DNA from: a virus
Length of the DNA: 64,000 bases
IMG/VR virus record: IMGVR_UViG_3300044568_003751
Span: 25,312 to 89,311 of that record
Strand: one strand, 5' to 3'
Each line of letters starts with the position of its first letter. Position 1 is the first letter of the stretch. The translations under genes and the position numbers were made by a program. Below are positions 1-64,000 of this stretch, piece after piece. The notes beneath the pieces are model-generated. The model saw only the letters and a list, made by a program, of their open reading frames with translations. It was not told the DNA's origin and searched no databases.

Positions 1-1037
1 CCATGAAGCAACTACGTGATAGTATGTTGAGTGAAACGCCACATGCGGCTTGCATACGCTGTTATGAACAAGAACAGTCGGGATTCTTTTCGGGACGTAA
101 ATCGGCTAACAAACACCACGGGCATCACATAAAAAAACTGGAAACAAACCCATTTGAAATGACCTACTGGGATATTCGTTTTAGTAACTTGTGTAACTTG
201 AAATGTAGATCTTGCGGGCATATCTTTAGTTCGCAATGGTATCAGGACCAGGCAAAACTAGCAGGACCAGAATGGAAGGATCGCAATAGTGTGCTAAACT
301 ATGCAGGTCGTACAGAAACAGACATGTGGACACAATTAGAGCCCCATTTGGACTATGTGGAACAGATTTACTTTGCAGGTGGTGAGCCATTGTTAATGGA
401 AGAACACTACCGCATTCTGGAAGAACTGGTAAAACGCAAACGTTTTGATGTACGACTAATCTACAACACCAACTTCACGCACACAGACCTTAAAGGCCGG
501 AGCGTATTTGAGTATTGGCGACAGTTTAACAGTGTAGCAGTGGGTGCCAGCCTAGATGGTATGGGACACCCTGCTGAATATATTAGAAAAGGCACCCGAT
601 GGTATGACGTTGTTCAGAATCGTCATAGAATGATTGCAACATGCCCCGACGTGGACTTTTATATCAGCCCCACACTCAGCATAATGAATGCTTGGCACCT
701 GCCAGACTTTCACAAGGAGTGGGTCTCTGCTGGATTAATTCGCGCACAGGATTTAAATGTAAATATACTGCAAGATCCTGCACACTATCGTATAGACATT
801 GCTCCTGCAGAATATAAACAACGCCTGGAAGAAAAGTATTTGAAACACCTATCCTGGATGAGCGACAGAGATCCGCTACAACGTGCCACACAAGGGTTCC
901 GGAGCGCCATTGCCTTTATGAACGCAACAGATAATACCCAACTAATAGATACATTCTGGCGCAAGACACATGAATTAGATGATATTAGAAATGAATCGTG
1001 GTCACATGCATTACCAGAATTGGCCGCATTAAAATGA
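1..1037 (+). CDS. Radical SAM protein, twitch/SPASM-like, 5' end outside window
   Basis: Radical SAM enzyme. The cluster-binding motif CNLKCRSC has Cys at residues 64, 68 and 71 counted from the first in-window ATG, and a GGEP motif follows at about residue 126. The next gene (1034-2251) carries a Cys-rich N-terminal segment (CxLPW, then CC) before the region where this frame begins. The ATG at position 3 therefore lies inside the homologous region, and the real start must be upstream of the window. The cysteine pair at residues 17 and 20 matches the auxiliary pair of its paralogues. It ends in an ATGA overlap with the next gene. The substrate is unknown; the neighbours suggest glycan or small-molecule modification. 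Confidence 0.85.
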   Translation, partial: MKQLRDSMLSETPHAACIRCYEQEQSGFFSGRKSANKHHGHHIKKLETNPFEMTYWDIRFSNLCNLKCRSCGHIFSSQWYQDQAKLAGPEWKDRNSVLNYAGRTETDMWTQLEPHLDYVEQIYFAGGEPLLMEEHYRILEELVKRKRFDVRLIYNTNFTHTDLKGRSVFEYWRQFNSVAVGASLDGMGHPAEYIRKGTRWYDVVQNRHRMIATCPDVDFYISPTLSIMNAWHLPDFHKEWVSAGLIRAQDLNVNILQDPAHYRIDIAPAEYKQRLEEKYLKHLSWMSDRDPLQRATQGFRSAIAFMNATDNTQLIDTFWRKTHELDDIRNESWSHALPELAALK

Positions 1038-2251
1038 ATTTACCACAAGACAAATTTTGCGTGTTGCCCTGGATCAGCCTAGAAGCCTCACCTGTAGGAA
1101 CTGTGCGTCCATGTTGCTTGGCCGATGACGAGATACTAGATGATGCAGGCCGCAAGTTTGAATTAAGTACGGCTAACTTTCGAGACATACAAAACTCCGA
1201 TCACATGCGTCAACTACGCCAACAGTTCTTGGACAGCGAACAGCCACAAACATGCCGTAAATGCTGGTCAGAAGAACGTGCTGGTCGTACTAGCAAACGT
1301 ATGCACACACTAGACAGACTCAAGCACATGGGCATCGGGTCAGAATTCACAGCAGATGCCAAGCCACTCATGTTCTTGGATCTCAAACTGGGCAATATAT
1401 GTAATCTTAAATGTCGCATATGCGGGTCATGGTCATCAAGTCAATTTGCCGCAGAAGATATTGCACAACTACCCCGGGACGAACAGAAAAAGTCACACGC
1501 TTACACAATGCTACGGGCCGGTGCATGGCCCAGAGAAAATGATCAATTCTGGTCGGAAATAGACAATCATTTAAATGACATACGCTATATAGAATTCACC
1601 GGCGGTGAACCATTCTTGATTGACGAGCATTTTGATATGCTACAGGGCATGGTGGATCGTGGTATTGCTGATCAAGTTGAAATTCATTACAACACCAATG
1701 GCACACAATATCCCCAACGTGGGGAACAGATTTGGCGTCATTTCCGCAAGGTAGAAATTGCATTCTCTATAGATGACACAGGTGAGCGTTTTGAATATCA
1801 GCGTTCAAATGCTGAGTGGAAGCTGGTATGTGAGAACATGGATCGTTTCCGTGACTTGAAAGAAATACACGCTAATATTCATTTGCAAATCTGCACCACA
1901 GTAAATGTGTTTAACATTCGCTACATAGATCAATTGGCTGTGTGGCTGGACCGCAATACCAACAGCTTTGAATTTGTGTATTGGAATGTCATGCATGACG
2001 CTTGGTATTTCTCCGTTGCTACCCTGCCTGACACGGCCAAACTAGCACTGACCCAACATTTGTCAACAGCAGCCATTCCCCCGCGTTGGCAAGGGGAGTT
2101 TGCTAGGATTGTGGACTTTATGAATGGCGGCGCAAGCACAGATGGATTTATGTTACGCATGAAAATACAGGATCTAGATCTCAAAAGAAATACTGACTTC
2201 GCAATTAGTTGTCCTGAAATGGCTGAATTAATTGAATACAGCAGGTGTTAG
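1034..2251 (+). CDS. Radical SAM protein, twitch/SPASM-like
   Basis: 405-aa radical SAM enzyme, start chosen at the ATG of the ATGA overlap with the previous stop. An N-terminal CVLPW (Cys 9) and CC pair (27-28), then CRKC (74-77), precede the SAM-binding [4Fe-4S] motif CNLKCRIC (Cys 123, 127, 130) and a GGEPF motif near residue 187. Cys-rich flanks on a radical SAM core are typical of SPASM/twitch proteins, which bind extra Fe-S clusters. It is paralogous to the genes at 1-1037, 3254-4543 and 22048-23187. Substrate not known. Confidence 0.88.
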   Translation: MNLPQDKFCVLPWISLEASPVGTVRPCCLADDEILDDAGRKFELSTANFRDIQNSDHMRQLRQQFLDSEQPQTCRKCWSEERAGRTSKRMHTLDRLKHMGIGSEFTADAKPLMFLDLKLGNICNLKCRICGSWSSSQFAAEDIAQLPRDEQKKSHAYTMLRAGAWPRENDQFWSEIDNHLNDIRYIEFTGGEPFLIDEHFDMLQGMVDRGIADQVEIHYNTNGTQYPQRGEQIWRHFRKVEIAFSIDDTGERFEYQRSNAEWKLVCENMDRFRDLKEIHANIHLQICTTVNVFNIRYIDQLAVWLDRNTNSFEFVYWNVMHDAWYFSVATLPDTAKLALTQHLSTAAIPPRWQGEFARIVDFMNGGASTDGFMLRMKIQDLDLKRNTDFAISCPEMAELIEYSRC

Positions 2252-2307
2252 ATTAATTTTCGATCCCGATGATCACAAAATTGCTACATATAGAAGGAAA
2301 GATTTCA

Positions 2308-3267
2308 ATGAAAAAGATATTGGTATGCGGAGCAGGAGGATTTATTGGCACACACCTTGTGCGCAGCCTACGAGCACAGGGCCATCATGTGATAGGAGCA
2401 GATTTAAAATTTCCTGAGTTTTCAGTCACCGCCGCAAATGAATTCCGTCAAGTGGACCTGCGCAATCAACAGCTGGTTGCACAATTAATCACACAAGACA
2501 TAGATGAAATATATCAACTGGCCGCAGACATGGGCGGTGCTGGGTTTGTTAATACAGGTGATAATGATGCTGACATCATGTACAATTCTGCAACTATCAA
2601 TCTCAACGTTCTAAATGAAATGGTCAAGAAAGAAGTTAAAAAAATATTCTATACCAGCAGCGCCTGTGTCTACCCAGAGCACAATCAACTTGACCCCGAC
2701 AATCCCACGTGCTCAGAAGCTAGTGCATATCCTGCTGATCCTGATTCCGAATACGGCTGGGAAAAACTGTTCAGTGAACGTCTTTATGCCAGCTTTGCCC
2801 GAAACTATGGTATTGACACACGCATAGCCAGATTGCACAATGTGTTTGGTCCATTGGGTTCTTGGTCAGACGGCAGAGAAAAAGCGCCAGCTGCTTTGTG
2901 TCGCAAAGTGCTGGCCAGCACAGGCACAGTGGATGTATGGGGGCCAGGGCATCAAACACGAAGTTTTATGTACATAGATGAATGCATTGAAGGCATCCAC
3001 AGATTAATGGCCAGTGATTACACTCAACCCTTGAATATAGGTTCAGCCAGACTGATCAGCATCAATGAACTGGTTTACATGATTGGTGATCTTTGTGATA
3101 AAAAGATCATGATTAACAATGTCACAGGGCCACAAGGTGTAATGGGTCGAGTCAGCGACAACACACAAATTCGGCGTGTGTTGGGCTGGGAACCTCCGGA
3201 CAGCCTTGAATCGGGGCTGGAACAAACATTAAAATGGATTGCTCAACAAAGCTATGCGCAAGCCTGA
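2308..3267 (+). CDS. NAD-dependent epimerase, GDP-mannose 3,5-epimerase-like
   Basis: 319-aa extended short-chain dehydrogenase/reductase. The ATG at 2308 is preceded by an AGAAGGAAAG ribosome site, so the longer frame start is not used. A Rossmann glycine motif GAGGFIG lies at residues 8-14. LAADMGGAGF near 71-80 and SSACVYP near 117-123 (Cys 120) resemble GDP-mannose 3,5-epimerases, and the catalytic YxxxK is Tyr149-Lys153. It probably makes a nucleotide sugar for the glycan cluster. It overlaps the next gene by 14 bp. Confidence 0.85.
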   Translation: MKKILVCGAGGFIGTHLVRSLRAQGHHVIGADLKFPEFSVTAANEFRQVDLRNQQLVAQLITQDIDEIYQLAADMGGAGFVNTGDNDADIMYNSATINLNVLNEMVKKEVKKIFYTSSACVYPEHNQLDPDNPTCSEASAYPADPDSEYGWEKLFSERLYASFARNYGIDTRIARLHNVFGPLGSWSDGREKAPAALCRKVLASTGTVDVWGPGHQTRSFMYIDECIEGIHRLMASDYTQPLNIGSARLISINELVYMIGDLCDKKIMINNVTGPQGVMGRVSDNTQIRRVLGWEPPDSLESGLEQTLKWIAQQSYAQA

Positions 3268-4543
3268 TACCATGTGTCTTGCACCCTGGGTGCATACCTA
3301 TCTTTCACCGCAGACTGAGCGCAGAATGTGTTGTGCGTCACGGGAACCTGCGCAGAATTTTGAACAGTACATAGATACTGCCGCAGGCACAGGGCGATAT
3401 ATACCCGTGACTCTTGAGGCGCACTGGAATTCAGAACACATGCGATCAGTACGGCGGCGCATGATGGCCGGAGAAACACTACCAGAATGTGAGGTTTGTA
3501 ATGACCGGTTACTCAATGTATCCGTATACCGCGATTATTTTTGGCACCTGTTCCAGGGAAGACTTGATCAAATATGGGATAACACTGAACCAGATGGATC
3601 GACTCATATGCGCCCTGTTTCATGGGATTATAGGTTTTCAAACCTGTGCAATTTCAAATGTAGAACCTGTGGCGACATGCTGTCCAGCGCCTGGGAGAGT
3701 GAACAAAAGCAGAACAACATGGTTGACTGGGCTAATCCTAAAAACAATTGGATGCGAAACGATATACGTGCCGAAATCTCACATTTTCAGGATAGTCAAA
3801 TTGAAGCCGAATTCAGTTCAGCTGTTGAGCAACACAGAGTAGAAGAAATATACTGGGTGGGTGGCGAACCCCTGATGTACGAACAGCACTGGCGTTACAT
3901 GAAACGAATCGTAGAACTAGGAGACGGGGGGAAATTATATGCTAGATACAATACTAATCTTAGCCGCGTACACTATCGCGGCATTGATCTTTTTGACGAT
4001 ATTCTCAGTCATGTTCGGGACTGGCAAATATGTGCTAGCCTGGATGGAACTGACCACATTGGGGAATATATTCGTACAGGATTGGATTATGCACAGTTCA
4101 AGCGTAATTTTGAACACGGACTACAGTACGCAACAAATGCCAGACAAATGCGTATTGATTTTACACTCACTTTGCCCGGAATGTTCGAAACGGATGCAAT
4201 ACAACAATTGGCAAAACAGTTTGGAGTAGAACTGCTGGCCAAGGTTATCTTCAGTTTCTCACCAGATATTATCTTGAGTCCTTTAGCATTACCTAGACAC
4301 ATACTAGATTCATGGATCGACGAACTAGCAGGCCGCTCCGCAGGTGCCATGCGTGATGTACTGTTACAATTAAAGACCCGGCCCACATTTGAGGAACAAT
4401 GGCCGGATCAATATCGTGCAGGGCTTGCAAAAGGCAAAGCCCGTGTGTTACAACTAGAACAAATAAGAACACAGTCAGTAACAATGACAGATATCCTGGG
4501 CAGCCGTCCAGAAGTACTAGAATGGTGGATGAAAATTGCTTGA
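3254..4543 (+). CDS. Radical SAM protein, twitch/SPASM-like
   Basis: 429 aa. Start taken at ATG 3254 (MRKPDTMCLAPW), which places the conserved CLAPW motif at the N-terminus as in its paralogues. Cys 26-27 and CEVC (79-82) are putative auxiliary cluster ligands. CNFKCRTC (Cys 132, 136, 139) is the SAM cluster motif and VGGEPL follows near residue 200. Third radical SAM gene in the first 4.5 kb. Lies between an epimerase and an unknown gene, with overlaps at both ends, so it is probably co-transcribed. Confidence 0.87.
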   Translation: MRKPDTMCLAPWVHTYLSPQTERRMCCASREPAQNFEQYIDTAAGTGRYIPVTLEAHWNSEHMRSVRRRMMAGETLPECEVCNDRLLNVSVYRDYFWHLFQGRLDQIWDNTEPDGSTHMRPVSWDYRFSNLCNFKCRTCGDMLSSAWESEQKQNNMVDWANPKNNWMRNDIRAEISHFQDSQIEAEFSSAVEQHRVEEIYWVGGEPLMYEQHWRYMKRIVELGDGGKLYARYNTNLSRVHYRGIDLFDDILSHVRDWQICASLDGTDHIGEYIRTGLDYAQFKRNFEHGLQYATNARQMRIDFTLTLPGMFETDAIQQLAKQFGVELLAKVIFSFSPDIILSPLALPRHILDSWIDELAGRSAGAMRDVLLQLKTRPTFEEQWPDQYRAGLAKGKARVLQLEQIRTQSVTMTDILGSRPEVLEWWMKIA

Positions 4544-5573
4544 TACGATTGAAATAGATCTACGCAGTCAAGATAACAAAGTCTTAACTGTGTACATAGA
4601 TGTGGAAGACAACAGTTTAAGTCGTAAATGGCTCACAGCATTAAATGATATTGTTCATAATAATCTGCACTTAGAAAAGAACTACTGCTGGTTAGGCTGG
4701 ACAGAAAGTGCAAGAAACGCAGAGTATTTGTGTATACAGATCAATAGATCAATTAATGCCATTAATGCCAGCACGTTGGATTATCGCATTCAAGACTTCT
4801 TTAGCCCTGGCACAGTGATTCAAGCTGATCTAGACATTGATCATGCACGAATGAATCAACTGCACAGATACTTTGAAGATCTTCAGGGCACAGCAGGTGC
4901 CATGAGCTCGCACTACACAGCCGCAGATGATCACACACGTTGGCACATACGTCAATTGAACCTGTTGTGTCACGAACTAGAAAGTCTTGTGTTAAGTATG
5001 CGTAAGGCCGTGCAGGCACCGGAATGGCGTAGACCGTCGCAATTGATGTGCTGGTTACAGGCGCCACGCTATGAACTGGATGAACAAGACTTAGAGTTGT
5101 TTGGCATCGATACTATTAATCGTAGTTTGGGCGGTGTGTATGTGGGAGTTAATAAAGCAGTGGGCAAGCATCATTGGGAAGTGTTCTGTGACGAAGGCAG
5201 AGATTCGCGAATTGGCGAACTTGTTACCTCAGGACTACGCACACAGACTCAGGCCGCTGCGGACTTTGACATTGAATGGGCACGTGATCCCGGCGCATAC
5301 CCGTGGCAAATCACGCAGTTGGCCGAATTTCGTGAATGGCTTGCCAGGAATGGATTCAACCCAGATGATCCCGGCCTCACAATTGGTCACCCGCAGGTGG
5401 GGCAGGTTGATCTTGAAAGGTCATTTGGTACAACCAATTACCAAACAATCTGGGCACAACTAGCACAACACATGGATGTGTACTCAATTCGCACTTCAAG
5501 TGCTGGTGCTATATACAACTACAGTTGGAGTGATCCAGACTATGATCTACAACAAATTAAGGAATTAAAATGA
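4536..5573 (+). CDS. Conserved hypothetical protein next to carbamoyltransferase
   Basis: 345 aa, not assigned to a family. The frame opens at a TTG overlapping the previous stop (TTGCTTGA), with GGTGG about 10 nt upstream, so the start is likely but non-ATG. Soluble, acidic and rich in Trp and Tyr; no membrane segment or clear motif. It ends with an ATGA overlap into a 33-codon gene and then the carbamoyltransferase. The tight coupling suggests a role in the same modification pathway. Confidence 0.7.
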   Translation: MLDTIEIDLRSQDNKVLTVYIDVEDNSLSRKWLTALNDIVHNNLHLEKNYCWLGWTESARNAEYLCIQINRSINAINASTLDYRIQDFFSPGTVIQADLDIDHARMNQLHRYFEDLQGTAGAMSSHYTAADDHTRWHIRQLNLLCHELESLVLSMRKAVQAPEWRRPSQLMCWLQAPRYELDEQDLELFGIDTINRSLGGVYVGVNKAVGKHHWEVFCDEGRDSRIGELVTSGLRTQTQAAADFDIEWARDPGAYPWQITQLAEFREWLARNGFNPDDPGLTIGHPQVGQVDLERSFGTTNYQTIWAQLAQHMDVYSIRTSSAGAIYNYSWSDPDYDLQQIKELK

Positions 5574-5671
5574 AATGGATTCGCAGACTTTGGGATAGAA
5601 TTACGCTAGAATATCGTTATCGTAAAAAATTAAAAGAACTACGCAAACGAGATCCTTTTATCTACAAATGA
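5570..5671 (+). CDS. 33-aa basic small protein
   Basis: A 33-codon gene that exactly fills the gap between two larger genes, with ATGA overlaps at both ends (5570-5573 and 5668-5671). The product is very basic (Arg/Lys-rich, predicted helix) and ends RKRDPFIYK. The exact double overlap argues that it is translated. Function unknown; it might be a partner of the carbamoyltransferase that follows. Confidence 0.65.
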   Translation: MKWIRRLWDRITLEYRYRKKLKELRKRDPFIYK

Positions 5672-7146
5672 ATATTCTTGGTATCTCTGCAGGCTTTCAT
5701 GATGCCGCTGCCACAGTTGTCTCACCTGACGGGGAGATACTGTTTGCTGCACATTCTGAGCGTTATAGCAAAAAGAAAAACGACGCTGACTTTTGTCAGG
5801 GCTTGCTAGACGAAATTCTTGAATATGGTCCTGAAACAGTTGCGTACTATGAACGCCCTTGGGCAAAACAAGCAAGACAATGGTACGCAGGCCAAGGCGT
5901 TGAATGGGACAAACTAACAACAAAACAAATATTACGTAAACAGTTGGGCGGACAAATTGAACCTGAGCGGGTACACAGTTACAATCACCATTTATCGCAT
6001 GCGGCCGCGGGCTTTCAAACCAGCCCGTTTGAACGTGCCACAGTGGTGGTAATAGATGCAATAGGTGAATGGGATACCGTCAGTATCTGGGGTGCCGAAT
6101 ATGATTCAAAAGGTCGGGCACAGTACAAGAGATTATGGCGTCAGATTTATCCACACTCAATTGGGCTGTTCTACAGTGCAGTGACCAGCCGCATTGGCCT
6201 ACACCCACTGGACGAAGAATACATCACCATGGGCATGGCAGCCTGGGGACGCAACACCTGGTATCATGACATGCGTGAACATGTTATTGCTAGTGAACGT
6301 GATCTTGAACTGCGACACAACTTTCACACAGGCATGAGCGCAGAGTTCTTGGTAGGCGCCAGTAATGAAAACATTGCAGCCGCTGGGCAGTTGGTAGCAG
6401 AAGATCTTATTCGACAAGTAATGATTCGCGCTAGAAACCTAGGTTTTAATTCAAATCTGGTATATATGGGTGGGGTGGCATTGAATTGCACAGCCAACCG
6501 AATGCTAGGAGATTACTTTGAAAATATATGGATTATGCCTTGTCCCGGTGATGCTGGTAGCAGTCTCGGTTGTGCCGCTTTGGCTCTTGGGCGTAGAATT
6601 AACTGGCGCAACAGTTATCTGGGCCATTGCATTCCAGGTGTTTATCCTGTTAACCAGTTGCTGGATCGGCTTCTTGGTGACAAAATTGTCGGAGTGGCAT
6701 CAGGCAGAGCCGAGTTTGGCCCCCGCGCACTCGGAAACCGTAGCCTCCTTGCAGATCCTAGAGGCAGCGAGATCAAGGAGAAAGTAAATGCGATCAAACG
6801 TAGACAACAGTTTAGGCCGTTTGCCCCGGTCATACTGGCTGAGGTGGCTGATGACTATTTTGATATGCCAGTGGGTTGGCATCATAGTCCTTATATGCAG
6901 TCAGTCGCTAGGTGTCGCCAGCCTAGCCTTACTCCTGCTGTATGTCATGTTGATGGTACCAGCCGAGTACAGACTGTGGCGAAAGATGGATCAGGCATAA
7001 GAGAACTACTAGAAAAATGGTATGTGCTAACAGGATGCCCTATGTTGTTAAACACGTCATTAAACATACGTGGAGAACCCATGGTCAATGATCGAGCAGA
7101 TGCCGATCGTTTTGAACAGTTATACAGCGTTAAGGTTTGCAGTTAA
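5668..7146 (+). CDS. NodU/CmcH-family carbamoyltransferase
   Basis: 492-aa O-carbamoyltransferase, transferring carbamoyl from carbamoyl phosphate via carbamoyl-AMP. The N-terminal ASKHA fold starts GISAGFHDAA (5-14), with the His-rich HHLSHAAAGF near 107-116 and MGGVALNC near 270. The C-terminal YrdC-like domain carries EFGPRALGNRS near 350. Length is a little below that of typical NodU (about 550). In this setting the acceptor is probably a sugar hydroxyl. Followed by a methyltransferase with a 1-nt overlap. Confidence 0.92.
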   Translation: MNILGISAGFHDAAATVVSPDGEILFAAHSERYSKKKNDADFCQGLLDEILEYGPETVAYYERPWAKQARQWYAGQGVEWDKLTTKQILRKQLGGQIEPERVHSYNHHLSHAAAGFQTSPFERATVVVIDAIGEWDTVSIWGAEYDSKGRAQYKRLWRQIYPHSIGLFYSAVTSRIGLHPLDEEYITMGMAAWGRNTWYHDMREHVIASERDLELRHNFHTGMSAEFLVGASNENIAAAGQLVAEDLIRQVMIRARNLGFNSNLVYMGGVALNCTANRMLGDYFENIWIMPCPGDAGSSLGCAALALGRRINWRNSYLGHCIPGVYPVNQLLDRLLGDKIVGVASGRAEFGPRALGNRSLLADPRGSEIKEKVNAIKRRQQFRPFAPVILAEVADDYFDMPVGWHHSPYMQSVARCRQPSLTPAVCHVDGTSRVQTVAKDGSGIRELLEKWYVLTGCPMLLNTSLNIRGEPMVNDRADADRFEQLYSVKVCS

Positions 7147-7775
7147 TGGATTACAAAAAATTTAAATCATTTGAAAAAAGAGCACTGGACACAGTGTACA
7201 CTGAAGTTCCTGGAGGATTTCATGATGATATTATTCCAGAGATAACTCAAAGATTTTTACTTGAATTCAATCTAGACCCACAATGCAAAATTCTTGATAT
7301 TGGGTGTGGTCCGGGAATTTTTATAAAGTCGGCCCAGTCCATGGGATACAACAACGTGACTGGAGTAACACTAAGCACACAAGATGTTGATGCATGTATT
7401 TCACAAGGATTTGATGTGATACATGCCAGCATGACTGATTTGCCCATTGAGGATGCCAGTGTTGATTTTATATGGTGTAGGCACGCACTAGAACACAGTC
7501 CGTATCCATTGTTCACCTTGTTTGAATTTCATCGTGTGTTAAAACCCGATGGGCAAGTGTTTATTGAAGTTCCTGCTCCGGGCAACGAACGTGTATACAT
7601 TCATGAGTTCAACCCTAATCATTACAGCATTTTAGGTGATCGAATGTGGCAAGGATTGTTTAACAAAGCCAATTTTGAATTGGTCCAGGATTGGGTGTAT
7701 GATATCAATTTGTCGTTAGCGCACAAGATTGTCAACGAAAAATCTTATATGTTTGCACTTAGATCCAAGGGTTAA
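7146..7775 (+). CDS. Class I SAM-dependent methyltransferase
   Basis: 209-aa methyltransferase. ATG 7146 shares its A with the preceding TAA, and an AAGG lies 10 nt upstream; a TTG at 7137 is the alternative. Motif I is LDIGCGPG near residue 48, and DFIWCRHALEH is the motif IV region; the C-terminal half fits the Methyltransf_11 group. It runs into the convergent amidinotransferase gene with a 4-bp stop-to-stop overlap. Probably methylates an intermediate of this cluster. Confidence 0.85.
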   Translation: MDYKKFKSFEKRALDTVYTEVPGGFHDDIIPEITQRFLLEFNLDPQCKILDIGCGPGIFIKSAQSMGYNNVTGVTLSTQDVDACISQGFDVIHASMTDLPIEDASVDFIWCRHALEHSPYPLFTLFEFHRVLKPDGQVFIEVPAPGNERVYIHEFNPNHYSILGDRMWQGLFNKANFELVQDWVYDINLSLAHKIVNEKSYMFALRSKG

Positions 7776-8809
7776 AGATATGTTTCTAGTCCGCCCCGGC
7801 GACGGATGTCTTGTGTACAGCATGAGATGCCGCCATCCCAGAAGTAACTGTGACGCAGTTCCGAGATAATGGGTTCAATCCGGTGCCGACGACAGTAGTC
7901 AAACACTTCTCGGTTGTATGCACTGAAGATAACGTGGCTTTCGTCTAGTACCAAGCAGTTGACATCAAACACAGTTTCAGCCACAAAACCAGTCCACTTG
8001 CTTAGATATGTGTCTACAAACTGTGTGAACTCAGGTGTGGGTGTTTGTCCTTGCACATACCAAGCACCTGGTGATTGTTCGTACTTGAACTTGCCCACTT
8101 CCATTGCGGCCCAGATTGAGCTATCCCATATCTTGCATACGTCCCAACCAGGAAAGTCTCGAGCAAGATCCAAGTTAACATCGTGCTTGGAACTCAGCAA
8201 CACTCCGGGCTTGAGAATAGCAAACACAGCATCTCCATGGCCATCAGTGATGGCTTCATGGATGCGATATTCAGGACCCAGCACGTTGTCCACAATCCAG
8301 CGGGTCTGCTCGGGCTTTAGGAAGTCCGAATTGTCAAAGAACACATCACGGCCCACACGCACAATACAACTTGCACTCGCTTGGTTAAGGATACAGTTCT
8401 TATCCCAGCCCGTGGGGCCATGTGGATTGATAACAGTACCGCCCTGGGACTCGTACTCATTGCATAGTGAATCCAGTTCCTGCATGGCCAACACACGTAG
8501 CAGTTTGTCGCCTAGTGTGATTTGCCAGTCGCGTGGAGTTAATGGAGGAAGCGGAGCACCATTGCCGTGTATCTGTCCCCGGATAAACCGATCCCGGTCA
8601 GGTAGGTCAGGACGACGTACTCGGGCACCTGACTTTTCTATTGTGCGTTGCAAGTTGGCAAGGTCTTCTTCAGTTTCCAAAAGGATTTGTTGTAGCTGAT
8701 TACGCACTTGTGCGTTCTCAATGAAGTCAAAATAATCTGGGCTGTACGCACGGCCGACTATGACTTCTTCAAGCGGTTGCCAACTTGTATAACTGTTAAT
8801 AGGATTCAT
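7772..8809 (-). CDS. Amidinotransferase (glycine amidinotransferase-like), copy 1
   Basis: 345-aa member of the guanidino-group modifying fold, start at ATG 8809 (MNPINSYTSW). The N-terminal LEEVIVGRAY is typical of arginine:glycine amidinotransferases. The family catalytic residues appear in DGHGDA (His) and in the C-terminal GGISCCTQDIRRRG (Cys). It would move an amidino group from arginine to an amine acceptor, or hydrolyse or deiminate a related substrate. A second copy lies at 41544-42593. It overlaps the upstream gene by 14 bp. Confidence 0.85.
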   Translation of the reverse strand: MNPINSYTSWQPLEEVIVGRAYSPDYFDFIENAQVRNQLQQILLETEEDLANLQRTIEKSGARVRRPDLPDRDRFIRGQIHGNGAPLPPLTPRDWQITLGDKLLRVLAMQELDSLCNEYESQGGTVINPHGPTGWDKNCILNQASASCIVRVGRDVFFDNSDFLKPEQTRWIVDNVLGPEYRIHEAITDGHGDAVFAILKPGVLLSSKHDVNLDLARDFPGWDVCKIWDSSIWAAMEVGKFKYEQSPGAWYVQGQTPTPEFTQFVDTYLSKWTGFVAETVFDVNCLVLDESHVIFSAYNREVFDYCRRHRIEPIISELRHSYFWDGGISCCTQDIRRRGGLETYL

Positions 8810-9983
8810 CAATGTGCTCGAGTAGGATATTTAAGCGAGCAGTCTTGGTCTCAAGAAATAACTGCTGGTTGTGTTCTATGTCTTGTCGGACCGTGTCGAA
8901 TCTATCGGCCAAGCGATGCTGTGATTCTTTAATGGCCGCACAAAGACGCACCCAACGTTCAGTATTGTCTTTGATGCGATCATATGTGTTATCTAACACC
9001 TGGTCAAACACACGATATCCTTGATCTCTCAACAGCTCTAGACTGCCAGCACAGCCAGCAATAAAGAATAGTTGACCATGTTTGATTGGTTTGAAAGTTT
9101 TTTCTGTCAAGAACGCACCACCCGATTGATCAGCGTCCCAGTGCGTTTCAAGCACAATGTTACAATAGCTGTCCATATAATACTTGGGCACAATCATGCT
9201 GTGGTTGTTGCGGTCACTATCAGATAACTCATCATTCACATAAGGAGTTTGAGATAGAAACAGTTGTGTTGATTCGCGTAGATTTTTTATGCTGTCAATC
9301 TCAATGGGGCTATCAGCAAAATCCACAGGCTCAGTTACAGTTTCACAATAGCTCCAGTAACTGTTGTCCAGCAGTTTATTTTGCTGCAGGTTGGCCATGG
9401 CCATTGCTCGCCAGGGTTTGTGTAAACGCACAAGAGCAGTGAAGTCTCGGGAGCGAGACCGGTCATGTATTTCCAACGGAGCAACGTTGTGATTGCGTTG
9501 GTAATACCAAAGTTCAAAGTCATTGAAATAAACAAAACCAGGAATGTCACGTGCGGCAGTGTTGGCACTGACAAACACATAGCATTTCGGGGGCAACTGA
9601 TGTTGTTTGACCAACGCATCTAGTCTTTGTTTCATGCGCTCAGGATTATCTCCTTCATGGTAATAAAACAATATGCGTATGTGACTGTGCCCGAGCTCGG
9701 TAAACACACGCTCGGGCAACAGTTCAAAGTAGTCTATACCAAAGTCAAAGAAACCTAGACCAATAGGATACACAGCATCTGCTGGCCATGTATCATGCAA
9801 CCCAACAATGTTTAGATTGACCGCGTGGTGATCGCAATACTCTTGCAATCGTAACGGGATGGTATAAGGCCAGTGTGAACCAAACTCACGCCAGCTCTGA
9901 GTGTATGGTCGCCCTTCATGTGGGGCAAACGCAGGATATATTTTACCCTTGACTATTCGGTCCGCTATCAGTGTCAATGCCAT
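8796..9983 (-). CDS. Putative glycosyltransferase-like protein (TEKTFKPI motif)
   Basis: 395 aa. ATG 9983 has GGAG 7 nt upstream. It shares with its upstream neighbour a C-terminal block, FLTEKTFKPIKHGQ followed by FFIAGCAGSLELL and GYRVFD. This resembles the donor-binding end of GT-B/GT10-type glycosyltransferases (TEK..., then a glycine-rich strand). That similarity is by eye only. The 41-bp overlap with the upstream gene points to one transcript. Likely acts on surface glycans. Confidence 0.6.
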   Translation of the reverse strand: MALTLIADRIVKGKIYPAFAPHEGRPYTQSWREFGSHWPYTIPLRLQEYCDHHAVNLNIVGLHDTWPADAVYPIGLGFFDFGIDYFELLPERVFTELGHSHIRILFYYHEGDNPERMKQRLDALVKQHQLPPKCYVFVSANTAARDIPGFVYFNDFELWYYQRNHNVAPLEIHDRSRSRDFTALVRLHKPWRAMAMANLQQNKLLDNSYWSYCETVTEPVDFADSPIEIDSIKNLRESTQLFLSQTPYVNDELSDSDRNNHSMIVPKYYMDSYCNIVLETHWDADQSGGAFLTEKTFKPIKHGQLFFIAGCAGSLELLRDQGYRVFDQVLDNTYDRIKDNTERWVRLCAAIKESQHRLADRFDTVRQDIEHNQQLFLETKTARLNILLEHIDESY

Positions 9984-11064
9984 TCAACATCTCCTGTAGT
10001 TCTTGCCACAACACAGTTTCAAAGCCGCCGTTGTAAAAATGATTCCAATTGTGTTGGATTACTTCCTGTGCGGCATCAAACAGGTCTTGTTTTGCTACCG
10101 GCGACAATTCGTCTAGGCTACGCAACAGGCTAGCAATACGTGCAATGCGCACATCGTCCTCTGCTGAGTCATAGCTTTCGTCCCAGATACCTTCAAATGT
10201 GCGGAAACCATAACTGCGCAAGTACGCAAGACTGCCTTGAGTGCCCACAACAACAAACGGCATGCCTAAGGCAATGGGTTTGAATGTTTTTTCTGTGATG
10301 TGATGTCTGCGTCCTGTGGCCACAGTCTCTGTCACTAGATACAACAAACTCTCTGCTGACTCATCAAACAGACTCAGCCAGCATGAATGCATGGGATGAT
10401 CTGTTTCACCTGCAAAGTTAATGGGTAGTAATTGTTTGGCAAATACTTCTTGTATGTCAGGATATTTGGTCGCCAAAGGTTTGATGGCGTCATAGATTGA
10501 AATGTCTTCAGCAGGACACACACTCGGACAACTGATGTGATTGTCCGTGAGTTTGTTTTTGAATATGTGATACAACATTTCCAGTCTATGTTGACGTTCG
10601 CCTGCAATAATGCGATTGGGCGCAATAAAAGTCTTTGTTATCTTACGCTCATCAGGCGGAGTAATCAAAAAGGTCTTATCGTATCCTCGATACCAATCTA
10701 GTGCTGCCCAGCCGTGAAAGAAGTAATAATAACTTTTCCATCCATACTTGGCGCATAGAGTATCTACATTGTCGCTATCACGCTCACTGGTACATATAGC
10801 ACCAATCGGAGGACGTTTATTTTGTAGATCTGCATTGTTTGCTCTAACATGCTCAAATGTTTCGGTGTGTATGTTCAAATGAATAGGCTCCTGGTCGAAA
10901 AAGAATATATAATTGTGTTCGTGCATGTTTTCTCTACCATACCCAATAACACTGTCAGGATCACTGCGCCCAAAAGGATCGCACATCAATGCACGTACAC
11001 CGGGACGATGTTGGCGCAACCAAGGCCAAAAAGTATTGTTGTAAATTTCATCTATTCTAATCAT
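9943..11064 (-). CDS. Putative glycosyltransferase-like protein (TEKTFKPI motif)
   Basis: 373 aa, paralogue of 8796-9983. The block HHITEKTFKPIALGMPFVVV, then GSLAYLRSYGFRTF, sits near residues 255-290. YIFFFDQEPIHL near 52-63 recalls GT10-like proteins. The start codon overlaps head-to-head with the start of the divergent 599-aa gene: the sequence CATG at 11062-11065 supplies both. No ribosome site is evident for either gene. Confidence 0.6.
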   Translation of the reverse strand: MIRIDEIYNNTFWPWLRQHRPGVRALMCDPFGRSDPDSVIGYGRENMHEHNYIFFFDQEPIHLNIHTETFEHVRANNADLQNKRPPIGAICTSERDSDNVDTLCAKYGWKSYYYFFHGWAALDWYRGYDKTFLITPPDERKITKTFIAPNRIIAGERQHRLEMLYHIFKNKLTDNHISCPSVCPAEDISIYDAIKPLATKYPDIQEVFAKQLLPINFAGETDHPMHSCWLSLFDESAESLLYLVTETVATGRRHHITEKTFKPIALGMPFVVVGTQGSLAYLRSYGFRTFEGIWDESYDSAEDDVRIARIASLLRSLDELSPVAKQDLFDAAQEVIQHNWNHFYNGGFETVLWQELQEMLNGIDTDSGPNSQG

Positions 11065-12862
11065 GTATGACGTATTCTATTCGGGTGTAAAACCCAATCA
11101 ATTTGCACACGAGCGTGAGGCTGATTCGATTGAGCATGCGCAGACCATGAGCCGCACAAAATATTTTTGGTGGATCACATACTTATGTGACTACTCGGAG
11201 TGGGATTGGCTTTGGCAGCCCCCACCTTGGCAAGCACATCAACGTCATGCATGGCCCAGCCAATGGCAAAAAGATTCTGGTACATATCTAGTTCCGCGGT
11301 CAGCATACGCTGACACAAATTATCATCCCACACCCAGTATTATACGTGTTCACAGCGACAGTGTCAACTGGTCAATTCCCGACAGTATTGAATCTTTTGA
11401 CACCACTTGGCATCCAGATCCAACAGACCCGCCTTACATATATCAGTTTGGTACACAACATCAGCGCACTGGTGGTCCGCAATATTGTGTGCCCGGTGCT
11501 GTTGATCTAAAGTTTGTGGACCAAATGCGTGTGACAACCAGCAGAGTGGCCACTGCTGTATACGAAATTGATCACATGGATGGTAATGCGGGCAACATCG
11601 TCAACACCACTAGGCGTGTTCGTTACTTTGACAACTATCGAGACACACTCATACGCTTGGCTCGAAGCGTAGGCACTGAACATGAGTTTGTGTGGGTATG
11701 TTCCAGCATTTGTGATTATACCAATTTTGACTTTTCGTGGCATCCTGAGCAATGGCAAGCCACAATGTTACACGTATTTGCCAGCGATGGCGAGAAGTTT
11801 GGGGACACATTCTTCATGCATGTGCCCTCATTTGCTCGTCGTGCAGAACGTGCAGAATTGCTAGAATGGTATGACTGTAACTTTGTGAGTACCAGTGTGC
11901 CACGTAGACCCATGCCTGTAATAGAACACAACTACGATAGCCAAGCCCAAGCAGTTCAAGCATTGCCGTTTGATGGACCACTTGCTGTGTATACCACAAC
12001 AGATTATGTGCCGGGCAACTTGGCCACAGTTCCACTATGGAGAGAGAATGTCAAAACCATTGTGCCACTCTCAACAGGTGCTACCAGTGTGATTGTGCCC
12101 AAGACAGCGGTTCCCTATATCAAAACGCAGTTGTATGATTATCCTTATATAGACCGAACGCATCGCAAAGATAAAGATCAACCCCTGGACATTGTGTTTA
12201 TTGACAATGGTGAACGTGATGCTGACAGTAATTTTACACATCTTAATAGTGTAACATACAATTTAGAAAATAGATTACATCGAAGTTCCGGCGTGACGGG
12301 TCGTGTGGCCGCATACCAAGCAGCCGCCGACATGTCTAAAACTCCTTGGTTCTTTGCTGTGTTTGCTAAACTACGAGTCAACCAACACTTTGATTGGTCC
12401 TGGCAACCTGACCGCATGCAAGCGGCCAAGCACTATATCTTTCATGCACGAAACACAATCAATGATCTTGAATACGGTCACCAAGGCATGATTGCTTATA
12501 ATCGAAAACTCACACTAGAAAACACAGGTCAGGGCCTGGACTTTACACTGGACCAGCCACACGAAGTGGTGCCTGTACTATCAGGAGATGCCATATACTA
12601 TACCTCAAACTGGGTAGCCTGGCGCACAGCATTTAGAGAATGTCTGAAGTTACGGGCCAGTTTACCTGACGTAGAAAATGAATATAGATTAAAGCAATGG
12701 CTTGAGGTAGACCACGGTGCAGGCCGGTGGAGTTCAAAAGGTGCTCAAGATGCTGTGGAGTACTATGAAGAAGTTGGCGGCGATTTTGCAGCACTCAAGA
12801 AAAGTTATGAGTGGGCCTGGTTGGCCACTTATGCGTTGATCAAACGCAATATAGTGTCTTAG
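11063..12862 (+). CDS. Large protein built of three repeated modules
   Basis: 599 aa, unknown function. Three imperfect modules start near residues 1, 160 and 372 (MYDVFYSG, AVYEIDHMDGNA, LDIVFIDNGERDA). Each is followed by an aromatic block: WWITYLCDYSEWDWLWQP, FVWVCSSICDYTNFDFSWHP and FFAVFAKLRVNQHFDWSWQP. Module 3 also has VTGRVAAYQAAADMSKT. The layout resembles tandem GT-A-like nucleotide-sugar folds, but this is inference. Flanked on both sides by glycosyltransferase-like genes on the other strand. Confidence 0.75.
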   Translation: MYDVFYSGVKPNQFAHEREADSIEHAQTMSRTKYFWWITYLCDYSEWDWLWQPPPWQAHQRHAWPSQWQKDSGTYLVPRSAYADTNYHPTPSIIRVHSDSVNWSIPDSIESFDTTWHPDPTDPPYIYQFGTQHQRTGGPQYCVPGAVDLKFVDQMRVTTSRVATAVYEIDHMDGNAGNIVNTTRRVRYFDNYRDTLIRLARSVGTEHEFVWVCSSICDYTNFDFSWHPEQWQATMLHVFASDGEKFGDTFFMHVPSFARRAERAELLEWYDCNFVSTSVPRRPMPVIEHNYDSQAQAVQALPFDGPLAVYTTTDYVPGNLATVPLWRENVKTIVPLSTGATSVIVPKTAVPYIKTQLYDYPYIDRTHRKDKDQPLDIVFIDNGERDADSNFTHLNSVTYNLENRLHRSSGVTGRVAAYQAAADMSKTPWFFAVFAKLRVNQHFDWSWQPDRMQAAKHYIFHARNTINDLEYGHQGMIAYNRKLTLENTGQGLDFTLDQPHEVVPVLSGDAIYYTSNWVAWRTAFRECLKLRASLPDVENEYRLKQWLEVDHGAGRWSSKGAQDAVEYYEEVGGDFAALKKSYEWAWLATYALIKRNIVS

Positions 12863-13476
12863 TATGGATATTTTATTGGATTAGTACTACTACCTTGAGT
12901 ACGCCTTATATTTACAATTGGAGATGGAATGTAATTCCAGTTTAAAATATTTGAGCCCATTAATTTGTCGGAGTGCCCTGGACCATGTGTCTTGCAAAAT
13001 TCTACAAGTTTCTTTGCACCAGTCGGTGATAGCCAATAAGCAGAAGCACCTGCAGACCAAGAGCCTAATTTAGAACTTTGATGCAAAACATACGGGCGTG
13101 TTAGTTTTAATAAATCAAAATTAGTCTTGATTTCAATTAACTCCGCTGTAATTTCAGAGTCGTCTTCTAAAACTATAATCGGTTCATCTAAACTAATGCA
13201 CCGATTCCATAAAGTAAAATGACTAAAAAAACATCCATGTGCCCCAGGTAAATTTCCAAATTTATCTAAACGTTTGGTTGATCTTTTTGGCGGTGGTAAA
13301 TTGTATTCGCTCCAAATATTTTCTGGTAAGTTATACCCATTGACAGCGTTAAAAATTTCAGTTTGCCAATTAAATTCTTGACAGGATCTTATTGCATTGT
13401 TGTACCTGTGAAAAGCCGATTGTGAATGAATACCTGCATTTGAATATAGTAATGAAATAATATAAACTTTGTACAT
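12859..13476 (-). CDS. Glycosyltransferase family 25-like (LPS-type)
   Basis: 205 aa from the ATG at 13476, which shares one base with the TAA of the upstream aminotransferase. KVYIISL starts the fold. HGCFFSHFTLWN near 80-92 and IIVLEDDSEI near 98-107 are the hallmarks of GT25 (galactosyltransferase of LPS synthesis), the EDD being the metal/nucleotide-sugar site. Converges on the 599-aa gene with a 4-bp overlap. Likely attaches a sugar in the surface-glycan pathway. Confidence 0.82.
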   Translation of the reverse strand: MYKVYIISLLYSNAGIHSQSAFHRYNNAIRSCQEFNWQTEIFNAVNGYNLPENIWSEYNLPPPKRSTKRLDKFGNLPGAHGCFFSHFTLWNRCISLDEPIIVLEDDSEITAELIEIKTNFDLLKLTRPYVLHQSSKLGSWSAGASAYWLSPTGAKKLVEFCKTHGPGHSDKLMGSNILNWNYIPSPIVNIRRTQGSSTNPIKYPY

Positions 13477-14546
13477 TATACGATCTCTAACAACTGATCC
13501 ATGATGTATTCTACTTCTAAGTCTGTTAATTCGGGGTAGATAGGCAGACTTAGACAACGTCTACTGAGTGAGCTGGCAGCACTCAACATGTCGGGCCCTT
13601 GGTAGTGTTGGTATGCAGGAAGTTCGTGCAAAGGATGCTCGTAGTGAACTCTTGTGTCAATACCTGCCTTTAAGAGCCTGGCTCGAACTTGATCGCGGTC
13701 GTCTATGTCAATAACAAATTTGTGGAAGCAATGAGTATCAAAGTTTGTTTCGTTGATCAAACAACGCACAGGACTATCCTTGAATGCATCTATCCACTGT
13801 CTAGCAATGTACCTACGGCGTGCTTGCCAGTCGTTTATGTACTTTGTTTTGACTAACATTTGAGCACAGTCAACTTCACTCATACGTGAGTTTGTACCTA
13901 CTTCGGCATGCCCGGTGTTCTTGCCATTGTTGACCCAACCACGAGCGTAATTCAACAACTCGTAGTCATCTGTAACAACGGCACCACCATTGCCATAGTT
14001 GCCCAAGTTTTTCATGGGATCAAAACTAATTGCAGAAGCCATACCATGACGATACCTGCTACCAGCTAGCCAATGTTGTGCAGCATCTTCGATTAACGAT
14101 CCTTGCCTGTGCATCCAGTCCGGTAATGCAGCACCGTATAATCCTATGCCAAGTATGCCCTGGATTGATACCTCCTGGTCGATCTTGCTGTAATCCATGA
14201 TACCATATGCATCTGTGTCAACAAAATGTATATTCCAACCTGCACGAATAAAAGCATTGGCACTGGCCGGAAATGTCATGGACGGAACAAGTACAGTGGG
14301 AGGATGTATTCCTAGTCTTTGACGAACAAAGCTGGCAATAATTTCTAGTGCTTGTGTGCCTGAATGACAAGTAACAGCATGCTTGATATGATTTTCATAG
14401 GCCAACCATGACTCAAAGTTAGCAGTGTTTTCTGCATTCATGAGACGACCAGATGTTAGGACTTGATCCGTAACGTCCAGTATCTCTTTGCGTAGATTGT
14501 TATACTGTCTTTGAAGACCAGTAAACTGAATTAGAGAGCCATTCAT
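13476..14546 (-). CDS. DegT/DnrJ/EryC1-family PLP aminotransferase
   Basis: 356 aa. MIQFTG-type start taken at ATG 14546, overlapping the epimerase end by 47 bp; GAAGGA lies about 13 nt upstream. Fold type I features: CHSGTQALEI near 60-70, IEDAAQHW near 150 and the PLP lysine in SFDPMKNLGNYGNGG near 175. The family transaminates keto-sugars bound to nucleotides. Together with the neighbouring epimerase it would yield an amino sugar. Confidence 0.88.
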   Translation of the reverse strand: MNGSLIQFTGLQRQYNNLRKEILDVTDQVLTSGRLMNAENTANFESWLAYENHIKHAVTCHSGTQALEIIASFVRQRLGIHPPTVLVPSMTFPASANAFIRAGWNIHFVDTDAYGIMDYSKIDQEVSIQGILGIGLYGAALPDWMHRQGSLIEDAAQHWLAGSRYRHGMASAISFDPMKNLGNYGNGGAVVTDDYELLNYARGWVNNGKNTGHAEVGTNSRMSEVDCAQMLVKTKYINDWQARRRYIARQWIDAFKDSPVRCLINETNFDTHCFHKFVIDIDDRDQVRARLLKAGIDTRVHYEHPLHELPAYQHYQGPDMLSAASSLSRRCLSLPIYPELTDLEVEYIMDQLLEIV

Positions 14547-15471
14547 AGTATTTTTGGAATCCTTCTTCAACGTCTACTTTGGGATCAAAGCCAAGTATGG
14601 TTCTTGCACGATCGATATTTAACGCACCGCGACTTGGGAAGTCTGCGTCTTTGTCACGTGTTTCAATTGTGCCTCGGCCCACAATCTTCACAATCATTTC
14701 TGCGGCTTCTAGCAAACTTACCGAGTGTGATTTGGTAATGTTGAATGTTTTATTGGCACTCATGATACGTGTAGCCGCCGCAACAACGCCATCCGCGGCG
14801 TCATCCACATAGGTAAAGTCTAACGTCTCCCCTGCACCATTAACATTGAGCACGCCTCCTCGCATGGCTGTGAGCATAAATTTAGCCACCACTCGGTCTT
14901 CCACGTCCAAGGGTCCGTATACAGCACTAGGGCGAATAATAGCGTAGTCAAAGCAACCACGACGATGATAGTCTTTAACAAGGTCTTCTCCTGCAAGTTT
15001 CATAATTCCATATTGTCCAATTGGACGGCATGGGTCATCTTCTAGCACCTGGTCTTCAAAGTCTCCATACACCATGCTACTAGATATGTACACAACACGT
15101 TCGACTCGGTGTTTTTTGGCACTCTCGCAAACGTTGATCAATCCCTCCATCATGACTCTAGCACCCCATGCAGGGTTGGCATTCACAACTTTTTGTCGAG
15201 GAAAGCTGGCCATGTGTATGATTACTTCTGGCCGGTGATTCTCTACCACACGATCAAACGCTTCGGCATCAGAGATATCAGTGCGATATATGTGCTGTGT
15301 TTTAATCTTCTTACGTCTCTCATCCAACAAGTACTCTAGTTCGTCTTGCGGAATAATACCATAGTTGGTCATAATGTCCACAATCACAACTTCGTGTTCT
15401 TTTGCTTCTAATCGTTCGACTACATTGTGTCCAATCAGACCCATGCCCCCGGTTACTAAAAATTTACTCAT
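14500..15471 (-). CDS. NAD-dependent sugar-nucleotide epimerase/dehydratase
   Basis: 323-aa extended SDR. The GGMGLIGH nucleotide-binding motif is at residues 8-15, SSSMVYG near 128-134, and the catalytic Tyr-Lys pair is in YGIMK near 153-157. LDFTYVDDAADGV is the usual substrate-side region. Most like UDP-glucose 4-epimerase-type proteins. Start shares ATGA with the stop of the upstream 108-aa gene. Confidence 0.88.
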   Translation of the reverse strand: MSKFLVTGGMGLIGHNVVERLEAKEHEVVIVDIMTNYGIIPQDELEYLLDERRKKIKTQHIYRTDISDAEAFDRVVENHRPEVIIHMASFPRQKVVNANPAWGARVMMEGLINVCESAKKHRVERVVYISSSMVYGDFEDQVLEDDPCRPIGQYGIMKLAGEDLVKDYHRRGCFDYAIIRPSAVYGPLDVEDRVVAKFMLTAMRGGVLNVNGAGETLDFTYVDDAADGVVAAATRIMSANKTFNITKSHSVSLLEAAEMIVKIVGRGTIETRDKDADFPSRGALNIDRARTILGFDPKVDVEEGFQKYYEWLSNSVYWSSKTV

Positions 15472-15794
15472 TTATTATTTTCCCATTTGAGTCGCCAAAA
15501 AGTTTCGTTTTGTTCGCTGAGTCTGGCCACAATACGATACATGTGTCCATAACTATGTGGGTCCATGCTACGAGTCCAGTAAGGTTTGTCCACAGCATTT
15601 TCCATTATGAATCGGCCAGCATCTGATTCTTGCCATTTGTATATGGGTTCTGCTACAAATAAGTCCGGATCTTCTACATCGCCCATGCGTATCTCGTGTA
15701 CACATACATCACGAAAGCGCACTGCCTTATCGCCGATAATTTTGACTTGTTCAGGTTGCCAGTGGTCTGGTTGTTCCGTGTGTGTTATTGCCAT
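15468..15794 (-). CDS. Conserved phage protein, 108 aa
   Basis: Unknown function, soluble, acidic. Its ATG lies only 5 nt downstream of a TATACT -10 box (15800-15805), so it would be translated from a leaderless or nearly leaderless mRNA. First gene of the transcript that continues into the epimerase, aminotransferase and GT25 genes. No motif recognised. Confidence 0.7.
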   Translation of the reverse strand: MAITHTEQPDHWQPEQVKIIGDKAVRFRDVCVHEIRMGDVEDPDLFVAEPIYKWQESDAGRFIMENAVDKPYWTRSMDPHSYGHMYRIVARLSEQNETFWRLKWENNK

Positions 15795-15799
15795 ACACT

Positions 15800-15828
15800 A
15801 GTATAGCAGATGGATCAAGTTTTTGCAA
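15800..15828 (-). promoter_or_regulatory. Sigma70-type promoter
   Basis: TTGCAA, 17-nt spacer, TATACT with a TGC extended -10, overlapping the end of thyX. The -10 ends 5 nt before the ATG of the 108-aa gene. Confidence 0.65.
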
Positions 15829-16486
15829 CTAGATCGGTGGCCATTGGGAAGATTGCAGCAATGGCTCGAGCACACTCAACTGCCACTGCTTGATGTTCTA
15901 GTTGTGTACCATTACCTGAACGTAGTTCAATAAAGTGTATCCATGATCGCAAGGTACCGTTCATGTATAGTCGACTTTGTATCAGGCCTTCAGGCAGCAC
16001 AGCACGTGCCTGTTCCTTGGCAATACCGTTAGCAATAGCCCATTCGTACTCGCGTCGGGCTGCATAGATCACACGTTGTTGAGCACGATACCACTCGTTC
16101 TCCAACAAGTGATCCGCATGCTCTATGCTGTTTTGTCGATTCTTTGGGTCTTGAAGTCTTCCACTGCGGGTAACAAACTCAAGATCCGTTGTCGGGTCAG
16201 CATATCGTTGACTGAATTCTTGGAAACTGAAACTTCGGTGTCTGAGGATTTGCCGTGCAATATCTCGTGTTGTCGTAATTTCCATGCAAGCTGAAACCAT
16301 TTCGAGTGGACTCCAATGCTGGTGTCGCACAAGGTAACGGATGAGTTTTTCGCTGGTTTCGTTGTTGAACTGGTTGGAGGGATTGGATACTCGTGCGCAG
16401 AAAGCGATAAGTTCTTGAGCATCGTCAATGCCCTGGGTTCTAAAGTCTTCTGTTGGTTGCGAATAGGAGACAAGTCGGACATTCAT
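15815..16486 (-). CDS. thyX: Flavin-dependent thymidylate synthase
   Basis: 223 aa. Converts dUMP to dTMP using methylene-tetrahydrofolate and FAD/NADPH. The ThyX signature RHRxxSxxxxSxR is present as RHRSFSFQEFSQR near residues 82-94, and SRLYMNGTLRSWIHFIELR near 170-188 forms the dUMP site. Length is typical. Overlaps the upstream gene by 4 bp. Supplies dTMP for phage DNA synthesis. Confidence 0.95.
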   Translation of the reverse strand: MNVRLVSYSQPTEDFRTQGIDDAQELIAFCARVSNPSNQFNNETSEKLIRYLVRHQHWSPLEMVSACMEITTTRDIARQILRHRSFSFQEFSQRYADPTTDLEFVTRSGRLQDPKNRQNSIEHADHLLENEWYRAQQRVIYAARREYEWAIANGIAKEQARAVLPEGLIQSRLYMNGTLRSWIHFIELRSGNGTQLEHQAVAVECARAIAAIFPMATDLVAKT

Positions 16487-16797
16487 ATATCTTTTAAAAG
16501 TCGATCAGTTTCGGGTTGTACAAGTTTGGCAACTTCAGTAACATCAACCACAAAGTCAATGTCACGAACTGTGTCGCCAAGTTCGGTTAGTGTGCGGGTC
16601 AACACCATCTCAAGTTCTTCAAGATCAAGTCCTTGGCGGCGTAACGTAGCCAAGTTCAAAGTTCTTTGTCGCCGACCATCTTGACTACCGCCCAACTTGA
16701 TCACAACTTTTTTGATGCATTCAAGTGGAACTTCGGTCTTGGTCACTTCAGAGATTATGTGTTCCCACTGTTGTATAAATTCATCACTGAACGGCAT
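16483..16797 (-). CDS. Conserved phage protein, 104 aa
   Basis: Unknown function. Starts MPFSDEFIQQWEHI and contains VTKTEVPLECIKKVVIKL and a charged C-terminal half; helical, no cysteine cluster. I recall similar proteins in marine T4-like phages. Its start overlaps the end of the 245-aa gene by 14 bp and its end overlaps thyX by 4 bp, so the three are one operon. Confidence 0.75.
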   Translation of the reverse strand: MPFSDEFIQQWEHIISEVTKTEVPLECIKKVVIKLGGSQDGRRQRTLNLATLRRQGLDLEELEMVLTRTLTELGDTVRDIDFVVDVTEVAKLVQPETDRLLKDI

Positions 16798-17521
16798 CAG
16801 CAGTCGCTAGCTTGGCTTTGGGAGGACGACCTTTTTTAGGTGCAGTTGTGACAACAGGATCAGCCATGGTATAGTCTGATAAGTTCACAGCAGGATTCAA
16901 TCCTTGTGCTTGCTTTTTCATTCTGGCAGCTTCGGCAATCATGCCTTTGGCTTCTGATTCCATGCGCTTGGCCTGTGCCAACATGTTGGCCGCAAGAGTC
17001 TTGTCATCCAGGGCACCATCCGGGGATTGTAGTGGTGGAACATAAGGTGTGGCTGTGTCTTGTGATTTGCGTTCTTCTCTACGTTTGTATTCTGCTTCGG
17101 CCTTGCGCTTTTGTGCAGGATCAACAAAGCCAGCACTGGCGTCAATTTCTTGCAGTCGCTTGAGTGCTTCGCCGCCTTGTTCCATCTCACGGATGATCTT
17201 GTTCATCTCATCCAGTTTGACTGAACTCTGTGTTGTGGGAGTTACAATTACTTGATTGGTAGGCACCTTCTTGATCATGCCTTCTCGGTGCAAGGCTTCC
17301 AGTTGTGGACGACCATCTGGCAGGAGATTGCGATGCAATACTTCAGACAGATTGGTAGCTGCCTGTCCAGCAGGGCTTTCCAGCGTGGACATGATTGAGT
17401 TATGAATGTGTGTGGGCAATGTGTCGGGATATACCACAAGGCACATGTGATCCTCGCCTGGTACTTCTCTAAAGAGCAGTGCAACCTTGCGGTCTCCGTG
17501 TCGTCCTATATGTTTAAGCAT
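16784..17521 (-). CDS. Conserved phage protein, 245 aa
   Basis: Start at ATG 17521 (MLKHIGRHGDRKVALLF), the beginning of the conserved region. An N-terminal globular part (GEDHMCLVVYPDTLP) is followed by a long coiled/helical segment (about 115-205) and a low-complexity basic tail with KKGRPPKAKL that resembles an AT-hook. I recall the N-terminal block from T4-like marine phages, without a function. Overlaps the 66-aa gene by 8 bp. Confidence 0.75.
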   Translation of the reverse strand: MLKHIGRHGDRKVALLFREVPGEDHMCLVVYPDTLPTHIHNSIMSTLESPAGQAATNLSEVLHRNLLPDGRPQLEALHREGMIKKVPTNQVIVTPTTQSSVKLDEMNKIIREMEQGGEALKRLQEIDASAGFVDPAQKRKAEAEYKRREERKSQDTATPYVPPLQSPDGALDDKTLAANMLAQAKRMESEAKGMIAEAARMKKQAQGLNPAVNLSDYTMADPVVTTAPKKGRPPKAKLATADAVQ

Positions 17522-17714
17522 TGGTATCTCCTTGTGGTGGTGCTTGGTCTGTTTGATCTTGTTGCTTACTGGCCTCAAGGAATCTAGACAGTTTGTCGTA
17601 AGTTTCTCCTACTCTGGTCATCTCTGCGGCTCGAAAAGCACCTCGAGTGCATGCGGCATCGATAAGAGCATGTAATGATGCTAAATCAGCAATGGTAAGT
17701 TGAGTGTTTTCCAT
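17514..17714 (-). CDS. Conserved small phage protein, 66 aa
   Basis: Short helical acidic protein (MENTQLTIADLASLHALIDA) ending PPQGDTNA. It precedes and overlaps the 245-aa gene, an arrangement I recall from other T4-like phages. No function known. Confidence 0.72.
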   Translation of the reverse strand: MENTQLTIADLASLHALIDAACTRGAFRAAEMTRVGETYDKLSRFLEASKQQDQTDQAPPQGDTNA

Positions 17715-17738
17715 ATAGATATTTACTGTCTACATATC

Positions 17739-18623
17739 TCAAGAAATAATTTCAGTCGGTATTTTGGAGAAATTCACTAGTCCCAATTGCTGTCTAATTA
17801 GTTCAATAGGAAGCGTGATTGTAGGCAGAAACGGCATTTGTAATCTTAACTGATTCTGGTAATTATCTTTTACAGGGTGTAATCTTTCAAAACCATTCAT
17901 TTTGACTCTACGTTCCATCTCGGGCCAAGCACGTTGAAATTCTAATATTTTTTCAGGACTTACCCCAAGCGGATTCTGCACAAAGTAATTAACATCTTGA
18001 CAAACTATTTTTAGTACTGAACTGTCTAAATACGCCGCTATCAGTTCAGGAGTAGTTTCATAAAAACTAGGATAGTGTCGATTGCCGTGTGATTTATTCC
18101 ATTCGTGGGTCATCACATGTGTAGGACTATACTTTATTACTGGTTGTCCTGCATGTTTAGAAATTGCATCTTCGCGACCTCCCATGATTAAACTATATCC
18201 TTGTTGTTCTGCTTGTTCCATTAACCAAAGTTGTAGATATCTAAAAACTTCGTGGCTTTTATATCCTTGATCAATATAAGGTTTTGCACCTTGCTCAATG
18301 AAATTCAATATGTCAACATTCAATACAATTGGATTAATTTTATGTTGAGTGCAGAATTTAAAAGCCCATTCTATATCTTGTTCATTGTACTTGTCATTAT
18401 ATTGCATAATGAATACAACAAAGTCTATTTCTTGTTCAATTAGACTGCGACAAATAACTTCGCTATCAATTCCACCACTGAATGCAACTGCTAGTGGTGC
18501 AGTGGCAGATTTAGCAATAAGTCGAACAGTGGTGTTAACTTCTTCACGTAACGATCCTGCTTGCCTATTAATTGGCTTAAAACTCACAGTAAAAGGATAT
18601 AAAGTATAATCAAATGCTAACAT
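17739..18623 (-). CDS. PP-loop ATPase (asparagine synthetase/alpha-hydrolase-like)
   Basis: 294 aa from ATG 18623. The PP-loop motif SGGIDSE at residues 49-55 binds ATP and adenylates a substrate carbonyl. LIMGGREDAISK near 165 and a C-terminal helical region follow. No glutaminase domain is present, so it is not a full asparagine synthetase. One of four SGG(I/T)DS proteins in the window (others at 29205, 35966 and 43574). Overlaps the 72-aa gene upstream by 7 bp. Confidence 0.8.
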   Translation of the reverse strand: MLAFDYTLYPFTVSFKPINRQAGSLREEVNTTVRLIAKSATAPLAVAFSGGIDSEVICRSLIEQEIDFVVFIMQYNDKYNEQDIEWAFKFCTQHKINPIVLNVDILNFIEQGAKPYIDQGYKSHEVFRYLQLWLMEQAEQQGYSLIMGGREDAISKHAGQPVIKYSPTHVMTHEWNKSHGNRHYPSFYETTPELIAAYLDSSVLKIVCQDVNYFVQNPLGVSPEKILEFQRAWPEMERRVKMNGFERLHPVKDNYQNQLRLQMPFLPTITLPIELIRQQLGLVNFSKIPTEIIS

Positions 18624-18835
18624 TTTTGAGTCCCTAAAAATTGATTCAATCGATCGACTGCTTCGTTGAAGTCCACTGCCCAAACCCGTGCTTCTAATAT
18701 GTTACCTGTGATCTGCATGTCAAACGGTATGACACCGCCGAACGCAAAATCATCTGGAAGTTCTGTAGTTACCACAAATTCCTGCAAATTCTTTGCTCTA
18801 AAGATCAAGTTAGTGGCCATGTCGACTGAGTTCAT
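18617..18835 (-). CDS. Small conserved phage protein, 72 aa
   Basis: Unknown. Starts MNSVDMATNLIFRAKNL with predicted mixed alpha/beta content. Coupled to the upstream gene through an AAATGA overlap with an AAGGAG ribosome site, and overlapping the PP-loop gene downstream. Confidence 0.65.
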   Translation of the reverse strand: MNSVDMATNLIFRAKNLQEFVVTTELPDDFAFGGVIPFDMQITGNILEARVWAVDFNEAVDRLNQFLGTQKC

Positions 18836-19071
18836 TTGTACTCCTTAATATCCTTGTGCTTGACAATGATAAAGTTATATATGCGATTGTCATGCCGGAT
18901 GGGTAAATCTAGGTGTATGGTGATCTCAGGACCGTCCCGGTGGTTGAGCAAGCGATCGTTGCCAACCGTGCCCACAAACGGGATCCGGTTCCACTTACCT
19001 GTAACACGATCACCTATGTCCCATACGGCTTGGTAGCCTATACGGTCAAAGTAATCAGTTTGACTGCCCAT
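18832..19071 (-). CDS. Small conserved phage protein, 79 aa
   Basis: Unknown. MGSQTDYFDRIGYQAVWDIG, then IPFVGTVGND and ITIHLDLP: a beta-rich single domain, perhaps SH3-like. Related proteins occur in T4-like phages as I recall. Overlaps neighbours by 4 and 17 bp. Confidence 0.7.
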   Translation of the reverse strand: MGSQTDYFDRIGYQAVWDIGDRVTGKWNRIPFVGTVGNDRLLNHRDGPEITIHLDLPIRHDNRIYNFIIVKHKDIKEYK

Positions 19072-19240
19072 GCTGACCCATTTTTTTGCCAGACAGCAAC
19101 AAGTTTACTACTGAAACAAATAGACTCAAACTGCCATATGCCATGTCGCCTCGAGCAAAGTAATCTGCGGCAACCATCAAACTAACACCTGACACAAAGC
19201 CAGAAATAACATCTTGATGTTTTATTATCCATGCGTACAT
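19055..19240 (-). CDS. Small membrane protein, 61 aa
   Basis: A hydrophobic stretch (VISGFVSGVSLMVAADYF) and a second (YGSLSLFVSVVNLLLSG) suggest two membrane helices. Start in a TAATG overlap with the preceding stop. Function unknown. Confidence 0.65.
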   Translation of the reverse strand: MYAWIIKHQDVISGFVSGVSLMVAADYFARGDMAYGSLSLFVSVVNLLLSGKKMGQHGQSN

Positions 19241-19422
19241 TATATTAAATCCTTAAACATTTTTTTACGTCCTTCTTCACCAATGTGATAGTCGAACAAT
19301 TCTCTTGTGCGTTGCAACATAGCACAAGCCATCATCAATTGATCCTCACGATCATCGCACATGAGGATCTGTTGCTCTATCGGACGCATGAGGTCAGCCA
19401 TGCGTTTTTGAATCTCGCTCAC
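19240..19422 (-). CDS. Small helical phage protein, 60 aa
   Basis: Start taken at the GTG in a GTGA overlap (19419-19422) with GAAAG upstream. The frame is open further, to a GTG at 19461, but that would overlap the upstream gene by 43 bp. Helical, Met-rich (IEQQILMCDDREDQLMMACA). Function unknown. Confidence 0.6.
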   Translation of the reverse strand: MSEIQKRMADLMRPIEQQILMCDDREDQLMMACAMLQRTRELFDYHIGEEGRKKMFKDLI

Positions 19423-19628
19423 ATCTTTCTTTCGTGAATCATTGATTCGAAAGTTTCCCACAAGAGATTGAACTTGCGCTCGTAGTATTCGGCTAGTACC
19501 TTGAAATCTTCTGTTGCGGCACCTTGATCGACGTACATTTGAATGTCAGATGTGACCTTCCAGCACTCCAAAATCTCCTGCTCAAGATCAAATCGATCTT
19601 TTGTTTTCTCAATCATTTCGATTTCCAT
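19419..19628 (-). CDS. Small acidic helical protein, 69 aa
   Basis: Unknown; strongly helical, acidic (MEIEMIEKTKDRFDLEQEIL), possibly a coiled coil. Overlaps its upstream neighbour by 20 bp. Confidence 0.65.
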   Translation of the reverse strand: MEIEMIEKTKDRFDLEQEILECWKVTSDIQMYVDQGAATEDFKVLAEYYERKFNLLWETFESMIHERKM

Positions 19629-19764
19629 CGGGGTTCCTCCATTGGTGTTTGGCCAGTCGGGCCTCTTGATAAATCCTCTTACACAAGGTCCATACAGGAT
19701 GCCAAAAGTATCCTAGTACAAAACCCCAGACAAAAGGTCCCAGTGCTTGCAAAAAGTCATGCAT
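19609..19764 (-). CDS. Single-span membrane protein, 51 aa
   Basis: Start at ATG 19764 with GGAG 6 nt upstream. LGPFVWGFVLGYFWHPVW forms one membrane span followed by a basic tail. Its first bases overlap the end of the 59-aa gene. Function unknown. Confidence 0.62.
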   Translation of the reverse strand: MHDFLQALGPFVWGFVLGYFWHPVWTLCKRIYQEARLAKHQWRNPDGNRND

Positions 19765-19936
19765 GTTGACTCCATTTGATATATCCACCATTGGTCTCAC
19801 TCCACGGACAATATTGTTCCCATAGTACTTTGCTTGTGTCGGGATTTTCTTTGATCAGTTGGTCTATACCGGGTCGAGTAGTATACCCATCCAAACTCCA
19901 GTCGTGATTTTTTAGTGCAGTTTCAAGTTCGGTCAT
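19757..19936 (-). CDS. Small phage protein, 59 aa
   Basis: A 59-codon frame (MTELETALKNHDWSLDGYTT...) between two coupled genes: its ATG overlaps the stop upstream (ATGA, 19933-19936) and its stop overlaps the next start. Trp/Tyr-rich, probably soluble. Function unknown. Confidence 0.65.
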   Translation of the reverse strand: MTELETALKNHDWSLDGYTTRPGIDQLIKENPDTSKVLWEQYCPWSETNGGYIKWSQHA

Positions 19937-20160
19937 GGTTCAAGTCCAAAATGTTCTTTTATAAATTCGTGTAATTCTAAATTACCTGTAAAATCGTATT
20001 GATGATGATGGAAAGATTCTGCCATGTGAGTACAGTCCCGGACAATTAACCGGGCAAACTTTTCAATATCAAAGTGTTCGTCAATCATGAAGTTCCGGTT
20101 GCCATACACTTGATTCCAAGCACCGCATTCACGTGCAAATTTTTCTACACGTTCATTCAT
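19933..20160 (-). CDS. Small conserved phage protein, 75 aa
   Basis: Contains FARLIVRDCTHMAE, a motif also seen in the small genes at 49864 and 50160 (FAELIVRECVGIAD, FAELLIRDCADTAY). It therefore belongs to a small family in this phage. TAATG overlap with the VWA gene upstream. Function unknown. Confidence 0.75.
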   Translation of the reverse strand: MNERVEKFARECGAWNQVYGNRNFMIDEHFDIEKFARLIVRDCTHMAESFHHHQYDFTGNLELHEFIKEHFGLEP

Positions 20161-21431
20161 TACTCAGCCTCGTCGTAGTAGGCATATTGACCCCAAGGTG
20201 GTTCAATGGTTGTGGTACCATGCAAGATCCAAACAGTATCTGCATAATTCTCATCGCCCCAGGAACCAAACGGCAAGCCGTCTGTGAACACCACCAGTCG
20301 CTTGGGCTCAATTTCATTGTCCTTCAAGTACTTGAAGATACATGTAAAGTCAGTGCCACCACCACCTGTTACTTCATAGTCACAGATGTCTTCCAGGTTT
20401 TCCGAGTCATATTGTGCAGGGTTGTATGCATCAGTATCAAACGTGATAACGTGAATACGATACGCAGGGAATGAATCCATGATGCCTTGAATTTCACCCA
20501 GGAAGTCTTTCAACATTGTTGTGCTGATACTACCTGAAGCATCCAGTGCAACAGCAATGTCAATCATGGGATCCAGTTTCATACCGGGCATGACCGCATC
20601 CATGTGCCAACCTTTACGGCTGGCTCGCATCCAAGTGTAATCACTCTTGATGGTGGATTCCAATTGCATACGCAGCAATTCACGCCAGTTCATCTTGGGC
20701 TCAGTCATGTCTTGTATAAGACGCTTGACACCTGCTGGGATATTACCTGCACCGTCCACGGTGGCGGCTGCCGCCAGCATGGCTTCTTTGATCTCGTCAC
20801 GGATTTGTTGGCGCTCTTCGGGAGTGAGTTTGGGACGACCTTTGCCTTCTTGATCATCATCACCACCATCATTGGGATCGCCTTCGCCATCCATGTGCTC
20901 GTCGATCATTTTGTCCAGCAAATCGCTGATGTTGATCTTTTCTGCTTTTTCGTACAAAGCATCATAGATCTCTTCTGAACTCATGCCTTCATACTTGCGG
21001 TCGAACAAGCAAGGCACTGTGGTAATCATCTCACCTACCTTGTGTTTAACCAAGTCGCCATTCACAGCAAAGTCATTGGCAATATTAAACAACTGTGGAT
21101 CGCGACTGCCGCGACGCCCAAAGTGATCATAAACACAATGCAGGACCTCGTGTCCAAACAAGAATTCAATCTCTTTGGGCTTGAGCATTTTAATAAAGCG
21201 ACTATTGTAATAGAAGTTTCTGCCGTCTGTTGCGGCAGTGGCACACCACTCATCTGCGTTTACTAGTTTCAAGCGAGTAGCAAGGTTGCCAAAGAATGAC
21301 GCTTTAAGCAACAGGCCCACACGGGCAGTGATCAACATTTCACGCACAACTTTGTCAAGTTTAGTATCCATGGGCCCAATAAGATCTTTAAACTTATCAG
21401 ACTCTTTTTTGTTTACTGTACTGGTAGTCAT
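20160..21431 (-). CDS. VWA-domain/putative metallopeptidase (DUF2201-like)
   Basis: 423 aa. The N-terminal half has a zincin motif GHEVLHCVYDH near residue 93. A charged Asp/Gly/Glu linker lies at about 185-210. The C-terminal VWA-like part has the MIDAS-type DASGSIS near 297 and TGGGGTDF near 355. Such proteins pair with MoxR AAA ATPases, and a MoxR gene lies 2.1 kb upstream (23579). The pair may be a chaperone-like or proteolytic assembly system. Own promoter; AAAGGA ribosome site. Confidence 0.85.
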   Translation of the reverse strand: MTTSTVNKKESDKFKDLIGPMDTKLDKVVREMLITARVGLLLKASFFGNLATRLKLVNADEWCATAATDGRNFYYNSRFIKMLKPKEIEFLFGHEVLHCVYDHFGRRGSRDPQLFNIANDFAVNGDLVKHKVGEMITTVPCLFDRKYEGMSSEEIYDALYEKAEKINISDLLDKMIDEHMDGEGDPNDGGDDDQEGKGRPKLTPEERQQIRDEIKEAMLAAAATVDGAGNIPAGVKRLIQDMTEPKMNWRELLRMQLESTIKSDYTWMRASRKGWHMDAVMPGMKLDPMIDIAVALDASGSISTTMLKDFLGEIQGIMDSFPAYRIHVITFDTDAYNPAQYDSENLEDICDYEVTGGGGTDFTCIFKYLKDNEIEPKRLVVFTDGLPFGSWGDENYADTVWILHGTTTIEPPWGQYAYYDEAE

Positions 21432-21457
21432 GTGTGTCCTTTGTTGCTTATGTGTAT

Positions 21458-21486
21458 ATTATAGCAGATCACGATTTATTGGTCAA
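21458..21486 (-). promoter_or_regulatory. Sigma70-type promoter
   Basis: TTGACC, 17 nt, TATAAT with TGC extended -10. Drives the VWA/metallopeptidase gene with a 26-nt leader containing AAAGGA. Confidence 0.8.
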
Positions 21487-21508
21487 GTAATACTGGAGTA
21501 TTACAAAA

Positions 21509-22051
21509 TCAAGCACCTGCTTGGATTTCTAAAAGTGGAATATTTTCCTCATGGTTTATAACCCATTCAATAGTGTTGGCTAGTCTGTCTAAACTTAACC
21601 ATGTGGCATGTTCGGGTTTGCCATCGTTTAACCCGCCGGCAATTATATGAGAAGTCTTAATTCCTTTTTTCTTGTTTAACTGAAGACTGCGATCTCGCAA
21701 AGATCTTTTTTGTATGCTATAAGTTCCGTAGATACTGTCTGAAGGAATACCAGTAACACCCATCCATTCGGCATTGCTTCCGATGTTTATAATATGACCG
21801 TTGATGTTGTTTTTAGACCACTCATCCCATGTGGCTTCTAGCAATGCTAATTGGCCACCACCACAAATAAAAGAACTATTAATAAAGATTTTGTAGTTCT
21901 TAATTTCTTTTCTAAAAAAATCTTCACTGCCCGGAGTCCAAAATCTAAGATCGAATTCAGTGGCTCTACTTGCAAATTTTGCATTAGGAAATTTTCTTCT
22001 AATGGCAGACGCAACAGTAATATGTTCCGGATTTCCCGTACAAAGCATCAT
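21509..22051 (-). CDS. Short-chain dehydrogenase/reductase-like protein
   Basis: 180 aa, shorter than usual SDRs (about 250). INIGSNAEWMG near 90-100 holds the catalytic Ser region and YSIQK near 115-119 the YxxxK pair. The N-terminal TGNPEHIT replaces the normal glycine-rich motif, so cofactor binding may differ. ATGA overlap with the radical SAM gene upstream suggests one pathway. Confidence 0.7.
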   Translation of the reverse strand: MMLCTGNPEHITVASAIRRKFPNAKFASRATEFDLRFWTPGSEDFFRKEIKNYKIFINSSFICGGGQLALLEATWDEWSKNNINGHIINIGSNAEWMGVTGIPSDSIYGTYSIQKRSLRDRSLQLNKKKGIKTSHIIAGGLNDGKPEHATWLSLDRLANTIEWVINHEENIPLLEIQAGA

Positions 22052-23187
22052 GATATAAATTTACTCCATTCTGGATTTAGCATTCTAAAATTTGTGTTTC
22101 TTATTTTATCTAATTTGGATATGTCTGTCCAAAAACTATTATGCGATTGATCACTAATATTTAATAACTTTAACAATGATTGTATATCTTTGTAGTTGTG
22201 AAATTTGTTCTCTAGTGCAGAGTAAGTATCTTGCGACACGTGATTAAGAGCAAAGGGTTTGGTAGCCTTTTGGAAAATTAAATTGGTCGGATCCTGATAT
22301 CTGTTGTAAGGAAATTTTTCTTTCCACCAATCATATATTTCATTGAGATAGAAAAAATTAAGATACCCCCAAGTACAATTTATGTTGAACATATGATTGT
22401 GTGGCATGTTGTTATAGTACCAGTCTAAATTAGATTCTAATTCTTTCCATTGAATCCCGGTTCGTTGATACTCAAAACGTTGCCCAACATCATCTATGCT
22501 AAAATAAATCTCAATGAGTTTACATTTTTCCCATAATTTTAGAATGTCATCAGAAACAGTTTTTGTGCCGTTGGTGTTATAGAATACTCTAACGTCTGAT
22601 AATCCTTTTATCTCGTGTATTTTTGATAGTAGTCTAACATGATTTTCTGACAATAGTGGCTCTCCACCTCCATGAAAATGTAAAGATTTTAAATTTTTTA
22701 ATAATTCAACATCATCAATTTCAAGTTGTTCGTATTTTTTATATTGGAACAACTCAATGGAACGATTTGGATGTAATTTTTGATAGTCCGGGATCCATTG
22801 AGAACTGTTATGTGGGCCGCATATAACACATTTTAAGTTACAAAGATTACCAACACTATAGTCAAGTCCTTGTGGACCTTCTAGATCAATTTCGGTATCT
22901 TTGTGATACTCTTCATAGAGTCGTTTTGCCCCTTGCCTGCGACTTTCTTGTCCATTAGCTTCGGCATTGTAACAGGTTTGACACCCAGATATAGGTATGT
23001 CGTTTTCGACACATTTTTTTAATTCGGCACGTTCGGGTCCATTCCAAACCTGATCTAAATCAAACTCGGTTGACTCTTTAATATAACCCTTAAAAAAACT
23101 ACAAGGATTATATCCTAACTTACCGTTGTGAGACCATATGGCAAGATTTTTATAAATTTCGTAACAAAAGTATTTTTTATTTTTCAT
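22048..23187 (-). CDS. Radical SAM protein, twitch/SPASM-like
   Basis: 379 aa. CNLKCVIC near residues 116-123 is the SAM cluster motif and HGGGEPLL follows near 171-178. CQTC near 69-72 and NPCSF near 27-31 are candidate extra-cluster cysteines. Paralogue of the three enzymes at the left edge. More AT-rich than its neighbours. Co-transcribed with the SDR-like gene downstream. Confidence 0.87.
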   Translation of the reverse strand: MKNKKYFCYEIYKNLAIWSHNGKLGYNPCSFFKGYIKESTEFDLDQVWNGPERAELKKCVENDIPISGCQTCYNAEANGQESRRQGAKRLYEEYHKDTEIDLEGPQGLDYSVGNLCNLKCVICGPHNSSQWIPDYQKLHPNRSIELFQYKKYEQLEIDDVELLKNLKSLHFHGGGEPLLSENHVRLLSKIHEIKGLSDVRVFYNTNGTKTVSDDILKLWEKCKLIEIYFSIDDVGQRFEYQRTGIQWKELESNLDWYYNNMPHNHMFNINCTWGYLNFFYLNEIYDWWKEKFPYNRYQDPTNLIFQKATKPFALNHVSQDTYSALENKFHNYKDIQSLLKLLNISDQSHNSFWTDISKLDKIRNTNFRMLNPEWSKFIS

Positions 23188-23190
23188 TTA

Positions 23191-23520
23191 CTATGACATA
23201 GGGTGGCTCAACAGGAACCAACTGAGTTCTTTGTCTGTTGCAACATAGATCCGATAGTCGTTGTACTTGGCACTGAAGGACCAAGTGGAGTTGATATCAT
23301 CTGGTTCAAATTCTTCCTCGTGGTGTTGCTTTGATCGGAGCAGTTCACTTCGAACTTCAACGTCTTGACCCCATCCATAGGTTGTGGTGAACCAACGTCG
23401 AGCACGATCAAAACTCAACACACCAGTACCAATCCAATGTCCTTTTGAAAACTCAATCATGTACTGGTAGGCAGTGTTATGACTGTACCTTGCATCTAGT
23501 TTTACAACTTTATATTTCAT
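23191..23520 (-). CDS. Conserved phage protein, 109 aa
   Basis: Start at ATG 23520 (MKYKVVKLDARYSH). FSKGHWIGTG, ARRWFTTTYGWGQDVE and YNDYRIYV are blocks I recall from T4-like phages, without a function. A GTG at 23544 would add 8 residues but has no good ribosome site. Confidence 0.72.
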   Translation of the reverse strand: MKYKVVKLDARYSHNTAYQYMIEFSKGHWIGTGVLSFDRARRWFTTTYGWGQDVEVRSELLRSKQHHEEEFEPDDINSTWSFSAKYNDYRIYVATDKELSWFLLSHPMS

Positions 23521-23578
23521 ATAGAAAGGAGGGCAGTGCGACACAGCCCTGTGTATTTAACCACCACCCCCCTTAAAC

Positions 23579-24661
23579 TTAGGCGCTGGCCTGCAAGATG
23601 TACTTGCCAAAGCGTTGGTGGAACTCGTCAAAGTTCTTCAACTTGGTTGGGAGGAACGGCAAGTCGTATGTGGTCAATGCAATACGAGCACCCATCACAG
23701 TCAACTCGGTCTCAAAGTTCTTCATCATGTAGCCCAGGAAGTTATCGGCCATCTCATGGAATTTTTTGTCTTCCACTTTGTTCTCTACTGCACCCTTCAA
23801 CTCATAGCACATGGAGATTACCAGGCTGTACATGGCCGACACTTCTTTAACATTCAAGTCTTTGACTTTGCCGTTCAAGATGTCTGTAGGGTTGGGCATG
23901 CGGCTGGCAACCTTTTTATGGGCCATGAACTTCACTGCCAAACCTTCACCCACAGTACCTGCAATCAGGTTCATTGTGGTGTCGTCGTCATCGCCTTCGT
24001 CCAACAACTGGCTTACAAATGTCCATGAGCGTGGTGTAGCAAATGCACGGCTGGCACTCTTGGCATCAAAGTCGTACAGGTCCTGCTTGGCAAAACTCAA
24101 GTAACCTACCACGTCCTTGTGGATGCGGTTGTTAACTGCCCACTCTTGCCACGATGCAAAGTCCACCTTCATCTCTTGGTGGATGAAGCGGTTTGCCAGC
24201 GGAGTTGGCATGCGATAGGTCACACCCTTGTCGCTTTCACGGTTACCTGCGGCAACCATCACAACATTGTCGGGTAATTTATACTTGCCAATGCGTCGAT
24301 TCAAAATAAGTTGATAAGCGGCACTCTGGACACTAGGTGCGGCACTGTTAAGTTCGTCCAAGAACAAGACCACAATGGGGTAGTCCTTGGACATTTCTTC
24401 ATCGGGCAGTTCCACAGGAGGAGCCCAATCCATCTTGCCAATGTCCTTGTTGTAGAACGGGATACCACGAATGTCCGTGGGTTCCATTTGACCCAGGCGC
24501 AGGTCAATCATCAAGCCACCAAGTTCTCGGGCAATGCCTTCAACCAGTTCACTCTTGCCAATGCCGGGAGGACCCCACAAGAACAAAGGACGTTTTACTT
24601 TGAATGCTTTGAGCAAAGATTTTTTTGCTTGAAGCGCGGTAACTGTGCGGGATTCTGACAT
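23579..24661 (-). CDS. MoxR-type AAA+ ATPase
   Basis: 360 aa. Walker A GPPGIGKS near residues 30-37, Walker B VLFLDELN near 97-104, sensor-1 AAGNRE near 137, then MPTPLANRF with the arginine finger region. MoxR proteins remodel partners carrying VWA domains; the matching VWA/metallopeptidase gene is at 20160-21431. It has its own sigma70 promoter 31 nt upstream. Confidence 0.9.
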   Translation of the reverse strand: MSESRTVTALQAKKSLLKAFKVKRPLFLWGPPGIGKSELVEGIARELGGLMIDLRLGQMEPTDIRGIPFYNKDIGKMDWAPPVELPDEEMSKDYPIVVLFLDELNSAAPSVQSAAYQLILNRRIGKYKLPDNVVMVAAGNRESDKGVTYRMPTPLANRFIHQEMKVDFASWQEWAVNNRIHKDVVGYLSFAKQDLYDFDAKSASRAFATPRSWTFVSQLLDEGDDDDTTMNLIAGTVGEGLAVKFMAHKKVASRMPNPTDILNGKVKDLNVKEVSAMYSLVISMCYELKGAVENKVEDKKFHEMADNFLGYMMKNFETELTVMGARIALTTYDLPFLPTKLKNFDEFHQRFGKYILQASA

Positions 24662-24691
24662 GGGCTGTGCCTTTCAAGTTAATAAGTCTAT

Positions 24692-24720
24692 ATTGTAGCA
24701 GATGTTGATTTTGTGGTCAA
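24692..24720 (-). promoter_or_regulatory. Sigma70-type promoter for moxR-like gene
   Basis: TTGACC, 17 nt, TACAAT with TGC extended -10. The -35 box overlaps the stop codon of the 56-aa gene. Confidence 0.78.
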
Positions 24721-24887
24721 CTGTTTATTGTAGCAAAAGGGCTGAGAACTTCTTCGGGTTCTTGTGCCTCTGGATTCTCGTAGACCCAAGATACTGGGAT
24801 CTCCAGTTCACGGGCAATGTCCATTGCAGTCCGACCCTTCTCCAGCAAGGACCGAATGTCAATATCAAGTTCGCTCATACGGCTCAT
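24717..24887 (-). CDS. Small helix-turn-helix-like protein, 56 aa
   Basis: ATG 24887 has AAGGAG 5 nt upstream and overlaps the preceding stop (ATGA). DIDIRSLLEKGRTAMDIARE then IPVSWVY looks like a short HTH (recognition helix after IARELEIP). The C-terminus SPFATINS seems familiar from T4-like phages. Possible small DNA-binding regulator. Confidence 0.6.
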   Translation of the reverse strand: MSRMSELDIDIRSLLEKGRTAMDIARELEIPVSWVYENPEAQEPEEVLSPFATINS

Positions 24888-25153
24888 GCTGTCTCCTTGC
24901 TCATGTATTCAAACAATGCCCACTTGGCACGGTTCATAAGTTGACGGTGCTCTTCGATGGTATTTGCATCAGGCCGATTGTAGGCGAACATTTCTTGTGC
25001 ATCGCTCAACATGCCTGCCACAATCATCTCAGCACCTGAAAACTTGAAAGTAGCAGAGCGTTCGATGCTTTCACGCATCCGGGATTCTGTGGTTCCGTAC
25101 ATACGCACTTGGTTGATTTCCTGAGTGCTAAGTCCTTCAAATGCTTTTCTCAT
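24884..25153 (-). CDS. Conserved phage protein, 89 aa
   Basis: Helical; starts MRKAFEGLSTQEINQVRMYG and contains EMIVAGMLSDAQEM. No function recognised. Strong promoter and AGGAG-type site upstream. Confidence 0.72.
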   Translation of the reverse strand: MRKAFEGLSTQEINQVRMYGTTESRMRESIERSATFKFSGAEMIVAGMLSDAQEMFAYNRPDANTIEEHRQLMNRAKWALFEYMSKETA

Positions 25154-25183
25154 TGCTGGCTCCTTTTGTGTGTCTATGTGTAT

Positions 25184-25212
25184 ATTATAGCAAATGGGTA
25201 ATTATTGGTCAA
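25184..25212 (-). promoter_or_regulatory. Sigma70-type promoter (copy A of a duplicated promoter)
   Basis: TTGACC, 17 nt, TATAAT, TGC extended -10. The whole promoter including the spacer is identical to the one at 51238-51266. Confidence 0.82.
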
Positions 25213-25442
25213 CCAAATGCTTTGACTAGTCCTGTAAGCCCAATTGCCAGTGCAACAATGTTCACCAACAACTGTGGCTTATTTGCAACACGAATTGACC
25301 ATGCCATGAACAGTATAGTACCCAGGAAAAATGCAAGGATATTGTAGGGATAGGCCGCAGGACCCACGGCGTTGAGACTGTGGCCTGCTATGATAAACAC
25401 TGCTCCGGTCCACTGTAGTATTTCGTTGATTTCTAATTTCAT
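25209..25442 (-). CDS. Small membrane protein, 77 aa
   Basis: Three hydrophobic stretches (WTGAVFIIAGHSLNAVG, ILAFFLGTILFMAW, LLVNIVALAIGLTGLV) predict three spans. The ATG is 6 nt downstream of the TATAAT, implying leaderless translation. The fold looks like small PQ-loop/SemiSWEET-type proteins, but this is a guess. Confidence 0.68.
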   Translation of the reverse strand: MKLEINEILQWTGAVFIIAGHSLNAVGPAAYPYNILAFFLGTILFMAWSIRVANKPQLLVNIVALAIGLTGLVKAFG

Positions 25443-25448
25443 GTTATG

Positions 25449-25477
25449 ATTATAACCGATCTTGAATTATTGGTCAA
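25449..25477 (-). promoter_or_regulatory. Sigma70-type promoter, leaderless output
   Basis: TTGACC, 17 nt, TATAAT; only 6 nt (CATAAC) separate the -10 from the ATG at 25442. Confidence 0.78.
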
Positions 25478-25480
25478 GTC

Positions 25481-25507
25481 AAAAAAAAGCCCTACACGGA
25501 GTAGGGC
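25481..25507 (-). terminator. Rho-independent terminator
   Basis: GCCCTAC-TCCGT-GTAGGGC followed by eight T on the minus strand; ends the methyltransferase transcript. On the plus strand the same stem is followed by a weaker T run. Confidence 0.85.
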
Positions 25508-25548
25508 TTTGTGTCTTTTTCTGCGATATTTTGTCGCAGATTTGGAGT

Positions 25549-26256
25549 TTAGTGCGAGCCTAGAACCACAACTTTATGTCCGTACAAAGTCACAATTTTA
25601 GAACGCAAAGACATGTTCGTAAATTCCCCAAAATACCTGTGTTGCCAACTGATTTTTGAGAGAAACAATTTGTTGTAACCCATGGCAAAAGGAACCAAGG
25701 TTGGGTTAGAATCTAAAAATCTTCCCACACCCTCGGTGACTTCAGGCCAATGGCAGTGGAAAAAGTCATCCAAAATAACCACACCTTCATTTGACACCAG
25801 ATGATTTGCAAGATGTAAATCGGAAACTGTGTGTTGAACTGAATGTCCAGCATCCACAGAAATAAATCTAAAGTATCCTGGCTTGATATCAAATTTCTCT
25901 ACTAGGTGACTGTCAGTAGAATCAGCTTGAACAGTTCTAACATTTGAACCTCGGTGGGCATCAAACTGTTCAATATTTTTCTCAAATGCGGCCAAATTTT
26001 CATTTCCGTATTGATCCAGGCTCAAGAACTGATCACTAAAAATATCCAGAGCAAGGCTTTGGTATTCAGGATCAATCACACTGTTCAGCAAGATAAAAAA
26101 CTTGCCTTGATATACACCAATCTCCATGCATCCACCGGATTTGTTAAAATCAAAACTGTCTAAATAATCAACTACATCAAACAATGCATGATTACACCAA
26201 CCACCTACTTCATCAAACCCTGTTTGTTGGTAGTGTTTTAAATTTGAGTTATTCAT
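25549..26256 (-). CDS. Class I methyltransferase (Methyltransf_24-like)
   Basis: 235 aa. CMEIGVYQGKF near 43-53 is the SAM-binding motif; FRFISVDAGHS near 130 and VVILDDFFH near 158 fit the Methyltransf_24 group, often next to sugar- or glycan-modifying enzymes. Monocistronic: terminators on both sides. AT-rich leader. Confidence 0.8.
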   Translation of the reverse strand: MNNSNLKHYQQTGFDEVGGWCNHALFDVVDYLDSFDFNKSGGCMEIGVYQGKFFILLNSVIDPEYQSLALDIFSDQFLSLDQYGNENLAAFEKNIEQFDAHRGSNVRTVQADSTDSHLVEKFDIKPGYFRFISVDAGHSVQHTVSDLHLANHLVSNEGVVILDDFFHCHWPEVTEGVGRFLDSNPTLVPFAMGYNKLFLSKISWQHRYFGEFTNMSLRSKIVTLYGHKVVVLGSH

Positions 26257-26293
26257 TAAAAATTATTCTTTCTTAAAAATTTTATTTACTGTA

Positions 26294-26316
26294 CAAAAAG
26301 CCCTACAGTATGTAGG
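26294..26316 (-). terminator. Rho-independent terminator
   Basis: CCTACA-TAC-TGTAGG then GCTTTTT on the minus strand, just after the metallophosphoesterase. Confidence 0.75.
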
Positions 26317-26336
26317 ATTTTGGTAAAACTAGACTA

Positions 26337-26960
26337 TTACTTATTATCCACATGGTGCTCGGTTTTGAAATTGCCGGATTGAAACCCAACTACGCCACCT
26401 TCTGCTTCGATGCGTTTGATCACGTCTTCAAACAAGATGGGAGCGAAGTCAGTTTGCTCCACACAAACACAATGGTACCGCGGATCAATCTCCTTGCCGT
26501 ACAATACAGTTCCGGTCTTGGCATCTATGCCACGTGCCTTCTTAACACGACTGGCATGCAAGTGTCCGTGAATGTTCACACCAAAGCGACCCAACGAAGC
26601 CTCATGCACAGGAATGTGACTCAAGATCATTCCGTTCATCACATGGTACGCCCGCAACTCACGAAAGTACTCGCGGTATTCGTCATCGCGGAAGATATCA
26701 TGGTTGCCACGGATCAACACTTTGTCCCCGTTCAAGCGACTCAATGTCTTTAATGCCCGGCGGTTGATCACAACGTCACCCAAGTGGTACACCTTGTCAT
26801 TAGATCTGACTGTGTCGTTCCAGCGTCGGATCATTTCCTCGTCCATCTCATCGGGGTCAGTCCACGGACGCAATTTTACTGTGTCATCATCGGGATGTGT
26901 AAAGTGACACACACCAGCATGTCCAAAGTGCGTGTCACTGACTAAAAATACTGCTGGCAT
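26337..26960 (-). CDS. Metallophosphoesterase (calcineurin-like)
   Basis: 207 aa from ATG 26960 (AAAGGAG upstream). All motifs of the family are present: SDTHFGH (7-13), GDVV near 63, RGNHD near 86-90 and HGHLH near 138-142. It hydrolyses phosphomonoesters, phosphodiesters or cyclic nucleotides with two metal ions. The substrate may be a signalling nucleotide or RNA ends. Own promoter and terminator. Confidence 0.92.
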   Translation of the reverse strand: MPAVFLVSDTHFGHAGVCHFTHPDDDTVKLRPWTDPDEMDEEMIRRWNDTVRSNDKVYHLGDVVINRRALKTLSRLNGDKVLIRGNHDIFRDDEYREYFRELRAYHVMNGMILSHIPVHEASLGRFGVNIHGHLHASRVKKARGIDAKTGTVLYGKEIDPRYHCVCVEQTDFAPILFEDVIKRIEAEGGVVGFQSGNFKTEHHVDNK

Positions 26961-26985
26961 CTTGTGCTCCTTTCTTGTACTTGTA

Positions 26986-27014
26986 ATTATAGCATTTGGA
27001 CAATATCTGGTCAA
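26986..27014 (-). promoter_or_regulatory. Sigma70-type promoter
   Basis: TTGACC, 17 nt, TATAAT, TGC extended -10; drives the metallophosphoesterase. Confidence 0.8.
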
Positions 27015-27020
27015 GTAGTA

Positions 27021-27497
27021 CTAAGGTATTACTTCTTGCCAGGTGTGATCACCCATGTATTTGACCTGCATTATGTACTGGTAATCTTCAGGCACGCCAG
27101 TGTTCCAGTCTGTGGGTCCAGTAAGCACCAACAGATTTTTCTCATGCCGCTTGTGCCACACCAACCAATAGCAATTGCCCATTACAATTTGAAAATGGTA
27201 TTCTGCGGCATATACAGCATCAGTAACATCAAGTCTGCGACGAATGTCTTGTGCTTGTTTTTCTAGCACTGTGACCAGTTCCATGATACGATCATACTCC
27301 TGCTGGGCATACATCCTGGCATGGTTGATCATGAGATCCTTCTGTCGTTCAACAGGCACTAGATCAAATTGAGGACCTAGGGTGCTTGTGGCGTAAGGCG
27401 TTACATTTCTGTTGAAAAAATGTACCAGTGTGTTGCCAGTATTGACATCAAAACTTTCGCGTCCCTTGGCCGAGTTAGGTGGATCAGTATCCGCCAT
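27021..27497 (-). CDS. DUF2452-like conserved protein
   Basis: 158 aa from ATG 27497. A central helical segment (RIMELVTVLEKQAQDIRRRL) is followed by a C-terminal block (GNCYWLVW...LTGPTDW...VKYMGDHTW) resembling DUF2452 proteins. Function unknown. Overlaps the omega-like gene by 14 bp, so the two are co-expressed. Confidence 0.65.
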   Translation of the reverse strand: MADTDPPNSAKGRESFDVNTGNTLVHFFNRNVTPYATSTLGPQFDLVPVERQKDLMINHARMYAQQEYDRIMELVTVLEKQAQDIRRRLDVTDAVYAAEYHFQIVMGNCYWLVWHKRHEKNLLVLTGPTDWNTGVPEDYQYIMQVKYMGDHTWQEVIP

Positions 27498-27774
27498 TGT
27501 CCCGGTAGCGTCGACGTGGCTCAATGTCCAATTGCTTGGTCAAATACTCTCGACCAACAAGACCAAGTTCAATCTCTTTGAGAGCAGTGACCACAGCACT
27601 GTGCTTGGGCCCTGACACACGAACTAGATCGCCTCGGCCCAGTTCTCTGGCACGGCGAGCACCGATAAGCACTAGGTCATATCGATTCTCTACTGCGGCA
27701 ACTGCGGCCTCATTACTAAGCCCCAGGGTTGATTCATATACCAGTTCATCTTGTCTAGTTTGTACGTTATTCAT
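27484..27774 (-). CDS. RNA polymerase omega subunit-like protein
   Basis: 96 aa. NRYDLVLIGARRARELGRGD near 30-49, then ALKEIELGLVG near 64-74, reproduce the omega core (NRFxLV..ARRAR...ALREI). Bacterial omega binds the beta' subunit. A phage version could replace or compete with the host subunit and change promoter choice. It lies downstream of a promoter with an operator-like palindrome (28089-28116). Confidence 0.82.
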   Translation of the reverse strand: MNNVQTRQDELVYESTLGLSNEAAVAAVENRYDLVLIGARRARELGRGDLVRVSGPKHSAVVTALKEIELGLVGREYLTKQLDIEPRRRYRDNGGY

Positions 27775-28069
27775 CTTGGTCCTTTGGTAATCCGTTTGAG
27801 TGTCGATCTGAAGTTTTTTCTAAGTCTTGAAACAGTCGTTTTTCTTGCTGAGTCAATCTATCCTTGTGTGTCTTGCGTGGATTACCGCACAAGAAACAAC
27901 CGGGATTTCCACAATCCATGGCATGGTGTTTGGCCAATCGATGTGTTTGTTTGATGTTACGTTGGTTATATGTTGCATGGCTTTTGGCAATGTTTACTTG
28001 CCTGGCTATGGCCACGTCTGTTTTGTGACGTCGTTTTGAGTTTATATATCGGGCTAGATCGTTGCTCAT
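27767..28069 (-). CDS. Basic zinc-finger-like protein, 100 aa
   Basis: Start at ATG 28069. Strongly basic N-terminal half; CGNPGCFLCGNPRK near 53-66 gives three Cys spaced like a zinc knuckle. I recall similar proteins in T4-like phages. First gene after the palindrome-controlled promoter and before the omega-like gene. Confidence 0.68.
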   Translation of the reverse strand: MSNDLARYINSKRRHKTDVAIARQVNIAKSHATYNQRNIKQTHRLAKHHAMDCGNPGCFLCGNPRKTHKDRLTQQEKRLFQDLEKTSDRHSNGLPKDQDE

Positions 28070-28088
28070 AATCACCTGTGTAAAACAA

Positions 28089-28116
28089 TGTAGAACTATT
28101 TTAACATAGTTCTACA
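28089..28116. promoter_or_regulatory. Operator-like palindrome over -10 box
   Basis: Perfect 11-bp inverted repeat TGTAGAACTAT/ATAGTTCTACA with a 6-nt centre, covering the -10 hexamer and most of the spacer. No T run, so a repressor or activator site is more likely than a terminator. Confidence 0.6.
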
Positions 28117-28126
28117 TTGTTGTCAA
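28098..28126 (-). promoter_or_regulatory. Sigma70-type promoter with embedded palindrome
   Basis: TTGACA, 17 nt, TAAAAT; drives the zinc-finger, omega-like and DUF2452-like genes. Its -35 box overlaps the rubredoxin stop region. Confidence 0.72.
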
Positions 28127-28127
28127 G

Positions 28128-28256
28128 TCATAATGGTTGATATTCTTCTTTACCGCAACCACACTCTGGACAGTTATAGTATTTTGGCAAATCTTCAAAC
28201 TTGCCATCTGTCTCTTCATTGTGGACATGGCCACATACAGTGCATACGTATTCCAT
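28128..28256 (-). CDS. Rubredoxin-like protein, 42 aa
   Basis: Two CxxC pairs, CTVC (5-8) and CPEC (30-33), with YVCTVCGHV and CGCGKEEY as in rubredoxins; would bind one Fe (or Zn). Shorter than normal rubredoxin (about 54 aa) and similar to the C-terminal rubredoxin part of rubrerythrin. It directly follows the rubrerythrin gene, so the two may function as a split rubrerythrin. Confidence 0.82.
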   Translation of the reverse strand: MEYVCTVCGHVHNEETDGKFEDLPKYYNCPECGCGKEEYQPL

Positions 28257-28265
28257 AGCAGTTCC

Positions 28266-28703
28266 TTACTGGGCGGCCTTGTGAGCTTCTAACGCTTTGG
28301 TAAAGCGGTTGGCATGTGAACGTTCGGCTTTGGCCAGGGTTTCAAACCAGTCAGCAATCTCATCCAGGCCTTCGTCACGAGCAGTTTTTGCCATGCCCGG
28401 ATACATGTCAGTGTACTCGTGTGTTTCTCCGTGTATGGCTGATTCCAGTGCTTCGGCAGTGGTCTTCGCTGCCATGCCTGTGGCAGGATCTCCTGAACCA
28501 CCATCGATCAGGTATTCCATGTGACCATGTGCGTGACCTGTTTCGCCTTCGGCTGTGCTACGGAACAGTGCAGAGATATCATTGTCTCCGGCCACATCGG
28601 CCATGTTTGCAAAATACAAATAACGACGATTGGCCTGGCTTTCTCCGGCAAATGCCGCTTTTAAGTTTTGTTCGGTAAGTGTACCTTTTACAGATTGTGT
28701 CAT
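28266..28703 (-). CDS. Rubrerythrin (diiron domain only)
   Basis: 145 aa. Ferritin-like four-helix bundle with [15 protein letters not shown] near 18-32, [10 protein letters not shown] near 53-62 and [13 protein letters not shown] near 93-105 supplying diiron ligands. It reduces hydrogen peroxide. The usual C-terminal rubredoxin domain is missing but is encoded next door. GGAGG ribosome site and own promoter. Confidence 0.92.
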
Positions 28704-28726
28704 ATTTCCTCCTTGTTGACAACACT

Positions 28727-28756
28727 ATTATATAGTATAGCAGTTGCCTAAGTCAA
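28727..28756 (-). promoter_or_regulatory. Sigma70-type promoter
   Basis: TTGACT, 18 nt, TATAAT; drives the rubrerythrin-rubredoxin pair. Lies inside the 3' end of the 160-aa gene. Confidence 0.68.
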
Positions 28757-29230
28757 GGCATTTTGCCATTGTATTTTGTAATGAGGGTAATAGTAAGTAT
28801 TGTCACTTTCATTGGCCAGGAGCCAAGGATAGATCGGGGTAGTAAACTTTAGGCTTTGGTAACCCAGTTGACCCATGTACTCAGATGGCACAGCAGGCTC
28901 ACCGTTTTGTTTACTAGTGCCTGAATTACTCATGGTCGATCGCATACATAAACCTTCAATACTGATACTGCGTATGTGTAACATTGCACCTATCGGCCGG
29001 CCACTAATTTCTATGCGTAGCTCATGTTCAATTGTTTGGTTGCTATCAGGAATATTGTATTTGAATCTGGTGATCTCGGTTGATAATTGCTTTGTGGTCA
29101 CAATCTCGTCATCGATCAAAATGGATACAAACATTGCAGGATCTTCTGCTGTACCAGAAAATTCTATCTCTAATAATGCTGTTTTTACATAAGAAATCTT
29201 ACCATCAGTGATAATTGAATAGATACTCAA
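28748..29230 (-). CDS. Beta-rich protein, possibly carbohydrate-binding
   Basis: 160 aa if the TTG at 29230 is used (GGAG 6 nt upstream); the frame is open further into the PP-loop gene. The pattern LLEIEFSGTAEDPAMFVSIL, then FKYNIPDSNQ and HELRIEISGR, is typical of jelly-roll carbohydrate-binding modules. The start is uncertain and the function is an inference. Confidence 0.6.
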   Translation of the reverse strand: MSIYSIITDGKISYVKTALLEIEFSGTAEDPAMFVSILIDDEIVTTKQLSTEITRFKYNIPDSNQTIEHELRIEISGRPIGAMLHIRSISIEGLCMRSTMSNSGTSKQNGEPAVPSEYMGQLGYQSLKFTTPIYPWLLANESDNTYYYPHYKIQWQNALT

Positions 29231-30323
29231 GACTGTCTCCGTAGGTATTTTGAAATTCACATTTGCTGAACAACGGCAAATTAGGGGTACGTATGCCAGT
29301 GCCATCTTCAAGATATGCAATCCATTGCTGTGCCAGTAGTTCTGTTTTCTTTTTTGTATACCATATGAACTGCATACTACCTACTTTACGAGCAATTTTG
29401 AGATATTGCTCATTAGCGTAGAAACAGTTTATGTATTGCTTCATAAATTGTTTATACGATGCATAATTGTCATGGTCGATTACTTGATTTATATTGTGCC
29501 ACATGTAGTTTTCAAACCCTGCAAAGTCAAAGAACGCACTGGTTTTTGCGGTTTGTGTGAATGCACTGTCTTTGGGAGAAAAGATTTGATTTTTAGTTGC
29601 AGCATAAAACCACCAACGTGCCTCTAACACCGTTTCAATAGGTCGTTGAGCTAATGCAAAATATTCTGTGCAAAATTCTTGCAGTGACGGATCTGTTATT
29701 ATAATCTGCCAGGGCTTGTGTAGAACTTGGTAACCTAGATTATCAAAGAAACTTTCGTCAAGACTGGCTGTGAACTCGTCGCCACCGTGGCCGTTAATCA
29801 TAATACCATCAAAAACTGTTTCTAAATACACATCACCGCTGATGTCTAGCATTTCTAATGTGGGATAATTTTTTTGTAGATATTCAAAGAATTCGCGATT
29901 TTCGTATACACTGAATGGGGAGTATAACACACGCAATTGATCTAGGTGTGTGGCATGTTTTAAGAATCCTGCTACCAAACAGGTTGAGTCAATGCCGCCA
30001 CTCCAGCACAGGTTAAGTTTTTCTCCTGTGCCGATGTAGTTGTCGACTCTTTGTGCCATGACTTCATCAAAGGTTTGTTTTGCTACAGGGGCTTGCCAAG
30101 GCCGCTGTACTGCAAACGCAAAAGGTCCAGGAACAGTTTGTGTTCTATCTACAGGCATACCGGCTGGATTGCTTGAAAATATAGAGTTTAACTCAATCAG
30201 ATTATTGTAACGATCAAAACCTTCAACCTTGGCAAGACTGCCTATCAACTGATACGGTTTGTTTTGCCAGTCTAGTATTCTATAAAAAAAACTAGGATTA
30301 ATTGTTGATAACAATGGTTTCAT
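29205..30323 (-). CDS. PP-loop ATPase, asparagine synthetase-like
   Basis: 372 aa. SGGIDSTCLVAG near 108-119 is the pyrophosphate-binding loop and MINGHGGDEF near 175-184 is typical of the synthetase domain of AsnB-like enzymes. The N-terminal 100 residues are not a glutaminase with Cys2, so ammonia or another amine would be the nucleophile. Start overlaps the stop of the 90-aa gene (ATGA). Confidence 0.8.
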   Translation of the reverse strand: MKPLLSTINPSFFYRILDWQNKPYQLIGSLAKVEGFDRYNNLIELNSIFSSNPAGMPVDRTQTVPGPFAFAVQRPWQAPVAKQTFDEVMAQRVDNYIGTGEKLNLCWSGGIDSTCLVAGFLKHATHLDQLRVLYSPFSVYENREFFEYLQKNYPTLEMLDISGDVYLETVFDGIMINGHGGDEFTASLDESFFDNLGYQVLHKPWQIIITDPSLQEFCTEYFALAQRPIETVLEARWWFYAATKNQIFSPKDSAFTQTAKTSAFFDFAGFENYMWHNINQVIDHDNYASYKQFMKQYINCFYANEQYLKIARKVGSMQFIWYTKKKTELLAQQWIAYLEDGTGIRTPNLPLFSKCEFQNTYGDSLEYLFNYH

Positions 30324-30592
30324 GCGCTTCGATTAATTATTATATATATATAGAGATCTATTTGAAAATCGTCAAGGTCACCGGCATCATCTGTTTGAAA
30401 ATTCTGTATCTTGACCAGCAATTGGTTCTCATACAAATTTAGATGTTTCAGCATCCTAATCCTACGTTTAACTATAGTGGGATCTGTAGCGTTTACCAGC
30501 AACTCATCGAGTAACTGTGTTCTAGCTTGATTTGTTTTCGTAATTAATTTTTTTATTATTTTTATTTTGTAATAGTTTATATTGCTGCTCAT
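30320..30592 (-). CDS. Small protein, 90 aa
   Basis: Start taken at ATG 30592 (MSSNINYYKIKIIKKLITKT); the frame remains open upstream but there it crosses tRNA genes. AT-rich, helical and basic at the N-terminus, acidic later. No function recognised. Confidence 0.55.
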   Translation of the reverse strand: MSSNINYYKIKIIKKLITKTNQARTQLLDELLVNATDPTIVKRRIRMLKHLNLYENQLLVKIQNFQTDDAGDLDDFQIDLYIYIIINRSA

Positions 30593-30616
30593 GATATATT
30601 TACTTGAAAACTTATC

Positions 30617-30695
30617 AGGTGGCCAGGTCCTGTAAGGAATTACCTCCACATTTCCGGGTTCGAAGCCCGGGATTCTATCCATTGAACTAAAGGCC
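30617..30695 (-). tRNA. Degenerate tRNA-Arg(UCG)-like sequence
   Basis: Clear D-arm (AGTTCAATGGATAGAAT) and a perfect anticodon arm CCGGG-CTTCGAA-CCCGG (anticodon TCG). The 3' third lacks a normal T-loop and only GGCC/GGCC of the acceptor pairs. Either a decayed gene or a very unusual tRNA. Confidence 0.4.
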
Positions 30696-30700
30696 GAATA

Positions 30701-30774
30701 TGGTGCTCCCACCGGGTAACGATCCTGGGTTTCTACATTACCAATGTAGTGTAATGCCTTTATACTATAGGAGC
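30701..30774 (-). tRNA. tRNA-Thr(GGU)
   Basis: Acceptor GCTCCTA pairs with TGGGAGC, CCA encoded; anticodon loop TTGGTAA on a CTACA/TGTAG stem. The T-loop is ATCGTTA instead of TTCRANY. Confidence 0.85.
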
Positions 30775-30777
30775 AAC

Positions 30778-30815
30778 TGGAGCGGAATACCAGAATCGAA
30801 CTGGTCACCTAAATC
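30778..30815 (-). pseudogene. tRNA-Gly 3' remnant
   Basis: ACCAG-TTCGATT-CTGGT T-arm, then ATTCCGC-T-CCA, closely like the 3' half of tRNA-Gly(GCC) at 32154. No matching GCGGAAT 5' half exists upstream, so only a 3' piece remains, beside the TauD-like gene. Confidence 0.65.
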
Positions 30816-30854
30816 AAGTAATTTTGTTATGAATTTTTTCCAACAGGAATAGTA

Positions 30855-31706
30855 TTATGTAACTCTTGAAGTGCTTACAAGACAAGTTCGATGCATAACA
30901 CGTGGACAATCATCTGGCGTGCCAGCGGCCAGATGCATCAATGCACGATTATCCCAAAACACAATATCAAACGGTTTCCATTTGTGTCGGTAAACATATC
31001 TGGGGTTGGTAGTGTGCTCAAATAAAAATTGCAGGAGTTCCTGGCCTTCTTTTTCGGGCAACCCGTCGATTCTAGAAGTAAAATGTGGGTTTACCCATAA
31101 AGTTTTGAATCCACCTACTGGATGTTGTTGTACAATAGATTGCAATCTAGGAGGATTCAACTCCCGTTGTTCATCAGAAAGACTTTGTCGCCAAGGATTC
31201 CGAGATTGCAATTCGTCATATTTAAGATAGTACACATGCTCGGCTTGTAGGCATTGCAATTGTTGTTTCATGTCTGCACTGAGATCATCATATGCGGCTT
31301 GTTGATCAGCAAACAGGGTATCACCACCTTGAGAAGGCAATAACTGTGCATGTAAAAATGTTCCATAGCCAGGATACTCTTTCCAACTGCTGTCTGCATG
31401 CCAGTAGAGACCGGCATCACGCATACCCAGTGGCCGGCCATCTTTGACAATATTGGATAATACCAACACTTCGGGTTGACTTGGCAAAGGGAAATCAAGC
31501 ACTGGATGATTGTTAGATGCTAATGTTCCAAAGTTTTTGCAAAAAAAGACAAGTTTATCAGGGGTAATTTGTTGATCCCGGAATATCAACAGATGTTCCT
31601 TGAGATGCGTTGATTTTAAATCAGCAATTGCTTGACTACTTAGCCGCTGAGAACAATCAAGATCTGTAACTTCTGCGCCAAATGTTGCTAGTGCCGTAAT
31701 TTTCAT
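30855..31706 (-). CDS. TauD/TfdA-family 2-oxoglutarate dioxygenase
   Basis: 283 aa. The Fe(II) ligands are the His-Asp of WHADSSW near residue 103 and a distal His in RVMHRTCL near 272; Thr in GGDTLFADQ near 127 and an Arg near the C-terminus bind 2-oxoglutarate. The family hydroxylates small acids such as taurine or modified amino acids. The gene sits alone between tRNA pieces and has no strong promoter that I can see. Confidence 0.9.
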   Translation of the reverse strand: MKITALATFGAEVTDLDCSQRLSSQAIADLKSTHLKEHLLIFRDQQITPDKLVFFCKNFGTLASNNHPVLDFPLPSQPEVLVLSNIVKDGRPLGMRDAGLYWHADSSWKEYPGYGTFLHAQLLPSQGGDTLFADQQAAYDDLSADMKQQLQCLQAEHVYYLKYDELQSRNPWRQSLSDEQRELNPPRLQSIVQQHPVGGFKTLWVNPHFTSRIDGLPEKEGQELLQFLFEHTTNPRYVYRHKWKPFDIVFWDNRALMHLAAGTPDDCPRVMHRTCLVSTSRVT

Positions 31707-31745
31707 GGTGCAATTACTTAGTTGACACCAAAGTTAGTCAGATAA

Positions 31746-32069
31746 TTATTCAGGATTAACTTGGGCACTAATAATCATTGGAGGATATTCGAGTCCTTGA
31801 CCTAAATTTTCTGATAGAACAACATCAACCCAGGCTTGTGCAGTGGCAAGATCGGGCCAAGTACGACTGATATGTCTTGGTGTGCCTTCAGTCACACTTT
31901 CAACTACAGATTCATTTACAAGGTTATCACTTGAACATCCGTGCGTTTTTGTAAATCTTTCTAAAATTGATTCGAAATTCATTTTGTAAGCAGACATTGC
32001 TGTTACAAATTCGCTTTCAGATAAGCGATGATGGGCAAATCCCCCGAAAACTACAGTAGTTGTAGGCAT
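31746..32069 (-). CDS. Hypothetical protein, 107 aa
   Basis: Start at ATG 32069 with GGAG 6 nt upstream. MPTTTVVFGGFAHHRLSESE opens the frame; RTWPDLATAQAWVDVVL near 70-86 looks like an antibiotic-monooxygenase/dabb-type beta-alpha fold. Function unknown. Confidence 0.6.
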   Translation of the reverse strand: MPTTTVVFGGFAHHRLSESEFVTAMSAYKMNFESILERFTKTHGCSSDNLVNESVVESVTEGTPRHISRTWPDLATAQAWVDVVLSENLGQGLEYPPMIISAQVNPE

Positions 32070-32153
32070 ATAAATCTCCAATTCACGTCGAGTATTTATG
32101 CTGGACTTGTCAATAATATTCAAGAGTTATTGTAGTATAAAATTACAAATATT

Positions 32154-32227
32154 TGGAGCGGGATACGAGAATCGAACTCGTCACTAAACCTTGGCAAGAT
32201 TTCGAGATACCACTTCACCAATCCCGC
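32154..32227 (-). tRNA. tRNA-Gly(GCC)
   Basis: Acceptor GCGGGAT/ATCCCGC, T73, CCA encoded; anticodon loop TTGCCAA; T-loop TTCGATT. Confidence 0.93.
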
Positions 32228-32233
32228 ATTTGA

Positions 32234-32289
32234 GAAAAACCCTGTCGTGTGAGCCAACTTCCGGGAGTGGGCAACTCACAGAGGACAGG
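32234..32289 (-). terminator. Long-stem terminator
   Basis: On the minus strand CCCTGTC and TGTGAG pair with CTCACA and GACAGGG across an inner hairpin, followed by TTTTT. Ends the YkuK-like gene. Confidence 0.72.
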
Positions 32290-32308
32290 GCCGTGTTGTT
32301 ATTACTTG

Positions 32309-32782
32309 TTAGGCTGCACGTAGATCTTTGAATCTATCTGCCGCATATGAAGCCGCAAACGCATCGGGTTTGACAAAAGGTATAACATTACACACACCTT
32401 TGATGTAGCCTATGGCCTGTGATATTACACAACTTGATCCGTGTATTTCGTCTGGGTTGATGTCCAAGTGAACTTCAACTTCACGTCCTTCTAGTACTTC
32501 GGCCAGTTTCAAGTACAATTCGCTCACTTTGTACACTTCGGTCATCAACCTTAAACTGGGACGACTGGCTCGTTGATCCCAGTCGCGTTCACGTTGCACT
32601 TCACCAAACAGTTTGCAACCGTTGTTGCCATTGATGTGTACCACAATGGCCAACACATAGTCAGCATGCCAGGCACCGTTGATTTTTACACGCTCTGAAT
32701 CGCAACCAAGATAGATTCGAGTTTCGGGTGTTTGCGCCCGTATAAACTGTGCCACTTGGTCAATGTCTAGTTTTTTCATCAT
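32309..32782 (-). CDS. RNase H-like fold protein (YkuK/DUF458-like)
   Basis: 157 aa; starts MMKKLDIDQV, the first or second Met being equally possible. IYLGCDSERV near 22-31, then YVLAIVVHI, and VHLDINPDEIHGSS near 105-118 place acidic residues as in the DUF458/YkuK RNase H-like family. Role unknown, perhaps nucleic acid handling. Sits at the end of the tRNA array. Confidence 0.72.
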   Translation of the reverse strand: MMKKLDIDQVAQFIRAQTPETRIYLGCDSERVKINGAWHADYVLAIVVHINGNNGCKLFGEVQRERDWDQRASRPSLRLMTEVYKVSELYLKLAEVLEGREVEVHLDINPDEIHGSSCVISQAIGYIKGVCNVIPFVKPDAFAASYAADRFKDLRAA

Positions 32783-32823
32783 CGTCTTTCTATTTAACTC
32801 AAAAACTGTTACAGTTTTATTAA

Positions 32824-32904
32824 TGGTACCCCGGGTGGGAGTTGAACCCACATTTGAATTTCTCCTTTTGAGAGAGATGACTTTGCCAATTTGTCTACCG
32901 GGGC
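32824..32904 (-). tRNA. tRNA-Leu(CAA)
   Basis: Acceptor GCCCCGG/CCGGGGT (G1-U72), anticodon loop CTCAAAA, T-arm GTGGG-TTCAACT-CCCAC, CCA encoded. The variable arm (about 9 nt) is short for tRNA-Leu. Confidence 0.88.
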
Positions 32905-32907
32905 AAT

Positions 32908-32990
32908 TGGTACGAGTAGCCGGACTTGAACCGGCAAGCCTAAGCGGAAGATTTTAAATCTTCTGAGTTTACCAATTTCTCCATACTCGC
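32908..32990 (-). tRNA. tRNA-Leu(UAA)
   Basis: Acceptor GCGAGTA/TACTCGT, anticodon loop TTTAAAA on GAAGA/TCTTC, long variable arm, CCA encoded. Confidence 0.92.
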
Positions 32991-32994
32991 TGAA

Positions 32995-33071
32995 TGGTGC
33001 CCCAAGAGAGACTCGAACTCTCAAAATTTGGCTTCTAAGACCAACACGTATACCAATTCCGTCATCGGGGC
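32995..33071 (-). tRNA. tRNA-Leu(UAG)
   Basis: Acceptor GCCCCGA/TTGGGGC, anticodon loop CTTAGAA on TTGGT/GCCAA, CCA encoded. Confidence 0.9.
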
Positions 33072-33236
33072 AAATAAATATCATTATGATTACAATTGAA
33101 CATGCTATGCAAACGTTATTCCAAATATCTGGTACACAGCCGTATGTGCCAGAAACTCATGCTACCACCACTAGACAATTCACTGTGAATGCCATGCTAG
33201 AGCCGCTGAATCTAAAGTTCAAACTAGATCCCTTGT

Positions 33237-33312
33237 TGGTGCCTCCTCCAGGTTCCGACCCTGGTTCCCCGGATTTTCAATCCGGTGCTATGACCACATC
33301 AGCTAAAGAGGC
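33237..33312 (-). tRNA. tRNA-Phe(GAA)
   Basis: Acceptor GCCTCTT/AGGAGGC, anticodon loop TTGAAAA on CCGGA/TCCGG, T-loop GTCGGAA (T54 replaced by G), CCA encoded. The 165-nt gap before it (33072-33236) shows no supported gene. Confidence 0.9.
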
Positions 33313-33317
33313 GTAAT

Positions 33318-33391
33318 TGGTACCTCGTGACAGAATCGAACTGCCGTAACCGCCGTGTAAAGACGGAGTTCTACCATTAAACTAACGAGGC
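33318..33391 (-). tRNA. tRNA-Val(UAC)
   Basis: Acceptor GCCTCGT/ACGAGGT, anticodon loop TTTACAC on CCGTC/GGCGG, T-loop TTCGATT, CCA encoded. Confidence 0.9.
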
Positions 33392-33396
33392 GTATT

Positions 33397-33488
33397 TGGC
33401 GGAAGACGGAGGAGTCGAACCCCATCCGATTTCTCGGAACCTGGTTTTCAAGGCCAGTCGCGGCACCAACCCCGCTGCATCATCTTCC
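33397..33488 (-). tRNA. tRNA-Ser(UGA)
   Basis: Acceptor GGAAGAT/GTCTTCC, G73, anticodon loop CTTGAAA on CTGGC/ACCAG, long variable arm, CCA encoded. Confidence 0.93.
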
Positions 33489-33497
33489 TTATTGAAT

Positions 33498-33548
33498 TAA
33501 AAAAAGTACTACCCGATGTTTAAGGGTATAGAACATCCTTTCGGGTAG
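33498..33548 (-). terminator. Terminator of the 33.5-kb non-coding RNA
   Basis: CTACCCG...ATGTT/AACAT...CGGGTAG extended stem, then TACTTTTTTT on the minus strand, just before tRNA-Ser(UGA). Confidence 0.75.
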
Positions 33549-33675
33549 CCCTTGTCCCTCCAGCAACATAAAACGACTGTGACTAGCAGTCTACCGCGGC
33601 TTTCGCCCGTTCAGCGGCGCTGGATCTAATAAGGTCCCTGGTAGTTGGGCCCATAGTCAATGAGTTTTTAACACA
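33498..33675 (-). ncRNA. Candidate structured RNA between tRNA-Cys and tRNA-Ser
   Basis: About 180 nt without a gene. On the minus strand CCAGC/GCTGG closes a region containing GGC-GAAA-GCC (GNRA tetraloop) and GACTG-CTAGTCA-CAGTC, and the segment ends in the terminator above. Several nested helices and no reading frame point to a stable RNA. Class not recognised. Confidence 0.5.
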
Positions 33676-33688
33676 CTTTTTCTAAACT

Positions 33689-33766
33689 TGGAGTAGCGGG
33701 TGAGATTCGAACTCACGGCTTTACGGATTTGCAATCCGTTCCCTTGGACCACTCGGGCACCGCTAC
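33689..33766 (-). tRNA. tRNA-Cys(GCA)
   Basis: Acceptor GTAGCGG/CCGCTAC, anticodon loop TTGCAAA on ACGGA/TCCGT, T-loop TTCGAAT, CCA encoded. Confidence 0.93.
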
Positions 33767-33772
33767 ATAAAT

Positions 33773-33925
33773 TTAACTTGGCACAATATGAGGAATGTAA
33801 GGAACGGCTCGAGGTCCGCCGTACATCTGCTCAAACAACTTCTTGGCTTCCTGCGGTGTGCCCGCATAGATACGCTTTTTTTCTTCGCCCTGTGGTGTGC
33901 GAACTGTTGTTTCATACATTGGCAT
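33773..33925 (-). CDS. Small phage protein, 50 aa
   Basis: ATG 33925 with AGGAG 8 nt upstream; MPMYETTVRTPQGEEKKRIY, then TPQEAKKLFEQMYGG. The pattern of a beta strand and helix recurs in small proteins of T4-like phages as I recall. Lies between tRNA-Cys and tRNA-Pro. Function unknown. Confidence 0.68.
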   Translation of the reverse strand: MPMYETTVRTPQGEEKKRIYAGTPQEAKKLFEQMYGGPRAVPYIPHIVPS

Positions 33926-33939
33926 ATTATTCTCCTAAT

Positions 33940-34016
33940 TGGTCCGAGTAGTAGGATTCAAACCTACGACCCTCTGGTCCCAAACCAGATGCGCTATCAG
34001 GCTGCGCTATACTCGG
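33940..34016 (-). tRNA. tRNA-Pro(UGG)
   Basis: Acceptor CCGAGTA/TACTCGG, anticodon loop TTTGGGA on TCTGG/CCAGA, T-loop TTTGAAT, CCA encoded. Confidence 0.93.
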
Positions 34017-34022
34017 GTAATT

Positions 34023-34250
34023 TTATTTCTTGGCCGACAACGGCTCTTGTGACTTTTCTATCTCTGATGTCTCGGCAAATCCTGCATTGCCACCAAAACC
34101 TTTCCAGCTGTCTTCTGTAAAAATTCTAACAGGTCGCCAGAAGCGGGCAATGATGTTGTTGATCACCACAATTCCAATTGCCACAGCAATAAAGCCTAAT
34201 GCTGTCAAAACACTACCGGCTAAAAATACCGCCGCTTGATCCATGTCCAT
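34023..34250 (-). CDS. Membrane protein, 75 aa
   Basis: One long hydrophobic helix (VFLAGSVLTALGFIAVAIGI) then FWRPVRIFTEDSWKGFGG and a polar tail. Between tRNA-Pro and tRNA-Gly(UCC). The C-terminal SWKGFGG block seems familiar from T4-like phages. Function unknown. Confidence 0.68.
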   Translation of the reverse strand: MDMDQAAVFLAGSVLTALGFIAVAIGIVVINNIIARFWRPVRIFTEDSWKGFGGNAGFAETSEIEKSQEPLSAKK

Positions 34251-34267
34251 AAGTTTTTCCTTAATTT

Positions 34268-34341
34268 TGGAGCGGGATGAGAGAATCGAACTCTCAACTC
34301 TAACTTGGAAGGATAGCGTTTTGCCACTAAACTAATCCCGC
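34268..34341 (-). tRNA. tRNA-Gly(UCC)
   Basis: Acceptor GCGGGAT/ATCCCGC, anticodon loop CTTCCAA; one T-T mismatch in the anticodon stem; T-loop TTCGATT, CCA encoded. Confidence 0.9.
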
Positions 34342-34387
34342 GTTGAACATGTAGTATACAATATTTTTTGGATATTGTAAAGACATT

Positions 34388-34461
34388 TGGTTCCCTGTCG
34401 AGGTAACGATCCTCGGTCTCTCGATTATCAGTCGAGTGCTCTACCTTTGAGCTAACGGGGA
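34388..34461 (-). tRNA. tRNA-Ile(GAU)
   Basis: Anticodon loop CTGATAA on CTCGA/TCGAG; T-arm CGAGG-ATCGTTA-CCTCG with the altered T-loop; acceptor TCCCCGT/ACAGGGA has one C-A mismatch; CCA encoded. Confidence 0.88.
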
Positions 34462-34467
34462 AAATAC

Positions 34468-34541
34468 TGGCACGGGAACTAGGGCTCGAACCTAGAATGA
34501 CAGAGTCAAAGTCTGTAGTGTTACCATTACACTATTCCCGA
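34468..34541 (-). tRNA. tRNA-Gln(UUG)
   Basis: Anticodon loop CTTTGAC on ACAGA/TCTGT; G73, CCA encoded; acceptor TCGGGAA/TTCCCGT leaves an open U1-U72 pair, matching the weak first pair that GlnRS prefers. Confidence 0.9.
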
Positions 34542-34553
34542 ACAAAAACTTTA

Positions 34554-34628
34554 TGGTGGATGAGAGTAGAGTCGAACTACCACTTGACTCCGTATGAAGG
34601 AGGCGCACTACCATTATGCTACTCATCC
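34554..34628 (-). tRNA. tRNA-Met(CAU), elongator-like
   Basis: Acceptor GGATGAG/CTCATCC, anticodon loop TTCATAC, T-loop TTCGACT, CCA encoded. Fully paired acceptor, so not an initiator. Confidence 0.8.
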
Positions 34629-34630
34629 AT

Positions 34631-34707
34631 TGGGGTGCATGATGGGATTCGAACCCACGCATATCGGAATCACAATCCGAGGTCTTGACCGCTTGACGAC
34701 ACGCACC
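34631..34707 (-). tRNA. tRNA-His(GUG)
   Basis: Encoded G-1 opposite C73, acceptor GTGCGTG/CATGCAC, anticodon loop TTGTGAT on TCGGA/TCCGA, CCA encoded. Confidence 0.93.
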
Positions 34708-34741
34708 ATATAGAAACACACCAAGCAAATATGTTTTCATA

Positions 34742-34816
34742 TGGTAGGGGCACAGAGAATCGAACTCTGATTTACGGGTTAAAAGCCCGCTACTTTGGCC
34801 GTTAAGTTATACCCCC
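34742..34816 (-). tRNA. tRNA-Lys(UUU)
   Basis: Acceptor GGGGGTA/TGCCCCT, anticodon loop CTTTTAA on GCGGG/CCCGT, T-loop TTCGATT, CCA encoded. Confidence 0.92.
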
Positions 34817-34867
34817 ACTAATCTTATCACTCTTGTCACAGTCTATGGGACTCTCCTTTTAAAATAT

Positions 34868-34943
34868 TTGGTACCGCTGGAAGGAATCAAACCTCCATCC
34901 CCACGTTCGTAGCATGGTGTCCTGTTCATTGAACGACAGCGAT
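34868..34943 (-). tRNA. tRNA-Arg(ACG)
   Basis: Acceptor ATCGCTG/CAGCGGT, anticodon loop CTACGAA on CCATG/CGTGG, T-loop TTTGATT, CCA encoded. Would need A34-to-I editing by TadA. Confidence 0.9.
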
Positions 34944-34948
34944 ATGAT

Positions 34949-35022
34949 TGGTGCCCCATGAGAGAATCGAACTCCCGTACCCGGATTACAAAACCGGTGT
35001 AATGCCATTATACTAATAGGGC
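34949..35022 (-). tRNA. tRNA-Thr(UGU)
   Basis: Acceptor GCCCTAT/ATGGGGC, anticodon loop TTTGTAA, T-loop TTCGATT, CCA encoded; one mismatch at the base of the anticodon stem. Confidence 0.9.
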
Positions 35023-35028
35023 AAATTT

Positions 35029-35116
35029 TGGCGGAGTATGTAGGAATCGAACCTACTCGCCCATTTCTGAACGACAGTTTAGCAAACTGTTGCCTTAACC
35101 GGTCGGCCAATACTCC
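35029..35116 (-). tRNA. tRNA-Ser(GCU)
   Basis: Acceptor GGAGTAT/ATACTCC, G73, anticodon loop TTGCTAA on ACAGT/ACTGT, long variable arm, CCA encoded. Confidence 0.93.
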
Positions 35117-35124
35117 ATACTTAC

Positions 35125-35203
35125 TGGCTCCGCATTTCGGAATCGGACCGAACTAACCAGGGATTAACAGTCCCGCCCATGCACCTTGCTCGGGTTCTGC
35201 GGA
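35125..35203 (-). tRNA. tRNA-Asn(GUU)
   Basis: Anticodon loop CTGTTAA, G73, CCA encoded, acceptor TCCGCAG/ATGCGGA with a G-A mismatch at 7:66; T-loop TCCGATT (C55). Confidence 0.88.
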
Positions 35204-35244
35204 ATAAAACTACTTAGCAGGCACTCATGCCTGCCTTAAAAACA

Positions 35245-35330
35245 TGGTGGAGAGTCAGGGATTCGAACCCCGTATACCGTAAGGTGGAAGATTTACAGTC
35301 TCCTGAAGTCACCAATGCTTCTCACTCTCC
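35245..35330 (-). tRNA. tRNA-Tyr(GUA)
   Basis: Acceptor GGAGAGT/ACTCTCC, anticodon loop CTGTAAA, long variable arm, T-loop TTCGAAT, CCA encoded. Confidence 0.93.
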
Positions 35331-35334
35331 AATT

Positions 35335-35409
35335 TGGTGGACCGTCCCGGGTTCGAACCGGGGACTGAGGCTTGCAAAGCCACTGTGTTCCCAACTATAC
35401 CAACAGCCC
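35335..35409 (-). tRNA. tRNA-Ala(UGC)
   Basis: Acceptor GGGCTGT/ACGGTCC with the G3-U70 alanine identity pair, anticodon loop TTTGCAA, T-loop TTCGAAC, CCA encoded. Confidence 0.92.
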
Positions 35410-35415
35410 ATAATT

Positions 35416-35489
35416 TGGCGACTCGTGATGGAATCGAACCACCGCTAGAAGTTTTGGAGACTTCCGCACTGCCACTATACTAACGAGCC
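35416..35489 (-). tRNA. tRNA-Trp(CCA)
   Basis: Acceptor GGCTCGT/ACGAGTC, G73, anticodon loop CTCCAAA on GAAGT/ACTTC, T-loop TTCGATT, CCA encoded. Confidence 0.92.
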
Positions 35490-35649
35490 ACGTCACACTG
35501 TTGCCAATGTGTGTATCAAAACACACTCTAAGAATATGCTTTGATACGCTCGGATTTTTTTTGTGTACAAGAACACAAGCCATCCCCGAGGCCGCCCATT
35601 TGCAGTTTTGAGTGTTGCAGGCTCGCGTTGCCATTGCACTTGATAACGC
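35490..35649 (-). ncRNA. Possible structured RNA upstream of tRNA-Trp
   Basis: 160 nt without a convincing gene. On the minus strand GTATCAAA and TTTGATAC form an 8-bp stem around about 19 nt. GATAACG/CGTTATC, at the end of the micro-ORF above, forms another. Could be an RNA or an mRNA 3' region. Confidence 0.35.
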
Positions 35650-35697
35650 TTATTGCACGTTATCGTGAATCCACTTCCAGTACTCTTCTGTTGTCAT
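35650..35697 (-). CDS. Micro-ORF, 15 aa
   Basis: ATG with AAGGAG 7 nt upstream, encoding MTTEEYWKWIHDNVQ. Its stop lies in a perfect GATAACG-CGTTATC hairpin, and the ribosome site begins right after the T run of a terminator. Possibly a leader peptide or translated only on read-through. Confidence 0.4.
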   Translation of the reverse strand: MTTEEYWKWIHDNVQ

Positions 35698-35710
35698 CGC
35701 TGTTCTCCTT

Positions 35711-35744
35711 AAAAAGAAAAACCCTGGAGTTTTTAGTTCCAGGG
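35711..35744 (-). terminator. Rho-independent terminator
   Basis: CCCTGGA-ACTAAAAAC-TCCAGGG then TTTTTCTTTTT on the minus strand; ends the 37-codon leaderless unit. Confidence 0.85.
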
Positions 35745-35774
35745 TCCTTGGCTTAGATACGATTGTATACTACG

Positions 35775-35888
35775 TTAAGACCCTGTGTCTCCTAGAATGA
35801 TTGCTGTTGGGCGACCATAGGCATGTGACCAGGCTGGTGCCTGATTAAACATTGTCTTGGTTAGCAGTGAACAGATTTGTGTTTTCAT
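35775..35888 (-). CDS. Leaderless micro-ORF, 37 aa
   Basis: ATG 7 nt after a consensus TATAAT; encodes MKTQICSLLTKTMFNQAPAW... and stops 31 nt before a strong terminator. The self-contained promoter-ORF-terminator unit of about 190 bp could make a peptide or a small RNA. Confidence 0.5.
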   Translation of the reverse strand: MKTQICSLLTKTMFNQAPAWSHAYGRPTAIILGDTGS

Positions 35889-35895
35889 AGTATCA

Positions 35896-35924
35896 ATTAT
35901 AGTTTATTTACCTTTGTGTGTCAA
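35896..35924 (-). promoter_or_regulatory. Sigma70-type promoter, leaderless output
   Basis: TTGACA, 17 nt, TATAAT; the ATG of the 37-aa ORF is 7 nt downstream. Confidence 0.8.
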
Positions 35925-35965
35925 TCACTTTGGCAAACTTTTTTGTTGTATTTACGCAACAGATT

Positions 35966-37096
35966 TTATTCACCTATACAGAAGGGTTTGCTGTAGATTG
36001 GTGCACCAACATCTTTTCCAATTATGCTGTTAACGGGATTGGTACTGTTTTCTATCAAATGATTACAAAAGTTTTTTTCTAACAAAAGATTTTTTATGCC
36101 TTTTACAAAAAGATCGGCCACAACATTGTCCTTCTTTAGCAAGGCATCTAGGCCAGTATCAAATGTTCGGGAAAGATCACCGTCAATGGTGTCCATTGTT
36201 ATTACTACTGATTCAAATTTATTTTCTTGTATTTTTTGTGTGAAACTGCCACCTGATACTATCTCTTTTTGTCTAGACAAATTTTTTGCCCAAGAAATAT
36301 AAGCGGCATTAGAAGAAATTCTAAATTTTGCGCCAGTAGGATCTAGACTAGCATTGTATGCATTTGCATTCATACGAAGTTTAAGCATTTTTTTAATCAT
36401 ATGACTTTGTTTGAGTGCCAAGACTGGGGCAGTAAAAAAACATTCAATATTCTCAAAATTCATTGTACTCAGCAAGGTTCTTGCATCATGACATGAATAA
36501 TATTTGTTATCTTTCTTGAATACTCTAGGTTGCTCGTGTCCAGTAATCAAACACCAAGTTGATCCACCAAACTGGTCGGCACAGTAATCCCACATGACAG
36601 AGTCCATGGTTCCCATGGCAAATTTAGGAATCATAGAAATATTTTTAAAAATCCAATCTTCTCCGGTTACAATTTGTTGTTTAGCCGCAGGATCAAATCG
36701 TTCTTTGACAGTGATTTTGGTCAAGGGATCATGATGATTATTTTTCAGCCAATCCACATACTGTGAATTGTACCAGGGCTCGTACTGATCATTTACCCAG
36801 ATAACAATTTCATCAATATGCAAATTATTACGTTTGAACACTTCGTAGATGGTCTGACTGTCAGTGCCACCGCTCCAGGACAGCATAACGTGTTGATATT
36901 TGTTTCTTAAATTACATGCATGGCGATCCATCAGTTGATCAAGAGACTCGGTGGGTTCTTGCAACCAATTCAGTTGATCATTCTGTTGATCATGACAAAC
37001 AAACTCAATGGGTTTCTTGCTTACAAATGCCTCATATTTGGCAAGCAGGTGATTGAAAATTATTTTATTGTTGACACGAAAGTAGATGGAAGTCAT
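35966..37096 (-). CDS. PP-loop ATPase, SGGTDS type, copy 1
   Basis: 376 aa. LSWSGGTDSQTIYEVFKRNN near 73-92 is the ATP-binding loop with an extended, conserved follow-up. YVDWLKNNHHDP, ITGHEQPRV and a C-terminal SKPFCIGE are shared with the paralogue at 43574 (SKEYCIGT). The family adenylates an acyl or carbonyl group. No glutaminase. Substrate unknown. Confidence 0.8.
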   Translation of the reverse strand: MTSIYFRVNNKIIFNHLLAKYEAFVSKKPIEFVCHDQQNDQLNWLQEPTESLDQLMDRHACNLRNKYQHVMLSWSGGTDSQTIYEVFKRNNLHIDEIVIWVNDQYEPWYNSQYVDWLKNNHHDPLTKITVKERFDPAAKQQIVTGEDWIFKNISMIPKFAMGTMDSVMWDYCADQFGGSTWCLITGHEQPRVFKKDNKYYSCHDARTLLSTMNFENIECFFTAPVLALKQSHMIKKMLKLRMNANAYNASLDPTGAKFRISSNAAYISWAKNLSRQKEIVSGGSFTQKIQENKFESVVITMDTIDGDLSRTFDTGLDALLKKDNVVADLFVKGIKNLLLEKNFCNHLIENSTNPVNSIIGKDVGAPIYSKPFCIGE

Positions 37097-37106
37097 GTGT
37101 ATGATT

Positions 37107-37179
37107 GGATGCGGGGGACAGATTCGAACTGCCGATGCACCTGGCTTATGAGACCGGTGTGGTGACCGCCCTCCCCGCT
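37107..37179 (-). tRNA. tRNA-Met(CAU), initiator-like
   Basis: Anticodon loop CTCATAA, T-loop TTCGAAT, acceptor AGCGGGG against CCCCGCA leaves an A1-A72 mismatch as initiators do. The anticodon stem has one C-A mismatch and the D-arm is unusual, so the initiator label is tentative. Confidence 0.72.
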
Positions 37180-37211
37180 GTGTATTTAATGCTCTGCGTC
37201 CCCCGGCGGTA

Positions 37212-37241
37212 ATTATAGTGTATCAGAAATTTGGTCAGCAA
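37212..37241 (-). promoter_or_regulatory. Promoter before initiator-like tRNA
   Basis: TATAAT with a TTGCTG -35 at 18 nt (or CTGACC at 15 nt); 32 nt before the tRNA. Confidence 0.5.
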
Positions 37242-37244
37242 GCG

Positions 37245-37509
37245 ATTAACTCACCAATTAGTCTATTCATCACTTACACCCTCCACCCGCTTCCCGACAG
37301 GGACCGTTCTCGTATTGCTAACGCCGGTTAGGTTGGACCGCTGATTGCTCAGTGAAACTTTTCCGTTTCAGAACCACCCGTAGTTGTCACACTACTTCTC
37401 ATCGTCGGGGTCAGACTATCCAGTGACGCTGGAACGTTTGGGAGAGGCCACGGTTGCAGGATCTAGTGCCTTTTGCAAGGGAAGTATCCAGGCGGTGCGG
37501 CCTCAAACT
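37245..37509 (-). ncRNA. Candidate large structured RNA
   Basis: 265 nt with no supported gene. On the minus strand: GTTTG-AGGCC pairs with GGCCT...CAAAC around an inner CCTT-GCAA-AAGG hairpin. Then follow TCCAG-CGTCA-CTGGA, GTAGT/ACTAC, GAAAC/GTTTC, CTGA-GCAA-TCAG and CTAAC-CGGC-GTTAG. Two of the loops are GNRA (GCAA). The dense helices suggest an ornate RNA such as those found near phage tRNAs. Confidence 0.6.
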
Positions 37510-37585
37510 TGGCGGTCTTAGGGGGTAACGATCCCCACTCTTACGGCGTGACAAGCCGTCGTGCGTCCATGAACACTTTAAGACC
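37510..37585 (-). tRNA. tRNA-Asp(GUC)
   Basis: Acceptor GGTCTTA/TAAGACC, G73, anticodon loop TTGTCAC on ACGGC/GCCGT; altered T-loop ATCGTTA; CCA encoded. Embedded between structured RNA segments. Confidence 0.88.
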
Positions 37586-37586
37586 A

Positions 37587-37741
37587 AATTTTTATAGTCA
37601 AGCACCGAGAATGCCAATTTAGGAGTCCTGCGCTAACAGTTCCAAAGCCGATGCAGTTATATTAGGATCAGTCGCCGGCCGCTGTGACCCGAATAGTGTT
37701 GGCGTCCCAACACGATACCTTATCGATGCTTGACTATAAAA
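37587..37741 (-). ncRNA. Structured RNA closed by a 19-bp terminal stem
   Basis: Ends TTTTTATAGTCAAGCA.CG and its reverse complement pair with one mismatch, enclosing about 115 nt. Inside: GATA-AGG-TATC, GTGTTGG-GACG-CCAACAC, GGGTCA/TGATCC and CTGC/GCAG. It fills the space between tRNA-Glu and tRNA-Asp exactly. Class unknown. Confidence 0.6.
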
Positions 37742-37745
37742 ACAA

Positions 37746-37821
37746 TGGTGCTCCGTGGGGGAATCGAACCCCTCCTTACCCGCGTGAAAGGCGAGTGTCC
37801 TAACCGATAGACGAACGGAGC
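37746..37821 (-). tRNA. tRNA-Glu(UUC)
   Basis: Acceptor GCTCCGT/ACGGAGC, anticodon loop CTTTCAC on CTCGC/GCGGG, T-loop TTCGATT, CCA encoded. Confidence 0.93.
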
Positions 37822-38075
37822 ATGTGATTTTACATTGAGGAACCATGTGGATCTTATTCTGCTTGGCTTGCGAGGCCAAGTCACCACGGTCATTACTGCC
37901 AGACGATCCGCCGCTTTTCTGAAACTGCAAGCAGTCTCGGCTTCATGACTGATAGCAAGTGGGCATCCGCCGATGCCAATTCACTTCTACCAATGCCACT
38001 AACGGGTCTGGTAACCTCTTTGTATATTTTAAAGATCTGTTGCAAGTAGTCTCGATCGACTTTGTTGCTTTGTTA
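37822..38075 (-). ncRNA. Candidate structured RNA downstream of promoter 38082
   Basis: About 250 nt without a gene, transcribed from a consensus promoter. Helices on the minus strand: GGCATC-GGCG-GATGCC, GCCG...CGGC enclosing GACTGC/GCAGTTTC, and CTTGGC-CTCGCAA-GCCAAG. May be the 5' part of one long RNA that also contains tRNA-Glu and tRNA-Asp. Confidence 0.5.
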
Positions 38076-38081
38076 AGTTCT

Positions 38082-38110
38082 ATTGTAGCAGAGTTTCAAT
38101 TTATGGTCTA
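38082..38110 (-). promoter_or_regulatory. Sigma70-type promoter of the ncRNA/tRNA block
   Basis: TAGACC, 17 nt, TACAAT with TGC extended -10, directly after the terminator at 38112-38143. Confidence 0.68.
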
Positions 38111-38111
38111 G

Positions 38112-38143
38112 CACAAAAAAGAAAACCCTCCGAAGTGGAGGGT
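38112..38143 (-). terminator. Rho-independent terminator
   Basis: ACCCTCC-ACTTC-GGAGGGT then TTTCTTTTTT on the minus strand. Confidence 0.87.
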
Positions 38144-38165
38144 CTTTGTAAGTAGTACTTTCGTA

Positions 38166-38333
38166 TTACAGGCAAAGTCCCCAATGGCAATCCCACTCAT
38201 GTTCTGAGCGAAGGGTTGTGATGATTGCAGTTGTTTGGTTCATAAGTGTATTATATATGACAAGTGATTGAAAGTCAAGGCTTTTTGGCTCGATTGCAAG
38301 CAGGATCTCAACAAACTGTGTTACTTTGCTCAT
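38166..38333 (-). CDS. Small protein, 55 aa (or 25 aa from internal leaderless start)
   Basis: The frame starts at an ATG overlapping the stop of the binding-protein gene (ATGA) and runs 55 codons, ending HEWDCHWGLCL. A consensus promoter lies inside it, and an in-frame ATG at 38243 is 6 nt after that TATAAT, giving a 25-aa leaderless product (MNQTTAIITTLRSEHEW...). A terminator follows 23 nt after the stop. Function unknown; His/Cys/Trp-rich end may bind metal. Confidence 0.45.
   Translation of the reverse strand: MSKVTQFVEILLAIEPKSLDFQSLVIYNTLMNQTTAIITTLRSEHEWDCHWGLCL
38250..38278 (-). promoter_or_regulatory. Sigma70-type promoter inside small ORF
   Basis: TTGACT, 17 nt, TATAAT; the upstream flank resembles the flank of the promoter at 39952-39980. 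Confidence 0.75.
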
Positions 38334-39223
38334 TTCTTAGTCAATAGTTTTACTGCCTGTTGATACTCACGCTCAATATCACGTGCAAACTCATCGGGTG
38401 TTTGTTTTCGGGGAACTCCAGCATGTACCACAGTAACAATTTGTTTTTGCACTTCTTCGTTGGCTCTAGCACTTTCTAGCACATTGTACAAGCGATCACG
38501 TGTGTCTTTGGGGGTGCCCGGTGGCGCCCAGAACCCAGTCCAGCCTTCTTGGCTGATATTGTACCCAAGTTCCACAAGACTTTTTATACCATTACGTCCC
38601 TTTGGGGTTAGTACTGCCAGGCCGTTTAGTTCTCCAGTGGCAACTCGATCCTCCAACAAGAAAGTAACAGTGGTAACTTCGATACTCTTGTTCATCAATG
38701 CCAACATGGCCGCATTGTCACCGTTGTAGTTCACCATGATGAGATTGGGATTGTTGCCCAACAATTCTTCAAGTGCAATTCTGGTAATAGCGCCATTGTT
38801 GCCCACGGCTACTGTGCGTGTTTTCAATGCAGACTTCAGTTGCTCAACTGTGCGGATGTCGGAGTCTTTGCGACTGATCAGCATCTGACCGTTTGTGGCA
38901 CCACGCATGAGTGGCACAATCTTTGTCATGATTTCGTGGGCCGCGGGGTTACTGGCAGAATTGTAAACCACTGCACTGCTACCGGTATACATCACAGTGT
39001 TGCCGTCGGGCTTGGCTGCCATCAACTCCTGCATGCCAACTAGGCCTTCGGCGCCAGGTTTGTTGACCACTATGGCCTCAACGCCCTGGCGTGCCAATTC
39101 CTTGGCATACACACGTGCCGCAAGGTCAGTGTTGCCTCCGGCCGCATAGGTAACAATAATTTTCAATGGTTCTGCCGCATGAGCAGAAGCCACAAGTAAT
39201 AGTGAGAGTAAAAGTTTTTTCAT
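38330..39223 (-). CDS. TctC/Bug-family periplasmic binding protein, copy 1
   Basis: 297 aa with a signal peptide (MKKLLLSLLLVASAHAAEPL, cut after AHA). KIIVTYAAGGNTDLAARVYA near 20-39 and NKPGAEG near 54-60 are typical Bug-family motifs. These proteins capture carboxylates for tripartite tricarboxylate transporters, abundant in Burkholderiales. No membrane components are encoded in the window. Start overlaps the oxygenase stop (ATGA). Confidence 0.9.
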   Translation of the reverse strand: MKKLLLSLLLVASAHAAEPLKIIVTYAAGGNTDLAARVYAKELARQGVEAIVVNKPGAEGLVGMQELMAAKPDGNTVMYTGSSAVVYNSASNPAAHEIMTKIVPLMRGATNGQMLISRKDSDIRTVEQLKSALKTRTVAVGNNGAITRIALEELLGNNPNLIMVNYNGDNAAMLALMNKSIEVTTVTFLLEDRVATGELNGLAVLTPKGRNGIKSLVELGYNISQEGWTGFWAPPGTPKDTRDRLYNVLESARANEEVQKQIVTVVHAGVPRKQTPDEFARDIEREYQQAVKLLTKK

Positions 39224-39918
39224 AGTTGATCGTAATCCAATTTAAAAGGTACGCTAGATTCAGCAAGTGCTGTGAAACGATCTGTGACCAGGCCACTCAA
39301 TCGCAACAGAGCCCTGTGCCAATATCCAGCGTTAAAAGTGCTATGAGCACCTGTGGGCCAATCCCAATGCACAACATCTCCTGCTTGCCAGTGAGTGTAA
39401 ATTTCGTCTCCAAAAATAATACCTTGTCCCCAGCGCCAGTCAGTGAGCAATATTAACACACGACTGGCAGTGCGTCTATCATTTTGAAAAGCCGCAATTT
39501 CTTCGTCACTGAATTGAATCTTGTGTATACTGGATTCTTCAGGCGTGATATAACCGTATCCAAGTTCGTCGATGTGCAATGGTTGCAATGCACCTGGCGC
39601 AAGTGTTTGTACTCGACCACTGGGCTTGCGATAGCCAATCAAATGACCAATACGTTCTACCACGGTGGTATCGGTAACCAACCATCTATCAAAGTCTTTT
39701 GGGTCTGCGGACTCGCCAACAATGGTGCTGATATCAGTGTCTTTGTAGCCCAGTTCTTGGGTCAACTGTTCTGCCACTGCCAGCCGGCTGATGTGTTTTG
39801 CTTCCTGCAAACTGGGAATACTTTGTGCAATAGTCTGTCCGTGACTTAGAAATTTATTCCAACTTTGATGTGGAGGGATATTACGGATGTTGCCTATATA
39901 TTTATAATGTTTTGTCAT
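39220..39918 (-). CDS. Aspartyl/asparaginyl hydroxylase-like oxygenase
   Basis: 232 aa from ATG 39918 (MTKHYKYIGNI). LHIDELGYGY near 113-122 and GDVVHWDWPTGAHSTFN near 183-199 with a final Arg fit the HxD/H...R pattern of 2-oxoglutarate/Fe hydroxylases of the Asp/Asn beta-hydroxylase type. Substrate unknown. Expressed from its own promoter with the binding-protein gene. Confidence 0.72.
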   Translation of the reverse strand: MTKHYKYIGNIRNIPPHQSWNKFLSHGQTIAQSIPSLQEAKHISRLAVAEQLTQELGYKDTDISTIVGESADPKDFDRWLVTDTTVVERIGHLIGYRKPSGRVQTLAPGALQPLHIDELGYGYITPEESSIHKIQFSDEEIAAFQNDRRTASRVLILLTDWRWGQGIIFGDEIYTHWQAGDVVHWDWPTGAHSTFNAGYWHRALLRLSGLVTDRFTALAESSVPFKLDYDQL

Positions 39919-39951
39919 GAAAATAAGACTGCAACTCAGCAGTGTAATCAT

Positions 39952-39980
39952 ATTGTACGTGCATTCAGCACTTGAGTCAA
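39952..39980 (-). promoter_or_regulatory. Sigma70-type promoter
   Basis: TTGACT, 17 nt, TACAAT; the -35 overlaps the stop of the 54-aa gene. Drives the oxygenase and TctC-like genes. Confidence 0.72.
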
Positions 39981-40141
39981 GTCTTTTTGGTAAGGTTACA
40001 AGCAGGATCTCGGCAGGCACTAATTCGTTTGCGATCACAGTCAGGGCAGTCCTTGATTCTGATCCACGTGGCAGGCATAAACCTTACCACTTCGTTTTTG
40101 CCGGGTTTGTCCCTGCTGTCACATTCGATAGCATGTTGCAT
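39977..40141 (-). CDS. Small Cys-rich protein, 54 aa
   Basis: ATG 40141 with AAGGAG 6 nt upstream; MQHAIECDSRDKPGKNEVV, then CPDC and CRDPAC, a probable zinc site. Its last 13 codons plus the following -35 box resemble the DNA at 38270-38315. Function unknown. Confidence 0.65.
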   Translation of the reverse strand: MQHAIECDSRDKPGKNEVVRFMPATWIRIKDCPDCDRKRISACRDPACNLTKKT

Positions 40142-40229
40142 AATGTCTCCTTGACATACATATACAACGCCTTAGCCTGCTAACGGGTTGACAACAAAAG
40201 GTCTCTAACTCAGATTCCGCTGTGAGACT

Positions 40230-41135
40230 TCATTTCTGAGTGGCCAAAAGTGCATGAGTCAAGGGATGGAATCTTATGTAGAAAGTTGAACTCTTGGTTG
40301 TGTCTATGTTAAATGCAATATTTCTCCAGCTTTGACAACGATTTATATACAAAAATCTATCTTGACTATGTAACTTCCAATCTATTTGCAAATAGGGATC
40401 GGTCATGTCCGAGAATGGGATGTCAATTTGATAATTGGCCAAATCTAATTTTCTACGTAGATGTTGATTGACTTTGAAACTATCTATTACCTGTGACTGT
40501 TCCACTTTTGTTTCTGGAATCTGTGCTACCGGTAAATTTATTTGATTGTGTTGGTAATAAAGATTGTCACGATAGACACCAATTGACTGATTGATTTGAT
40601 CTTGATAATCTTTGAATACTGGCACTCCGGGGTCAAATTCTGCGGATCGTTCTATGTTGACCAGTCCTATTTCAAGATCAATGCCGTCGGGAATCCAACG
40701 ATGATTGTGATTGAGATTAAAGCCTTTTTCAACATGATCGACCAAGAAGGCAAAATTTTCAATGAAACAATCGTTGGCAAAAGTTTCGGTTATGATAACA
40801 TCAATTGGGTCGTGTGGCCAACTGTATCTGTCCACGCTGAGAATATCTGCGCATATCAAAGTTATTGTATCAGATAGCCCAGATTTTTCTATAAAGTTTT
40901 TTGTGACTGCATAGTTGATTGGATTGTATTCGAAACTATAAACTTTTTTAGCCCCAGCCTGAGCGGCCAGTACGCTCAACAATCCGGTGCCGGCTCCTAT
41001 GTCTAAAACCACCTTACCGCAAACATCATGTAAAGATTGCTGATAAAACTGATTGCGAGCATGATCATTGATCATCAAGAGATCAAAACCAAATGATTTG
41101 CCATCCCAGTTAATATTTTTTAGTAGATTATCCAT
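40230..41135 (-). CDS. Protein arginine methyltransferase-like enzyme
   Basis: 301 aa. VVLDIGAGTGLLSVLAAQAG near 41-60 and SFEYNP near 67-72 are motifs I and post-I of PRMT-like enzymes; VIITETFANDC near 109-119 corresponds to the double-E loop region (one acidic residue retained). The C-terminal beta barrel is plausible. It could methylate a host or phage protein. A T4-type late promoter lies 27 nt upstream. Confidence 0.78.
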   Translation of the reverse strand: MDNLLKNINWDGKSFGFDLLMINDHARNQFYQQSLHDVCGKVVLDIGAGTGLLSVLAAQAGAKKVYSFEYNPINYAVTKNFIEKSGLSDTITLICADILSVDRYSWPHDPIDVIITETFANDCFIENFAFLVDHVEKGFNLNHNHRWIPDGIDLEIGLVNIERSAEFDPGVPVFKDYQDQINQSIGVYRDNLYYQHNQINLPVAQIPETKVEQSQVIDSFKVNQHLRRKLDLANYQIDIPFSDMTDPYLQIDWKLHSQDRFLYINRCQSWRNIAFNIDTTKSSTFYIRFHPLTHALLATQK

Positions 41136-41161
41136 GTAAGGTTAAAGTTGCTCCGAGCAAA

Positions 41162-41169
41162 TATTTATA
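41162..41169 (-). promoter_or_regulatory. T4-type late promoter
   Basis: TATAAATA, then a TTGCTC-G-GAGCAA inverted repeat and ATG 27 nt downstream, as expected of sigma gp55-type late promoters. Confidence 0.5.
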
Positions 41170-41183
41170 TTGGCAATTTTTGT

Positions 41184-41210
41184 TTATAAAAATAGGCTCC
41201 GGGGAGCCTA
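41184..41210 (-). terminator. Terminator after tmRNA
   Basis: TAGGCTCC-CC-GGAGCCTA then TTTTTAT on the minus strand. Confidence 0.8.
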
Positions 41211-41501
41211 CCTGGTGATTTCTGTTACGAGGTATTTCCTACCCTAGGCTACAATCAAGCGGCCAATGCGAACTGTGAGTCGTTTGCGTTTACTTTTGTT
41301 TAGTTTTTACGACTATCGCTGTCGTGCTGTCCACTCTGTTACTCTTTGCCCTGTCGAAACTATGCAGGCCCGGCATAAAAACACAATACCAAAGTAAATT
41401 TACACGGAATACCAAAGTAAATTTATTATGCTTTTATGGTGGACCTGGGGGGATTCGCACCCCCGTCCAGAACACTTTTCTCTCGGCTTCATACAGCAAT
41501 A
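41190..41501 (-). ncRNA. ssrA: Circularly permuted (two-piece) tmRNA
   Basis: The acceptor piece comes first: TGTTCTG, then GGGGG-TGCGAAT-CCCCC and CAGGTCC-A-CCA ending at 41437. A 65-nt spacer (41372-41436) follows. The coding piece starts GGGCCTG at 41371 and continues with TTTCGACAGGGC. GGGCCTG pairs with CAGGTCC, including the G3-U70 alanine signal, and CAGGGCA pairs with TGTTCTG. The tag ORF (41287-41255) reads ANDSQFALAA and stop. It has its own promoter and terminator. It would rescue stalled ribosomes and tag peptides. Confidence 0.92.
41385..41425. repeat. Direct repeat in the tmRNA spacer
   Basis: AATACCAAAGTAAATTTA occurs twice exactly, 23 nt apart (41385-41402 and 41408-41425), inside the segment removed from the mature tmRNA. 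Confidence 0.9.
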
Positions 41502-41507
41502 ACTTAC

Positions 41508-41536
41508 ATTATACATTTGTATAACGCTGTTGTCTA
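41508..41536 (-). promoter_or_regulatory. Sigma70-type promoter of tmRNA
   Basis: TAGACA, 17 nt, TATAAT with TG extended -10; predicted start near 41501. Confidence 0.75.
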
Positions 41537-41543
41537 TTTATTC

Positions 41544-42593
41544 TTACATATTGGCAAAATAATTCTTGATTTCGCCTTGTCTTCTGATATCAACAGTTAT
41601 ACAATGCAAGCCGCCATCCCAAAATCCTCTGGTGCGGAATGGTAGTACGTGAACATTAAATCCATGTTTCTCCAGTTGTTCAAAAACATTTTGATCGCTA
41701 CCTATCACCAAAATATTTTTTTCATCTACTATCAAACAGTTTACTTCAAAGAATGTTTCGGTGTAATTTCCTATCCATTCTTTAGCATGTTCCAAAACAA
41801 AATTGTTGAAATTTGGACTCATTGGTAAATTTGGAACATACCAGCGCCCATTACCAGAATTGGGAAACGTTGCTGCCAGCAATGCGGCATGATTCTTGAA
41901 TTCGGGTTTTGCTACACTGATGAAATCCCAACCTGGAAAATTGTCTTTATAGTATTCAAAATAAGCAGTGACCAACAACAACCCGGGACGTAACACAGCA
42001 AATCCTGCATCACAGTGTCCACCTTGGGTGAGCATGTGACATTTATGATTTGGCCATAGATGTGGTACGTGTTTTTGAAATTCTAACAGGCGTTCTTGTG
42101 CATCTACATTCCAGTCAAATCCAGTATCCAAGAAAAAATCTTGCCCCAATTTGACTGCATTTGCACCAATGAGATTCAACCTACAAGGATTTTTTATAAC
42201 CCTTGACTCCGGGTCATTGGTATATTCCTCCAGCAAATGTCTCCAAGGAAAATTTTCTTTTAATCTTTCATCCAGCCAAGTGTCCACTACCATGGTATTG
42301 CCAAATGTTAGAAAACTATCTCGAGGGCATATTTCAGGTTTGAACAGCATTCCGTCAGGAGAAGAAAAATAATCTTCTCTGCGATCCGAATACACAGGGC
42401 GCCGAACCTTGACTCCCAGTTGTTCCAGTTTGTTGTGTATGATTTGGAGATCTTCTCGGGTCCACTCGATGATTGTTTTTAATACATCTCTATAGTTTAC
42501 ATCCACGTGGTCAAAGAACTCTGGTGGATATACATCTCCCAACCAAACTTCTTCTAATTTTGTAAAACTATCAAATGACTTGATTAACGGCAT
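41544..42593 (-). CDS. Amidinotransferase-like protein, copy 2
   Basis: 349 aa. LEEVWLGDVYPPEFF near 13-27, GGHCDAGFAVLRPG near 197-210 (catalytic His) and GLHCITVDIRRQGE near 330-343 (catalytic Cys) match the copy at 7772-8809. Divergent enough to suggest a different acceptor. Overlaps the sulfotransferase-like gene upstream by 23 bp. Confidence 0.83.
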   Translation of the reverse strand: MPLIKSFDSFTKLEEVWLGDVYPPEFFDHVDVNYRDVLKTIIEWTREDLQIIHNKLEQLGVKVRRPVYSDRREDYFSSPDGMLFKPEICPRDSFLTFGNTMVVDTWLDERLKENFPWRHLLEEYTNDPESRVIKNPCRLNLIGANAVKLGQDFFLDTGFDWNVDAQERLLEFQKHVPHLWPNHKCHMLTQGGHCDAGFAVLRPGLLLVTAYFEYYKDNFPGWDFISVAKPEFKNHAALLAATFPNSGNGRWYVPNLPMSPNFNNFVLEHAKEWIGNYTETFFEVNCLIVDEKNILVIGSDQNVFEQLEKHGFNVHVLPFRTRGFWDGGLHCITVDIRRQGEIKNYFANM

Positions 42594-43305
42594 AATTTTC
42601 CTGGGCGGGATCTGTCATCATCACAACTTCTAACCATCTTTTCCTATATATTTTTACAGCCTGGTGATCTATGGGTGCTATATTTAACCAGTCACAACAA
42701 CGATCTAAATTTTGTAAAACCAACTGCTCTTCATCATACCAAAGACAATTCCAATGGAACGGGTCAGAAACCTGTTGCAAAACAACTTCAATATCCGCGT
42801 CCCAAAGTTCAGAAACCAAACGATGCGATGGCCTATTTCCCAATCGACGTCGTTTGTTAAACTGAGAAAAATTATTGAAGATTATGAGTTTTGCATTTGG
42901 CCAAAATATCTTGTACTGTCTGACGGAAAAAGTGTCATGGCATGCCAAGAAAAAATATTGTTTGCTACGGAATATTTCATCCATCACCGGATGAATATAT
43001 TTCTCAACTATGTGTTTGAAATTCAGATTAGAGAAGGCACTGTTATTAGCAGGGAATCCCAGTAATTCTACAAATCCCAATCCAAGATCGTCCCAATACC
43101 CTTGTTGCTGGCATTGATCCAATCTTGTCATTAGATAATCTACCTTGGATTGAAAATCAAATTTCCCCAACAGTTGTTTTTGGGCCAAATCACTGTGAGA
43201 AAAAACACAATTATCAGATAACCCCAAACAATTGATTAAAAAATTTCCACCAGCACCCATTGGATAACATACCAAAATTACCTTGTCACTTTGATTATCT
43301 AACAT
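42571..43305 (-). CDS. Sulfotransferase-like P-loop protein
   Basis: 244 aa. CYPMGAGGNFLINCLGLS near 13-30 resembles the 5'-PAPS-binding loop of sulfotransferases, and FHWNCLWYDEEQL near 180-192 the C-terminal part. A similar G-rich loop opens the protein at 60385. Would transfer sulfate to a glycan or small molecule. Assignment moderately sure. Confidence 0.6.
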   Translation of the reverse strand: MLDNQSDKVILVCYPMGAGGNFLINCLGLSDNCVFSHSDLAQKQLLGKFDFQSKVDYLMTRLDQCQQQGYWDDLGLGFVELLGFPANNSAFSNLNFKHIVEKYIHPVMDEIFRSKQYFFLACHDTFSVRQYKIFWPNAKLIIFNNFSQFNKRRRLGNRPSHRLVSELWDADIEVVLQQVSDPFHWNCLWYDEEQLVLQNLDRCCDWLNIAPIDHQAVKIYRKRWLEVVMMTDPAQENYAVNQVI

Positions 43306-43347
43306 GAGTACGATCTGTTGTAAAATATTTTATCATTGGAAAAACTA

Positions 43348-43530
43348 TTAATCTTTTGAACGCTGATTGCAAGCAGCCACAATACGTTTATTTTGGGCTT
43401 GATATTCTTCGCGTTTTTGGACCCGGGCTTGTTCACATTCTGCTTGAGTCTTGTACTTGGCTTGTTCACCATACTCAGGCACAGGGCCTAACACACTAAA
43501 ACTCAACACCCAGATCAATGTCCGGCTCAT
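43348..43530 (-). CDS. Small exported protein, 60 aa
   Basis: Short hydrophobic N-terminus (TLIWVLSFSVLG) followed by a Gln/Glu/Lys-rich domain with two Cys (ECEQARVQKREEY ... AACNQR), suggesting export and one disulfide. Late-type promoter 20 nt upstream. Confidence 0.58.
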   Translation of the reverse strand: MSRTLIWVLSFSVLGPVPEYGEQAKYKTQAECEQARVQKREEYQAQNKRIVAACNQRSKD

Positions 43531-43549
43531 GGCAAAATCCTAACTGCTT

Positions 43550-43557
43550 TATTTATA
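43550..43557 (-). promoter_or_regulatory. T4-type late promoter
   Basis: TATAAATA 20 nt before the ATG of the 60-aa exported protein. Confidence 0.45.
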
Positions 43558-43573
43558 GTCAATCAGTTGGATA

Positions 43574-44689
43574 TCATGTGCCGATACAGTACTCCTTTGA
43601 CCATGTAAATTTCAAACTGCTAAAACGCATGTCGCCGGATCTAAACCAGCCGTTGTTCTTTAGCCAATTGACAAAACCAAACTCACTGGTTAGATTATGA
43701 AATCCTTTGAGATAGTTCACCGCCGCCGGATTGTTATTGGACAAGTCATGAAGCAGGTATTGATCAGAACTGTGTACATTGCGCCAGTCGCCTTGGACCT
43801 GTAGTTGCAGTTGATCAAAAGATTCATTACCAATTTTTTGTGTGTGACTGACTCCAATATAAACTTCATCGTGTCTACCACATGCCGTGGCCCAGGCACG
43901 ATATCCTGCAGGGTCCTTGTCCCATTTGGCTTCGGCCCAGTCATTGTTGTACAGCGGTTGTGCAGTTTGTTTGATGATACGGTTGACTGCATGTTTGACC
44001 ATGTGTGCTTGTTTGATTGCAATCAAGGGCTCAAAGAAAAAATGCTCAATGTAATCGTGTCCCATTGTGGGTTGTAGCACCATGCTGAGTTGTCTATGAT
44101 ACCAAGCACCGTCACGATAGACCAGTCTAGGCTTTTCATAACCACCTATGGCTTTCCATGTGTGCCCAGCATGATTCTTTTCGCACAAAAATTTCACAGC
44201 ATCTGCAGAACTTGTGTTGCCGTATTTGAGCAAATCGCCTTTGTCTTTCCACACCCAGTCTTCATCAGGCAAATCAATCAGTCGCAGGTCAGTGTCGTGA
44301 TCATCGTAGCGTGTGATAATAGTGGTTGGATCCCAGTGATTTTTTCGAATCCAGTCCACATTGCGCTCGGGAAACATTTCAGAATCCTCACCTGCTTTGA
44401 TAATCAGTTCGTCAATGTGAATATTGTTGCGTTTAAAAATGTTGTAGATAGTATGACTGTCAGTGCCGCCACTCCATAACAGGATCAGTCGCTCATATTT
44501 CTCACGCAAGGCAAGAGCATGTTGCGTCATCAAGAAGTCTAGCGATGCTTCGGGTTCCAGAGTCCAATCAAATTGATCAAACTCATAGTCGTAACAGTAA
44601 AATTTAAGTTCGTGATTGTTTTTCCAGCAATCTCGTAGGGCTAGAAACACATTGTTGTAATGTTGCCCGTTTACTTGATATGATACCAT
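43574..44689 (-). CDS. PP-loop ATPase, SGGTDS type, copy 2
   Basis: 371 aa. LLWSGGTDSHTIYNIFKRNN near 69-88, NVDWIRKNHWDP near 109-120, and C-terminal SKEYCIGT align with the protein at 35966-37096. Same length and domain plan, about 7 kb apart, separated by the tmRNA and TctC-like genes. Function unknown. Confidence 0.8.
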   Translation of the reverse strand: MVSYQVNGQHYNNVFLALRDCWKNNHELKFYCYDYEFDQFDWTLEPEASLDFLMTQHALALREKYERLILLWSGGTDSHTIYNIFKRNNIHIDELIIKAGEDSEMFPERNVDWIRKNHWDPTTIITRYDDHDTDLRLIDLPDEDWVWKDKGDLLKYGNTSSADAVKFLCEKNHAGHTWKAIGGYEKPRLVYRDGAWYHRQLSMVLQPTMGHDYIEHFFFEPLIAIKQAHMVKHAVNRIIKQTAQPLYNNDWAEAKWDKDPAGYRAWATACGRHDEVYIGVSHTQKIGNESFDQLQLQVQGDWRNVHSSDQYLLHDLSNNNPAAVNYLKGFHNLTSEFGFVNWLKNNGWFRSGDMRFSSLKFTWSKEYCIGT

Positions 44690-44690
44690 G

Positions 44691-45575
44691 TTATTTTTTT
44701 AGTTGATCTCTGTAGTATTCAGTTTCTTTGACGGCCCTGGCATTCAAGTCATTGTCTGCTTTGACCACTACAAAACTTCTTTCTGTAAGAGGTTTGGTCA
44801 GTTCTGCATCCTGGCTCCATGTTTTGATAATGCTGATCAATTCTGCATTCTTTAACAAATTGCTGTGGTTGGGAATTGCTGTGGCATACCAAGTTTCAAA
44901 TTGATATTTTGGTAATACAGTGTTCATTGCAGGAATGTCACTGCGCACAACTTTGCTAGATGCAAGAAATTTAACCTTGCCTTCCAATCCAGTATAAGCC
45001 GCAATCTGGTCGTAACCACAAGCAGTATGCCCGCCCACAATGTCTGGAATCATCTGACCTGTTCCTTTGTAGGGCACGGGTACAAATTTAGTACCGTAAG
45101 TGGAATTGATTTGTTTGAGTTCAATCTCACCATGGCTGTTGCTGACACCACACACAGTTTCTTTTTTCTTGGCTGTTTCGATCAATTCTCTAAATGTTTT
45201 GATTTCACCAGTTTCGGGAGTGATAAAAATCATGGGGTTGGACACAGATGGTCCTATCAGTTGTGTTTTTTTGGCATAGACATTTTCTCTATTGAGCAAT
45301 ACATTGGAAAATACAAAATTTGCAGAACTTGCCACAAATATAACATTGTCTCGTTTTTCCACTGCAATGTTTAGAGCAATGTCTCCGTTGGCTCCAGGGT
45401 GATACACAACCACGTTATCATGTCCTTTGTTTATCAATGCTTTTGATAAACTACGGGCGGTCATATCAATTGCACCACCTGGAGGTGTTGGTACAACAAT
45501 AGTGATTGGTTCTCCGGCAAACACAGTGGTCGAGAATACTAAGGCAAAAATAAATTGTGTAAATTTTTTGATCAT
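44691..45575 (-). CDS. TctC/Bug-family periplasmic binding protein, copy 2
   Basis: 294 aa from ATG 45575 with AGGAG upstream; signal peptide MIKKFTQFIFALVFSTTVFA. ITIVVPTPPGGAIDMTARSL and YHPGANGDIALN are Bug motifs. The two copies differ widely. Own promoter with SD-containing leader. No permease gene in the window. Confidence 0.88.
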   Translation of the reverse strand: MIKKFTQFIFALVFSTTVFAGEPITIVVPTPPGGAIDMTARSLSKALINKGHDNVVVYHPGANGDIALNIAVEKRDNVIFVASSANFVFSNVLLNRENVYAKKTQLIGPSVSNPMIFITPETGEIKTFRELIETAKKKETVCGVSNSHGEIELKQINSTYGTKFVPVPYKGTGQMIPDIVGGHTACGYDQIAAYTGLEGKVKFLASSKVVRSDIPAMNTVLPKYQFETWYATAIPNHSNLLKNAELISIIKTWSQDAELTKPLTERSFVVVKADNDLNARAVKETEYYRDQLKK

Positions 45576-45593
45576 GGGTTCTCCTAAAAGTTT

Positions 45594-45622
45594 ATTATAC
45601 ACGATTGCTAGTAGGAGGTCTA
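45594..45622 (-). promoter_or_regulatory. Sigma70-type promoter
   Basis: TAGACC, 17 nt, TATAAT with TG extended -10. The 100 nt further upstream (45623-45726) hold no gene. Confidence 0.72.
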
Positions 45623-45726
45623 CATACGGTGCGGCGTTCTGAGCATAGTATGTCAGTAAAAGGGTCACTACCCCGGGCGTCACTTGTGATACCGACGTCA
45701 GCCTGTTGCTGGCGTTACAGAAATAT

Positions 45727-46713
45727 TTAGTTCTGCAAGTCGATCATGTAAAAATCTTGTCCAAATCTGTACAATGAATGCATGTGACTTGAGTAGGTAA
45801 TAGCATCTCTGAATCGTTGACTAAATTCACTGTGCGCATCAGTATAGTAACTGACTCCCAGTTCTAATATCAATTTAATAACATTGATCAATGTTTTTTT
45901 GCTAAAAGCATATTGAGTGTTGCGTTTGTTCCAAAATTCATGTGACAGTGTTGTTTCTTCAATTGTGTAGAGATTGTCATGCCACATCATATCCAAGGTG
46001 CATACATCTATTTCTAATTTTTTAATTTCAAACTCGGCACCACACTTGTTTTTTTCTGCATACTGTTTGATGTCTAAAAATAATTGTTTGGTAAGACCAA
46101 AATGATTGGTTAAAAAACACTGACTACTAAAATTACTTTGTTGAAAGAATGGCTGTGTACCTTTGATGCCAAGCACACATTCGGGGCCAATGGGTTGATT
46201 GTCAAACAGCAAACTACCGGGCCTGCTTATCTCCATGCCAATAGGGGTAAAAAATGAAAAGTCAACTTTGTGAGGAACTGTGTGCAAGTCAATGTAAACT
46301 AATAAAGGTTGTTGATCCTTCTCGATTTGTATAATCGCATAATCAGCTAAGTCAAGATTGCTCAACCATCTCTTTTGACCGTTTAATACATTATCTGTCA
46401 GAGTCATAGTATCAGATCGTTTTAGTATGCTATAGCATCCAATCAGTTGACCATATGATTGTGTCAACACACGGTCCTTGATGGTTGGAGAGGAACACAG
46501 TTGTACAGAAATTACGGCTGTGGCATAATGTTGTATGTTATGCGCTAGGCCTAAACTGAGTTGACTTAGCCGTTGTAGATTTTTAAAAAATAAGATTTTT
46601 TGATTAAAAGAAGAGTCAAGAAAATTTAAATCAAAGTAGCTTGATAACTTTGCTAAATTTTTTCGATCAAATTTTAAGTCAGATACTGATTCAGACAAAA
46701 AAGATTCTAGCAT
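45727..46713 (-). CDS. Acyl-CoA dehydrogenase-like flavoprotein
   Basis: 328 aa. LSLGLAHNIQHYATAVISVQ near 52-71, DTMTLTDNVLNGQKRWLSN near 100-118 and YIDL...VPHKVDFSFFTPIGM follow the N-terminal/beta domains of acyl-CoA dehydrogenases or related flavin monooxygenases. The C-terminal catalytic helices are short. Translation starts 6 nt after the TATAAT, implying a leaderless mRNA. Confidence 0.72.
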   Translation of the reverse strand: MLESFLSESVSDLKFDRKNLAKLSSYFDLNFLDSSFNQKILFFKNLQRLSQLSLGLAHNIQHYATAVISVQLCSSPTIKDRVLTQSYGQLIGCYSILKRSDTMTLTDNVLNGQKRWLSNLDLADYAIIQIEKDQQPLLVYIDLHTVPHKVDFSFFTPIGMEISRPGSLLFDNQPIGPECVLGIKGTQPFFQQSNFSSQCFLTNHFGLTKQLFLDIKQYAEKNKCGAEFEIKKLEIDVCTLDMMWHDNLYTIEETTLSHEFWNKRNTQYAFSKKTLINVIKLILELGVSYYTDAHSEFSQRFRDAITYSSHMHSLYRFGQDFYMIDLQN

Positions 46714-46719
46714 TTATAC

Positions 46720-46748
46720 ATTATACTGCCTATGCCAATCTCTGTCAA
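46720..46748 (-). promoter_or_regulatory. Sigma70-type promoter, leaderless output
   Basis: TTGACA, 17 nt, TATAAT; the ATG at 46713 is 6 nt downstream. Confidence 0.82.
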
Positions 46749-46749
46749 C

Positions 46750-47748
46750 TTAATGTAGTCGTTGTTTAACAATCTGTTTGACAATCTCTTTATCTTCCCA
46801 GTATTTCTGGGATTTGACCCAACTTAATCGTGCTTTGTGTCTGAGTTTTTCTGTGTCTTCGGCAGACATTTCTGTAATAGTGATGCCATTTGCTTTGGCT
46901 TCTGTTTCAAATTTTTCAGCATCCTCTAAGGACCACTGGCGTTCTTGTCTAGATGCATCAAGAGCGGCTTTACGGAATGCTTCTTGATATACCGGAGTTA
47001 AACTGTCCCAGAATTTATTGCTGACTAAAATAGTGGTCAAGAACATGCTGTGATTTGTTTTAAAAACGTAGTTGCCATTGACTTGTTTAAAACGCAGATA
47101 AGTTGTTTCTACACCATCACATCCGTGTTGCATTGGATCTTTTTTATGCCATGTTGTAGGAGCAGATATTTCGTATGATCCTCCCATGTCCTCGAGGGTT
47201 GTTCCTAAAGACGTTGATTGTTGTACAGCAATTTTCATTGTTGATAGTTGATCAAGAGTTGTAATAGGCTCATGTGATCCAACTACTCGATAACCGCCAC
47301 TGTAAGTAAATGCCAATCCAGTAACGCCGCTTTTACGTGCTAATTCTGAACATAATTTTTGTCCTACTGGACCTTCAACCACACGCTGGACATGGTCATG
47401 ATCTTCAAACAAAAATGGCAAATCTAATGCTCTAAAATCATGATGATGATCACCTACTCGGAATATTTGAATCTGACTCATTTCAACTTCACTGTCAAAC
47501 AATGCACCCCAAAACGCTTTCATGCCAACTTCTTCAAAAGTTACATCGTTATCTGGTGAATGTTTCATTTCCTCAAGACCGGGTATTTCGTGATATTTTT
47601 CTACATAATCATCATACGTAAGCATTTCAATTTCAAACTCATCATTTGAATATTTTTTTAATGCGTCTGAAAAAGCACGAGCAGTACGAAAAAATAATTC
47701 TTGTGGTTGATGTGCAATAAGCCATCTAATTTTGCGGGGTGTTGACAT
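46750..47748 (-). CDS. TRAP-type DctP-like binding protein without signal peptide
   Basis: 332 aa. ALDLPFLFEDHDHVQRVVEG near 107-126, GYRVVGSHEPITTLDQLSTM near 152-171 and TNHSMFLTTILVSNKFWDSL near 232-251 follow DctP/SBP family 7. The protein starts MSTPRKIRWLIAHQPQEL, with no export signal, so it would stay in the cytoplasm unless the true start differs. GGAG ribosome site supports this start. Confidence 0.8.
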   Translation of the reverse strand: MSTPRKIRWLIAHQPQELFFRTARAFSDALKKYSNDEFEIEMLTYDDYVEKYHEIPGLEEMKHSPDNDVTFEEVGMKAFWGALFDSEVEMSQIQIFRVGDHHHDFRALDLPFLFEDHDHVQRVVEGPVGQKLCSELARKSGVTGLAFTYSGGYRVVGSHEPITTLDQLSTMKIAVQQSTSLGTTLEDMGGSYEISAPTTWHKKDPMQHGCDGVETTYLRFKQVNGNYVFKTNHSMFLTTILVSNKFWDSLTPVYQEAFRKAALDASRQERQWSLEDAEKFETEAKANGITITEMSAEDTEKLRHKARLSWVKSQKYWEDKEIVKQIVKQRLH

Positions 47749-47781
47749 GTATATCTCCGGGGGTGTTTGTACGATTATTTA

Positions 47782-48264
47782 TCAATCATTATCCTGTTCT
47801 TTTGGAATCCATCCCAGTTGGAACAAATCCTTGCGTATTTGATCCGTTACAGTGCCTTCGGGCACATGCCCTAGATCTACCCAATCCGCATCGGGCTCAC
47901 CCTGTATGCCCGAGCAGTACCATTCAATGTAGTCACCCGATTCGCGCATGTCAGCCACAATACCACCGGCATAGCGCCAGCTGGCACTCCAGCGTTGATC
48001 CTTGAGCAAAGGCCAAACATCATTCTTTTGCCATTCTTGGTTGCACAAGGCCGCGTACAAGTTTTGAGCATAGGTCTTGGTGCTTTTTGTCTTGTCACAG
48101 ATCCACTTGGTACTGCGAAGATCGTACTCCAGGTTATCTTTTTGCCACTCAGGATCTGCTATTCGTTCCTGGTCTTGATTCCGCAAACGTTCTAGTACTT
48201 CGGCTAATTCATCTGAAGAGTTTTGAAAGGTATGACGTTCGGGACTTGAATTTATTTTAGTCAT
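47782..48264 (-). CDS. Conserved phage protein, 160 aa
   Basis: ATG 48264 (MTKINSSPERHTFQN). WSASWRYAGGIVADMRESGD and YIEWYCSGI near 105-130 are blocks I recall from T4-like phages. Soluble, Trp-rich, no function. Follows tRNA-Arg(UCU). Confidence 0.72.
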   Translation of the reverse strand: MTKINSSPERHTFQNSSDELAEVLERLRNQDQERIADPEWQKDNLEYDLRSTKWICDKTKSTKTYAQNLYAALCNQEWQKNDVWPLLKDQRWSASWRYAGGIVADMRESGDYIEWYCSGIQGEPDADWVDLGHVPEGTVTDQIRKDLFQLGWIPKEQDND

Positions 48265-48270
48265 AGTATT

Positions 48271-48345
48271 TGGTCCGGCGTAGTGGAATCGAACCACTAT
48301 TATCTCTTTAGAAGAAAGATGTCCTATCCGTTGAACGAACGCCAG
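48271..48345 (-). tRNA. tRNA-Arg(UCU)
   Basis: Acceptor CTGGCGT/ACGCCGG, anticodon loop CTTCTAA on TCTTT/AGAGA, T-loop TTCGATT, CCA encoded. Confidence 0.92.
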
Positions 48346-48349
48346 CGAA

Positions 48350-48424
48350 TGGTGCCTTGGGAGGGAATTGAACCCCCACTCAAGCGATTATGAGTCGCCT
48401 GCTTTACCATTAAGCTACCAAGGC
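48350..48424 (-). tRNA. tRNA-Ile2(CAU, lysidine type)
   Basis: Acceptor GCCTTGG/CCAAGGC, anticodon arm GGCGA-CTCATAA-TCGCT as in tRNA-Ile2, so C34 is probably modified by host TilS to read AUA. CCA encoded. Confidence 0.82.
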
Positions 48425-48432
48425 ACGTTTTT

Positions 48433-48461
48433 ATTATAACAGGAACGTTATTTAGTCGCAA
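48433..48461 (-). promoter_or_regulatory. Promoter of the tRNA-Ile2/tRNA-Arg pair
   Basis: TTGCGA, 17 nt, TATAAT, 8 nt before the tRNA; overlaps the end of the 126-aa gene. Confidence 0.62.
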
Positions 48462-48828
48462 CAGTGCCGTCTGCCAAGTGGTCCTGTTTGATTTCCCGCA
48501 CAGGATGCCCTAAGATAGTGGCAATGTAGTTTTTATAAACAATTCGTTTGTTGTTGAAATCACGAATTGCAATAGCACGACGACCGATCTCTTGTAGGCT
48601 CAACATCTGCTCTACCCCAGATTTCAGTTGCCATTCCAAGTCCCAGATAGCATGATGGATGTCAGTCATTGCTTGAATGTTTGCATCTAGTTCTGCGCTT
48701 TGTGGCAGTTGACGATATCGTTCTTCATACCAATCAAGTTCAATTTGGTTTGCGCCCTGAGTGCGAGCGTGTTTTACTCTAGCAATGCACAAGCGATCGA
48801 TGAGTTCTAGTACAGGAAGAAATTCCAT
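48448..48828 (-). CDS. Conserved phage protein, 126 aa
   Basis: Helical; IDRLCIARVKHARTQGANQ, ELDWYEERY and LSLQEIGRRAIAIRDFNNKR suggest a three-helix bundle. I recall related proteins in T4-like phages. Own promoter. Confidence 0.7.
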   Translation of the reverse strand: MEFLPVLELIDRLCIARVKHARTQGANQIELDWYEERYRQLPQSAELDANIQAMTDIHHAIWDLEWQLKSGVEQMLSLQEIGRRAIAIRDFNNKRIVYKNYIATILGHPVREIKQDHLADGTVATK

Positions 48829-48849
48829 ATTTGCCTTATGTAAACACGT

Positions 48850-48878
48850 ATTATATGATATTTCTAAGTATTTGTCAA
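48850..48878 (-). promoter_or_regulatory. Sigma70-type promoter
   Basis: TTGACA, 17 nt, TATAAT; 21 nt before the ATG at 48828. Confidence 0.78.
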
Positions 48879-49183
48879 GCCTTGTGCCAAACTATATCTG
48901 ATTTTACTTCTAAACTTTCGTTGCCGTCGTATTCGTTTATGATGAATTCAGTACCTTCAGGAAGCCATTGAATTTCTAAATCTCTCATGCCACCATCATA
49001 GATATCTGGGTACTTGAGTTTGACATAGACCTCTAATTCTTCCCACCGGTTGTGTTCTACAAATTCTACAATGGCAGGATCAAACAGGATTTCTTCGTGT
49101 TCAGCATTCCAAGTTGACCAGCCGGCACCATGTCCTGGCGATACCAGTACTGCTACTTGGCCATCACGGACGAGTTTGTTCAT
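48875..49183 (-). CDS. Conserved protein, 102 aa
   Basis: ATG 49183 (MNKLVRDGQVAVLVSPGHG), overlapping the upstream stop by 4 bp. GAGWSTWNAE, ILFDPAIVEF and WLPEGTEFIINEYDG are recognisable conserved blocks of an uncharacterised family found in phages and bacteria. Confidence 0.72.
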   Translation of the reverse strand: MNKLVRDGQVAVLVSPGHGAGWSTWNAEHEEILFDPAIVEFVEHNRWEELEVYVKLKYPDIYDGGMRDLEIQWLPEGTEFIINEYDGNESLEVKSDIVWHKA

Positions 49184-49449
49184 TTCAAGTCGCCTCGGAG
49201 GGTGTGCCAAACCACAGGATCACATCCAAGATAGATGCGGTATTTCACATTGTTGCGCCAGCGTGTGAATTCGTTGATCCGGCGTTCTACAAAGTTAAAC
49301 ATTGAGTCACGAAACCAAAAAGGATTCAATATGGCCGCAATCATGGCCACAGCCAGGGGTGGCATAAGAATTACTACAGTGAACCAATGGAACGCCATGG
49401 CACGATAGAATCGGCCACCCGCAGGTGTTAGTGTAATTTCTTTGTTCAT
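49180..49449 (-). CDS. Membrane protein, 89 aa
   Basis: ATG 49449 (ATGA overlap). One strong span, FHWFTVVILMPPLAVAMIAAI, then a polar C-terminal half (RINEFTRWRNNVKYRIYLG). Function unknown. Confidence 0.65.
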   Translation of the reverse strand: MNKEITLTPAGGRFYRAMAFHWFTVVILMPPLAVAMIAAILNPFWFRDSMFNFVERRINEFTRWRNNVKYRIYLGCDPVVWHTLRGDLK

Positions 49450-49643
49450 TGCTGTACCTTTCTGCATTCAAACACGCCTGGGAACATTTTTTGTTCACGT
49501 ACCAATTGATCCATATATGTGACCATGGAAGTCCGGGTCTTTTCACAGTCCGCTATTTCTCTAAACTGACTCATGCGTTCTATGTGAAAGCCTGGAATAC
49601 CGGCCTTGGTCACAACCAAAAATGTAAATATTAATTCGTACAT
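49446..49643 (-). CDS. Small exported or anchored protein, 65 aa
   Basis: Hydrophobic N-terminus MYELIFTFLVVTKAGIPG then a soluble part with two Cys (DCEKTRTSM, FECRKVQQ), a pattern of small periplasmic proteins. Unknown function. Confidence 0.58.
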   Translation of the reverse strand: MYELIFTFLVVTKAGIPGFHIERMSQFREIADCEKTRTSMVTYMDQLVREQKMFPGVFECRKVQQ

Positions 49644-49867
49644 GGTTCAAATCCTAAATTGTTTGCGTATTCTCGAATAGACGTTGCTGAGTTAAGGCCG
49701 TCCTCATCTGTGAACACAGGATCATTGGTATGAGTATACCCATCCAAGAATGAGATAAACCAAGAGGGCTGACCATAACTTGAGCAAGGTGTGGCCTGTC
49801 CTATTCGACGACCATTCACATAAGGTGGCCGATCAATGCTGACGAGATACTGACTAATCTGGTTCAT
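49631..49867 (-). CDS. Small phage protein, 78 aa
   Basis: Unknown. Contains FISFLDGYTHTNDPVF and NSATSIREYANNLGFEP. Overlaps neighbours by 4 and 13 bp. Confidence 0.62.
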   Translation of the reverse strand: MNQISQYLVSIDRPPYVNGRRIGQATPCSSYGQPSWFISFLDGYTHTNDPVFTDEDGLNSATSIREYANNLGFEPCTN

Positions 49868-50163
49868 TCTTCAACTCCAAAATGTTTCTCTATCCTGCTA
49901 ACAATGGTAGAACCTACACCATCATATTCATCAGCAATACCAACACATTCGCGAACAATCAACTCGGCAAACTTTTCTGTGGCTTCGTGTGAATTTCCTA
50001 CCCGGCTAGTAGGACCTAACAGTCCAGCCTTTTCGGCAAGTTGTCCAATTCGTTTGTTCATTTTAGGTTTGAGTCGAGGAGCATATGGCCCTTTACTACA
50101 AACATGAGCAACATCAAAGTCTGGATAAGTGTCTCCGCAAAAATTGCATGTAATTTGTTTCAT
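49864..50163 (-). CDS. Zinc-finger small phage protein, 99 aa
   Basis: N-terminal CNFC...HVC zinc-like motif, then MNKRIGQLAEKAGLLG and FAELIVRECVGIADEYDG, the family motif shared with 19933-20160 and 50160-50405. Function unknown. Confidence 0.68.
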   Translation of the reverse strand: MKQITCNFCGDTYPDFDVAHVCSKGPYAPRLKPKMNKRIGQLAEKAGLLGPTSRVGNSHEATEKFAELIVRECVGIADEYDGVGSTIVSRIEKHFGVEE

Positions 50164-50405
50164 AGTTCAACCTCGTAGTTCTTTTTGATGTGCTTGGCAA
50201 TAGTATAGCCTTGTCCCAGTGTAAGCCCATCAAACCGGTAGGCAGTATCAGCACAGTCGCGGATCAACAATTCAGCAAAGTGTTTCACAAACCGCTCCAA
50301 GTCCGCAGGCGTCATGGTGCTCCAAGTTTCCTTGAACTTGTCGTCCAGCGTCTGTGCCATCAGTTGTTTGATACGCTTGTTCACTGCGATCTCCGCTTCA
50401 TCCAT
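50160..50405 (-). CDS. Small conserved phage protein, 81 aa
   Basis: ATG 50405 (MDEAEIAVNKRI). FAELLIRDCADTAYRFDG is the motif of the small family above. Helical. Overlaps the 67-aa gene by 25 bp. Confidence 0.65.
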   Translation of the reverse strand: MDEAEIAVNKRIKQLMAQTLDDKFKETWSTMTPADLERFVKHFAELLIRDCADTAYRFDGLTLGQGYTIAKHIKKNYEVEL

Positions 50406-50584
50406 GTGTAGTCTACCCCGTCTGGACACTTGCCATTCTTGATACTGTCAGCGCCAAACACACCCACAATCTCCATGCCATTGCCTGTGATAGTAACAAA
50501 CTCGCCCAACGCCCGGGCATACGCCATGGCTAGATCTAAAGATTCAAAATCTTGTTGTTGAGTCGGGCTTGCTACATTATACAT
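50381..50584 (-). CDS. Small protein, 67 aa
   Basis: Unknown; compact alpha/beta domain (FVTITGNGMEIVGVFGADSI). One base from the next gene upstream. Confidence 0.62.
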   Translation of the reverse strand: MYNVASPTQQQDFESLDLAMAYARALGEFVTITGNGMEIVGVFGADSIKNGKCPDGVDYTWMKRRSQ

Positions 50585-50767
50585 TCAATCCATTAGACTG
50601 TAAAGTCTATCTTCCCAATAAAATTCATAACTTTGGCATTGTTCGGCAATCTTGCCCACAAGGCTGGCACGTTGTAAATAGGTTCTACTTGTTTTTGCCG
50701 CTTCTAATTTGGCAATCAGCGCATCAATGTCTGCATTCATACGCTCGTCAAGTGGTGTTAGTCTCAT
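50585..50767 (-). CDS. Small helical protein, 60 aa
   Basis: ATG 50767 (MRLTPLDERMNADIDALIAK); coiled-coil-like N-terminal half. Function unknown. Confidence 0.6.
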   Translation of the reverse strand: MRLTPLDERMNADIDALIAKLEAAKTSRTYLQRASLVGKIAEQCQSYEFYWEDRLYSLMD

Positions 50768-50778
50768 ATGTTTTCTCT

Positions 50779-50850
50779 TTACATGTATCGGTTGATGAAC
50801 CAAACTTTGATCACAAAGGTAACGGCCAGGAATAAGAACATTTCAATCAT
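50779..50850 (-). CDS. Micro membrane peptide, 23 aa
   Basis: ATG 50850 with AAGGAAA upstream; encodes MIEMFLFLAVTFVIKVWFIN..., a single hydrophobic span. Position between genes and good ribosome site support it. Confidence 0.5.
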   Translation of the reverse strand: MIEMFLFLAVTFVIKVWFINRYM

Positions 50851-50859
50851 ACAATTTCC

Positions 50860-51207
50860 TTAATCTAATCGGCTACCAGCGTAGGCAGAGAAGCCGTATC
50901 GCTTGAAAACATCAGCCGCCGCTTGGGCACCTGCTTCCAGGGTGTCTACGTTTTGCACGTACATGTTGGATGGATTCCAGATTTGGAAAGCACCTGTGTG
51001 ACTCTTGCTCACGCCTGCTTCTTTGAGAGCACGGCCCAGTTTGGTATTGCCTCGAACACCAAAGATATCAACCCAGGCAAAGCCACAGGCAAACTGATCT
51101 TTTCCGCCAAGTTTTTCTTGGAAGAAACGTTCAGCGGCTTCACGAGCGGCTGACTTGGCTTCGGCCACGATTGTGTCTACTTTGACACCGTTTAGTGTTA
51201 CTGTCAT
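50860..51207 (-). CDS. Conserved phage protein, 115 aa
   Basis: CGFAWVDIFGVRGNTKLGRA, SKSHTGAFQIWNPSNM and VFKRYGFSAYAGSRLD. Related proteins are common in T4-like phages and unassigned as I recall. AAGGAG site and a duplicated promoter upstream. Confidence 0.75.
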   Translation of the reverse strand: MTVTLNGVKVDTIVAEAKSAAREAAERFFQEKLGGKDQFACGFAWVDIFGVRGNTKLGRALKEAGVSKSHTGAFQIWNPSNMYVQNVDTLEAGAQAAADVFKRYGFSAYAGSRLD

Positions 51208-51237
51208 GGAGGGCTCCTTTTTAGTTTCTATACAAGT

Positions 51238-51266
51238 ATTATAGCAAATGGGTAATTATTGGTCAA
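51238..51266 (-). promoter_or_regulatory. Sigma70-type promoter (copy B of a duplicated promoter)
   Basis: Identical to 25184-25212 across both boxes and the 17-nt spacer. Confidence 0.82.
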
Positions 51267-51603
51267 CCGCTTTTGTACGCACATCTGTGTTGAGTGCAGG
51301 TGTATACTTTCGTATTAGTTCACGCTCTAGTGTGTGCGCTTCAGTCTTGCCACGCACCGTGTCAACAATCGCAAAATTCACAGCCGACTCACCAGCGGCA
51401 CGAATTGCTTCGTACAGACGCCATGATTTGTCTTCTGTGCGTGAGCGATAGATGTGCTTGTTGATGCGTGAGCGCAGGCTCATGGTGATGGTGCGTTGAG
51501 TTTTTGCTGTAACACCAATGTAGTACTCCAGGCCAATTTGGATGAAGTAAACAATGTGTGTACGGTCCACTCGTTTTTTGCGTGATTGCTTTTTAAGTTC
51601 CAT
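51256..51603 (-). CDS. GIY-YIG-like endonuclease domain protein
   Basis: 115 aa from ATG 51603. [18 protein letters not shown] near 15-32 matches the VY...YYIG pair of GIY-YIG nucleases. [16 protein letters not shown] near 92-107 carries the catalytic-type Glu and Asn. Very basic N-terminus. ATG 6 nt after TATAAT, so leaderless. May cut DNA as a free-standing endonuclease. Confidence 0.72.
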
Positions 51604-51609
51604 ACAAGT

Positions 51610-51638
51610 ATTATAACCGAAACTGCTTTTTTGGTCAA
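51610..51638 (-). promoter_or_regulatory. Sigma70-type promoter, leaderless output
   Basis: TTGACC, 17 nt, TATAAT; 6 nt to the ATG of the GIY-YIG-like gene. Confidence 0.8.
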
Positions 51639-51704
51639 CCGAAATCAACTACTACAAAAGTACTAGTTTTTGCGAGATCAAAAAGTAATACTTTGGTTTA
51701 CGGT

Positions 51705-52064
51705 TTATGTACGATCCAAATAACGCAAAAACTTTTCCAGGTCGCCATACATGGCATACATGATGGCCTGCTGACTGCCGAATATGATTAGTTTGGGAAT
51801 TTTACCCACCTTTAGATAGTAGGGACAATCAAGTTTTCGGTTCAAGGTCATAAGCAAACTGGGACTCAACACTTTTGTAAAATCAAATTCATATTGTTCA
51901 ATTGACAAAAATTTAAAAGCATCATATCCAGATATGCTCAATCTTAATCCACCATCGTCACGTGGATCTTGCCACCATGCTTTGAGCGCCAGTTCAACGC
52001 CAAGCCGGTCATCTGCTGGCAGTTGATTTAACAGTTGTTGAGTAAGTTGTTGTTTATCGAGCAT
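51705..52064 (-). CDS. Conserved phage protein, 119 aa
   Basis: Unknown; FEFDFTKVLSPSLLMTL-type middle part and KIPKLIIFGSQQAIMYAMYG near the C-terminus. Overlaps the upstream gene by 11 bp. Confidence 0.68.
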   Translation of the reverse strand: MLDKQQLTQQLLNQLPADDRLGVELALKAWWQDPRDDGGLRLSISGYDAFKFLSIEQYEFDFTKVLSPSLLMTLNRKLDCPYYLKVGKIPKLIIFGSQQAIMYAMYGDLEKFLRYLDRT

Positions 52065-52350
52065 CGGGGTATACTTGCGCCCCCTGCGTCAAGAGTACAA
52101 CTGTGAACTTGTCGGTCTTGAATTGTGTGTTGAGTTTACGTGCCAAGTTCTTGGCATGACCGGGATTGGAGAATGAAACCTTCTTGTATTTAGGACCTGG
52201 ATATTGTGTGAGCATGTTGGAGGTTTTCAAGTTGATAGGCTTGGTATCATAAAAAACTGCCCACACTCCATCAGAGGCCAACACTTGTTCGGTCTTGTAA
52301 GTTGCTTTGTCAGTGGATTCGATCAACACATTCGGCTTGGGTCTTGACAT
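52054..52350 (-). CDS. Conserved phage protein, 98 aa
   Basis: ATG 52350 (second of two ATG, GGAG 6 nt upstream). GVWAVFYDTKPINLKTSN and FSNPGHAKNLARKLN resemble conserved blocks of T4-like phage proteins. Function unknown. Preceded by a CGTAGTTT/AAACTACG inverted repeat. Confidence 0.7.
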   Translation of the reverse strand: MSRPKPNVLIESTDKATYKTEQVLASDGVWAVFYDTKPINLKTSNMLTQYPGPKYKKVSFSNPGHAKNLARKLNTQFKTDKFTVVLLTQGAQVYPDAR

Positions 52351-52381
52351 CATTATCTCCGTAGTTTATTTATCTCAAAAA

Positions 52382-52597
52382 CTACGTGGTTTTGAAACTC
52401 CCACCACTCAATTCTACTGTGACTTTTTCTTCTCGGGCCTGGATAGTTTGGCCACGCATGCCTTCCAAAGTCAGTAATAGTTTTGTAATATCACCGTGCA
52501 AGTCTTTGGCATCACGCAAATTCATGGTCAAGTCACGTTGACCACGGCTTTCTGCGGCCTTGATAGCATCAACAAAACGGTTGATATGTAAACTCAT
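52382..52597 (-). CDS. Small phage protein, 71 aa
   Basis: Helical, with DAIKAAESRGQRDLTMNLRD and LLLTLEGMRG; similar short proteins are known to me from T4-like phages. Start in an ATGA overlap. Confidence 0.68.
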   Translation of the reverse strand: MSLHINRFVDAIKAAESRGQRDLTMNLRDAKDLHGDITKLLLTLEGMRGQTIQAREEKVTVELSGGSFKTT

Positions 52598-52950
52598 TTT
52601 ACAAACTGTTCTAGCTCAGGTGGTTCCCAGCCCAGAGGCTTGAGTACTTTGCCATCTTCACGCTTGCGAACCTTGCCAGTTTCACTATCGATTTTAGCAA
52701 AGTTTGTTTTCATAACTTCCTTCCAAGCACCTTCGGCGTCAGCACCGAGACTATGGATAGCACCCACAGTGACCACAAGGATATCAATCAATGCATCAAG
52801 ATCATCCACTTTGGTTGTGCTGGCCACCAATTCGTTGAATTCTTCACTGATGAGATTACAATACAGTTGGTATTGCTCCTCATTGAACTCGCCCACTGTC
52901 TGATCACAGGCTCGCATGAATTTTTCTTGATCTCTAAAGGGATTTGACAT
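52594..52950 (-). CDS. MazG-like nucleotide pyrophosphohydrolase
   Basis: 118 aa. EEFNELVAS near 36-44 and DLDALIDILVVTVGAI near 49-64 supply the ExxE...D(xx)D metal sites of all-alpha NTP pyrophosphohydrolases. The C-terminus NFAKIDSETGKVRKREDG and KPLGWEPP is typical of the phage type. May lower (p)ppGpp or clean nucleotide pools. Confidence 0.82.
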   Translation of the reverse strand: MSNPFRDQEKFMRACDQTVGEFNEEQYQLYCNLISEEFNELVASTTKVDDLDALIDILVVTVGAIHSLGADAEGAWKEVMKTNFAKIDSETGKVRKREDGKVLKPLGWEPPELEQFVK

Positions 52951-53383
52951 TTGCTTCTTCTTTGCTATTAAACGGACCTTGGTAATCGTATCGTTCCAAG
53001 GAGATGAGTTTTGGATGTTGAATCATTTTCCACTTGCGATGTTGTCGCACTCGATACCAACCAGCCGCAAACCATGACTTGGATTTTGTGTCTCTAGTGA
53101 ACAAGGGCAAACGGCGTTTGACGTCCCATAGAGGATTGTATACCATACCTTCCACGTTGTGACCATACACTACGTTTGCCGGCGCAGGTGTGGCTTTTTC
53201 TGGTGGCTCAAACTCAATGTTCACAGCCTCTCGAGCCATTTTGACTGTTTTGTAACTGGCCACACTGTCATGAATTTTTATGGTACAGTTACCGTTTTCG
53301 GTGACTTCAAGTTGGCCAATCTTGCGATTATCCTTCTTGAGTATCCAATATTGATTTTCTAATACTGGTTTGGCTAATATCAT
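52934..53383 (-). CDS. Conserved phage protein, 149 aa
   Basis: GGAG 7 nt before ATG 53383. LFTRDTKSKSWFAAGWYRV and ISLERYDYQGPF are blocks I recall from T4-like phages. Basic, no function. Overlaps the exonuclease gene by 56 bp. Confidence 0.72.
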   Translation of the reverse strand: MILAKPVLENQYWILKKDNRKIGQLEVTENGNCTIKIHDSVASYKTVKMAREAVNIEFEPPEKATPAPANVVYGHNVEGMVYNPLWDVKRRLPLFTRDTKSKSWFAAGWYRVRQHRKWKMIQHPKLISLERYDYQGPFNSKEEANVKSL

Positions 53384-54377
53384 CTAATACTCCTTTGTAT
53401 GTTTCGTTCATCCAGCGACTCACTTGATCTGCACTGTCACTGAGTTTGGTCAACTCGTACTTGCCACAGAATTTTAGGAAGTGTGCACCTACCATGCCCA
53501 CATCCTTGTGACTGATCTGTTCACGAATACAACCATCCACAACTGCTTTGACATTGTCTGGCTGTGCTGTGAGATCAATCAAGGTACAGTTACGTTCATA
53601 GTCGTCTAACACACGGTGTTCGTCACCGTTGTGGTCGGTCCAACGTTGCAGCATGAGATTGTTCCAAGAGTAGCCTTTTTTGTCTCTGTCTCCAAAGGCC
53701 TCACGGAGACCAACTTTATTCTTTGTGCCTTTCTCACGTACTCCAGGATACGCACTGAATACGTTGTCTGAGGTGTCGCCACGCATGCACTTCTCAAATA
53801 GCAACCAGGCTGGATCCGGGATCGTTTTTGGCTGTTTAGTTTTCTTATCATTGACACGGTTACCTTTAGCATCGAATATGCCCTCCAGGGTTAGTAGTTC
53901 ATCTGTGATACCATTGTATTGCGTGACGTTGTCGGCCAACAACTGCACGAAATCAGTGTCTGAGCTCACAATTGTGTGTTCATCTTGGGGGTGTAAAGAG
54001 ATCCAACGTGCTATGATATCATCTGCTTCGGCAGTGGCACAACGGATCACACTACAATTTGTTTTTGTAGACAAGTATTTAGTCAGTTCATCATAGGTTT
54101 CCCAAAACAGTTTATCTTCTTCTGCTTCTGTTTCTGTCATTGCCCCACGTGCCACAGCACGGTTAGCCTTGTAGGGTTTGTAGTGATCTTTGCGCCAGCT
54201 TCGACCCTCCAGTGCAAAAACCACATGGTCTGCTTGAAAACGCTTTGCCACTTTGTTTGCAGCCATGATTGTAACATGCAGGGCAAAGCCCAATTTGGTC
54301 CATGTGTCACTGGCACGGTGTGCTGAGTGCCGGGCACGGAAAAACATGTTGGCTGTATCAATCAGTAGGTATTTCAT
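53328..54377 (-). CDS. rnh: T4 RNase H-type 5'-3' exonuclease (FEN/PIN fold)
   Basis: 349 aa. LIDTANMFFRARH near 5-17, HVVFALEGRSWRKDHYKPYK near 55-74, EADDIIARW near 118-126 and SSDTDFVQLL near 138-147 supply the acidic two-metal site. MRGDTSDNVFSAYPGVREKG near 214-233 is the helix-hairpin-helix region. Removes RNA primers and flaps during replication. A core T4-like replication gene. Confidence 0.9.
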   Translation of the reverse strand: MKYLLIDTANMFFRARHSAHRASDTWTKLGFALHVTIMAANKVAKRFQADHVVFALEGRSWRKDHYKPYKANRAVARGAMTETEAEEDKLFWETYDELTKYLSTKTNCSVIRCATAEADDIIARWISLHPQDEHTIVSSDTDFVQLLADNVTQYNGITDELLTLEGIFDAKGNRVNDKKTKQPKTIPDPAWLLFEKCMRGDTSDNVFSAYPGVREKGTKNKVGLREAFGDRDKKGYSWNNLMLQRWTDHNGDEHRVLDDYERNCTLIDLTAQPDNVKAVVDGCIREQISHKDVGMVGAHFLKFCGKYELTKLSDSADQVSRWMNETYKGVLDDISQTSIRKSILDTQEG

Positions 54378-55083
54378 TAGTCACAATCAAGTTGTTATCG
54401 TAAATATATTGTAACACATGTTCAGCCCAAAAGCAATGGGCACTGTGCCCAAAATGCCAACTATCGGGGTTGACCGTTTTGAATCCGTTGTTTCTTAGCA
54501 CTGAATCGTAAGTTTGGTCAGGATCGTATGGTGCAATGTAGCATTGACTCCAGTCACGATTTTGGGAGATTTTACCAAAATGACTATTGCCATTAAACAT
54601 CACATGCTGCACCTGGTTAAGTTTGAGTTCGTTATGGAACTGCCAAATCTCGTCATGTGCTTGTTGTTCAACTTCGTCCCAGTTGATCGTGGACATAAAA
54701 TTTTTGTAACGTTCGGCAAAAACGTGCGGTACACTATCTATGCCACTGGCGTTGACTTGATACCATGTGCCTTCGTGAAACCATTCTTGTCGTTCCCACG
54801 TGGACCATTGCAGTATCACAAAAACATCCTTGAGATCAGTCTGTTCATGTAACCAAGATCTTGTGGTACGAATAACACGGGCATTTGACCCACCAGCCTG
54901 TGCGTCAAGGTACAGTATGGCATTGAGACTGTTGGCTATTTCACAGCCAAAACTCACACGTTCGTTGTCTGGATGCGGCTGTTGCCCCAAGCCATAATAT
55001 AATCCATCATCCTCTGCCCATGAATATGTATTTACTGCTTCTGCGGCCGCGGCATGACTATCACCATTAACATACAATATCAT
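54358..55083 (-). CDS. SGNH/GDSL-like hydrolase
   Basis: 241 aa. GDSHAAA near 7-13 holds the nucleophile-type Ser. HFGHSAH near 215 may supply the distal catalytic His. Related SGNH proteins occur in marine T4-like phages, possibly deacylating glycans. Overlaps neighbours by 20 and 4 bp. Confidence 0.7.
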   Translation of the reverse strand: MILYVNGDSHAAAAEAVNTYSWAEDDGLYYGLGQQPHPDNERVSFGCEIANSLNAILYLDAQAGGSNARVIRTTRSWLHEQTDLKDVFVILQWSTWERQEWFHEGTWYQVNASGIDSVPHVFAERYKNFMSTINWDEVEQQAHDEIWQFHNELKLNQVQHVMFNGNSHFGKISQNRDWSQCYIAPYDPDQTYDSVLRNNGFKTVNPDSWHFGHSAHCFWAEHVLQYIYDNNLIVTNEIPTD

Positions 55084-55556
55084 TTTTGTAATAGTACTTT
55101 TTCAGTCTCTGCTGCCACCACACGTTTGCGCAGGCTTGAACTGGAGAACGAGTGATCTCTACCATTAAACACTAGTTCAATGCCACGCATGCCACATTCT
55201 TCCATACCAGAGAAGTTTAGATGTTGATATTCCACACCTAACACACGAACATCCACAGGCAGGATCAACAACAAGTCACGAAGATCTTGTTCGGTTTGGT
55301 ATACAACAACTTCATCAACGTAACGGCAGGCGGCCAACTGTATCTGTCGCTCCACAATAGATTGTATAGGGCGATTCTTAGTCTCGGGTCTATCGATAGT
55401 TGGGTCTGTCTGGAGCCCGCAGATCAGGTAGTCACAATGATTCTTGGCCTCGCTGAGCATAGCAATGTGGCCCGCGTGGAGCATGTCAAAGGTTGAAAAA
55501 GTGATGCCAATTTTCTTCCCGTCTTGTTTGAGTTGTTTAATGTGATTGAAAATCAT
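55080..55556 (-). CDS. Cytidylyltransferase-like nucleotidyltransferase
   Basis: 158 aa. ITFSTFDMLHAGHIAML near 18-34 carries the HxGH signature of the CTP-transferase-like fold, and FSSSSLRKRV near 136-145 matches the SSSxLR end motif. Activates a sugar- or polyol-phosphate with CTP or ATP. ATGA overlaps both sides. Confidence 0.88.
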   Translation of the reverse strand: MIFNHIKQLKQDGKKIGITFSTFDMLHAGHIAMLSEAKNHCDYLICGLQTDPTIDRPETKNRPIQSIVERQIQLAACRYVDEVVVYQTEQDLRDLLLILPVDVRVLGVEYQHLNFSGMEECGMRGIELVFNGRDHSFSSSSLRKRVVAAETEKVLLQK

Positions 55557-55954
55557 GATACTTCAGTTCTTCCGCCGCCGATGTCTCTAGTGTTGACATA
55601 CTGTCCAACACCTTTGATTATGGCCTGTTCTTGTTCCCAGGTTTCCATTACCACATGTCTGCACACATTTTGAAACCAACGATCCACTATGTCAGCATCC
55701 ACATCATCGGGTTTCATCATGTAGCCGGCTTTGACCAGGCGTGCCACAAAGATTTCATTCCAGTCTAATTCAAACGCACCCTGGTGCAGATTGTCAGGAT
55801 CGATATCCATACGTACCATTGCCACATATGGCTCGTTCTTTTCTGTGGCAATTTCTTTTTCAGTCTTGACTGGTGCCTTGACCTTTGGTTCTTTTGCAGT
55901 TTTGGGCTCTACTTCGGCCTTGGTTTTTTTCTTGAACCAATCAAATATTGCCAT
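55553..55954 (-). CDS. Conserved phage protein, 133 aa
   Basis: ATG 55954 shares a base with the queE stop. MAIFDWFKKKTKAEVEPK, a Lys/Pro linker, then GAFELDWNEIFVARLVKAG and VDRWFQNVCRHVV. A domain of this kind occurs in T4-like phages as I recall. Function unknown. Confidence 0.7.
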   Translation of the reverse strand: MAIFDWFKKKTKAEVEPKTAKEPKVKAPVKTEKEIATEKNEPYVAMVRMDIDPDNLHQGAFELDWNEIFVARLVKAGYMMKPDDVDADIVDRWFQNVCRHVVMETWEQEQAIIKGVGQYVNTRDIGGGRTEVS

Positions 55955-56802
55955 TAGGTTCCCCATTCGTTCTTGAATAGTGGCACTTGTAGTCTATCAC
56001 TGTAACGCCAGCCTTTTCGCATTGCCATTTCTGCCACTGCACGATTGTTAAGGGTATACACTCGCTCAACGCCACCAACAGGCATGACATACACAGGACC
56101 TGTAAACCCTGCCGCCCTATACGCACCCACTGCACATTCTGCATCTGCTAGATCCTGTTCTGTTGCTACCACCAGTTTCAAGTAAGTATAACCAAATTGT
56201 TCGTATTCACATACCACTTCTGGAAGTATGGCTTCTTCCCACTTCTCACCAGACCCAGGAAGTTTAGCACTGACGCTAAATGTAATTTCACGTTGTGCTC
56301 TCCAACGCTGTAAGTATTCTTTAAATTCAGGTGTTAGTTTTTGGGTACCATTTGTTTCAAATGTAATCTCTTTTAGTCTGTGCATACTGTCGTGATCCAG
56401 CAAGTCTGGATAAGCACGTTGCCAACCCAACAAAGGCTCACCACCTGTGATTACCAAATGCTCATCTTCCCAACGACGATGTGGTAGTATCTGCATGATA
56501 CGATCAACAATGGCATTGGTCTCAAGCATGGGACTTAGGTCTTTAAAGTCTGGATGCCATGACGCATAACTGTCGCAACCTGTACTAACTAAGGGCAAGT
56601 CTTTGTACTTTTCAAAAGCTCGTATCATGGTATGTGTGGCTGCAAGATCGGTTGCTTCGTGGCTCACCTCGCCACGTGACATACCAAATCCTGCACATGT
56701 AAAGTTGCAACCAAATGTTCTCAAGAACACCGACGGCACACCCATGTATCTGCCTTCGCCTTGGATTGAATAAAATAATTCTGCTATTTTAAGTTTGCTC
56801 AT
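55954..56802 (-). CDS. queE: 7-carboxy-7-deazaguanine synthase, phage type
   Basis: 282 aa. ELFYSIQGEGRYMGVPSVFL near 8-27 is diagnostic of QueE. The cluster motif is altered: FGCNFTC gives Cys 32 and 36, and the third Cys is far away in STGCDSY near 75, not CxxxCxxC. ITGGEPLL near 117 binds SAM. Converts CPH4 to CDG in preQ0 synthesis, with QueD and FolE in the same region. Confidence 0.88.
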   Translation of the reverse strand: MSKLKIAELFYSIQGEGRYMGVPSVFLRTFGCNFTCAGFGMSRGEVSHEATDLAATHTMIRAFEKYKDLPLVSTGCDSYASWHPDFKDLSPMLETNAIVDRIMQILPHRRWEDEHLVITGGEPLLGWQRAYPDLLDHDSMHRLKEITFETNGTQKLTPEFKEYLQRWRAQREITFSVSAKLPGSGEKWEEAILPEVVCEYEQFGYTYLKLVVATEQDLADAECAVGAYRAAGFTGPVYVMPVGGVERVYTLNNRAVAEMAMRKGWRYSDRLQVPLFKNEWGT

Positions 56803-56828
56803 TTATATCCTCTGTTGTACATTCATTG

Positions 56829-56856
56829 ATTATACACGAAACATGAAAATTGTCAA
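56829..56856 (-). promoter_or_regulatory. Sigma70-type promoter of queE
   Basis: TTGACA, 16 nt, TATAAT with TG extended -10; an AATGCAT-rich inverted repeat lies just upstream (56873-56903). Confidence 0.75.
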
Positions 56857-56917
56857 GTATTATGAATTCTAATTAATGCATTCTATAAATGAACAATGCA
56901 TATTATCTGATATAAAA

Positions 56918-58918
56918 CTATGCTGCTAGTTGTTTTACAGAGAACGAGCCTTGTGCTTTGGCAGCACCTAGACCACGCTGACTTGCTTTGCTGTTAACCG
57001 CACCAACTAGGTCAACGGTGGCTTTGCCAAAATTGCGACGTCGCGCATAATAAAATAACTCTAAAAATCTATTGAGACTCATGGTTTTGTCTTCGGGGAA
57101 ATCCAGTAGATATACTGTAGATTCGTTGACCAGGGATCGATTGAAACTGAGATATTCCCAAATATTATAGTCCAGAGTCAAATTCAAGGGATAGGCATTT
57201 CTGTCCGCATATTTGATGTAGTAACTGCGTTGGAAACGCATGAGACTGGCCAAGAGATCTGTTGGCAACATGTAACGCTCTAAGAAAGTTTCCAAGAAAT
57301 CATACAAGTCATCCACTCGGTCTTCTTGGTGCATGTTCATTGAGGTACGATGTATGATGTTCCAACCATGAATCTCTACACCAATCTTGGGATGATTGAT
57401 CCGGCCAGTATTCATCCAGTTGGAAAAATATGTTCTGGCTTCGTCTGCTTCTTTTTTGATCCATTCATGAGTCATAGCATACTCAAACAGATCTTCATAG
57501 TAGTCGTTGTAACTGATACCCAGATACTTGTTGATAAATCTGGCCACAATGGTAGCAAAGCCATTGATATGAAATGTGGTCTGGAACCACGAAAAAATCT
57601 GCGCATCCAACATCACCGGAGTGGGCATGTCTTTAGTGCCTGTTATAACGTCAATGCTTTCTTCAATGTGCTCCACGCTGTATGAACCAGCAAAGTAATC
57701 AGTTACGGGCTGACTAGTAATCTTAAACAGTTTTTTCTGTAGCAGATTCATTTCGGCATTTTCCAACAACTGAGCTTGGAACACAGTGATACCGGTGTGT
57801 TGATTTAGGTCATACAAGGCATAGAAGTTTTTCTTCCAGGATTCTAGGGTTTCGCCAGGCAAGCCCAGGATAAGTTCGGTGTAGGCCGGAATGTTGCGTT
57901 GATCACACAGTTCAAACACTTCGTTAAGTTTGTTCATCTCCATGTTCTTGCGACGAATATTTTCCAACACATCCAAGTCAAGACTCTGTACACTCAGTGT
58001 GAGACCTTGATTGAAGCCCCTGGCATCCAGCAGTTTCTTCACAATGTCGATCACTTCCTTCTTTTGGTTCTTGGCCCAGGCCACAGAGAAAGTTCGAGGC
58101 GATCCGTACTTTTCTTGCATCTCAATAATCTTGTCAGCAATCATGCCATCACGTTCGGGAAACATGCCAAAGTTAGCATCAGTGATTGAAATCCAATCAA
58201 AGTTGCGTTTGGCCATCCATTCAAGTTCGTGGAACACTCTAGTTAATTCAAACTGCTTGACCTTGTTGTAGGTCAAGCTGCCCCAGTCACAAAAAGTACA
58301 AGCATAGGGACAACCACGATTGGTTTCAAGTGTTCCTTGCCAGGTCACTTCAGGATGATCTGCCATTATTTTATCAAATATGCCCGACAGGTAAGGACTG
58401 GCCACCTGCTCAAGACTTTGAATACGTTCTGCGTCTTGTGTTTTTACAGCCTCACCGTTGCGATTGATCAACAGGCCTGGCACTGATTCCCAGTCACCAG
58501 TTTCAAAGTGTTCCAGCACTCGCTTGAATGTAATTTCACCTTCATAGCAGATCACTAGATCCATGAACGGTTCTCGACGAAACAGATCTGGGTCAGTTAT
58601 TGCCGGCTCTGGTCCACCAAACACAGTCAATACCGTGGGATTGATTTCTTTGATACGGCGGGCTAACTCATAGTTATAGCGATGATTCCATACATAGGTA
58701 CTAAAAGTCACAATGCTGTTGAGTGCCAGTCGTTGTGCCACAGGTTCCAGCGCATCTCGTCGCCAGATCCAGTCAGTGGCTTCAAACTGTTCACGTATGG
58801 CGGGATCGGCTAGGCTATAACTCCACACTACACCTGCAGAATACGGCAGGTAATAGGCGTTGAATTCTTTGGGCCCTTGCTGAAAATTGGGTTGCACAAA
58901 GGCAATGGTATGTTTCAT
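56918..58918 (-). CDS. B12-binding-type radical SAM protein
   Basis: 666 aa from ATG 58918. The N-terminal part (FVQPNFQQGPKE, LTVFGGPEPAITD near 115-127, ICYEGE near 143) is a cobalamin-binding-like Rossmann domain. GCPYACTFCDWGS near 207-219 is the CxxxCxxC SAM motif. LGLPGET near 371 follows. The long C-terminal region is specific to this group. Similar genes occur in cyanophages as I recall; reaction unknown, perhaps methylation of an unreactive carbon. Confidence 0.87.
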   Translation of the reverse strand: MKHTIAFVQPNFQQGPKEFNAYYLPYSAGVVWSYSLADPAIREQFEATDWIWRRDALEPVAQRLALNSIVTFSTYVWNHRYNYELARRIKEINPTVLTVFGGPEPAITDPDLFRREPFMDLVICYEGEITFKRVLEHFETGDWESVPGLLINRNGEAVKTQDAERIQSLEQVASPYLSGIFDKIMADHPEVTWQGTLETNRGCPYACTFCDWGSLTYNKVKQFELTRVFHELEWMAKRNFDWISITDANFGMFPERDGMIADKIIEMQEKYGSPRTFSVAWAKNQKKEVIDIVKKLLDARGFNQGLTLSVQSLDLDVLENIRRKNMEMNKLNEVFELCDQRNIPAYTELILGLPGETLESWKKNFYALYDLNQHTGITVFQAQLLENAEMNLLQKKLFKITSQPVTDYFAGSYSVEHIEESIDVITGTKDMPTPVMLDAQIFSWFQTTFHINGFATIVARFINKYLGISYNDYYEDLFEYAMTHEWIKKEADEARTYFSNWMNTGRINHPKIGVEIHGWNIIHRTSMNMHQEDRVDDLYDFLETFLERYMLPTDLLASLMRFQRSYYIKYADRNAYPLNLTLDYNIWEYLSFNRSLVNESTVYLLDFPEDKTMSLNRFLELFYYARRRNFGKATVDLVGAVNSKASQRGLGAAKAQGSFSVKQLAA

Positions 58919-58925
58919 GCAGTAT

Positions 58926-59759
58926 TTAAGCCTTGACGGCATGCGGATTGGCAAACTGTACCATTTGGCTGTTTATATCATTTTCGGCCAGTCTCTGCCA
59001 GGGATCTTGAGTACCTTTGAAAATGTTTTCAAAAAATTCAGTACTTGCGCCTTGTTGACGCATGTAAGCGGCCAGTTTAGCACAATCTAAATGCCTTGCA
59101 TCTATCATCTCTCTGCTGTGAAAATCTCTGGGATCATCGGGCTTGCCTTCTAGCATGGGACGATTGGCATAGATGTCATCGTTGTTGTTGCCAGTCAAGT
59201 CAAACCGATCATGCAACACATCCACACTAATTCGCTGATAGATGTCCAGCATGTAGGCCTGCTGACTTACCCAACCATCTTGTGTGGGATGAGGACTTAT
59301 GTAGCCCAGCAAGTCATACCATGTTCGTGGAACTATGGGAAAGATTGAATAAGGGTGCATGCGATGAGTGCAAAAACTAAGCAGTCGGAACTGGCCAGTA
59401 TAACTCATGATTGTGGTGTCCCATCCTTGACTTTGCATCACAGCATCGTCGTTCCAGATCACCAACCAATCACTGTCGGTTTGTTTGGCCATGGCATTGT
59501 TGTATTTGTGTAAATTCACATAGCCCATGCGTTCAAACTTCATAGCAGTATAACTTACGTCACGCTGGTCCATCCAAGGTTGCAGTTCATCAACAAAGTA
59601 TTTGAACCCTATGTCATCATCATTGTCAAAAGCAAACATGATTTGCACACGACTAGCATCGTCGGCTAGTTCTACCAAACTGCGTACACTGCGACCCAGA
59701 CTCTCTGTTCGACCACGAGTGGCCAACAGCATAGCAATACCATATTCATGTTCTTGCAT
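58926..59759 (-). CDS. Glycosyltransferase-like protein (GT-A fold)
   Basis: 277 aa from ATG 59759, chosen because GGAG is 6 nt upstream. IAMLLATRGRTESLGRSV near 8-25, AFDNDDD near 43-49 and WLVIWNDDAVM near 93-103 (DDA as the metal motif) fit GT-A glycosyltransferases. Overlaps the queD region start codons. Confidence 0.72.
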   Translation of the reverse strand: MQEHEYGIAMLLATRGRTESLGRSVRSLVELADDASRVQIMFAFDNDDDIGFKYFVDELQPWMDQRDVSYTAMKFERMGYVNLHKYNNAMAKQTDSDWLVIWNDDAVMQSQGWDTTIMSYTGQFRLLSFCTHRMHPYSIFPIVPRTWYDLLGYISPHPTQDGWVSQQAYMLDIYQRISVDVLHDRFDLTGNNNDDIYANRPMLEGKPDDPRDFHSREMIDARHLDCAKLAAYMRQQGASTEFFENIFKGTQDPWQRLAENDINSQMVQFANPHAVKA

Positions 59760-59770
59760 CAACATCTCCA

Positions 59771-60286
59771 TCATGCAAACAAATCTTCTTTCCATTCACG
59801 ATGGCCTTCACGGAATGCCATATTGCTTTGTGTTTCACGCACTTCTACACGATAGCACCATAGACGTTCGGCTTCGCCCTCGCCCCACATTTCTGGAATG
59901 TAAACACCGTTCACATACTTGTACAGCATGTCTGCAAGGCCTTCACAACCAAGTCTTGGCAATACTACAACTTTGGCCATTTTCTTTTCTTGTAGCAGTT
60001 GGTATGTGGCCATTTCTGGATCATCCTGCGCCACAATAAGAGTATGATCAAATTGATCTTCTAGTGTCTTCTTTAGTTCCTTGAGACCGCCATAGTCAGC
60101 GGCCCAGTTGCGCACATCCAAGTCGTCTGTGCCAAAGAAAAATTTCATACTGAAACTGTACCCGTGAATTAGATTGCAATGGCTGTCTGCTCGCCACTGC
60201 CTGTAGGCGCACGGAAATGCGTCGTGATATTCTTTGGTAGACGTATATTTGTACATACGTGGAATTGGGATTTGATAACTGGTCAT
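59771..60286 (-). CDS. queD: 6-carboxy-tetrahydropterin synthase, phage type
   Basis: 171 aa. Zinc ligands and the catalytic Cys lie in DSHCNLIHGYSF near 34-45. FDHTLIV near 78-84 and PRLGCEGLADML near 109-120 are typical of the phage QueD group. Makes CPH4 from dihydroneopterin triphosphate, feeding QueE. Own promoter. Confidence 0.88.
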   Translation of the reverse strand: MTSYQIPIPRMYKYTSTKEYHDAFPCAYRQWRADSHCNLIHGYSFSMKFFFGTDDLDVRNWAADYGGLKELKKTLEDQFDHTLIVAQDDPEMATYQLLQEKKMAKVVVLPRLGCEGLADMLYKYVNGVYIPEMWGEGEAERLWCYRVEVRETQSNMAFREGHREWKEDLFA

Positions 60287-60305
60287 GCTGTTTCTCCTAT
60301 GTTAA

Positions 60306-60334
60306 ATTATAGCATAGGCGGCGGAGTTTGTAAA
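60306..60334 (-). promoter_or_regulatory. Sigma70-type promoter of queD
   Basis: TTTACA, 17 nt, TATAAT, TGC extended -10. Confidence 0.75.
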
Positions 60335-60384
60335 GCGGGACGATGCCGATAGGCCGCTTAAAAGAATATTTATGCTGAATTATG

Positions 60385-61065
60385 TTACTGAATTCTATTG
60401 TAAAAACAGTTGACATGCTCTACAAATTCGTGTTTGGCTCGTTGATGTAAATTATACCACAATCCATGCACTTGATTTGCCAAATCATAGCAATTGCTCA
60501 GTTCAAACCATTCGATCATGGTGTTGTAAAATGTTTTATCAAGAGTAGGTTGGTATAAACAATCCACGGCTATAACTTTATTTCCTGATTGTCTTGATAA
60601 ATTGTTCACATTTAACATAATTCTGTGTTTAACATCTATTTTAAATTTTTCGGGTGTGCAATGAAACAAGTTGCTGTTTAATTTAAAGTAACATTGTAAT
60701 GCCAATTCTGGATCAATAGTACAAACTAAGTTTTTATCTACGCCGTCAACCAAAGTACAAAGGTGCTCTAATTGAAAAACTTGCCGGGTCTCTTGATAGA
60801 GAAATTCCATCCATAACCAATTGTCCCAAGATCGTTTTGAAGAATAAATTTGGGTACGGAAACTTTCAAGTTTGGACTCGGCATCAAGAAATGTTATTTG
60901 TCTACTTGAGTCTGTAATTTTTGAAAATCCTCCGTCCACCGAAGGAGTTAATACAAATTGAAAAACAGGATCCAGTAGGGCCAACCATCTCACATGATTA
61001 CCAAATCCACCAACGGGTGCGCACACTCCGCATTTCAAAGGAGACGAACTTGTTATATCAATCAT
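60385..61065 (-). CDS. Unknown protein with glycine-rich N-terminal loop
   Basis: 226 aa. CAPVGGFGNHVRWLALLDPV near 15-34 resembles the PAPS loop of the protein at 42571, so it may be a distant sulfotransferase-like enzyme. The rest is unassigned. ATGA overlap with the HIT gene upstream. Confidence 0.6.
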   Translation of the reverse strand: MIDITSSSPLKCGVCAPVGGFGNHVRWLALLDPVFQFVLTPSVDGGFSKITDSSRQITFLDAESKLESFRTQIYSSKRSWDNWLWMEFLYQETRQVFQLEHLCTLVDGVDKNLVCTIDPELALQCYFKLNSNLFHCTPEKFKIDVKHRIMLNVNNLSRQSGNKVIAVDCLYQPTLDKTFYNTMIEWFELSNCYDLANQVHGLWYNLHQRAKHEFVEHVNCFYNRIQ

Positions 61066-61466
61066 TCAGGTTGCTGATATGTATCAGTTTTGTAGTTGGC
61101 TTGACCAGGTATGACACCACGCACACCACCAACAGGATCAGAAGTATCTCCATGCATTCTTGGGATCAAATGCACATGAGGATACATCACTGTCTGCCCG
61201 GCAGCAACTCCTGCATTTAATCCAATGTTAAAAGCATCACACTGATTGTTCTGCACCATTTGACGACCAGTCAACAGAGCCATGCCCATGGCTACCACAA
61301 TAGATTCGTCAGTGTTGGCACGTGGCACAAACAACAGGTGACCTTGTGCCACAGGATATGCATCACGGAACACAGCAATGTGAGTGTTACTAATTTCAGG
61401 CACTGTGTTGGTCCAGGGGGCTACTTTTCCATCCTGGGCGGCTGTTAGTGTTGCGTAACTAATCAT
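61062..61466 (-). CDS. HIT-family nucleotide hydrolase/transferase
   Basis: 134 aa. The histidine triad is PHVHLIPRMHG near 96-106 (HxHxxP with a third His nearby), preceded by HLLFVPRANTDES near 43-55. Such proteins hydrolyse nucleotide phosphoramidates or nucleotide sugars. Sits between FolE and the unknown gene, all overlapping by 4 bp. Confidence 0.87.
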   Translation of the reverse strand: MISYATLTAAQDGKVAPWTNTVPEISNTHIAVFRDAYPVAQGHLLFVPRANTDESIVVAMGMALLTGRQMVQNNQCDAFNIGLNAGVAAGQTVMYPHVHLIPRMHGDTSDPVGGVRGVIPGQANYKTDTYQQPE

Positions 61467-62209
61467 CGTGGTGCAAAGTCCTGTTGTAGTTTGATATTGT
61501 CAAAGAATTCCTTCTTCACGCTTTGGTCTGTTTTGAAGGCTCCATGGAGTACGGTAGTTTGGGTAAGACTACTGTGAGCCATAATACCACGATTCTCGCA
61601 ACATCCGTGGGTAGCCTGAATATAAACGGCAACATCTTGGGATCCAGTTGCAAACTCGATCTCACGAGCGATGTCCATGCAGAGCTCTTCTTGAAGAGTT
61701 CCGCGTCGGGCACACCATTGTGCGATCCTGGTGTACTTCGAAAGACCAATGAGTTTGGCGCCAGCAATGATTCCAATATAAGCAACACCCGTAACAGGTT
61801 GATGATGGTGGCTACACATGCTCTTAAGCTCTGAACGCACCACCAACATACCTTCGTATGCTCCTGCTGTGTCATTTGGGAAAGCCGTTGCATTAGGCGA
61901 TTCCTCATACCTACCAGCCATAATTTCGTTGAAGTACATCTTTGCCAACCGGCGAGCCGTACCTTGTGAGTTTGGGTCATTTTCTCTGTCAATCAATAAT
62001 GCATCAAGTACACCTTCGAATGCTGTGGTGGCTTCATCAATCAGTTGCTCTTTCATTGACTCGTCAATATACTCGCTAACGTTGTCGCCGGCCCAGAATC
62101 TTTTTCCGTCACGTTTGAATTTAAAGCGAAGGTGATCGCATGCCTTGCCCAGGCCGTAACCACCATCTCCGGCCCTTGCGTCTATGGTTGTTTCTTTTTT
62201 ATCTGTCAA
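61463..62209 (-). CDS. folE: GTP cyclohydrolase I
   Basis: 248 aa. SMCSHHHQPVTGVAYIG near 132-148 contains the zinc Cys and His, and GLSKYTRIAQWCARRGTLQE near 156-175 the active-site loop; ATHGCCENRG near 201-210 has the second zinc Cys. Produces dihydroneopterin triphosphate, the entry point for the QueD-QueE route encoded nearby. Confidence 0.93.
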   Translation of the reverse strand: MTDKKETTIDARAGDGGYGLGKACDHLRFKFKRDGKRFWAGDNVSEYIDESMKEQLIDEATTAFEGVLDALLIDRENDPNSQGTARRLAKMYFNEIMAGRYEESPNATAFPNDTAGAYEGMLVVRSELKSMCSHHHQPVTGVAYIGIIAGAKLIGLSKYTRIAQWCARRGTLQEELCMDIAREIEFATGSQDVAVYIQATHGCCENRGIMAHSSLTQTTVLHGAFKTDQSVKKEFFDNIKLQQDFAPR

Positions 62210-62249
62210 TTTTATTTCTCCGAGTTACTGACGTGGATGTCTTTGTTGT

Positions 62250-62278
62250 ATTGTATAGTATTTAGATTGCAATGTCAA
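62250..62278 (-). promoter_or_regulatory. Sigma70-type promoter of folE
   Basis: TTGACA, 17 nt, TACAAT; lies within the end of the upstream SGNH-like gene. Confidence 0.76.
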
Positions 62279-62969
62279 GCGGGTTTTTGTTATATTTTAC
62301 AAAAGGTAAAATTGCTTCAACAAATAATTGATGTCCAAATTTGTTAAGATGATAATCCGTTTTGCTTAGACTACACTTGTTGTCCAAAATAAAGTCAAGA
62401 TAAAACAACGTGGGTTCAATAGAAATATTACTTACACTTTCCTTGCTAAAATAGATTGGAATGTAGCGGCATGGCGCAGTTAATTTAACACTGTCATAAT
62501 AACTTTGAAAATTGGTGTTTTGTTCATACTCAGAATAATAATTGTCAAACCAGGTATCGTAAAATTTGTTGCTTTTTGTTTTTGAAAGTATCCCAGTCCA
62601 TTTGGCAGGTGAGTCGTTGACTGGATTATTATTTCTCATAAATTTGTGTTTGAGTCGTGTGTAAATCAAACTGGTGTTTATAATTTCTTGATGCAACGGA
62701 TTAGTTTCATCGAACACAAACGACTTCCTACTGGGATGACTCCACCCTACTATAACTGTGTCGATTGAATTTATGTACCGTTTATTTTCTAAATAGCAAG
62801 AGTAGATTGCAAAATTGTCAGAGGCGATTTCTGCACGATTCACACATTCAGCGTTTATTTTATCAGCAAGCAAAGATGGCCAACTATCATCTTCAGAGAC
62901 TCCGTGTGCTTGACACATACTGGGTCCAAAAATCCATAACTTGGGTTTGATTAATTTTTGTTGATCCAT
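62262..62969 (-). CDS. SGNH-like hydrolase
   Basis: 235 aa. The block I strand ends FGPSMCQAHG (GPS in place of GDS) near 14-23, and DYHLNKFGHQ near 209-218 gives the DxxH pair. Replacement of the usual Asp leaves a Ser, so activity is plausible but unproven. Overlaps its neighbour by 19 bp. Confidence 0.68.
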   Translation of the reverse strand: MDQQKLIKPKLWIFGPSMCQAHGVSEDDSWPSLLADKINAECVNRAEIASDNFAIYSCYLENKRYINSIDTVIVGWSHPSRKSFVFDETNPLHQEIINTSLIYTRLKHKFMRNNNPVNDSPAKWTGILSKTKSNKFYDTWFDNYYSEYEQNTNFQSYYDSVKLTAPCRYIPIYFSKESVSNISIEPTLFYLDFILDNKCSLSKTDYHLNKFGHQLFVEAILPFVKYNKNPLDIAI

Positions 62970-63529
62970 TTTTTTATATCGTCAAATACATGTTGGTTGG
63001 CTTCAGAGGACAAATGATTCATTAATCCTGGAGATTCAACAAACAACTTGTGGTAGTTGATGTCGATCTGGTTATTGTTGTTATTAAAAAATGTGATGTG
63101 TAAACTGGGTATATTTTTTTCTTTGAGAATGCAACTGATATCGCTAACAATCAATTGGTGTGCATATAAAAAGAACTCATCAAAAAAATATTTTTCGTAA
63201 TATTCTTTCACACAGGCCACCTGAGGATTGTTGGATTCTGCCACATCAATGTAGATAAAATCGCAAGAATGATGCAGACAGTCGTCTTGGTGCAATGGAT
63301 TGTGTTCCACCGGCAATCGATAAGGACTTGTATGCACAACAATGCAATGAGTGATATCATCCAATGTATGCTTAACCAACTGAGTCTGAATTCGGAATTC
63401 GCTACAGCCTGCTTGACATTGGTTATCTACAAAATATTCTTTTGATAACAGATTGGGCCAACCTTCTTTGTTTGGATACTTGATTGTCCAATCTGCCCCG
63501 AAACTGTCTCCTAATAATAATATTTTCAT
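62951..63529 (-). CDS. SGNH-like hydrolase
   Basis: 192 aa. LLGDSFGADW near 5-14 is a classic GDS block and MNHLSSEANQ near 170-179 may supply the terminal His. Two such genes in tandem suggest related esterase roles, for instance on acylated glycans. ATGA overlap with the frameshifted gene upstream. Confidence 0.72.
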   Translation of the reverse strand: MKILLLGDSFGADWTIKYPNKEGWPNLLSKEYFVDNQCQAGCSEFRIQTQLVKHTLDDITHCIVVHTSPYRLPVEHNPLHQDDCLHHSCDFIYIDVAESNNPQVACVKEYYEKYFFDEFFLYAHQLIVSDISCILKEKNIPSLHITFFNNNNNQIDINYHKLFVESPGLMNHLSSEANQHVFDDIKKWINKN

Positions 63530-63749
63530 ACGTGCGCATTCTGCTCAATGAATATACTACCAACATCGGGATAGTCAAAATATTGATCAAGTTGCGGGGT
63601 GAATTTTTTTTCAGCAAGCAAATTTAGTCCTGTCACGCATTCTTCAGGACGCATGTAATAGTGATATCCTACTGTGAATTCTTTTTGTTTGATTATACTT
63701 CTTGGTAGCCTTTGTCATCAATGTTATTTATTGATATTGATTCTGTCAT
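63526..63749 (-). pseudogene. Frameshifted partial duplicate of the DegT-like C-terminus
   Basis: Starts at ATG 63749 (AAGGA upstream; MTESISINNIDDKGYQEV) and ends at the ATGA overlap with the next gene, but the distance is 224 nt, not a multiple of three. The downstream part (QKEFTVGYHYYMRPEECVTG ... GSIFIEQNAHV) is in another frame and resembles QKEFRVGYHYKPTPEEAVQG of the neighbouring gene. One missing base, programmed shift or sequencing error. Confidence 0.6.
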
Positions 63750-63750
63750 C

Positions 63751-64000
63751 TTATTCCTTGATAGTAATAGTTCTTAAATCGGGATACAAAACTTCTTTGG
63801 ACGGCGGACAATGTTCTTTGAGACCTTCTAACAATGCCAACCCTTGAACTGCTTCTTCGGGTGTGGGCTTGTAGTGATACCCGACTCGAAACTCTTTTTG
63901 TTCTACCCAAGGTTTGATATTTAGATTTCGTCCGTCGTACCTCATACAAATAATTGTATCATATGCCGCTCGGTCATCTAGTATTATAGCACCACCACGG
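63751..64000 (-). CDS. DegT-like aminotransferase, C-terminal part, 5' end outside window
   Basis: The frame is open to the window edge, so the apparent ATG at 63945 is internal. The readable part begins RGGAIILDDRAAYDTIICMR, which matches the stretch after the PLP lysine in DegT/DnrJ-type aminotransferases, and continues VGYHYKPTPEEAVQGLALLE. Ends with TAA 1 nt before the next ATG. Assigned by pattern only. Confidence 0.62.
   Translation of the reverse strand, partial: RGGAIILDDRAAYDTIICMRYDGRNLNIKPWVEQKEFRVGYHYKPTPEEAVQGLALLEGLKEHCPPSKEVLYPDLRTITIKE

Follow-up and report, generated by a model that had tools for sequence, protein, structure and literature searches.

The window analysed here, a 64,000-nucleotide stretch comprising bases 25312-89311 of an 89,311-base IMG/VR virus record, contains on its minus strand, at 41529..41187, a circularly permuted tmRNA gene. 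ARAGORN reports a permuted tmRNA at 41164-41529 (-) with the tag ANDSQFALAA, and two Rfam covariance models match over their full length, namely, beta_tmRNA (RF01850; 138.9 bits against a cut-off of 84, E 2.4e-42, model positions 1-331 of 331) and tmRNA_permuted (RF04321; 121.2 bits, cut-off 47). An earlier note, made from the letters of the window alone, had proposed a virus-borne permuted tmRNA with this tag and a covariance-model search as the check, and the proposal is thereby borne out. The structural hallmarks of the RF01850 family are present as well, in that the acceptor half lies upstream of the tag half, the 7-bp acceptor stem includes the G3-U70 pair, and the tag has a hydrophobic, alanine-rich end.

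In the direction of transcription, the minus-strand locus begins with a candidate sigma-70-type promoter (41508..41536), recognised by consensus match only, in which TAGACA (41536-41531) and TATAAT (41513-41508) are separated by 17 nt and agree with the consensus at 11 of 12 positions. The acceptor half (41437..41503), which would be transcribed first, consists of the helix-2 strand TGTTCTG, the T-arm, the acceptor 3' strand CAGGTCC, an A, and the CCA that ends at 41437. The noncoding intervening spacer of 65 nt (41372..41436) is predicted to extend the acceptor stem by 15 bp and carries in its loop (41385..41423) two direct copies of a 16-nt repeat, AATTTACTTTGGTATT, at 41408-41423 and 41385-41400. 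The tag-coding half (41187..41371) starts, at the putative RNase P site, with GGGCCTG (first base 41371), which forms all seven pairs, G3-U70 included, with CAGGTCC of the acceptor half; CAGGGCA similarly pairs with TGTTCTG. The tag frame with its stop codon occupies 41255..41287, and a terminator-like hairpin, GGCTCCCCGGAGCC, followed by TATTTTT, is found at 41188..41208, inside the RF01850 match, though absent from the output of a simple terminator scan. The promoter, both pairings, the spacer, the terminator and the positions of the CCA end and of the start of the tag half had all been described in the earlier note and agree with our reading, to which the strand and the direct repeat are additions. 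The possibility that the spacer repeat is a phage-wide promoter was considered and rejected: elsewhere in the window there is one copy, with three mismatches, which is the chance level. When the window tmRNA was searched directly by blastn in a set of 50,697 phage records, no match was obtained.

Two-piece tmRNAs have been published for about 50 phages, mostly from aquatic habitats, besides the methylophage Melnitz (PMC9004378), and tmRNA accompanied by SmpB for huge phages (PMC7162821), so the window copy is of an already known type. It shares with the permuted tmRNA of Betaproteobacteria (RF01850, RF04321) the gene order, the tRNA-like domain, G3-U70, the spacer stem, the tag frame and the full-length match, and differs in being viral, in having a tag unmatched in bacteria by pattern and a 65-nt spacer with a direct repeat, and in that relatives of the window phage bear open reading frames (ORFs) in their spacers. 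The huge phages resemble the window phage in being large and in their wealth of tRNAs and translation genes, but they possess SmpB, which was not found in it; the available text of that report does not discuss the form of the tmRNA gene or its spacers (PMC7162821). Another comparable case is the tmRNA with a group I intron and a homing endonuclease gene (PMC11915505), where a protein gene likewise resides inside a tmRNA gene and is absent from the mature RNA. That arrangement involves a self-splicing intron in the T-loop, in contrast to the naturally excised spacer with unrelated small cargo genes described below; in the window, the T-arm is uninterrupted and the Rfam matches include no group I intron.

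The window contains 26 tRNA genes (30701-37821 and 48271-48424) that cover all amino acids except Asn; the record's first 25 kb has none. Near the record's start, upstream of the window, a reading frame stays open for 4,257 codons (L082, 63-12836). The MoxR-like ATPase of the record is 51.6% identical to its counterpart in jumbo phage PA5oct, and among its close relatives, which are large viral contigs, several measure 330-364 kb and have a terminase match. Of 33 related large virus records, 23 have a permuted tmRNA above the cut-off and nine have no match, so the gene is a stable feature of this phage group. SmpB was not found in the window's phage record or in 21 others by a search that was positive in 10 of 14 control genomes; as many virus records are fragments, this negative does not prove absence. 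Because SmpB was not found in these 22 phage records, the phage tmRNA probably works with the SmpB of the host.

As to the identity of that host, the earlier note had expected the tmRNA type to disclose the lineage. The type is indeed betaproteobacterial, but the identification is weak, and a host assignment on this basis is unsafe because in relatives the same tag half is joined to alpha-like tRNA halves and because the tag, which the note had suggested comparing with tags of freshwater Burkholderiales, was found by pattern in none of 84,980 bacterial and archaeal species. A near relative (L094, G003), for instance, keeps the ANDSQFALAA tag half but has an alpha-like tRNA half, a D-loop and a 23-nt spacer, an apparent modular replacement when its sequence is set against window positions 41187-41503. 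Pfam matches in the window include transporter substrate-binding proteins, two TctC and one DctP, and a TauD dioxygenase (38330-39223, 44691-45683, 46750-47748 and 30855-31706). TctC-type proteins are abundant in Burkholderiales, possibly a hint of the host.

Several observations on other phage tmRNAs were made in passing. Very long tag frames (23-31 residues, e.g. ANADTFDFSAMSFTGNTVRGAANESRFALAA) and the odd ends SLAV, LVAANA and LMAA occur among them (L064, L075, L103, L104, L126, L128, L131, L142, L161, L225). In another contig, a GOLLD RNA (193 bits) that encloses a tRNA (L335, 3212-3676) lies within a tRNA cluster beside a permuted tmRNA. Acinetobacter phage BUCT628 carries an unannotated permuted tmRNA with the tag ANDNVFGAKTLAA (L476, MZ593728, about 39425-39760).

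Four scans of viral contigs yielded 254 tmRNA copies with 173 distinct spacers. All seven acceptor pairs and G3-U70 are present in each of the 172 distinct copies (79 of them ORF-bearing), part of both strands being fixed by the search pattern. The first 11 bases of the spacer pair in register with bases -5 to -15 (140 distinct end combinations); pairing holds in 87.7% of cells over 12 positions, compared with 42-59% in slid registers, and many changes are two-sided. The mosaic composition of the phage tmRNAs, with their alpha-like and beta-like halves, and the nine related records without a match could suggest a passenger, that is, a host-captured ssrA that is non-functional in the phage and decaying; against the perfect acceptor stems, the covarying spacer stem, the tag frames that are open in most copies and the promoter retained in the window, such a reading is very improbable. 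Another reading is tag reprogramming, whereby the phage tag would replace that of the host and alter the fate of the tagged proteins; re-tagging, like phage control of ribosome rescue, had been raised in the earlier note. The failure to match ANDSQFALAA in bacteria and archaea by the pattern used and the unusual tags of some relatives (LMAA, LVAANA or a length of 28-31 residues) point in this direction, but the window tag and most of the relatives' tags end in ALAA, the usual protease signal, so we consider this explanation unlikely.

The spacers of the relatives range from 23 to 491 nt, the upper end being reached in freshwater phages and a single value of 1,085 nt being an extraction artefact, and many of the longer ones are occupied almost end to end by an ORF. 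With a filling ORF defined as one that starts behind a Shine-Dalgarno sequence in the first 27 nt and stops in the last 16 nt of the spacer, such ORFs occupy 56 of the 73 distinct spacers that measure 120-600 nt (17/21 at 120-170 nt, 26/31 at 170-240 nt and 13/21 at 240-600 nt), compared with about 0.6 expected from shuffles of the spacer interior (0.38, 0.15 and 0.02, respectively), and there were almost none in spacers below 80 nt. The sample is biased in that one pattern scan picked out purine-rich 5' arms; in the set free of this bias, 30 of 111 distinct spacers contain a filling ORF of at least 25 aa, and when records were sampled by the ATPase gene only, such an ORF is present in 10 of the 24 that bear a tmRNA. 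At 12 loci picked for seemingly ORF-less spacers, the only Rfam family found at the places of the tmRNAs was tmRNA itself. The 65-nt spacer of the window contains no filling ORF with a Shine-Dalgarno sequence, and the case for gene cargo accordingly rests on the relatives.

The spacer ORFs show the marks of coding selection. Across the 14 ORF families with at least two homologs, pN/pS is 0.26 overall, and the ORF frame has the lowest pN/pS of the three frames in the families tested. Single-linkage clustering places 87 ORFs in 44 families, many of which are membrane peptides of 20-26 residues, and Pfam recognises a thioredoxin with WCGPC (L161, 4e-21), DUF2061 (L162, 4e-21) and a GNAT acetyltransferase (L192, 2e-6). 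In the thioredoxin-bearing locus, the acceptor half is followed by CCATAAGGAAGTTTAATG, an 84-codon thioredoxin ending in GTTTCTTTATGAT, GGGCCTG and the tag half, with every part intact. A freshwater-phage family with 109-nt spacers (L184, L193, L205, L215, L228 and relatives) was rejected as a noncoding control when it turned out to be coding in another frame: this frame encodes an Oxidored-like domain (Pfam 1.7e-10) with a pN/pS of 0.25 versus 1.31 and 0.95 in the other frames, overlaps both flanking tRNA-like halves, and has its sole in-frame ATG inside the tRNA-like domain. For a 122-aa cargo protein, a homolog search of the phage collection found nothing, and the AlphaFold model of a 123-aa cargo family (mean pLDDT 63) was too poor for use. 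Judged by frame comparison, pN/pS and domain matches, the spacer ORFs of the relatives are real genes.

An isolated phage offers a parallel. The Melnitz tmRNA (MZ577097, 45984-46436) has a 142-nt spacer with TTGGAGAAGTATATG and then MFKWLSKTRLVVITRDYF...SVYD, a conserved ORF behind a strong Shine-Dalgarno sequence that carries no annotation in the record and whose frame has no stop ahead of the tag half. In related marine contigs, this ORF is conserved with in-frame indels and a pN/pS of 0.35, against 1.24 and 0.44 in the other frames; in a sister lineage, a TAA stop lies 7 nt before the tag half, and among other marine contigs one has an unrelated spacer ORF (L496) and two have none. Melnitz resembles the window phage in its virus-borne permuted tmRNA and differs in the alpha-like type of this RNA and in its tag, ANDNYVPVDYALAA. 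The available text of the published account deals with a glutamine riboswitch and makes no mention of the spacer ORF (PMC9004378).

Both ends of the spacer that frame these genes seem to have counterparts where no gene is present. In the unbiased sample, the 5' arm of the spacer stem reads as a Shine-Dalgarno sequence in 25 of 30 ORF-bearing and 28 of 81 ORF-less spacers, and in ORF-bearing copies the Shine-Dalgarno sequence is predicted to be paired (mean 0.96), which could limit translation. The stop is the TGA of a TGAT just before the tag half, one base from the cut, in 57 of 79 ORFs; other ORFs have it 9-14 nt earlier. Since TGAT also terminates ORF-less spacers and some bacterial spacers, both spacer ends seem to be older elements that translation has co-opted. 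Bacterial genomes, in which 17 of 300 Burkholderiales and 158 of 398 Pseudomonadota scored above the model cut-off, have short spacers, 22-53 nt in nearly all bacteria examined (mostly 20-50 nt among the best matches and ten of the longest, and at most 53 nt in 40 Rhodocyclaceae-type loci), with a few longer, structured ones of 70, 85 and, as the longest, 126 nt. No filling ORF was seen in these spacers, as extracted from the best matches and ten of the longest by a pattern that covered part of the genomes and missed or misplaced some loci.

Judging from where the stop lies, expression of the ORF could plausibly be linked with RNase P cleavage or with the rescue load. In the fuller form of this idea, the spacer RNA or its ORF would report tmRNA processing or the load of trans-translation, for instance, when a stop one base from the cut turns the mini-mRNA into a tmRNA substrate. 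The 57 ORFs that stop there, the Melnitz-type frame without a stop before the cut and the Shine-Dalgarno sequence within the processing stem are compatible with such reporting, but TGAT, given its occurrence at the ends of ORF-less and bacterial spacers, may be just a convenient stop, other ORFs terminate farther upstream, and the window copy has no ORF, so we view this proposal as possible but doubtful.

It is highly probable, in our assessment, that the window carries a working betaproteobacterial-type phage ssrA gene and that the spacer, in this phage group, is also an insertion slot for small genes. Under this preferred reading, a single transcript would fold and be cut by host RNase P before 41371 and by 3' processing behind the CCA end (41437). 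The 65-nt spacer would be discarded, and the two RNAs would pair into tmRNA. Host AlaRS would charge it via G3-U70, host SmpB would bring it to stalled ribosomes, and ANDSQFALAA would be added, so that ribosome cycling could be sustained while mRNAs break during infection, alongside the 26 phage tRNAs. The slot would be closed by the conserved stem, its purine-rich 5' arm being usable as a Shine-Dalgarno sequence and its 3' TGAT providing a stop, so that unrelated small genes could be repeatedly housed in the pre-tmRNA with the tmRNA unharmed. Where the spacer of a relative bears an ORF, either the precursor or the spacer once released would serve as a mini-mRNA, and thus a strong stable-RNA promoter would also express a small phage protein. 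Conceivably, the excised spacer has evolved into a gene slot with expression tied to tmRNA maturation: given the Shine-Dalgarno sequence in the processing stem and a frame that stops, or stays open, at the RNase P cut, the released mini-mRNA might itself be a trans-translation substrate, with the cargo rising only when rescue capacity is exhausted. This extension is a speculative one that we hold to be rather improbable.

What looks new is the small, selectively maintained protein gene in the tmRNA spacer of many related phages; the literature searched, subscription journals lying outside its reach, yielded no description of protein genes housed in the spacers of permuted tmRNAs. Such proteins appear to have been overlooked because gene callers tend to pass over ORFs under an annotated tmRNA, and dozens of small phage proteins are here brought to light. 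The tmRNA gains a role beyond that of a noncoding rescue RNA, in that its transcript can also hold protein genes, in a stretch long deemed waste, and it becomes a natural test case for RNase P processing and translation sharing one RNA. Since Melnitz has been isolated and its Methylophilales host, H5P1, is cultured, the gene slot is directly testable.
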